IMG/VR virus record: IMGVR_UViG_3300042445_002084
Span: 1 to 20,834 of that record
From: a virus
DNA length: 20,834 nucleotides
Reading direction: 5' to 3' (one strand)
In this document: one piece after another, positions 1 to 20,834 of the stretch
Numbering within the stretch: position 1 is the stretch's first letter
Layout of the letters: the number at the start of each line of letters is the position of its first letter
Position numbers and translations under genes: made by a program
The notes under the pieces: generated by a model
What the model saw: the letters and a program-made list of their open reading frames with translations, nothing else
What the model was told of the DNA's origin: nothing
The model's database searches: none

Positions 1-424
1 AAACTTGACAATTATAATCTTCTACTAATTCAGTTTCGCCAATAACACAAATAGTTTTACCATCTTTATTAACTCCTAGATCAGTCCAGTTAACATTTAC
101 TTCTTTAACAGATTTTACGTTACCTACTTTTGAATTAAATGAATGCTCGTGATTATCAAAGTGAAATATTTTACCAACGTTTTCTTTAATTGATTTAGTG
201 AAACATCCTTTAACGTGAACATCTCCATGTGAATCTAACCAATAATAAGTATTAGCAATTACTTTTACTACATTATTTTGTTCTTCATCATCTAACACCA
301 ATTTAGTTACATTTTCAGTATCTTCTTTAATAATGTGATTATTTACAACATCTGAATGTTTGTAAGCTGATTTTTTGATATTAATAGCTTCTTGCTTATT
401 TTTTAATATTTCTTCTAAAGTCAT
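1..424 (-). CDS. Prohead protease-like protein, partial (C-terminus outside window)
   Basis: The frame is open from an ATG at 424 to the left edge, giving 141 residues without a stop. Residues 52-100 resemble the core of HK97-type prohead proteases (peptidase family S78): a strand-rich stretch ending in YWLDSHGDVHVKGCF (about 60-75), then a His-rich segment FHFDNHEHSF (87-96) followed by KVGNV, where the family has its catalytic histidine and a 'piGkv' motif. The catalytic serine should lie further on and is not visible. The family cleaves scaffold or capsid-delta domains during head maturation. The start codon overlaps the stop of the upstream 29-aa gene by ATGA, which suggests translational coupling. 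The nearby terminase and portal support a head-maturation role. It is a motif-level call from a partial protein, so moderately sure. Confidence 0.65.
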   Translation of the reverse strand, partial: MTLEEILKNKQEAINIKKSAYKHSDVVNNHIIKEDTENVTKLVLDDEEQNNVVKVIANTYYWLDSHGDVHVKGCFTKSIKENVGKIFHFDNHEHSFNSKVGNVKSVKEVNVNWTDLGVNKDGKTICVIGETELVEDYNCQV

Positions 425-510
425 TTCTTAACTATTTCATTAGTATTAACTTGTTTTAGCTTATCTTTTTTTAGCTTTTTAATATCTTCAATTGTCAATT
501 CTTTTTTCAT
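421..510 (-). CDS. 29-aa basic peptide upstream of the protease
   Basis: A 29-codon frame from ATG at 510 to TGA at 421-423 encodes a very Lys-rich, helix-prone peptide (begins MKKELTIEDIKKL). It is the first gene of the leftward unit that contains the protease and overlaps the protease start by ATGA. A TAATTTTG promoter-like box lies 19-26 nt upstream of its start. I do not recognise a family. It may be a small head-assembly peptide or simply a leader that couples translation to the protease. The position, the overlap and the lack of another use for the space support it being real. Confidence 0.5.
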   Translation of the reverse strand: MKKELTIEDIKKLKKDKLKQVNTNEIVKK

Positions 511-528
511 AGAATGTTAATCTTTTAA

Positions 529-536
529 CAAAATTA
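529..536 (-). promoter_or_regulatory. Leftward promoter -7 box for the protease unit
   Basis: On the minus strand this reads TAATTTTG, matching the Bacteroidetes -7 consensus TAnnTTTG, 19 nt before the ATG at 510. No TTG at the expected 17-23 nt spacing is visible, so only half of the promoter is supported. With the box at 559-566 it forms a divergent promoter region. Confidence 0.45.
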
Positions 537-558
537 ATCAATTTTTGATAATAATATG

Positions 559-566
559 TAAATTTG
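559..566 (+). promoter_or_regulatory. Rightward promoter -7 box for the portal gene
   Basis: Reads TAAATTTG, a match to TAnnTTTG, ending 19 nt before the portal ATG at 585. No well-spaced -33 TTG is seen. The portal is the only plus-strand gene, so it needs its own promoter, and this is the best candidate. Confidence 0.45.
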
Positions 567-584
567 TTAAAAAAATATTATTTC

Positions 585-1817
585 ATGGCATTTACACCGA
601 TTCAATACATTGCAAGTCGTTTAGGGTACGTTCGAGGAAAAGACGTTTATACCCAAACACCAGTATTTACACAATCACAAATTTTTAACGGTAAAACACC
701 TCTTTGGGTGTCTGTTGACGATAAAGAAGCTGAAGTATTTAATACTACTCCTGAATTATATAGTGTTATCATGAAGAAAGCTACTATGTATTCTAACGGT
801 ATATTTAAGCATTATAAGACTATTGGTGGTAAAGTAGTTGAAGTAGAAAATAGTGAGTATTTAAAGCTATTAGAAAAGCCTAATGTTTTACAAGGTCGTA
901 ATGAATGGATGATGGATGAATTAATACAAACATCTGTTTACGGTTGTTCATTTGGTTATAAGCTACAAGGTTATAGAGGTGCTAGTCCATCAGCATTATA
1001 CAACTTACCAGCTAACAGAATGAAAATTATACCTACTGGTAAAATATACCAACAAAGTAAACTAGAAGATATTATTAAAGAATATCAATTAACTGATTAT
1101 AGTGGTGCAGTTGAAACGTTTGAAACTAACCAGGTGTTATATTCTCGCATTCAGAACCCTGAAAACCCTATTTTAGGTAAAAGTCCACTTCATGCTTTGC
1201 AAATGCCTATTTCTAATATTCGTGGTGCTTATGGTTATAGAAACGTTTTAATTAATGAACGTGGTGCTATTGGTATGATCTCAAATGATTCTAAAGATAG
1301 TGAGGGTGGTGTACCATTAAAGAATGCAGAACGTGAAAAAATCGAACGTCAATTTACAAATGATTACGGTATTGGTGCAAAGCAAAATAAAGTTTTAATT
1401 AGTTCATCTAATTTGAAATGGACTCCGTTTAGTTATCCAACTAAAGACTTAATGCTATTTGAAGAAATATCAAATAACTTAAATGCAATAATTGATACTT
1501 ATGGTATGAAGTCTGAATTATTTAGTAAAGAAAAAGGTAGTACTTTTGCTAACTTATTAGAAGCTAAAAGATCTGTTTATCAAGATACGATTATTCCTTA
1601 TGCTGAAGACTTTACATATAAACTTACTTCATTTTTAGGATTAGATGTTAAAGGCGAATGGATAGCTTTAGATTATAGCCATGTTGAAGCATTACAACAA
1701 AATAATAAATCAATTGCAGAAACTAATAAATTAAAAGCTGATGCTTATAATAGTTTATTATCTAGTGGAAACTTTAATGATAAAGAATTACGTGAAATGT
1801 TAGGACTTACTTTATAA
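585..1817 (+). CDS. HK97-type phage portal protein
   Basis: This 410-aa protein is of normal length for the HK97-type portal family, the dodecameric ring at the capsid vertex through which DNA enters and leaves. Family features are present in order: an N-terminal part with EVEN...LLEKPN and WMMDELIQTSVYGCSF (the helix-rich 'L..PN....s..ef' block), a central GAYGYRNVLINERGAIGMIS segment, and a C-terminal block with FEEISNNLNAIIDTYGM, KGSTFANLLEAKRSVYQDTI and IPYAEDF, matching the 'vP..ll......yaN.ea....y..tl.P' region of portals. The frame can be extended to a TTG at 564, but that codon lies inside the promoter box, so the ATG at 585 (MAFTPIQ) is preferred. It is the only confident gene on the plus strand; terminase and protease run the other way. 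Confidence 0.93.
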   Translation: MAFTPIQYIASRLGYVRGKDVYTQTPVFTQSQIFNGKTPLWVSVDDKEAEVFNTTPELYSVIMKKATMYSNGIFKHYKTIGGKVVEVENSEYLKLLEKPNVLQGRNEWMMDELIQTSVYGCSFGYKLQGYRGASPSALYNLPANRMKIIPTGKIYQQSKLEDIIKEYQLTDYSGAVETFETNQVLYSRIQNPENPILGKSPLHALQMPISNIRGAYGYRNVLINERGAIGMISNDSKDSEGGVPLKNAEREKIERQFTNDYGIGAKQNKVLISSSNLKWTPFSYPTKDLMLFEEISNNLNAIIDTYGMKSELFSKEKGSTFANLLEAKRSVYQDTIIPYAEDFTYKLTSFLGLDVKGEWIALDYSHVEALQQNNKSIAETNKLKADAYNSLLSSGNFNDKELREMLGLTL

Positions 1818-1836
1818 CTGCTATTACTATAAAGTT

Positions 1837-1869
1837 AAAAGGCTACCGTTATTATGGTAGCCTTTTTTT
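1837..1869. terminator. Bidirectional intrinsic terminator between portal and the leftward late operon
   Basis: AAAAGGCTACC and GGTAGCCTTTTTTT form a stem of at least 10 bp around an 8-nt loop. Runs of T follow on the plus strand and A-rich sequence precedes it, so it works for the portal transcript (stop 1817) and also, on the minus strand, for the unit ending with the gene whose stop is at 1873. Confidence 0.88.
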
Positions 1870-1872
1870 ATG

Positions 1873-2109
1873 TTATAAATAATAGTTAGCTGCTATATCA
1901 GGATAATAAGTTTGAAGAACATCAAACATTTCAGATTTATGATTTTCAATTTCAACTGCTACCGTTTCAGCAATAGTTCCAACTATTACATCATCATGAC
2001 CGTACAGTAAAAAGTCTTTTAATGCCAAATTTGTTGGAGATAATTCATAATAAAAAGTACCATCATTATTATCAACTATTCTATGTATTTCTACGTTAAA
2101 CTGTTCCAT
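1873..2109 (-). CDS. 78-aa hypothetical protein downstream of the fiber gene
   Basis: A small acidic protein (MEQFNVEIHRIVDNNDG...) that I do not recognise. It starts 3 nt after the stop of the fiber-like gene and ends 4 nt before the bidirectional terminator, so it is the last gene of the leftward packaging/fiber unit. No membrane segment or signal peptide is visible. The N-terminal half (NVEIHRIVDNNDGTFYYEL) looks beta-rich. From position it could be a chaperone or accessory of the fiber, but nothing in the sequence shows this. Confidence 0.75.
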   Translation of the reverse strand: MEQFNVEIHRIVDNNDGTFYYELSPTNLALKDFLLYGHDDVIVGTIAETVAVEIENHKSEMFDVLQTYYPDIAANYYL

Positions 2110-2112
2110 AAT

Positions 2113-4104
2113 TTATAAAGAATAAGTAATTAAATGCGACCATTGAGTAACCGTTGCCAATGCACTCGCTCCATTTGTTCTAATTGATTGTGGTGCCAAT
2201 AAAACAGTATCCAATGGTAAATCTGTTGTTAATGTTCCTTGTACAACATTTCCAGTTACTCTATCAGTTATTCTATATTTAACCTCCATTGAATCGTGTT
2301 CATTATATAAATCAAATACGTAAAATTTATCTAATGCTGCTCCAACTGTTCTATTTGCTGGAAAGTTTGCACCTAAATCAATTTTAGAAGCAGTACCACT
2401 AGCATCATTATAAAATATTTGTAAATTAGTATCTAAAGCATCTGAACCAACCCCAATAAAATTAACCAAACTTGAAACATCAACTGTATTTGAAATTGTA
2501 CTTAAAGTTGAAATTGGTAAAAGTCCGTGAAATTGTTTTGCACCAGATACATATGCGGCATCTTGAATACACCACCCAACCGAAAAGCTAAAACCTTGAC
2601 CAACTGAATGTCTTAATGAAGCCGTTCTAATACCAGCCTTTGAACCTGCTGTTGCTGATGTAGGTATTTGTGTTCTTATTGTTCTTGTTATAATAGAAGT
2701 ATTTGTAATTGAGATTGCTGAAGCCGTACCACTTAATGCAGCTGCTGAAACGTTACCCATAACCGAAAATGTAGCTGAACCGTTATTAGCATAATATCCA
2801 CCTGCTATTGAACTTGCAGTTAAATTAGGTATAAATGAACCACCACTTGAAGGCTGTTTATTTTCCCATAAAGATGTTGCACTATTATATTGAATAATAT
2901 CATTATTTGCTAATGTTCCACTATCAATTTTTACATTATGTAATTCATCTAATTCAAATCCATTAACAATTCTATAAATAATTCTACCTAATGTTGGCGA
3001 AGTCCTTGCAACTATTCCAATAAATACAATATGGTTTGGAGCTTGTGGTTTTGTTTTTGTTACATAACCAGCATTATTTGGATCTAGCCACAAAGCATCT
3101 CCATCAACTAATGTATCAGCAGTAAATGGGTATGTAGCACCACTTCTAGTATCTAAATCGTGTAAAGTACCCATAGCAGCTACTAAACCATCTGAATTAG
3201 GTGCAATATCATCAATAACTGCTCCGAACGTTCCACTAGATGTACTTTCAGCATTTGCTTGTGCCTTTATTGCATTTGGTCTCCATCCTGTAGATCCACT
3301 TAAGTAAACGATTGTACCTTTTCTTAAAGTATCAACTGAACTATTATTTCTAACAACTACTGGTACTGTTTCAGAATAATCAACTATTCCATCATTATCA
3401 GTATCATAAGTTGTCTTTTGCATATCACCAGTCCCAATTGTAATGCTTTCATTTTCCCATTGTGAAGTAGTAAAATTGTACTGTAATAATTGACCATTTG
3501 TAACGTTTGTTATATTAACATCATTCAAAGCATTGATTGAACTGTTAGCATCTAATTTACTGCTCCATTTACTAGCATTATCAAAAGTGTATGGAGTTAC
3601 AAACTTATCTGTATTCGTTGCAGAATCTACTTCGTTTAATGTAGCTTGATAAGGTGTTATAACGTATTCCCATGAAGTACCATTTGAATAATACATACCA
3701 TTAGAATAATAATTACCACCTAATGAACCTGGTAACCATTTTGTACCTTGTGGATTACTTACCCAATAAAACTGATTTGAATTACTTGATGCACTTGGTA
3801 ATGCTGAATAATTAGATACTACTGTTATTGTAGTACCAGCCCCACTACCTCCTGAGGCTGAACTAAAACCCGAATTTGAAAATGCGAATGTTTCCCAACT
3901 ATTTTTAGTGTAAGCGTTACCACTTTCATCAGTTAATTCAGCTAATTCATAACTTTTAACACCACCTTTCATATTAATGTAATATGTGGTATCAGTTATT
4001 AGATTTTTAGAAACTCTTACATTAATTTTGTGATCTTCTCTAAAAACACCATCAGCACTTTCAATAATAAAATAATTTCCTTTTGCGTAAACTTTATATG
4101 CCAT
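2113..4104 (-). CDS. Fiber/adhesin-like structural protein, 663 aa
   Basis: A Ser/Thr/Asn/Gly-rich, beta-type protein typical of phage fibers. Residues 1-80 form a compact N-terminal domain, followed by a Gly/Ser linker (78-90). Two related segments, about 190-219 (INALNDVNITN..., QLLQYNFTTSQWEN) and 386-415 (LDELHNVKIDS..., DIIQYNSATSLWEN), share the pattern L.DV.I....n..I.QYN..TS.WEN, a repeat common in tail and fiber proteins. Between them is a domain with DTDNDGIVDYSE (about 234-245) and a carbohydrate/receptor-binding style region rich in Gly. The C-terminal 150 residues look like a folded head domain. It sits between TerL and the portal/protease, not with tail genes, so it might be a head fiber or a receptor-binding protein moved here. 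Function from composition and repeats only. Confidence 0.72.
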   Translation of the reverse strand: MAYKVYAKGNYFIIESADGVFREDHKINVRVSKNLITDTTYYINMKGGVKSYELAELTDESGNAYTKNSWETFAFSNSGFSSASGGSGAGTTITVVSNYSALPSASSNSNQFYWVSNPQGTKWLPGSLGGNYYSNGMYYSNGTSWEYVITPYQATLNEVDSATNTDKFVTPYTFDNASKWSSKLDANSSINALNDVNITNVTNGQLLQYNFTTSQWENESITIGTGDMQKTTYDTDNDGIVDYSETVPVVVRNNSSVDTLRKGTIVYLSGSTGWRPNAIKAQANAESTSSGTFGAVIDDIAPNSDGLVAAMGTLHDLDTRSGATYPFTADTLVDGDALWLDPNNAGYVTKTKPQAPNHIVFIGIVARTSPTLGRIIYRIVNGFELDELHNVKIDSGTLANNDIIQYNSATSLWENKQPSSGGSFIPNLTASSIAGGYYANNGSATFSVMGNVSAAALSGTASAISITNTSIITRTIRTQIPTSATAGSKAGIRTASLRHSVGQGFSFSVGWCIQDAAYVSGAKQFHGLLPISTLSTISNTVDVSSLVNFIGVGSDALDTNLQIFYNDASGTASKIDLGANFPANRTVGAALDKFYVFDLYNEHDSMEVKYRITDRVTGNVVQGTLTTDLPLDTVLLAPQSIRTNGASALATVTQWSHLITYSL

Positions 4105-4136
4105 TTTTATAAATTTTATATAAAATTACAAATAAT

Positions 4137-4346
4137 TTATAAGCAAAGTATAATTTTATTGTTATACATTGATTCTATAACGCTTTTTAAACCATGTTTA
4201 TGTATAGCAACTATTAATAGTTCATCATTGTACCTTTTAACACCATTTACGCTTATTATAGGTCGTGGATAGATAAGTACATCATTTTCGATAATAAAGT
4301 CGTTATAACCTTTCTTTATTAACCCTAATTGTAATTTTTTAATCAT
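4137..4346 (-). CDS. 69-aa hypothetical protein after TerL
   Basis: A small protein starting MIKKLQLGLIKKGYNDFII that I do not recognise. Its start overlaps the 3' end of the TerL gene by 8 nt and the fiber gene begins 32 nt after its stop, so it is cotranscribed with both. No clear motif, signal or membrane helix. It may be a head-tail accessory, but that is only a guess from position. An antiparallel open frame on the plus strand covers it and looks like a shadow. Confidence 0.72.
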   Translation of the reverse strand: MIKKLQLGLIKKGYNDFIIENDVLIYPRPIISVNGVKRYNDELLIVAIHKHGLKSVIESMYNNKIILCL

Positions 4347-5583
4347 TGAATGAATCTTTATAAAATGAACGTGCCATAGAACTTAATCCATGTACACTAT
4401 CGGGTGCATCATCGTTTTTACTGCTGCCATCCATTAAGTATGTAGTAAATTGTCTAAAAAAGTTATGATATTCTGAACCAACTAAACTATTGTTTAGAAA
4501 TACACAATTATCTTTAACCCATCCTGAACCTTGAAATATACGTGTTTGTTTATTTTGAGTTGAATGCACATTAAGTAATTGAGTTTCGTTAACGTGTGGC
4601 TCTAACATATGTTTATATAATGCTCCAGCACCGTTTGATTCAATACGACAAAATTCAGGATTATATTTATTTAGCAGTAAAGCAGTTTTTTGAACGTTAA
4701 TTTGTGCTTCTTCATTTGTAAATACACAATCAACTATGTATAGTTTTTTATATATTATAGCACCAATTAAACATGAATGATAATCCCCACCTTTAGACGT
4801 AGCAACATCAATATAAGCTAAATAGTGTTCTACTTTTGTTAGATCAACATTATCTGTTAAGTTTAAAGTATCTTTTGAGAATAGTACACCCTCATAGCTA
4901 TCTAACCATCCACCTAGTATTTCGTTAAGGTATTTAGTTGGATTATTGTTTTGAATACGTTTAACTTCTTCTATAAATGATTCAGATAAGTTTTCAATAT
5001 TATCTAAATAGCTAGTATGAATATAACACGTGTCGCCTTTAATACCGTTAAAACCATCACTAACTTCATTTTGCTCAAAGAATCGTTTATAGATCCAATG
5101 CTCTTTTAATGTTGGATTAAGAATAAGTACTACTATATTTTGTTTTTCAGTATGTCTAATTGATAGGTTAATTTTATCAAATACCTTTTCATCATGTAGT
5201 TCTTCAGCTTCATCTAATATCCAAATATTTACACCTGATAATGATTTAAGATTAGCAGTTTGTTGACCTGAACTTGTTTTAATACCTCTAAAAAGTATTT
5301 CGCCACCACTATTACTAACTATTTCTGATTTGGTTACTTTAAATTGATTATCGATATTTAATAACTCCATTTTTTCAACAAATTCAGGTATTATTGAAAT
5401 ATGTGCTGAAGTCATTGTATAACGAGTAAATAGAATCTTTGAAGTAGATGCTAATATAGAAAGGTTAGCCCAAATGGTAGCCGTGAATGATTTAGAAGAA
5501 CCACGACCACCAGTTATAATATAATATCTAACTCCTTTAGGTTGTTCAAAAAGATGTTTGTATTTATCATTAATCTTTATCAC
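4339..5583 (-). CDS. terL: Terminase large subunit (Terminase_3 / PBSX-type)
   Basis: This 414-aa protein is the DNA-packaging motor and headful/cos nuclease. The ATPase domain has Walker A GGRGSSKS (residues 25-32), Walker B IWILDE (120-125, D124 and E125) and a coupling-type segment LILNPTLKEHW (153-163). The C-terminal RNase H-like nuclease shows AYIDVATSKGGDY (D259), a second acidic site around CRIESNG, and NDDAPDSVHG near the end, the usual third acidic cluster. Length and motif order fit the Terminase_3 family. The start overlaps the TerS gene by 14 nt. It acts with TerS at the portal, although the portal gene is on the opposite strand here. Confidence 0.97.
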   Translation of the reverse strand: MIKINDKYKHLFEQPKGVRYYIITGGRGSSKSFTATIWANLSILASTSKILFTRYTMTSAHISIIPEFVEKMELLNIDNQFKVTKSEIVSNSGGEILFRGIKTSSGQQTANLKSLSGVNIWILDEAEELHDEKVFDKINLSIRHTEKQNIVVLILNPTLKEHWIYKRFFEQNEVSDGFNGIKGDTCYIHTSYLDNIENLSESFIEEVKRIQNNNPTKYLNEILGGWLDSYEGVLFSKDTLNLTDNVDLTKVEHYLAYIDVATSKGGDYHSCLIGAIIYKKLYIVDCVFTNEEAQINVQKTALLLNKYNPEFCRIESNGAGALYKHMLEPHVNETQLLNVHSTQNKQTRIFQGSGWVKDNCVFLNNSLVGSEYHNFFRQFTTYLMDGSSKNDDAPDSVHGLSSMARSFYKDSFND

Positions 5584-5884
5584 TATCTTTTGTTTGTGTA
5601 AACATTATTGGTGTTACATCGTCTTTTAATGATTGACCATTAGTAGTAATGTCTGTTTGTTGTGTTGCTTTACCATATGCACTATCTAACACAGCGTTAT
5701 ATGCACTAGTATCTTTTTGTTCAATTGCTTTTTCTATTTGTGCCATGTGCATTTTTAACTCATTGTCGTTTAGATCTAGCAACTCTTTTAAAATTGTTGA
5801 ACGGTTACGACTTCCTTTAGGTCTACCGTTTGGATTAGCATTATTATTTTTTCCAAATGGTTTTAAATTTTGTTCATTTGCCAT
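5570..5884 (-). CDS. terS: Terminase small subunit-like protein (DUF5681-like N-terminus)
   Basis: A 104-aa protein placed directly before TerL, with a 14-nt overlap. Residues 9-35 contain KPFGKNNNANPNGRPKGSRN, the basic 'NP.GRPKGS.NR' signature found in DUF5681-type proteins that often precede TerL in Bacteroidetes and proteobacterial phages. Then follow a helix (about 30-60) and a Gln/Thr-rich tail. TerS binds the packaging start site and stimulates TerL. The call is mostly from position and the basic motif, since small terminases are poorly conserved. The plus-strand frame across it is a shadow. Confidence 0.78.
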   Translation of the reverse strand: MANEQNLKPFGKNNNANPNGRPKGSRNRSTILKELLDLNDNELKMHMAQIEKAIEQKDTSAYNAVLDSAYGKATQQTDITTNGQSLKDDVTPIMFTQTKDSDKD

Positions 5885-5885
5885 C

Positions 5886-5907
5886 TCACGATTATTTCAC
5901 GATTATT
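5886..5907 (-). repeat. Two tandem 11-bp copies before TerS
   Basis: TCACGATTATT occurs twice back to back in the 18-nt gap between the TerS start and the previous gene. On the minus strand each copy carries a TAA; the first is the stop of the 61-aa gene. It looks like a small slippage duplication in the TerS leader; a role in TerS binding or translation is possible but not shown. Confidence 0.6.
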
Positions 5908-6088
5908 TCTTTGTTTTAAATTCCTTATAGAACTTCAAAATGTGTAAGTACATTTGTTGCATTTCTTCACTCTCATCGTACCAACATGAAGCAGTCTTAT
6001 GCACGTTCTCAAACGTTCCGTAATCAGTTATTATCCAACGTCTTAATGGTAATTGCAAAATTTGTTTAAGTAACTCTCTATTCTCCAT
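5903..6088 (-). CDS. 61-aa hypothetical protein, first gene of the packaging unit
   Basis: Starts MENRELLKQILQLPLRRWI and has a mixed hydrophobic/charged, helix-rich composition with no known motif. The frame extends two codons further to a TTG at 6094, but that TTG is part of the promoter box at 6092-6099, so the ATG at 6088 is chosen. It directly precedes TerS. The promoter box is only 3 nt from the ATG, so the mRNA may be leaderless or nearly so. Function unknown. Confidence 0.72.
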   Translation of the reverse strand: MENRELLKQILQLPLRRWIITDYGTFENVHKTASCWYDESEEMQQMYLHILKFYKEFKTKK

Positions 6089-6091
6089 ACG

Positions 6092-6099
6092 CAAATATA
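6092..6099 (-). promoter_or_regulatory. Promoter -7 box for the packaging operon
   Basis: Minus strand TATATTTG, a perfect TAnnTTTG match and the same octamer seen at 7217, 11312, 15433 and 17806. No TTG at 17-23 nt is obvious. It would serve the 61-aa gene, TerS, TerL, fiber and 78-aa genes. Confidence 0.6.
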
Positions 6100-6100
6100 A

Positions 6101-6196
6101 TTATTTTTTTATATTATAAGCACAATTTTTTGAACAGTAAGATATTTTTGTACTTGCTTCAAATTCTTTATTACAGTTTTTACATTTGTTTTTCAT
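6101..6196 (-). CDS. 31-aa Cys4 zinc-ribbon micro-protein
   Basis: A 31-codon frame encodes MKNKCKNCNKEF... with two cysteine pairs, C-x2-C (residues 5 and 8) and C-x3-C (21 and 25), the spacing of a single zinc knuckle. Proteins this size with a complete Cys4 site are common in phages and may bind nucleic acid or a host protein. It overlaps the preceding gene by 17 nt and is the last gene of the 7190-6101 micro-gene run. The arranged cysteines make chance unlikely. Confidence 0.7.
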   Translation of the reverse strand: MKNKCKNCNKEFEASTKISYCSKNCAYNIKK

Positions 6197-6317
6197 AGAC
6201 AATTAATGTTTTTGCAAATTCTTTTAATTCTTGAATTTTATCTTTTGGTACTGTAATAATTACTCTTTGTCCGTTTAACACTTTTTTCCTTCCTGCGTTT
6301 CTAATATTATTTTTCAT
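6180..6317 (-). CDS. 45-aa basic protein, possibly ribbon-helix-helix-like
   Basis: The protein starts MKNNIRNAGRKKVLNGQRVI and continues ITVPKDKIQELKEFAKTL. A basic N-terminus with a 'GRKK...G.RV.ITVP' strand followed by a helix resembles the first strand and helix of ribbon-helix-helix DNA-binding proteins, but the second helix is short or missing. It overlaps its neighbours on both sides (11 and 17 nt). The fold call is inference. It could be a small phage regulator. Confidence 0.6.
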   Translation of the reverse strand: MKNNIRNAGRKKVLNGQRVIITVPKDKIQELKEFAKTLIVYEKQM

Positions 6318-6444
6318 TATTATTATATTCTTTTATAGTAGTTTGAATAACTTCTTTTATAGCACTTAATTGGTATGTAAATGTATCAAATCTTTCATAT
6401 TCAATTTGAATTTCAATTTCTTTATATATTATTTTAAACTTCAT
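6307..6444 (-). CDS. 45-aa hypothetical protein
   Basis: Starts MKFKIIYKEIEIQIEYERF, a strand-type N-terminus alternating charged and hydrophobic residues, then a helix to a Lys/Asn-rich end. No family recognised. The start is coupled to the gene before it by ATGA (6441-6444) and its 3' end overlaps the next gene by 11 nt, so it belongs to the chain of micro-genes read from the promoter at 7217. Confidence 0.6.
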   Translation of the reverse strand: MKFKIIYKEIEIQIEYERFDTFTYQLSAIKEVIQTTIKEYNNNEK

Positions 6445-6647
6445 AATTTTCTTATTTCACGAATTATTTCTTCATCGCTAATTTCATTATATAAATATTC
6501 TAAAAAACTACATAGATTTAAAGTTGCTATATGTTTCCAACAATTTTTAACTAAATTATCATGATTTTCTAATGCATCTTTATAATTTAAACATTTTATT
6601 TTTTTGTAATTTTTATATATAAATACCGCTTCAATTGAGTTTATCAT
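6441..6647 (-). CDS. 68-aa hypothetical protein
   Basis: An unrecognised protein (MINSIEAVFIYKNYKKIKCLN...) with a basic N-terminal third and an acidic helical C-terminus (SDEEIIREIRKL). It ends in an ATGA overlap with the following 45-aa gene and begins 39 nt after the previous stop. An open frame on the plus strand in this region is a shadow. Confidence 0.62.
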   Translation of the reverse strand: MINSIEAVFIYKNYKKIKCLNYKDALENHDNLVKNCWKHIATLNLCSFLEYLYNEISDEEIIREIRKL

Positions 6648-6686
6648 ATCATTAATCTTTTAAAACATATTTTTCTATTTCTATTT

Positions 6687-6866
6687 TTAATCATTTGATT
6701 CTACTTCCATAGGTGTTTTTCCAAAAATCTCTTCGATTAAATAATCGTCTAATCCATCTAACTCAAGTGATAAAGTTATTGCTTTTGTAAATGAATATGG
6801 ATATACACAATCTTTAGTGTCTATTGATATTTCTATACCATCTTCACGTTTTATTTTTATTATCAT
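6687..6866 (-). CDS. 59-aa acidic hypothetical protein
   Basis: A 59-codon frame from ATG at 6866, translating as MIIKIKREDGIEISIDTK... and ending in MEVESND. The N-terminal beta-hairpin pattern and acidic second half (LELDGLDDYLIEEIFG) suggest a small folded protein, but no family is recognised. The start overlaps the stop of the preceding 60-aa gene by ATGA, which supports it as a real gene. Confidence 0.65.
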   Translation of the reverse strand: MIIKIKREDGIEISIDTKDCVYPYSFTKAITLSLELDGLDDYLIEEIFGKTPMEVESND

Positions 6867-7045
6867 AATTCATTTATTTTTATTTGTAATTCAAATTTTT
6901 CTTGTGCTAACATATCCCATTTTCTTGATTTTTTAGCATGTTTTTGTGTTTGCCAACCATCTATAAAAGAGCTAGTTCTGCATTTATCTAGCTCTTTATT
7001 TATTTTATCAAGTTTAATTTGTAACTTCTTCAAATCTTGTGTCAT
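6863..7045 (-). CDS. 60-aa coiled-coil protein
   Basis: Starts MTQDLKKLQIKLDKINKEL with a clear heptad pattern in residues 4-22 and again at the end (EKFELQIKINEL), around a Trp-containing segment SFIDGWQTQKHAKKSRKWD. Likely an elongated, possibly dimeric helical protein. No family recognised. It overlaps the upstream 58-aa gene by 32 nt and the downstream gene by ATGA. Confidence 0.65.
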   Translation of the reverse strand: MTQDLKKLQIKLDKINKELDKCRTSSFIDGWQTQKHAKKSRKWDMLAQEKFELQIKINEL

Positions 7046-7190
7046 ATTGTTCGTTTTTCATTGCTTCTATTTTATCAGTTAAAAATTTTCTTATTGTTTC
7101 ATTTAATGAGTAACATCCTTGATTTTTATTAGATATTTCTCTGTAAATTTTAACTTCTTTTTTGCAGTTTGTAAAAATAAATGTTTTCAT
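7014..7190 (-). CDS. 58-aa hypothetical protein, first gene after a strong promoter
   Basis: A 58-codon frame beginning MKTFIFTNCKKEVKIYREI and ending EEVTN. The middle (CYSLNETIRKFLTDKIEAM) looks helical. Its ATG is 27 nt downstream of a perfect promoter (7217-7246), which makes it the lead gene of the micro-gene unit. Function unknown; genes in such places are often early host-takeover proteins, which is inference only. Confidence 0.62.
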   Translation of the reverse strand: MKTFIFTNCKKEVKIYREISNKNQGCYSLNETIRKFLTDKIEAMKNEQYDTRFEEVTN

Positions 7191-7216
7191 AATTCCTATT
7201 GTTTAATTGTGTGATA

Positions 7217-7246
7217 CAAATATAAGTAACTTTTTTTAATAAACAA
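7217..7246 (-). promoter_or_regulatory. Bacteroidetes-type promoter, TTG-N19-TATATTTG
   Basis: Minus strand: a -33 TTG at 7244-7246, 19 nt spacer, and TATATTTG at 7217-7224. This fits the Bacteroidetes sigma-ABfr consensus TTG-N17-23-TAnnTTTG exactly. It sits between the end of ninG (7260) and the first micro-gene (ATG 7190). Confidence 0.82.
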
Positions 7247-7259
7247 TACTTTTATTAAA

Positions 7260-7790
7260 TTATTTTTCATATTCTTTTATCTTTTGTTTATACTTCTCTA
7301 TTATTTGTTTAAGTTCATCTACTGTAAACTTTCTAGTTAATTGTGAATCTACTGTTAATTTTTCAAATGCTTCATAACCTATTTTTTTAACTAAGTTTTC
7401 TCGATAGTTCAGCAAATCCCCTGACTTATCCTTGTTGCAAGGTCTTGAACATTGAGCATGAACATTGTTTTCATTAAATCTAACGTTATAATGCCCCCCA
7501 GCTGAATAGAAGTGCCCAGCATCGCAATTATTTTCTTTAATTGGTTTCTGACAACTTATACAAACATTTCCTTTATCACGGTATCTAATATATTTGTTAA
7601 ATACTTGTTGAGCTAGTTTTAAATAGTCTTGAACGGTTAATAAATCTTCTTTAACTTTCTTTTTCTTTTCGTTCCATGCTTTCAACTTTGTTTGTTCTGC
7701 AAAGTGTTTAATACATTCATCGTTTACCATGCAGTATTTTTGATTAAACCATTTAGGCTCAAACTTTTGTTTACAAATTTTACATCTCAT
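7260..7790 (-). CDS. ninG: NinG/Rap recombination protein
   Basis: A 176-aa protein matching the lambda NinG (Rap) family, which acts in phage recombination and branched-DNA resolution. The N-terminus has paired cysteines CKIC (3 and 6) and further Cys at 20 and 26, and a second pair CISC near 77-80. The family core follows: CDAGHFYSAGGHYNVRF, then NVHAQCSRPCNKDKSGD and YRENLVKKIG, giving HNH-like histidines and zinc cysteines. The C-terminus is a Lys-rich helix. It is slightly shorter than lambda NinG (about 204 aa). The start overlaps the upstream gene by ATGA. Last gene of the replication operon. Confidence 0.95.
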   Translation of the reverse strand: MRCKICKQKFEPKWFNQKYCMVNDECIKHFAEQTKLKAWNEKKKKVKEDLLTVQDYLKLAQQVFNKYIRYRDKGNVCISCQKPIKENNCDAGHFYSAGGHYNVRFNENNVHAQCSRPCNKDKSGDLLNYRENLVKKIGYEAFEKLTVDSQLTRKFTVDELKQIIEKYKQKIKEYEK

Positions 7791-8053
7791 AGCTCTCTAA
7801 TAAAATCACAATCGTTATCTAAAAAATTCAAGTGTATACCTATCTCATCCCCAAAGGCAAAACTCCAAACTATTAACTCGTTAAGTTCATCTGATGTCAT
7901 ATCTAAAGTTGAAACATTAGGATTAAAACCAGCATACTCTTTTAAAAACATATCTACTTCTTTAATAGTTTTTGAATCTCTTAACTCTATTAGTCTTGTG
8001 TGTATCTTTTCAAGACAAATGCCTTTATAGAATTTAATTAATCTTTTGTTCAT
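7787..8053 (-). CDS. 88-aa hypothetical protein before ninG
   Basis: Starts MNKRLIKFYKGICLEKIHTRL, with a basic N-terminus and an acidic C-terminus (FGDEIGIHLNFLDNDCDF). Not recognised. It is translationally coupled to ninG (ATGA) and follows the 100-aa gene by 1 nt, so it is a firm member of the replication operon. The opposite-strand frame here is a shadow. Confidence 0.75.
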   Translation of the reverse strand: MNKRLIKFYKGICLEKIHTRLIELRDSKTIKEVDMFLKEYAGFNPNVSTLDMTSDELNELIVWSFAFGDEIGIHLNFLDNDCDFIREL

Positions 8054-8054
8054 C

Positions 8055-8357
8055 TTATTTGCTTATTGTGTTTCTTACTTCTTCTCCTAGTTTTTGTCTT
8101 ACTTTGTATTTTAAACCTCTTAAAGATTCGTTTTCCTCTTGTAAACGTTGGCGACATCGTCTTATAGTTTCACTACTTGTTAACTCTCCATCTGCTAACA
8201 TACGAAGAAAATCAGGTGCATCTAAACCGTTTTCAATATATAAATCTTTTACATCTTGTGTCCAAATTAATGCTAACAACGTTCTATCGCAATCCCTCGC
8301 AAATTTACTTCTTTCTAAAATACTTTTTACTCTTTGTTTTACTTCGTTGTTAATCAT
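8055..8357 (-). CDS. 100-aa phage protein with HTH-like region
   Basis: A helix-rich protein (MINNEVKQRVKSILERSKFA...). The second half, LTSSETIRRCRQRLQEENES followed by LRG.KY..RQKLGEE, resembles a widespread small phage protein with a winged-helix/HTH look: a 'TSSETIrRcRqkLQEE' recognition-type helix with many Arg. It may bind DNA during replication. It lies between the primase-helicase module and ninG, and starts with an ATGA overlap. I know the sequence pattern but not a proven function. Confidence 0.78.
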   Translation of the reverse strand: MINNEVKQRVKSILERSKFARDCDRTLLALIWTQDVKDLYIENGLDAPDFLRMLADGELTSSETIRRCRQRLQEENESLRGLKYKVRQKLGEEVRNTISK

Positions 8358-8527
8358 TTCTCTATTTGTTTTAATTCGTCAATAGTACTAATTATTTTGT
8401 AAGGTTGTGCTACTATAAAGCCACAAAAACTTTTTTCTAATCTTATCCAACCTTTAATAAAGTAAATATTGTCTGCTATTACTTCTTTGTAAAATCCGTT
8501 TTCAATTAAATATTTTTCTGTTAACAT
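8354..8527 (-). CDS. 57-aa hypothetical protein
   Basis: A frame starting MLTEKYLIENGFYKEVIADN and containing YFIKGWIRLEKSF. A compact alpha/beta pattern, no family recognised. It starts 3 nt after the primase-helicase stop and ends in an ATGA overlap with the 100-aa gene, so the spacing strongly supports it. Confidence 0.68.
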   Translation of the reverse strand: MLTEKYLIENGFYKEVIADNIYFIKGWIRLEKSFCGFIVAQPYKIISTIDELKQIEK

Positions 8528-8530
8528 ATC

Positions 8531-10288
8531 TTAAAATTCTAAATTTGGTTTAATACTATTTTCGCTATTTACTTTTAATATTCCTGTTCTTATTTCGTCA
8601 ACTGTATCAAATGGACTTGTGCCATTAACATAGTATCTATTTGTTTTTCTTTGATAATTAATTCCTATAATGTCTTGTGGAATACCCACTAATTTTTGTT
8701 TTTTAATCTTCTGACTTCCAAATATTACCTCTGTAGAACTAAAATCTAATGCTCTTTCTGGTCGCCAAACATATAAAACATTGTCTGCTTTGTCTGCAAA
8801 TGTACCTCCACCTTTAATTCTGTTAACATCTGGTCTTAAATAACGTCCTTTATTGTCTTTTTGTGGTGTAACTTGGTGTGCTACTAATTGAGTAGTTATA
8901 TCATTTTCAACTGAAAATCTTTTTAATTCACTCATGAAACGTGAAATATATAAATCTTCTCTTTCTCCTGACTTTAATTTATGTTCAACTGTATTATAAG
9001 GGTCAATAATTAAACATCTTATACCTTGCTTTCTTATTAAGTATTTAGTTTTTTCAAATATAGTATTTAATTCAAAGTCTTTTTCTGGATATATAACGAA
9101 AAAATGATTTGCAATAAATTGTGAGGCTTCAATATATTCTGCTTCTGTCATTTGATTTGATTTAAAATAAGGGTCTGAACTTTTACCTATAAATATTTCA
9201 ATTAAGTTGTCATAGAAATCATTTACGGGTGTGTTTTCAGGACTAAATATAGCGTATTTCCACCCCTCAAAATATGCTTTTAAAACACAAAGACTTTCTA
9301 AAAATAAACTTTTCCCCTCATTTTGGTAACCAGTCCAAACTGTAACCTCCCCACTTCGCCAAGTCCATGCGTTATCTATTTCGTTAAAATAAGTTGTAGT
9401 TCCTCTAGTTTTTCCATGTCTAAATGTATCTAACATATTCTCGAATACATTATCTAAACTGAAAATACCGTTTATTGGCACATCTAAAGCGTTTTTAACG
9501 CATTCTTTTAGTTTATTAGTACCATACTTCAAAAGATAGTCGTTTGCGTCTTTAGAATCGTTAAAATCAACTACACTACATTTTTCTGCTCCAAAACGTC
9601 TTATTAACTCATCTTTTAATCTTCTACCGTTTTCATCATTATCTGTTGCAATATAAATTTTTTCAGCATTTTCAAATAATTCGTAGCAATTTGTAATACA
9701 TTCCAACTTTTTATCGATGTTTTTATCGTTTACATTTGGAGCTCCCTGATTAACCGAAGTAACATTTTTAAAACCAGCAACCTCAAAAGCTAAACAATCA
9801 AACTCTCCCTCACAAACTATTAATTCTTTTTGATTAATACATCTATCGTAATTAAACATTATAGCTTCAGCGTCTTTTGCTTGTCTAAAATCTTTTTCTT
9901 TAATAAAACGTTGTTTATAGTTTATTAATTCGCCATTTCTTAAATAAGGAAATATAATACTTTGACCGTCTTTAGACATTACAATCTTATTTTCATTTAC
10001 TACGCTTTGAGTTATCCCTCTATCGGTAAATAATTTCAATGCTTCATCTGATAGTTTGGTAAAGTTTGTTTTTGTTGGTCTTTGATACATAGGTTTAAAT
10101 TCTTTTTGTTTAACACATCCGCTCCACCCACACTTATGACAATTGTATAAACCGTCTATTAAGTTTATTGAAAGGCAAGTATCTTTATAATTTGTCTTGC
10201 CTAGTTTTAAGCAGTTAGAACATTGAACCTTTTGCTCTGGTCTATTTCCTTTTGGACTTATGCCTATATTTAAAAATTCGTTTATCAT
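8531..10288 (-). CDS. Bifunctional primase-helicase, T7 gp4-like
   Basis: A 585-aa protein with all parts of a replicative primase-helicase. The N-terminal zinc motif has C23, C26, C50 and C53 (CSNC ... CHKCGWSG). The TOPRIM primase has VCEGEFD (E160) and ATDNDENG (D216 and D218), then DSKDANDYL. The RecA/DnaB-type helicase has Walker A GYQNEGKS (320-327), Walker B CLIIDP (D429), and the motif TQLVAHQVTPQ followed by RIKGGGTFADKADNVL near the C-terminus. It should form a ring, unwind the fork and make RNA primers. Length agrees with T7 gp4 (566 aa). It overlaps the initiator gene by 4 nt. No DNA polymerase is in the window, so the phage may use the host's or encode one elsewhere. Confidence 0.95.
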   Translation of the reverse strand: MINEFLNIGISPKGNRPEQKVQCSNCLKLGKTNYKDTCLSINLIDGLYNCHKCGWSGCVKQKEFKPMYQRPTKTNFTKLSDEALKLFTDRGITQSVVNENKIVMSKDGQSIIFPYLRNGELINYKQRFIKEKDFRQAKDAEAIMFNYDRCINQKELIVCEGEFDCLAFEVAGFKNVTSVNQGAPNVNDKNIDKKLECITNCYELFENAEKIYIATDNDENGRRLKDELIRRFGAEKCSVVDFNDSKDANDYLLKYGTNKLKECVKNALDVPINGIFSLDNVFENMLDTFRHGKTRGTTTYFNEIDNAWTWRSGEVTVWTGYQNEGKSLFLESLCVLKAYFEGWKYAIFSPENTPVNDFYDNLIEIFIGKSSDPYFKSNQMTEAEYIEASQFIANHFFVIYPEKDFELNTIFEKTKYLIRKQGIRCLIIDPYNTVEHKLKSGEREDLYISRFMSELKRFSVENDITTQLVAHQVTPQKDNKGRYLRPDVNRIKGGGTFADKADNVLYVWRPERALDFSSTEVIFGSQKIKKQKLVGIPQDIIGINYQRKTNRYYVNGTSPFDTVDEIRTGILKVNSENSIKPNLEF

Positions 10289-10971
10289 TCGTAATAAGAT
10301 TTATAATCGTTTTTAACGGGTACTAAAGATACATTATTTTCTAATTCATCAAAATATTGCATTGTATTTGATAAAGTTGTTTTCCAATTCTTAATATCTA
10401 CATCTTTACCTTTTCTATTTACTTGCCAATTATTAACTAACCACGCATTATATTTAAACTTTACTTGCTCGGCATTAACATTTGATTTTAATGATAAGGC
10501 ATAAGCCACAAACTCATCGATAGATGGTATAGTTTTATTTTCTTTTTCTTCTTTACTTTCTTTTCTTTCTTCTATTGGTATCGTCTGCGTTTCGTCTGCG
10601 TTTCGTCTGCGTTTCGTCTGCGTTTCAACTTCGTTTTCTTTTGATTGATAAGTATCATAGTTACAAACAGTTAGCCGTGTCGTAACCGTTTCGCTTTTTA
10701 ACTCAATCATATTATCTTTTTTTAGCAATTCTAAAAATCTTTTAACTGCTGATTTATCCCAACTCCACCTTTTACCCCAATTTTCTAAAGACTTAATGCT
10801 CTCTCCTCTATTAATATATATTAACTTTCCTTTGATAATTGTTTTAGCTGGTGTAAAATTAACATTTAATAAAATATCATTCCAAGCCTCAAATTTAGAA
10901 AACTTTCTTTTTTCCGTATATAACCAATGATTAGTTATAGAACGGTGTAATTTTATCCATCCTATTTCCAT
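10285..10971 (-). CDS. Phage replication initiator / DnaD-like protein
   Basis: A 228-aa protein directly before the primase-helicase. Residues 1-105 (MEIGWIKLHRSITNHWLY, then INRGESIKSLENWGKRWSWD and KDNMIEL) match the winged-helix N-terminal domain of phage replisome organisers. A charged, low-complexity linker (about 108-148) follows, and then a C-terminal domain with a typical FKYNAWLVNNWQVN and KNWKTTLSNTMQYF pattern. The role is to bind the phage origin and load the helicase, as lambda O/P-type proteins do. The linker DNA (10581-10624) is made of four perfect 11-bp repeats that encode residues 116-130, so the origin may lie within this gene. The start is 2 nt after the previous stop. 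Confidence 0.85.
   Translation of the reverse strand: MEIGWIKLHRSITNHWLYTEKRKFSKFEAWNDILLNVNFTPAKTIIKGKLIYINRGESIKSLENWGKRWSWDKSAVKRFLELLKKDNMIELKSETVTTRLTVCNYDTYQSKENEVETQTKRRRNADETQTIPIEERKESKEEKENKTIPSIDEFVAYALSLKSNVNAEQVKFKYNAWLVNNWQVNRKGKDVDIKNWKTTLSNTMQYFDELENNVSLVPVKNDYKSYYE
10581..10624 (-). repeat. Four perfect tandem 11-bp iterons inside the initiator gene
   Basis: TCGTCTGCGTT is repeated four times without a mismatch, GC-richer than its surroundings. The unit is not a multiple of 3, so it is read in all three frames and gives a protein period of 11 residues (ETQTKRRRNAD, then ETQT). Iterons in the linker of the initiator gene are how lambda-type origins are built, so this is a candidate replication origin. 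Confidence 0.85.
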
Positions 10972-10973
10972 TA

Positions 10974-11192
10974 CTATTTCATTTTAGCTTGAATATGTAA
11001 TAATACACCGATAAACCTATGTAATTCTTGTTTATCTAAAATAATTGGTAAATCGGAATTTTCTGAATCATTTTTTAAAGAAATCAATAAACCTTTTAAT
11101 TTATTATCTTCCTCCATTTCGGCAATGTTTACACTACCAGAAATACATCTCATTTGATGTGTCATTGTTTTGATTAACTCTTGTTTTTTCAT
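10974..11192 (-). CDS. 72-aa hypothetical protein, first gene of the replication operon
   Basis: Starts MKKQELIKTMTHQMRCISGS and ends LHRFIGVLLHIQAKMK. Helix-rich, no known motif. It is the first gene after the promoter at 11312 and the pseudoknot/terminator leader; its ATG is about 24 nt downstream of the terminator T-run, so its expression depends on read-through. The next gene (initiator) follows after 2 nt. A regulator or a helicase-loading accessory would fit the position, but nothing in the sequence proves it. Confidence 0.75.
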   Translation of the reverse strand: MKKQELIKTMTHQMRCISGSVNIAEMEEDNKLKGLLISLKNDSENSDLPIILDKQELHRFIGVLLHIQAKMK

Positions 11193-11215
11193 CTTAATTT
11201 AATTTATTTTAAACA

Positions 11216-11306
11216 TAAAAAACCCCACAAATCATTAAGGGTCTCACGTCTTAAATCATTGTAGGGTTTCAATTTCCTTGAGTTACTATGTTGTGAGACC
11301 GTAACC
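11216..11306 (-). ncRNA. Pseudoknot leader RNA overlapping an intrinsic terminator
   Basis: Transcribed leftward from about 11306. Four elements interleave: S1a GGTCTCAC (11293-11300), S2a GAAACCCTACAA (11259-11270), S1b GTGAGACC (11240-11247), S2b TTGTGGGGTT (11221-11230) running into a run of T. S1a pairs with S1b (8 bp perfect) and S2a with S2b (at least 10 bp, one G-U), in the order a1 a2 b1 b2, i.e. an H-type pseudoknot. S2 plus the T-run is a strong terminator, and S1b lies in its loop. A small UCAA-GGAAA-UUGA hairpin fits between S1a and S2a. It could be an attenuator for the replication operon or a free-standing small RNA. The pairing is seen in sequence; the function is inferred. I do not match it to a known RNA family. 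Confidence 0.75.
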
Positions 11307-11311
11307 GTATG

Positions 11312-11339
11312 CAAATATAATAATTTATTTTAAATACAA
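11312..11339 (-). promoter_or_regulatory. Bacteroidetes-type promoter, TTG-N17-TATATTTG
   Basis: Minus strand -33 TTG at 11337-11339, spacer of 17 nt, TATATTTG at 11312-11319. It fits the consensus exactly and drives the pseudoknot leader and, by read-through, the replication operon. Upstream (11340-11407) is AT-rich DNA with no gene. Confidence 0.82.
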
Positions 11340-11407
11340 TACTTTTTTATTATTTTTTTTAAAATGTTATATAAATAATACTTTAACGTATAATAATTAG
11401 TTAAATG

Positions 11408-11623
11408 TTACAAAAACAATTCACTTTCATTTAATAACTCATGTATTTTATTACGTACTTTTTCAGCAATTTCAACCTCTTCTTCATTTTCTGAATATTT
11501 ATACATATTTCTATAATAGTTATCTAATTCGTTAACTAACATTCTCCATTTAAAACCGTTTAAACAGTCTTTTATTGCATCTTCATCTTCAATAGTATCG
11601 AACTCCAATATTACTTTTGCCAT
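11408..11623 (-). CDS. 71-aa conserved small phage protein
   Basis: Begins MAKVILEFDTIEDEDAIKDC followed by GFKWRMLVNELDNYYRNMYK and an acidic helical end. The pattern 'MAKVILEFD...A..G.KW...L.ELD...R...KY' is one I recognise from many phage genomes as a small conserved protein of unknown function. It lies downstream of the phosphoesterase gene, with two near-identical 20-bp repeats between the two genes. The rest of the 3' side is the AT-rich stretch before the promoter at 11312. Confidence 0.8.
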   Translation of the reverse strand: MAKVILEFDTIEDEDAIKDCLNGFKWRMLVNELDNYYRNMYKYSENEEEVEIAEKVRNKIHELLNESELFL

Positions 11624-11625
11624 AA

Positions 11626-11645
11626 TTTAAGGTTATATGTTTAAA
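11626..11645 (-). repeat. 20-bp direct repeat, copy 1
   Basis: TTTAAGGTTATATGTTTAAA, immediately upstream of the ATG at 11623. Copy 2 at 11658-11677 differs at one base. The start-to-start distance is 32 bp, about three helical turns. Candidate binding site pair for a regulator, or a duplicated leader segment. Confidence 0.65.
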
Positions 11646-11657
11646 TTTTAATTTTAT

Positions 11658-11677
11658 TTTAAGGTTATATGCTTAAA
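11658..11677 (-). repeat. 20-bp direct repeat, copy 2
   Basis: TTTAAGGTTATATGCTTAAA, 19 of 20 bases equal to copy 1. It overlaps the last codon and stop (11673-11675) of the phosphoesterase gene, so the 3' end of that gene is part of the repeat. Confidence 0.65.
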
Positions 11678-12791
11678 ACAGACAAGTTATTCTACAAACT
11701 TGCCCGAACTCTTTATGGAATAAAAACCCCTCAATAGCTAAAGGCGAATGCTGATAGCCACTTTTATGGTGCCAACTATCTGCTGGACTTGGACTTCTTA
11801 AAGACTCTATTTGAACGCTCATTATATCTTTTGAAGTCTTGTGGTGTACGTGGTGTGTAAACCAATATCGATGTTTACAGGTGTGCCAATTCTCACTTGC
11901 TTCGTGGCACATCAATAAAGGTAAATCATTTTGCTTTGCACCGTCCCCGTGTGTTGTACCGATTAGATTCTTTCCGTAAGTTGTGTACTTTCTATGGCTT
12001 GGCGACCTATCAAATTTAATATTTGGGTGATTATTGTACCATGAATATAAAGAATCCATTAAAAAGAATCCTGACATTTCATCGTGGTTTGATACGTTGT
12101 AAACTATTTCTAAATCTGCAATGCTTACCAATGTTTCAATGATATCAATGTAAAGTTGTTTAGCCATTAAAAAGGCGTCAAACCACTTCAAATGAGAATC
12201 TTGCTGCGTTCCTTTCGTTGTTTGTCCTTTAGTGTTGTCGGTATTTAATATGTCGTTTCCAACTATTAAAATAATTCTATCTATATTGAAACCTTTTGAT
12301 TTTTGTATAATACTAGAAACACCATCTTTTACTCTTTGAACTGCTATCTGTGAATTATATTCTTCGCCTGTTTCAAATGCTGAACAAAGTTTATTTATAT
12401 GTACATCTGCTGGGTCTATAAGTAAGCAGTGTCCATCCTCATCTGATTTAGTTCTGATTATTTGAATGTGGTTAGGTCTTATATCTTTTACACTTCCTAT
12501 AAAGTCTTCTTTAAAATCTTCGTAGTTAAATATATTGTTTTCCCCTTTAACATTGATTGAGTAGTTTTTGCCTTTATACCAATAATGCTTCACTTTGTCT
12601 GGGTCTATTCCTACTTTCTCGCATTCGTCAAATATACCTTTGTCAACTCTAGTGCTGATTAATTTAGATATACTTCTTCGTTTATTATCATTAAATTCAA
12701 TGTTTAATTCTTTGCACATTAAACGAGCAGTTTCCCGCTTTGAGTTGTTGGAACTGTATAATTCCATTATTCTGTCGATATTCTCAACCAT
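11673..12791 (-). CDS. HTH-containing metallophosphoesterase-like protein
   Basis: A 372-aa protein. Residues 1-50 (IMELYSSNNSKRETARLMCK) look like a helix-turn-helix. The rest carries the calcineurin-type metal motifs in order: DPADVH (D129, H131), VGND (N179, D180), NVSNHDE (N235, H236; the usual GNH(D/E)), TTHGDG (H281) and WFTHHVHH (313-317; the usual GHxH). So the two-metal site seems complete. Such HTH-phosphoesterase fusions occur in Bacteroidetes phages and may be nucleases or phosphatases acting on phage or host DNA; the substrate is unknown. It follows a terminator at 12812-12843 and no promoter box is evident before its ATG, so its transcription source is open. Confidence 0.82.
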   Translation of the reverse strand: MVENIDRIMELYSSNNSKRETARLMCKELNIEFNDNKRRSISKLISTRVDKGIFDECEKVGIDPDKVKHYWYKGKNYSINVKGENNIFNYEDFKEDFIGSVKDIRPNHIQIIRTKSDEDGHCLLIDPADVHINKLCSAFETGEEYNSQIAVQRVKDGVSSIIQKSKGFNIDRIILIVGNDILNTDNTKGQTTKGTQQDSHLKWFDAFLMAKQLYIDIIETLVSIADLEIVYNVSNHDEMSGFFLMDSLYSWYNNHPNIKFDRSPSHRKYTTYGKNLIGTTHGDGAKQNDLPLLMCHEASENWHTCKHRYWFTHHVHHKTSKDIMSVQIESLRSPSPADSWHHKSGYQHSPLAIEGFLFHKEFGQVCRITCLF

Positions 12792-12811
12792 AAATTAATT
12801 AATTAATACAT

Positions 12812-12843
12812 AAAAAAAGCAACGCTAACTTAATAACGTTGCT
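12812..12843 (-). terminator. Intrinsic terminator ending the 15400-12868 operon
   Basis: AGCAACG (12818-12824) pairs with CGTTGCT (12837-12843) around a 12-nt loop, and on the minus strand the hairpin is followed by a T-run (12812-12818). It lies 25 nt after the 35-aa gene's stop. Confidence 0.85.
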
Positions 12844-12867
12844 AAATTAAATATTTTTATTAACAAA

Positions 12868-12975
12868 TTACTTTTTAGTTAATTCTTTTATCTTTTTATC
12901 TATTTCTTTTTTCTTTTTATCACTTACATATAATTTGCAAGTTTCTAAAGTTTTAATTAAATATTCAAATTTCAT
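12868..12975 (-). CDS. 35-aa Lys-rich coiled-coil peptide
   Basis: A 35-codon frame beginning MKFEYLIKTLETCKLYVSDK and ending in a Lys-rich helix (KKIKELTKK). Its ATG overlaps the stop of the previous gene (ATGA at 12972-12975) and the operon terminator follows 25 nt after its stop, so it is well framed as the last gene of the unit. Function unknown. Confidence 0.55.
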   Translation of the reverse strand: MKFEYLIKTLETCKLYVSDKKKKEIDKKIKELTKK

Positions 12976-13349
12976 AATGATTTTTTTAAATTAGTTACTT
13001 CTGACTTTAGTTTCTCTAAATACAAAATAAAATCCATTGCTTCTTGTTTTGCGTGTTCAATCCAATCTAATGTACTTAAATCTGTTCTATCTAGTGTTGT
13101 GTTATATTTCTTTATTCCAACCTTGCTACGTTGTTTAAATTGATTAATAACGCTTTCAACTATTGAATCTTTTAAGTAATTTTCATTTGTTTCTTCTATT
13201 AAATTATATTGATTAATATCAAAGCTAACACCATAATATCCGATAGGGTAAATTACTTCATTACTTTCTATTACTGTACCCGTAAATTTATCCTTGTTAA
13301 GTCTAGTTACTTTAACTTTAAATTTTAGTTCCTTGTGTATTCCAATCAT
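12972..13349 (-). CDS. 125-aa phage protein with MazG-like C-terminal domain
   Basis: Residues 66-114 carry a pattern widespread in phages: VINQFKQRSKVGIKKYNTTL, then LDWIEHAKQEAMDFILYLEK. The 'R...G..KY..tL.r.......W..HA.qEa.D...YL' arrangement with its acidic E/D positions resembles the MazG-type NTP pyrophosphohydrolase helix pair, though a full metal site (ExxE...ExxD) is not clear. The N-terminal 55 residues (FTGTVIESNEVIYPIGYYGV) look like a separate beta domain. A nucleotide-pool role is possible. It is coupled on both sides by ATGA overlaps. Confidence 0.7.
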   Translation of the reverse strand: MIGIHKELKFKVKVTRLNKDKFTGTVIESNEVIYPIGYYGVSFDINQYNLIEETNENYLKDSIVESVINQFKQRSKVGIKKYNTTLDRTDLSTLDWIEHAKQEAMDFILYLEKLKSEVTNLKKSL

Positions 13350-13600
13350 AATTCAAAAAATTGTCTTAATTTTAATTTAACGTTATTTTGTTCTTCAATG
13401 CTTTGTATATCTGCATTATCAATTAATCTGCTATCTGCTTTAATTAGCTTTTTAATTACCGTTTTAATATTATTTGCCAAATGTTTATCTATTATATCAT
13501 CTCGCATTTGTTCATCATTTAAAACATCTTCTAAAAAATCAGCTAATACAGGCATCATAATACATGAAGCAAATAGTTTTTTATGGTTTGTTTCAATCAT
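13346..13600 (-). CDS. 84-aa hypothetical protein
   Basis: An unrecognised, helix-rich protein (MIETNHKKLFASCIMMPVLA...; ends VKLKLRQFFEL). Met/Cys-rich near residues 13-17. ATGA overlaps connect it to both neighbours, so it is firmly part of the operon. The plus-strand frame over it is a shadow. Function unknown. Confidence 0.72.
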   Translation of the reverse strand: MIETNHKKLFASCIMMPVLADFLEDVLNDEQMRDDIIDKHLANNIKTVIKKLIKADSRLIDNADIQSIEEQNNVKLKLRQFFEL

Positions 13601-13707
13601 TTTTTTAGTTTTTTTATAAATTCTTTTAATATTTCTTCTTTTGTAATTTGTTTACATTTTAAATCAACTGAATTTGGTTTTAATGATTTACATTTTACTT
13701 TAGTCAT
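13597..13707 (-). CDS. 36-aa basic micro-protein
   Basis: Frame MTKVKCKSLKPNSVDLKCKQ... ending IKKLKK, with two cysteines (6 and 18) and a strongly basic tail. It starts 8 nt inside the previous small gene and ends in an ATGA overlap with the 84-aa gene. Function unknown; small basic peptides of this sort may bind nucleic acid. Real by position rather than by homology. Confidence 0.5.
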   Translation of the reverse strand: MTKVKCKSLKPNSVDLKCKQITKEEILKEFIKKLKK

Positions 13708-13786
13708 ATTCTTCGTTTTTATAGTAACCTAACTCATTTAATATTTTGCAGTGTTCATTCTTTAACAGTCTGAAATACTTTTGCAT
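13700..13786 (-). CDS. 28-aa micro-protein
   Basis: A 28-codon frame (MQKYFRLLKNEHCKILNELG...) from ATG at 13786, 7 nt after the stop of the membrane-protein gene, overlapping the next small gene by 8 nt. It fills what would be a gap in a gapless operon, which is the main support. Helical; no family recognised. Confidence 0.45.
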   Translation of the reverse strand: MQKYFRLLKNEHCKILNELGYYKNEEYD

Positions 13787-13793
13787 TTTGATA

Positions 13794-14042
13794 CTACCTT
13801 TTCTTTTCCTTGTTCTCATTTTCCAACCAATTAAAAAACCTTTCTTCTTTTTCTAGATCCTCAACCGTATCTGAAATATTAACTTTTGGATTAATAAAAC
13901 TATCATTTCTAGGTTTTAAATAATCATCTGTTAATTGATCTAATTCTCTACGGTATTCTAGTCCAGCTATAATAACCCAAACACAAATTATTAATAATCC
14001 GAATAATGCAGTCAATAACGCTGCGATATACATTACTTTCAT
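13794..14042 (-). CDS. 82-aa single-pass membrane protein
   Basis: An N-terminal hydrophobic segment of about 25 residues (YIAALLTALFGLLIICVWVI) forms one transmembrane helix right after a three-residue N-terminus. It is followed by a charged cytoplasmic or periplasmic tail of about 55 residues rich in Asp, Glu, Arg and Asn (ends NWLENENKEKKR). It is not near the lysis genes, so it is more likely an early membrane protein such as a superinfection-exclusion factor, which is a guess. ATGA overlap with the HTH-like gene upstream. Confidence 0.72.
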   Translation of the reverse strand: MKVMYIAALLTALFGLLIICVWVIIAGLEYRRELDQLTDDYLKPRNDSFINPKVNISDTVEDLEKEERFFNWLENENKEKKR

Positions 14043-14272
14043 TTTACTTCGTTTAAATATTTATCAATCTTTTTTAAATTCAATTCTGTAAAGTTTACAC
14101 GATAATTTAACCATAAACTTAAACTTGTTTTGCACATACCTAGATCAATTAATTCTTTATTTACAATTGATTTACCTTGCTCTCCATTCTTATAATAACT
14201 AGAAATAATATTAAATACTTCTTCACGTTTTAAATCGTTTCTTTGCTTTAATTCTTCGCTTATTCTACCCAT
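14039..14272 (-). CDS. 77-aa small HTH-like protein
   Basis: Residues 36-75 read NKELIDLGMCKTSLSLWLNY then a basic/hydrophobic helix ending KKIDKYLNE. This follows the Cro/CI-type helix-turn-helix pattern (..L...g.s.tslS.wl..r......l..I..yL), so it may be a phage DNA-binding regulator. The N-terminus (MGRISEELKQRNDLKREEVF) is a charged helix. It is coupled to both neighbours (TAATG and ATGA). The HTH call is by eye; a structural HTH with another role is possible. Confidence 0.65.
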   Translation of the reverse strand: MGRISEELKQRNDLKREEVFNIISSYYKNGEQGKSIVNKELIDLGMCKTSLSLWLNYRVNFTELNLKKIDKYLNEVK

Positions 14273-14493
14273 TACTTTAATTTTTCAATTTCTTTGTAAA
14301 CCTCATCCCAATATTTACGATGTGTTGAATTTAATCTATCCCAACCTTTATAGTCTTCATCTAATGCACAAGTTTGAATGATCTCATCAATACAAAGTAA
14401 TGCATATTTAAACGCTTTACGCTCTCCCTCGCTAGTGTTATCCATTCTGAACATTTCTATTAATTCAGCAGCTTTGTTTTTAATTCTTTCCAT
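14272..14493 (-). CDS. 73-aa conserved phage hypothetical protein
   Basis: Pattern MERIKNKAAELIEMFRMDN ... KYALLCIDEIIQTCA ... THRKYWDEVYKEIEKL. The 'KA..LI..F...........a..c.deII......YW..V..EIe.l' layout is common in small Bacteroidetes phage proteins of unknown function. Almost fully alpha-helical. It sits between two genes with TAATG overlaps on both sides. Confidence 0.75.
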   Translation of the reverse strand: MERIKNKAAELIEMFRMDNTSEGERKAFKYALLCIDEIIQTCALDEDYKGWDRLNSTHRKYWDEVYKEIEKLK

Positions 14494-14645
14494 TACTTAC
14501 CGTATTTTATTTTGTTGTTTAAATTATGAATGTAGTTTATCCAATCGTTAAAAGTGTTTAAAGGATTATTAGGAACTACTGTATTTTGAATATTTTTCTT
14601 TTTTGGATTATATGTATTCAAATCCCATGTTATAATTGTTTTCAT
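14493..14645 (-). CDS. 50-aa hypothetical protein
   Basis: A frame starting MKTIITWDLNTYNPKKKNIQ and ending NKIKYGK, very rich in Asn. It starts 1 nt after the DnaA-like gene and ends in a TAATG overlap, so there is no room for it to be anything else in this packed operon. No family recognised. Confidence 0.58.
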   Translation of the reverse strand: MKTIITWDLNTYNPKKKNIQNTVVPNNPLNTFNDWINYIHNLNNKIKYGK

Positions 14646-14646
14646 C

Positions 14647-15006
14647 TTAAAATGCTTTAATTGTGAATATTGCTCTTAATTCTGTATTTATTTCATTTGT
14701 AACTTCCTTAAAATATTTATCTTTATATTCTAAATAGTTATCTACTGTTTTAACTCCATGTAATACGGTAGCGTGGTCTTTTTTACCACATATTAAACCA
14801 ATTCTTTTTAAGTTTAGATTAGTGTTATTTCGTAGATACCACATTAATAATTGACGTTTAAAAACTAATGATCTATCACGACTAACTAAACTGATTTTAT
14901 GTTTTTGTATAATTGTTTTAACTCTAAAGATATGTTCAGTTTTCTTCAATTCAGAACCGCATATTCTCATTATACGGTACTGGTAAGGTAATTCAAATTT
15001 ATACAT
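14647..15006 (-). CDS. Stand-alone DnaA domain IV-like protein
   Basis: A 119-aa protein whose second half matches the C-terminal DNA-binding domain of DnaA. RSLVFKRQLLMWYLRNNTNL (46-64) is the helix after the basic loop, LKRIGLICGKKDHATVLHGV (66-85) contains the DnaA signature 'IG..fGgRDHsTV..a', and a further helix with DNYLEYKDKYF follows. The ATPase domain and domains I and II are absent, so this should bind DnaA-box-like DNA without ATP control. It may direct or block host DnaA, or recognise a phage origin. It overlaps the gene before it by 8 nt. Confidence 0.88.
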   Translation of the reverse strand: MYKFELPYQYRIMRICGSELKKTEHIFRVKTIIQKHKISLVSRDRSLVFKRQLLMWYLRNNTNLNLKRIGLICGKKDHATVLHGVKTVDNYLEYKDKYFKEVTNEINTELRAIFTIKAF

Positions 15007-15400
15007 TGTAAGTAAGATTATAATTAATAGATTCTACTTCTTTTTCAAATTGGTTAATGAACTCTTTTGATAGGCTCATTTCATCAATTGACTTTCCACC
15101 TAATGAAATATTAGTTAATGACTTCAAATAACCTAAACCATCTTCATCAGGAGAACCACCACCAAACTCATGACTATGTGTATCGATATCATAATTAAAT
15201 TCAATGTTGTTATCAGTATTTGAATAAATGATTAGTTTATCATCTTCTAATAATAACTCAAACTCATCTTGTTCATCTAAGATAGTTTCTTCAATGTTAA
15301 ATAATAACTCGCTTTTAACACCGTTTAAATTAGCTAAATCTTCATTAACATAGCTTCTAAAATACTTTCCGTTTACGAATAATAAATAAATTGTTTGCAT
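14999..15400 (-). CDS. 133-aa acidic hypothetical protein
   Basis: First gene after the promoter at 15433. A strongly acidic protein: MQTIYLLFVNGKYFRSYVNE, then an Asp/Glu-rich stretch (EETILDEQDEFELLLEDDKL) and a Gly/Asp-rich turn (HEFGGGSPDEDGLGYLKSL). No family recognised. The acidity would suit a DNA mimic or a protein that binds a basic partner, but this is inference. The ATG lies 33 nt after the -7 box. Confidence 0.72.
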   Translation of the reverse strand: MQTIYLLFVNGKYFRSYVNEDLANLNGVKSELLFNIEETILDEQDEFELLLEDDKLIIYSNTDNNIEFNYDIDTHSHEFGGGSPDEDGLGYLKSLTNISLGGKSIDEMSLSKEFINQFEKEVESINYNLTYNV

Positions 15401-15432
15401 AATTTCTATTTGTTTAATTGTTAATTCTGAAG

Positions 15433-15466
15433 CAAATATACATATTCTTTTTTAATTATTAATCAA
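15433..15466 (-). promoter_or_regulatory. Bacteroidetes-type promoter, TTG-N23-TATATTTG
   Basis: Minus strand TATATTTG at 15433-15440 with a TTG at 15464-15466 at the upper limit of spacing (23 nt). It serves the operon that begins with the gene at 15400 and ends at the 12812-12843 terminator. Confidence 0.7.
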
Positions 15467-15496
15467 ATTTAATAATAAATATTTAAGTTTATTTCA

Positions 15497-15527
15497 TAAA
15501 AAAACCTAACTCATTACAAGCTAGGTT
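15497..15527 (-). terminator. Intrinsic terminator after SSB
   Basis: On the minus strand AACCTAGCTT and GAGTTAGGTT pair over 10 bp (two G-U) around a 5-nt loop, followed by a T-run (15498-15504). It lies 23 nt past the SSB stop and ends the ERF-SSB unit. Confidence 0.88.
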
Positions 15528-15550
15528 CTTAAAAGTTAAATTATTTTAGA

Positions 15551-15910
15551 TCAAAAAGGTAAATCTGAACTAGATTCTTGTTTTTTAGGTTCATTTGGAA
15601 CTTCATTTGTTTGTTTACTAGATCCAACAAAATCAAATTCACTAGCTATAATTGAAGTATAATATTTACCATCCTTTTCTGTATAGTCTAATTTACCAAC
15701 TATAAATATTTCAGAACCTTTGAAAAAATACTTTTGTAATATCTCTCCAAGTTTACCAAATGCAACTACGTTATGCCATGCAGTTTTTTCTGTTTTAACA
15801 TTATCTTTAGTATATCCCTCATCAGTTGCTACTGAAAATTTAATACCACCTTTGATAGGCTCTAAATCTTTGCCTATTCTACCTTTTAAAATTACTTTGT
15901 TTACTGACAT
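15551..15910 (-). CDS. ssb: Single-stranded DNA-binding protein
   Basis: A 119-aa protein of the SSB family: SVNKVILKGRIGKDLE (the N-terminal strand of the OB fold), KFSVATDEGY, TEKTAWHNVVAFGKLGEIL, KGSEIFIVGKLDYTEKDGKY. The tail is Asn/Gln/Lys-rich and ends SSSDLPF, the conserved acidic tip that recruits partner proteins (DDDLPF type). It binds ssDNA at forks and during ERF recombination. It is the last gene of the unit before the terminator at 15497-15527. Confidence 0.97.
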   Translation of the reverse strand: MSVNKVILKGRIGKDLEPIKGGIKFSVATDEGYTKDNVKTEKTAWHNVVAFGKLGEILQKYFFKGSEIFIVGKLDYTEKDGKYYTSIIASEFDFVGSSKQTNEVPNEPKKQESSSDLPF

Positions 15911-15919
15911 ACTTATTTA

Positions 15920-16396
15920 TTATTTATTTTTAACGGATAAACTACTTTTGCTAAACGTTACTATTGGAGTTTGTAAAACCTCTCCCGTTTGTTCATTCAA
16001 TGAACTAATACCGTTTTTATTATTCTCGTAAACTGATTTATATTTATTCTCAATTTGAACCAGGTTTTCTTTTGCGACTTTCCACTCGTCAATGTTTTTA
16101 AAATCGAATTGTTTTCTACCCTCAACACGTGTAAATTGATAAGAGCCTATTTTAAACGTTTTATCGTACTTTTCTGATTCGTTATAAGCTAATTCATCAA
16201 TCTGCTTTTTAGCTTCGTTAAAACGCTTCTCTAGTTCTTTAAATACTGCAAACGCTTCTAATGAATTTGTAAATCCTAAATCTACGTTTCTTATTACTAA
16301 ATCAATTTGATTCTGAATAACGTTAATTGAATCAGTTGTTAAACTAACTCCGTTGTAGTTTTCTTCCATGTACTGTTGTTCTTCTCTATTTTGCAT
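15920..16396 (-). CDS. 158-aa phage hypothetical protein before SSB
   Basis: Helix-rich N-terminus (MQNREEQQYMEENYNGVSLT) and a coiled-coil middle (about 45-75: FKELEKRFNEAKKQIDELAY), then a small strand region (KTFKIGSYQFTRVEGRKQF) and a Ser-rich end (FSKSSLSVKNK). The pattern resembles proteins that sit beside SSB/ERF in Bacteroidetes phages, where they may help recombination (Gp157/siphovirus-type accessory), but the role is not established. Its 5' side is the attC-like region. A weak box TATATTTA (16414-16421) lies just before the ATG and might be a promoter. Confidence 0.72.
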   Translation of the reverse strand: MQNREEQQYMEENYNGVSLTTDSINVIQNQIDLVIRNVDLGFTNSLEAFAVFKELEKRFNEAKKQIDELAYNESEKYDKTFKIGSYQFTRVEGRKQFDFKNIDEWKVAKENLVQIENKYKSVYENNKNGISSLNEQTGEVLQTPIVTFSKSSLSVKNK

Positions 16397-16439
16397 GATT
16401 TCTATTTTTTTTGTAAATATATTAATTTTTGTTGTATTT

Positions 16440-16473
16440 GCGTAATTAGTTACGCCTATCAGCTAGTTAGGTG
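16440..16473 (-). other. Partial attC-like site, left end of the cassette patch
   Basis: Contains a 6-bp hairpin GCGTAA/TTACGC (16440-16455) and the box GTTAGGTG (16466-16473). The box is the exact complement of CACCTAAC at 16863-16870, the inner box of the next site, which is what the ends of one integron cassette should show. No matching second box is visible here, so the site looks degenerate or cut. The 16474-16501 stretch to the next stop codon shows no clear feature. Confidence 0.45.
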
Positions 16474-16501
16474 CAATATTACGTACACACCCGAACGACA
16501 A

Positions 16502-16678
16502 TTATAACACTAATTCACTTTCAACTATATCATAATTATTTCCCATTGTACGATTAAATTCACGTCCGTAATTTTGTGCATCTTTAAATTCAGTAAAAGA
16601 TTTGACATCATTTTGAAATACCTCAATTCCATTAGAAAAATAAGGAATGACTGTGTATATTTTTATTTCTTCTTTCAT
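16502..16678 (-). CDS. 58-aa hypothetical protein in cassette 2
   Basis: A frame MKEEIKIYTVIPYFSNGIEV... ending ESELVL. An alternating strand pattern in the first 25 residues and a helix around DAQNYGREF; looks like a compact alpha/beta fold. It starts 1 nt after the stop of the gene upstream, so both are co-translated. No family recognised. It lies within the attC-bounded patch and is read in the same direction as the cassette. Confidence 0.66.
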   Translation of the reverse strand: MKEEIKIYTVIPYFSNGIEVFQNDVKSFTEFKDAQNYGREFNRTMGNNYDIVESELVL

Positions 16679-16679
16679 A

Positions 16680-16838
16680 TTATGAGTATTTAACTATAAA
16701 ATCTTTTTTTAATTTATCTATATCTTCAGTCCTATAAAAACTTGAAGAATGTTCTGTTTTTCTTGTGCCATCTGAATTATAAAATTTCACTATTCCATTT
16801 GGACATAAAACAACAATATCTTTATTTTCTTTATTCAT
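16680..16838 (-). CDS. 52-aa hypothetical protein in cassette 2
   Basis: Starts MNKENKDIVVLCPNGIVKFY and continues with a beta-rich, Ser-rich stretch and a Lys-rich helix (DIDKLKKDFIVKYS). An in-frame ATG at 16862 would add eight residues but overlaps the attC-like box, so the ATG at 16838, with the usual A-rich leader, is preferred. No family recognised. The ORF is followed after 1 nt by the 58-aa gene. Confidence 0.62.
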   Translation of the reverse strand: MNKENKDIVVLCPNGIVKFYNSDGTRKTEHSSSFYRTEDIDKLKKDFIVKYS

Positions 16839-16862
16839 AATTTTAATTTTTAAAAAATACAT

Positions 16863-16943
16863 CACCTAACAGCAATTATACACAAATGGCGACACGTACA
16901 TTCTGCTTATGCCATCTGCGTATAGTTGCAAAACGTTATAACC
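16863..16943 (-). other. attC-like recombination site between two cassettes
   Basis: Plus-strand layout: box CACCTAAC (16863-16870), 1-nt spacer, arm 16872-16890, 20-nt loop, arm 16911-16929, 5-nt spacer, box GTTATAACC (16935-16943). The arms pair over 19 positions with only two A-C mismatches and one G-U. The end boxes pair only at TAAC/GTTA, as in attC sites. It shares TAACAGCAA and TTGC-N4-CGTTA with the site at 17204-17262. The site is visibly GC-richer than its surroundings. Read as a recombination site rather than a terminator, because no T-run follows. Confidence 0.65.
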
Positions 16944-17212
16944 AATGCTAACTTACTTGTTCCAAATCGAGCCTTGTTTCTCCAAAGCGTTTATTTAGTA
17001 GGCATTGTAACAATGTTCTTTCAGGCACTTTGTAATATTTGCCATTAATAAATATTTTTTCGTGCATCAACATTTCTAACATTGATTTTTTATCAAGTCT
17101 TAAATAACAAGTCATAATTATTCTTGTCTTTGTCGGCTCTTGAATTTCAAAGTAATTAGTTAAATCTATCATTCTTATTTAATTTTTAGTTAATAAATCG
17201 CACTGGTTATAA
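16870..17212 (-). mobile_element. Candidate integron-type gene cassette 1 (343 bp)
   Basis: On the minus strand the cassette begins with TTATAACCA (after the G at 17213) and ends within the site at 16863-16943, whose R''-like box is TGGTTATAAC. The two boxes (16935-16944 and 17204-17213) are a perfect 10-bp inverted repeat flanking one gene of 74 aa (16948-17172), which reads in the cassette direction. Size, one short gene and terminal hairpin fit a gene cassette. No integron integrase is seen in the window. Confidence 0.6.
16948..17172 (-). CDS. 74-aa hypothetical protein in cassette 1
   Basis: Starts MIDLTNYFEIQEPTKTRIIM and ends RLDLEQVS; a basic, mixed alpha/beta protein with no known motif and no membrane segment. 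It is the only gene of the cassette and stops 5 nt from the attC-like box GTTATAACC, typical of cassettes with minimal non-coding DNA. An A-rich leader (16 nt) precedes the ATG. Function unknown; cassette genes are often accessory or defence/anti-defence proteins, so it deserves a structure search. Confidence 0.7.
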   Translation of the reverse strand: MIDLTNYFEIQEPTKTRIIMTCYLRLDKKSMLEMLMHEKIFINGKYYKVPERTLLQCLLNKRFGETRLDLEQVS

Positions 17213-17262
17213 CAGCAAGTAAGCACCATTAAAACGGTTGCCTACTTGCGTTCCGTTAGTGG
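17204..17262 (-). other. attC-like recombination site at the right edge of the cassette patch
   Basis: Plus-strand layout: box TGGTTATAAC (17204-17213), 1-nt spacer, arm GCAAGTA (17215-17221) pairing with TACTTGC (17243-17249), with the stem continued by GCA/TGC and CC/GG around an 8-nt loop, 5-nt spacer, box GTTAGTGG (17255-17262). Same architecture and the same 9-mer TAACAGCAA as the site at 16863. The outer box abuts the stop of the ERF gene (17266). Confidence 0.65.
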
Positions 17263-17265
17263 TAA

Positions 17266-17784
17266 TTATAAGAACATCAATGATTTATTCTGTAATTCTG
17301 TTAATTCAAAAGTTGCTTTAAGTTTATCAATTGTGTAAGTTCCTTGTTTAATTGTTTCTAATGCTTTCTCGAAACGTACATTATCAATAGTTTGTTTTTT
17401 ATGGTCATTAGTAGCGTCTGAATCTTTAGTGTCATCAATTAAAAATAAACCGTTTAAAGCGTATTTACGAGCATAACTAGATGAACTACCATAGCATTGC
17501 GAAACATCCATTCCTTTACGGTTAATATCTATACCAGCTTGAGCAGTTACAAATACTTCTTCTTTTGTTTCATTGTCGATAATCGTTGCAGTTGATTCAA
17601 CGAATACTAAACTACCAACTTCTTTTACTTCATCACTAATTGTTAAAGTACAATTGTATGTCTTTAATAGTGGTTTTAAAGCTTCTAATATATCTTCGCA
17701 ACTACGGTAATAGTATTTACCAAATGAATTGAATTGCGACTTATTAGCCTTTAATTCGCTTTGAATGTGTTTTAAACTTTCCAT
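17266..17784 (-). CDS. ERF family ssDNA-annealing recombinase
   Basis: A 172-aa protein with the ERF superfamily core: KANKSQFNSFGKYYYRSCED (N-terminal block), TISDEVKEVGSLVFVESTAT, and the diagnostic QCYGSSSSYARKYALNGLF followed by LIDDTKDSDA. ERF proteins anneal complementary strands in phage recombination and DSB repair, with SSB. The frame reaches a TTG at 17808, but this falls inside the TATATTTG box, so the ATG at 17784 is chosen, 22 nt downstream of the box. It is the first gene of the unit that runs through the cassettes to SSB. Confidence 0.93.
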   Translation of the reverse strand: MESLKHIQSELKANKSQFNSFGKYYYRSCEDILEALKPLLKTYNCTLTISDEVKEVGSLVFVESTATIIDNETKEEVFVTAQAGIDINRKGMDVSQCYGSSSSYARKYALNGLFLIDDTKDSDATNDHKKQTIDNVRFEKALETIKQGTYTIDKLKATFELTELQNKSLMFL

Positions 17785-17805
17785 ATTTCTTATTATTAGT
17801 TTCTG

Positions 17806-17813
17806 CAAATATA
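17806..17813 (-). promoter_or_regulatory. Promoter -7 box for the ERF-SSB unit
   Basis: Minus strand TATATTTG, a perfect consensus match, 22 nt before the ERF start. No TTG at the proper spacing is visible, so the -33 element is weak or different. Confidence 0.62.
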
Positions 17814-17845
17814 ATTAATTTTATTTAATAATAAACTATATTTAA

Positions 17846-17873
17846 TAAAAAAAGTGTAAATTTCTCTACACTT
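17846..17873 (-). terminator. Intrinsic terminator after the endolysin
   Basis: AAGTGTA (17852-17858) and TACACTT (17867-17873) form a 7-bp stem around 8 nt, with a T-run on the minus strand (17846-17853). It is 42 nt past the endolysin stop and separates the lysis module from the ERF unit. Confidence 0.83.
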
Positions 17874-17914
17874 CTTAAAACTAAAATAGAAAATATGCGT
17901 TGTAAAGATAGTTA

Positions 17915-18325
17915 TTATTTAATAATTAAGCATTGTTTTTTTAAATTCTTTGGGTCATATGATACGTGAACCCATGAATAGTTGTACTCGTTAATTAATT
18001 GTGTAAATTCAAGGTTATCTTTTATCCAATCATGAATCTTTTTATTTTCTGATATGCTTCCAGCGTCAATATCAATAGCTTCGCCTTTACAATGTTGGCT
18101 TGTCAAACTACCTTTAACTGCTTTATTAAGGTCTTTCCCTCTGTAAAAACTGTTTATTCTTAAAGGTTTACCATACCATTCTCGTAAAGGTTCAAAACAT
18201 TTTTCAGCTACTGTTATCATAGCTTTTAAATGCTCTAAAGTAGGTTGATTTTTAATACCTAACCTTTGAGCAGTTGCACTAAATGTAGCTTCTTTGAATG
18301 TTATATGTTTACTGATTCTCTCCAT
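17915..18325 (-). CDS. M15-family peptidase endolysin
   Basis: A 136-aa protein matching the peptidase M15 (D-Ala-D-Ala / L-Ala-D-Glu peptidase-type) fold used as phage endolysin: RINSFYRG (56-63), then SQHCKGEAIDID (76-87, the S-x-H-x2-G-x-A-x-D motif) and WVHVSY (119-123). Zinc ligands would be H78, D85 and H120. There is no signal peptide, so export depends on a holin. N-terminal residues 1-50 (KHITFKEATFSATAQRLGIK) match the usual lead-in of this family in Bacteroidetes phages. It ends the lysis module; its start overlaps the small membrane peptide gene by 17 nt. Confidence 0.93.
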   Translation of the reverse strand: MERISKHITFKEATFSATAQRLGIKNQPTLEHLKAMITVAEKCFEPLREWYGKPLRINSFYRGKDLNKAVKGSLTSQHCKGEAIDIDAGSISENKKIHDWIKDNLEFTQLINEYNYSWVHVSYDPKNLKKQCLIIK

Positions 18326-18389
18326 TATCTATATTTTTTAAAATCATAGCAGTAGTTAATATCAAAAACACTGCAATTGTTTCAATCAT
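18309..18389 (-). CDS. 26-aa membrane peptide overlapping the endolysin start
   Basis: A 26-codon frame, MIETIAVFLILTTAMILKNI..., with a hydrophobic stretch at about 4-17 that could cross the membrane once. Its ATG overlaps the stop of the 68-aa gene (TAATG), and its own end runs 17 nt into the endolysin gene, so it is inserted exactly between holin candidate and endolysin. A small lysis-related peptide, possibly holin/antiholin-like, is likely by position, not proven. Confidence 0.55.
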   Translation of the reverse strand: MIETIAVFLILTTAMILKNIDNGENQ

Positions 18390-18595
18390 TATCTTAAAGT
18401 TTTTTGAGCGTGAAATAATGCTTGTGTTCCAAATATAGCTGATACTGTTTGTAAAGCTATTTTAATCAATGGTCGTGAATCTATAACACCACTTTCTGCA
18501 ATTGTTAATGATGCAACACTTAAAACAGTTGCAATTTTACCAGCTATCTTATGTTTTCTAGGTGTTTTTGCTTTAATATTGTCAATTAATTTCAT
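18389..18595 (-). CDS. Small holin-like protein, 68 aa
   Basis: Begins MKLIDNIKAKTPRKHKIAGK, a basic 'KAKTP..hKi' start seen in many Bacteroidetes phage lysis cassettes, then two moderately hydrophobic segments (about 20-33, IATVLSVASLTIAE, and 43-60, LIKIALQTVSAIFGTQAL) and a basic end. Size, two candidate membrane segments and position right before the endolysin fit a holin, which forms pores that let the endolysin out. No holin family is clearly recognised, so moderate confidence. Confidence 0.65.
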   Translation of the reverse strand: MKLIDNIKAKTPRKHKIAGKIATVLSVASLTIAESGVIDSRPLIKIALQTVSAIFGTQALFHAQKTLR

Positions 18596-18597
18596 AG

Positions 18598-18954
18598 TTA
18601 TAGATTTATATTATTTTTTTTTAATTCTTTAAGTAGATCAACAAATGCAGTCGCATTCATGTTAATAGTCCTTTCAGCGTGTCTAACTGCACTTTTTAAT
18701 TCTTCAATATTTTGATTTTGTTGATTAAACTTCAAATCGATTATTTTCTCCAGGTTATCAAATTTAGTATCGTGGGCTTGTTCTAATGCAGTAACTTTGC
18801 TTTTTAATATACTTACTTCATCATGAAATTTAACAGTTTTAGAATCGACATTATTATTCAAGTCTTTTAACTGTTTAACAAGGTCTTTAACAAAATAGCC
18901 AATTATAGCCACAACTAAACCTATAACTAGTTTTATGTAATCTTCTGGAGTCAT
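18598..18954 (-). CDS. 118-aa membrane-anchored coiled-coil protein
   Basis: An N-terminal transmembrane helix (about 8-23, KLVIGLVVAIIGYFVK) is followed by a long heptad-containing region (24-110, with VSILKSKVTALEQ, FDNLEKIIDLKF and IEELKSAVRHAERTI), giving a bitopic protein with a coiled coil. Such proteins near holin/endolysin genes may act as a spanin-like or holin-associated factor (XhlA-like). No lipobox or signal peptidase site is obvious. It lies 2 nt upstream of the holin candidate. Confidence 0.7.
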   Translation of the reverse strand: MTPEDYIKLVIGLVVAIIGYFVKDLVKQLKDLNNNVDSKTVKFHDEVSILKSKVTALEQAHDTKFDNLEKIIDLKFNQQNQNIEELKSAVRHAERTINMNATAFVDLLKELKKNNINL

Positions 18955-18961
18955 TAGATGT

Positions 18962-19282
18962 TTAATTAATTAATTTAGTACATACATCAATTGCGTTTTG
19001 TACAATTAATTTTTCAGAATCAGATAAATCTAAAATATTTAATTGCAATACTCCGTTTTTATGTTCTACATTTATAATATTAGTACCTTTTTCAGCTACA
19101 ACATATTTTAAAGGCTCTTCTATTTTTGATTCACATAATTCTTTTAATGCTACCAATTTACTTTTTTCAATAGTTTCTAATTGATTTAAAAAGAAAACTT
19201 TTGTTTCTGATTCTTGAAGCATCGGTATAATAACTAATGCTTCATCTTCATTTCTGAATACTATTTGTTTAAAATCTTCCAT
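18962..19282 (-). CDS. 106-aa hypothetical protein
   Basis: An unrecognised soluble protein, MEDFKQIVFRNEDEALVIIP..., with a helix-rich middle (LNQLETIEKSKLVALKELCE) and a C-terminal helix (IVQNAIDVCTKLIN). It begins 2 nt after the stop of the large structural gene and is followed by the lysis module, so it may be a tail-associated or chaperone protein. No further clue. Confidence 0.72.
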   Translation of the reverse strand: MEDFKQIVFRNEDEALVIIPMLQESETKVFFLNQLETIEKSKLVALKELCESKIEEPLKYVVAEKGTNIINVEHKNGVLQLNILDLSDSEKLIVQNAIDVCTKLIN

Positions 19283-19284
19283 TA

Positions 19285-20834
19285 TTAAATATTATAAGTT
19301 GTATCTTCATTATTCGTTGCAGTTCCGATTAAATTTGGAGCGTATGCAGTACCATAAGTTGTATCTGAAAAAGTATCAGCAATTCTGAATCCAACACCAC
19401 CATTTCCAACGATACCGAAATTATGAACATCTTGTGCAGTTCCCGTATTAGAAAGAATTTGTAAAGGTGCTAAACCATTTGCAACAATTAATTGTGGTTG
19501 ACCTTTCAATAAAACCTTTCCACCACTTGCAGTCTTTCTAATTAAACCACTTTTTGAATCAGCATGAGAGCAAAATAATTTACCTCCATTTTGTATATAT
19601 TTACCCGTTCCAACAATAACGCATGGAGTATTTAAAGCTCCCTCAACTCCATATCTAACAAGTTCAATTGTTCCATTATTTTCTAATATTCCACTTAATG
19701 CAGCCATTAATCCAGTACCAGCTCCTCTTGTTATTAAATTAAATGTTCCTCTATTAACAAAAGTACCATCTAACAAAGTAAATGCACCATAGGAAAAACC
19801 TAAAACAGTCATTTTGCAACCACTAGCAATTGAAATTGAAGGATAGTTACCATAAATAACAGCTCCATCTTGAAGTGGGTTATTTATTACAGTTATTTCG
19901 GCTGTATTTGTAAGCGTTATGTTTCTAAATGGAAATACGTTTCCTGGTATTTGCATTGATGAAACAACTGCTTTTGAAGTTCCACTTCCAACATAATTCC
20001 CTCTAAATATTGAAATATTAATATTACCACCAGAACAATTAAATGTAGTACAATCAACTGAACTGTTGAAAATAGTATTTCCATCCCCACTTTGATTAAA
20101 TGTTGTACAACTTATTGAACCATTAAAAATAAACGGTTTATAATATTGTGAAGTACTAACATTCAAAGTTGTTCCACTTATAGTACCATTAAAAACTCCT
20201 TGTGCTGAAGTTAATTGTACTTGACCTATAATATTTGCATTTATAATTAATTTATTCGCATTTACTTCTAATGCAGTAATTGATGATGGAGTTTCAATTG
20301 TTCCATTTAGATTAAATGTATCTGCAGTTCTACAGTATAAACCATAAAGCAATCCGTAAAAATCTCCCTCAACAAATATTCTTTTATTTGCCCATAAATA
20401 ACCAATACTACCAAATCTAGCATCAAAAGATTTACATCTAAAATATATATTTTTATGAGATGTGTTATATTGATTTAACTCTAATTGTTGCCCAGTTCCT
20501 ATTGAATAATAATTATTAATATCTAAGTATAAATCATTATCTGATCCAGTAGTAGTTGTTATGAATTTTGAACTAGCATTAGTTCCGTACCAATTTCCAC
20601 CTTTAATAGATTCATGTATTAAGATAGCTGAAGTTTTAGCGAAAATAGTAAATGCACCAAATGAAATATTTGAAGATTTAGCATCAATCCAAAAACCAGC
20701 TTTAAACCAATTTGATGAAGCAGTAAAATTTCCATTTAATTGAATTTCATAAATAGTCCACCATGTAGCAGTTATTGAAGCTGAAGCAGTGCAAGTTCTT
20801 GAAAGTGTAATTGTGTTTGATGTTTTACTAACAA
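19285..20834 (-). CDS. Beta-rich tail/adhesin-like structural protein, partial (N-terminus outside window)
   Basis: The frame is open without a stop from the right edge to TAA at 19285-19287, at least 515 aa. The TTG at 20350-20352 is not a convincing start because the same frame continues upstream for more than 150 codons. The protein is rich in Thr, Ser, Asn, Gly and Ile, with repeats such as NGSISCTTFNQSG and NSSVDCTTFNCSG that suggest a parallel beta-helix. This is typical of phage tail-fiber or host-recognition proteins. It lies upstream of the lysis genes, where tail genes usually end. A plus-strand frame at 20561-20743 is a shadow. Confidence 0.75.
   Translation of the reverse strand, partial: VSKTSNTITLSRTCTASASITATWWTIYEIQLNGNFTASSNWFKAGFWIDAKSSNISFGAFTIFAKTSAILIHESIKGGNWYGTNASSKFITTTTGSDNDLYLDINNYYSIGTGQQLELNQYNTSHKNIYFRCKSFDARFGSIGYLWANKRIFVEGDFYGLLYGLYCRTADTFNLNGTIETPSSITALEVNANKLIINANIIGQVQLTSAQGVFNGTISGTTLNVSTSQYYKPFIFNGSISCTTFNQSGDGNTIFNSSVDCTTFNCSGGNINISIFRGNYVGSGTSKAVVSSMQIPGNVFPFRNITLTNTAEITVINNPLQDGAVIYGNYPSISIASGCKMTVLGFSYGAFTLLDGTFVNRGTFNLITRGAGTGLMAALSGILENNGTIELVRYGVEGALNTPCVIVGTGKYIQNGGKLFCSHADSKSGLIRKTASGGKVLLKGQPQLIVANGLAPLQILSNTGTAQDVHNFGIVGNGGVGFRIADTFSDTTYGTAYAPNLIGTATNNEDTTYNI

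Follow-up and report, generated by a model that had tools for sequence, protein, structure and literature searches.

The stretch of DNA analysed here (the window) is a 20.8-kb virus record from IMG/VR, a fragment of a phage genome. It encodes a portal protein, terminase, primase/helicase, exonuclease, ERF, SSB and endolysin. The nearest kin of its portal protein belong to Polaribacter, Flavobacterium and Cellulophaga phages. For this reason a Bacteroidota host is likely, although the host is not known. The segment of interest lies in an operon on the minus strand with the order ERF, hairpin, 74-aa gene, hairpin, 52-aa and 58-aa genes, box, 158-aa gene and SSB (Table 1). The three small genes (74, 52 and 58 aa) have no match in PHROGs, Pfam or phage-record searches. 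A 61-aa open reading frame overlaps the 52-aa gene, and its GTG start falls within the attC box.

Table 1. Coordinates of the cassette array and the adjoining phage genes in the window.
Feature	Position	Strand	Remarks
158-aa phage gene	15920..16396	-	attI side of the array; directly after ERF in empty relatives
attI-like docking site	16440..16468	+	Palindrome GCGTAATTAGTTACGC (16440-16455), then CTATCAGCTAG/TT; predicted crossover after 16466
Cassette A (58-aa and 52-aa genes plus own attC)	16467..16935	-	Ends TTAGGTG...CACCTAA; 8-nt inverted match of ends; attI-attC borders
58-aa gene of cassette A	16502..16678	-	No family match
52-aa gene of cassette A	16680..16838	-	ATG start; no family match
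attC of cassette A	16864..16941	+	Canonical polarity on the + strand; crossover G/TT after 16935; geometry score 37.5
Cassette B (74-aa gene plus own attC)	16936..17255	-	Ends TTATAACCA...TGGTTATAA; 10/10 inverted match of ends
74-aa gene of cassette B	16948..17172	-	Function unknown
attC of cassette B	17207..17261	+	Crossover G/TT after 17255; geometry score 30.5; DNA fold z -2.5
ERF single-strand annealing protein	17266..17808	-	Pfam PF04404, 3e-37; phage gene, upstream side of the array

The two hairpins have the anatomy of attC sites. On the gene (minus) strand each reads TAAC, 5 nt, arm, loop, arm, 1 nt and GTTA. They are the top two sites of attC geometry in the window, and the best of 15 shuffles scores 28.0. 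The same geometry at a score of at least 30 does not occur in 536 kb from 75 array-free relatives. Folding energies are modest (z -2.5 and -1.2), which is weak evidence by itself and not decisive. A covariance model was built from bacterial attC sites only (30 of them) and searched against 600 kb comprising 81 phage loci, with rough calibration. Both sites are significant. The model matches 16864-16941 with 48.4 bits (E 2.7e-8 in 600 kb and 9.4e-10 in the window alone) and 17207-17261 with 35.0 bits (E 5.1e-5 in 600 kb), in each case on the strand opposite to the cassette genes. Other matches below E 1 in the 600 kb are confined to the filled relatives L002, L004 and L005 (contigs and loci are designated L plus a number). 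An Rfam scan of the window gave no match. An integron cassette should carry a hairpin that fits an attC model, with outer AAC/GTT boxes, spacers and an imperfect inner stem, and the window sites meet this expectation.

A further expectation for an integron cassette is that R' pairs with R'' at the opposite end of the same cassette. This is met in the window and is general in other arrays. Inverted pairing between module ends covers 10/10 nt (16935 with 17204) and 8 nt (16466 with 16863), compared with 4-5/10 within a site. In other arrays module ends mostly match at 8-10/10 and within-site pairs mostly at 4-7/10. An earlier sequence-only reading had placed two strong hairpin sites with attC layout at 16863-16943 and 17204-17262 and had proposed box swapping between module ends. 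Both claims held.

The same reading described a third, degenerate hairpin site at 16440. The DNA there is real, but the class was wrong. A position weight matrix (PWM) was derived from 22 bacterial attI sites found beside integron recombinases. Its best score in the entire window, 28.0 bits, coincides with the predicted crossover after 16466. The next score is 14.2, and 300 shuffles did not exceed 18.9. Because the matrix peaks exactly at the predicted crossover, the supposed third hairpin is an attI-like site, and its classification as a degenerate attC was rejected. One caveat is that part of the score stems from the cassette side. A complete integron has an attI beside its cassettes, and the window satisfies this (0/300 shuffles score as high as the full site, whereas 3/300 reach the score of the short core without the cassette-derived part).

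Comparison of related phages at the ERF and 158-aa genes showed that the site can be empty or can hold other cassettes. The closest ERF relatives, L003, L005, L006 and L007, are empty here, with the 158-aa gene directly after ERF. L002 has the same attI-like site with a single different cassette at this place, the protein of which is 65% identical to an L089 cassette protein by alignment. L004 has a different array. The right flank of the window is common to L002 exactly from the AAC box onward (AAC/TAGCTGATAGGCGTAACTAATTACGC). L005, empty between ERF and the 158-aa gene, has the same attI-like site at another place and carries two cassettes upstream of ERF, ending AAC/TAGCTGATA. The 74-aa cassette is also present in phage contigs L082 and L083, which are unrelated to the window: the 278-bp gene module is 91% identical and the flanks are at background (~62%). 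Thus, a third expectation for an integron cassette, that it be a mobile unit found in different contexts at sites that can be empty or differently filled, is met. The attC stem of the 74-aa module in the window (17204-17262) differs from those in L082 (3650-3710) and L083 (3899-3966). This difference is not explained by a simple attI x attC insertion, and it counts against a site-specific integron reading.

In other phages a second, longer conserved motif (AAC/TTACATCTTTGCGCTACTTTATAGCGAC) follows the last AAC box, just before small phage genes. An IMG/VR scan for this second attI-like site returned 41 stretches, from about 40 viral contigs, with 0-6 cassettes on one side. They include an empty/filled pair, L144 and L084, whose left flanks (600 nt) are 92% identical and whose right flanks (300 nt) are 96% identical. 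The inserted DNA is placed precisely at AAC. The pair differs by exactly one cassette, and there is no target duplication beyond the box. Across L144-L180 the gene that follows the docking site is small and of one of three kinds (69, 49 or 87 aa), and PHROGs gave no match for the 69-aa and 49-aa kinds. One contig (IMGVR_UViG_3300042861_000386, comprising L147 and L169) contains two attI-like sites that precede different small genes, and each of the sites holds a cassette of its own. Pfam recognises 11 families among 58 phage cassette proteins, and DNA methyltransferases lead.

Which way do the cassettes face? The sequence-only reading assumed that attC lies 3' of the genes, and this assumption failed. 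In the window attC is at the 5' side of the cassette genes and attI is at their 3' end, so that the genes point toward attI. Gene orientation was counted relative to the polarity of attI and attC as set by the independent models. Among phage cassettes, 44 of the 45 that could be resolved point toward attI (inverted), and six further ones are unclear. Bacterial arrays contain 28 canonical and six inverted cassettes (n=34). The phage and bacterial polarities differ (Fisher p 1.8e-14), with the reservations that contigs are not independent and that orientation was called automatically from the longest open reading frame. The genes of a complete integron are oriented away from attI, and this is not met in the phages.

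The inversion extends to a cultured phage. P12002L (L223), a lytic Polaribacter phage, has at least five attC sites with the same polarity, the genes there are likewise inverted, and an attI-like motif, AAC/AACGGATAAAACAAGTTTTACC, occurs twice. At 29150-29260 and 37200-37305 of this phage, the attI-like palindrome and its downstream sequence are duplicated at the ends of two methyltransferase cassette arrays.

In 15 of 41 phage cassettes an open reading frame has its start within the 5' attC and continues across the GTT box. Therefore, attC would encode the N-terminus of the protein in such cassettes, an inference from sequence alone. Open reading frames of this kind include L005 4488-4685, L082 4034-4186, L088 880-1128 and 1203-1895, L089 1687-2376 and L176 350-595. 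They start in the attC loop, and the junction often reads ..AVSGS... A separate observation concerns L100 (1160-1410), a bacterial array with one inverted, phage-like cassette, the ends of which (GTTATAACCAGTGC..GCATTGGTTATAAC) are the same as those of the 74-aa cassette in the window. Perhaps this reflects cassette exchange between phage and host.

One component is missing. A complete integron has an integrase gene beside attI, and this is not met. Neither the window record nor 26 further related phage/viral records, many of which are fragments and several of which are 31-69 kb long, contained a tyrosine recombinase (PF00589). A recombinase could be encoded in the missing part of the window phage genome, but there is none in relatives of 31-36 kb.

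A candidate has been found in bacteria. A scan of 84,980 bacterial genomes with the attC consensus gave 10 loci. Only L100 and L101, both in Bacteroidota MAGs, are real arrays; the other eight were rejected as arrays, being inside genes or without a stem. The genomes of L100 and L101 carry 355-380-aa tyrosine recombinases that pass NCBIfam NF040815, named 'site-specific tyrosine recombinase/integron integrase', and not TIGR02249 (192-206 bits vs. a cut-off of 265). Homologues (E <=1e-60) are present in 80 of 296 Bacteroidota genomes. In the closest homologues, the recombinase is closely followed on its 3' side by a site ...TATAAACGAG/TT, and then come a same-strand gene and attC. The attI box matches the first attC box at 8-10/10 nt in 13/13 loci where both were recognised. 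Thus, sites similar to those of the window do exist in Bacteroidota integrons, in arrays beside recombinases.

Is this recombinase an IntI? An IntI should match TIGR02249 in full and contain the IntI-specific insert, and the candidate does neither. The spacing between KGxKDR and HxLRHS is 58-59 residues in 31 proteins, compared with 100 in eight canonical IntI proteins. The closest solved structures are XerA (5hxy) and an archaeal XerC-like recombinase (4a8e), followed by IntI4. In loci L186/L193, L187 and L194-L221, which are Bacteroidota chromosomal integrons, the recombinase is XerA-like and without the IntI insert, and its gene has attI at the 3' end. Such insert-less integrons have probably been missed by tools that require IntI. 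Canonical IntI (TIGR02249) was considered as the source and rejected: it is present in 84 of the 296 sampled Bacteroidota genomes, but the arrays there have a different attC type. It was not found in 249 genomes from the order of genome G010.

How does this compare with known systems? Clusters of attC sites without an integrase (CALINs) have been reported in virulent phages, including the Flavobacteriaceae phage P12002L, and so have methyltransferase cassettes (Qi et al., 2023, PMC9892861). Two attC sites of P12002L were assayed in that study, and five of six tested phage attC sites recombined with attI1 by IntI1. The window resembles these CALINs in having attC-bordered cassettes in a lytic phage without an integrase. 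This earlier publication corrects the sequence-only reading, which called cassettes in a lytic-type phage operon an unusual route of gene capture. However, neither attI nor reversed polarity was found in the virulent-phage section of PMC9892861, and P12002L shows the same inversion here. Unlike CALINs as described there, the arrays of the window and its relatives have a docking site that resembles attI, occur in empty/filled pairs and are systematically inverted.

The Bacteroidota chromosomal integrons (L187, L193-L221) share with the window the attC geometry (1/5 nt spacers), the attI core (..TATNNNCTAG/TT) and the cassette start TTRGNNGCAAT. In contrast to the window, they encode a recombinase, directly adjoined by attI at its 3' end, and their gene polarity is canonical. 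Classical integrons (IntI1, the Vibrio superintegron) share the G/TT crossover, the R-box swap and an attI plus attC arrays. However, the window has no integrase gene, its genes are inverted, and the candidate host recombinase lacks the ~41-residue IntI insert. No description of an attI platform in virulent phages, of systematic gene inversion or of integrons with an insert-less recombinase was found in the open-access literature searched, which excludes subscription journals and preprints. Cassettes in virulent phages were known before. What appears to be new, judged by that literature, is a docking platform of attI type, the systematic nature of the inversion and a probable source in Bacteroidota integrons with an insert-less recombinase.

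The likely explanation is that a lytic-type Bacteroidota phage carries an integrase-less integron in this segment, with cassettes brought by a recombinase acting in trans, although no recombination has been observed. The sequence-only claim of integron-type cassettes between ERF and SSB is supported by the covariance model, the relatives and the bacterial arrays. The attI-attC anatomy, the exact borders, the empty and filled sites, the sharing of cassettes between phages and the inversion are all shown. In contrast, the recombinase in trans, a circle intermediate, cassette expression and recombination via a folded bottom strand are inferred. In this scenario the attI-like site holds two cassettes, the genes of which would be read from the upstream phage operon. 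The cassettes probably entered as excised circles, recombined at G/TT by a recombinase supplied in trans, and its likeliest source would be a chromosomal integron of the Bacteroidota host, of the XerA-like NF040815 type. Circles may travel between host integron and phage or from one phage to another, and the host enzyme would then act on the phage attI. Transcription in the phage is directed toward attI, so that a cassette would be expressed only when reversed, and therefore selection or a phage-specific cassette pool could account for the polarity.

The strongest alternative is a passive CALIN relic. What if attC cassettes came once with host DNA and now move by phage homologous recombination (ERF) at short shared hairpins, without any site-specific reaction? 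The array adjoins ERF, no recombinase was found in the phage records searched, and the swapped attC stem of the 74-aa module is what homologous or illegitimate exchange could produce. Nevertheless, this is unlikely. In many unrelated contigs the borders of the insertions coincide exactly with the AAC/GTT boxes, with pairing across the module. A conserved attI-like site adjoins the arrays, the empty/filled pair differs by a single exact cassette, and the box held in common does not have the length needed for homologous exchange.

Small transposable elements with terminal inverted repeats and an unknown transposase, resembling cassettes by convergence, are a much weaker alternative. Module ends are indeed perfect inverted repeats (10 nt in cassette B). 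However, the repeats differ between modules and change together with the cassette, like integron R boxes, the hairpins match bacterial attC sites beside integron recombinases, and target duplication is absent beyond the box. The hairpins could also be no more than terminators or RNA elements in the ordinary intergenic DNA of fixed phage genes, as the location between co-directional genes and the modest fold z-scores might suggest. This can be all but ruled out by relatives that lack the segment or have a different filling, by the covariance matches and box swapping, and by the lack of an Rfam match.

This leaves the integrase-less integron as the preferred reading, and a bolder version of it can be proposed. 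Perhaps the phages maintain a dedicated integrase-free attI platform and a specific pool of inverted cassettes, in which attC serves as a 5' leader and sometimes as the N-terminus, and exchange small counter-defence-type genes such as methyltransferases via the host integron recombinase. In other words, this would be a parasitic integron. The evidence leans toward this idea, but only slightly.

The arrangement may give lytic phages a route to acquire and trade accessory genes singly and with site precision, without carrying a recombinase. Since DNA methyltransferases lead the recognised cassette families, the docking platform may store anti-restriction genes. The inversion leads to the prediction that expression from the phage operon selects reversed cassettes. 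More broadly, the finding connects the gene traffic of phages with integrons of bacteria, in a phylum from which few integrons have been reported (PMC9024848), and the insert-less host recombinases raise the question of what an integron integrase must contain.
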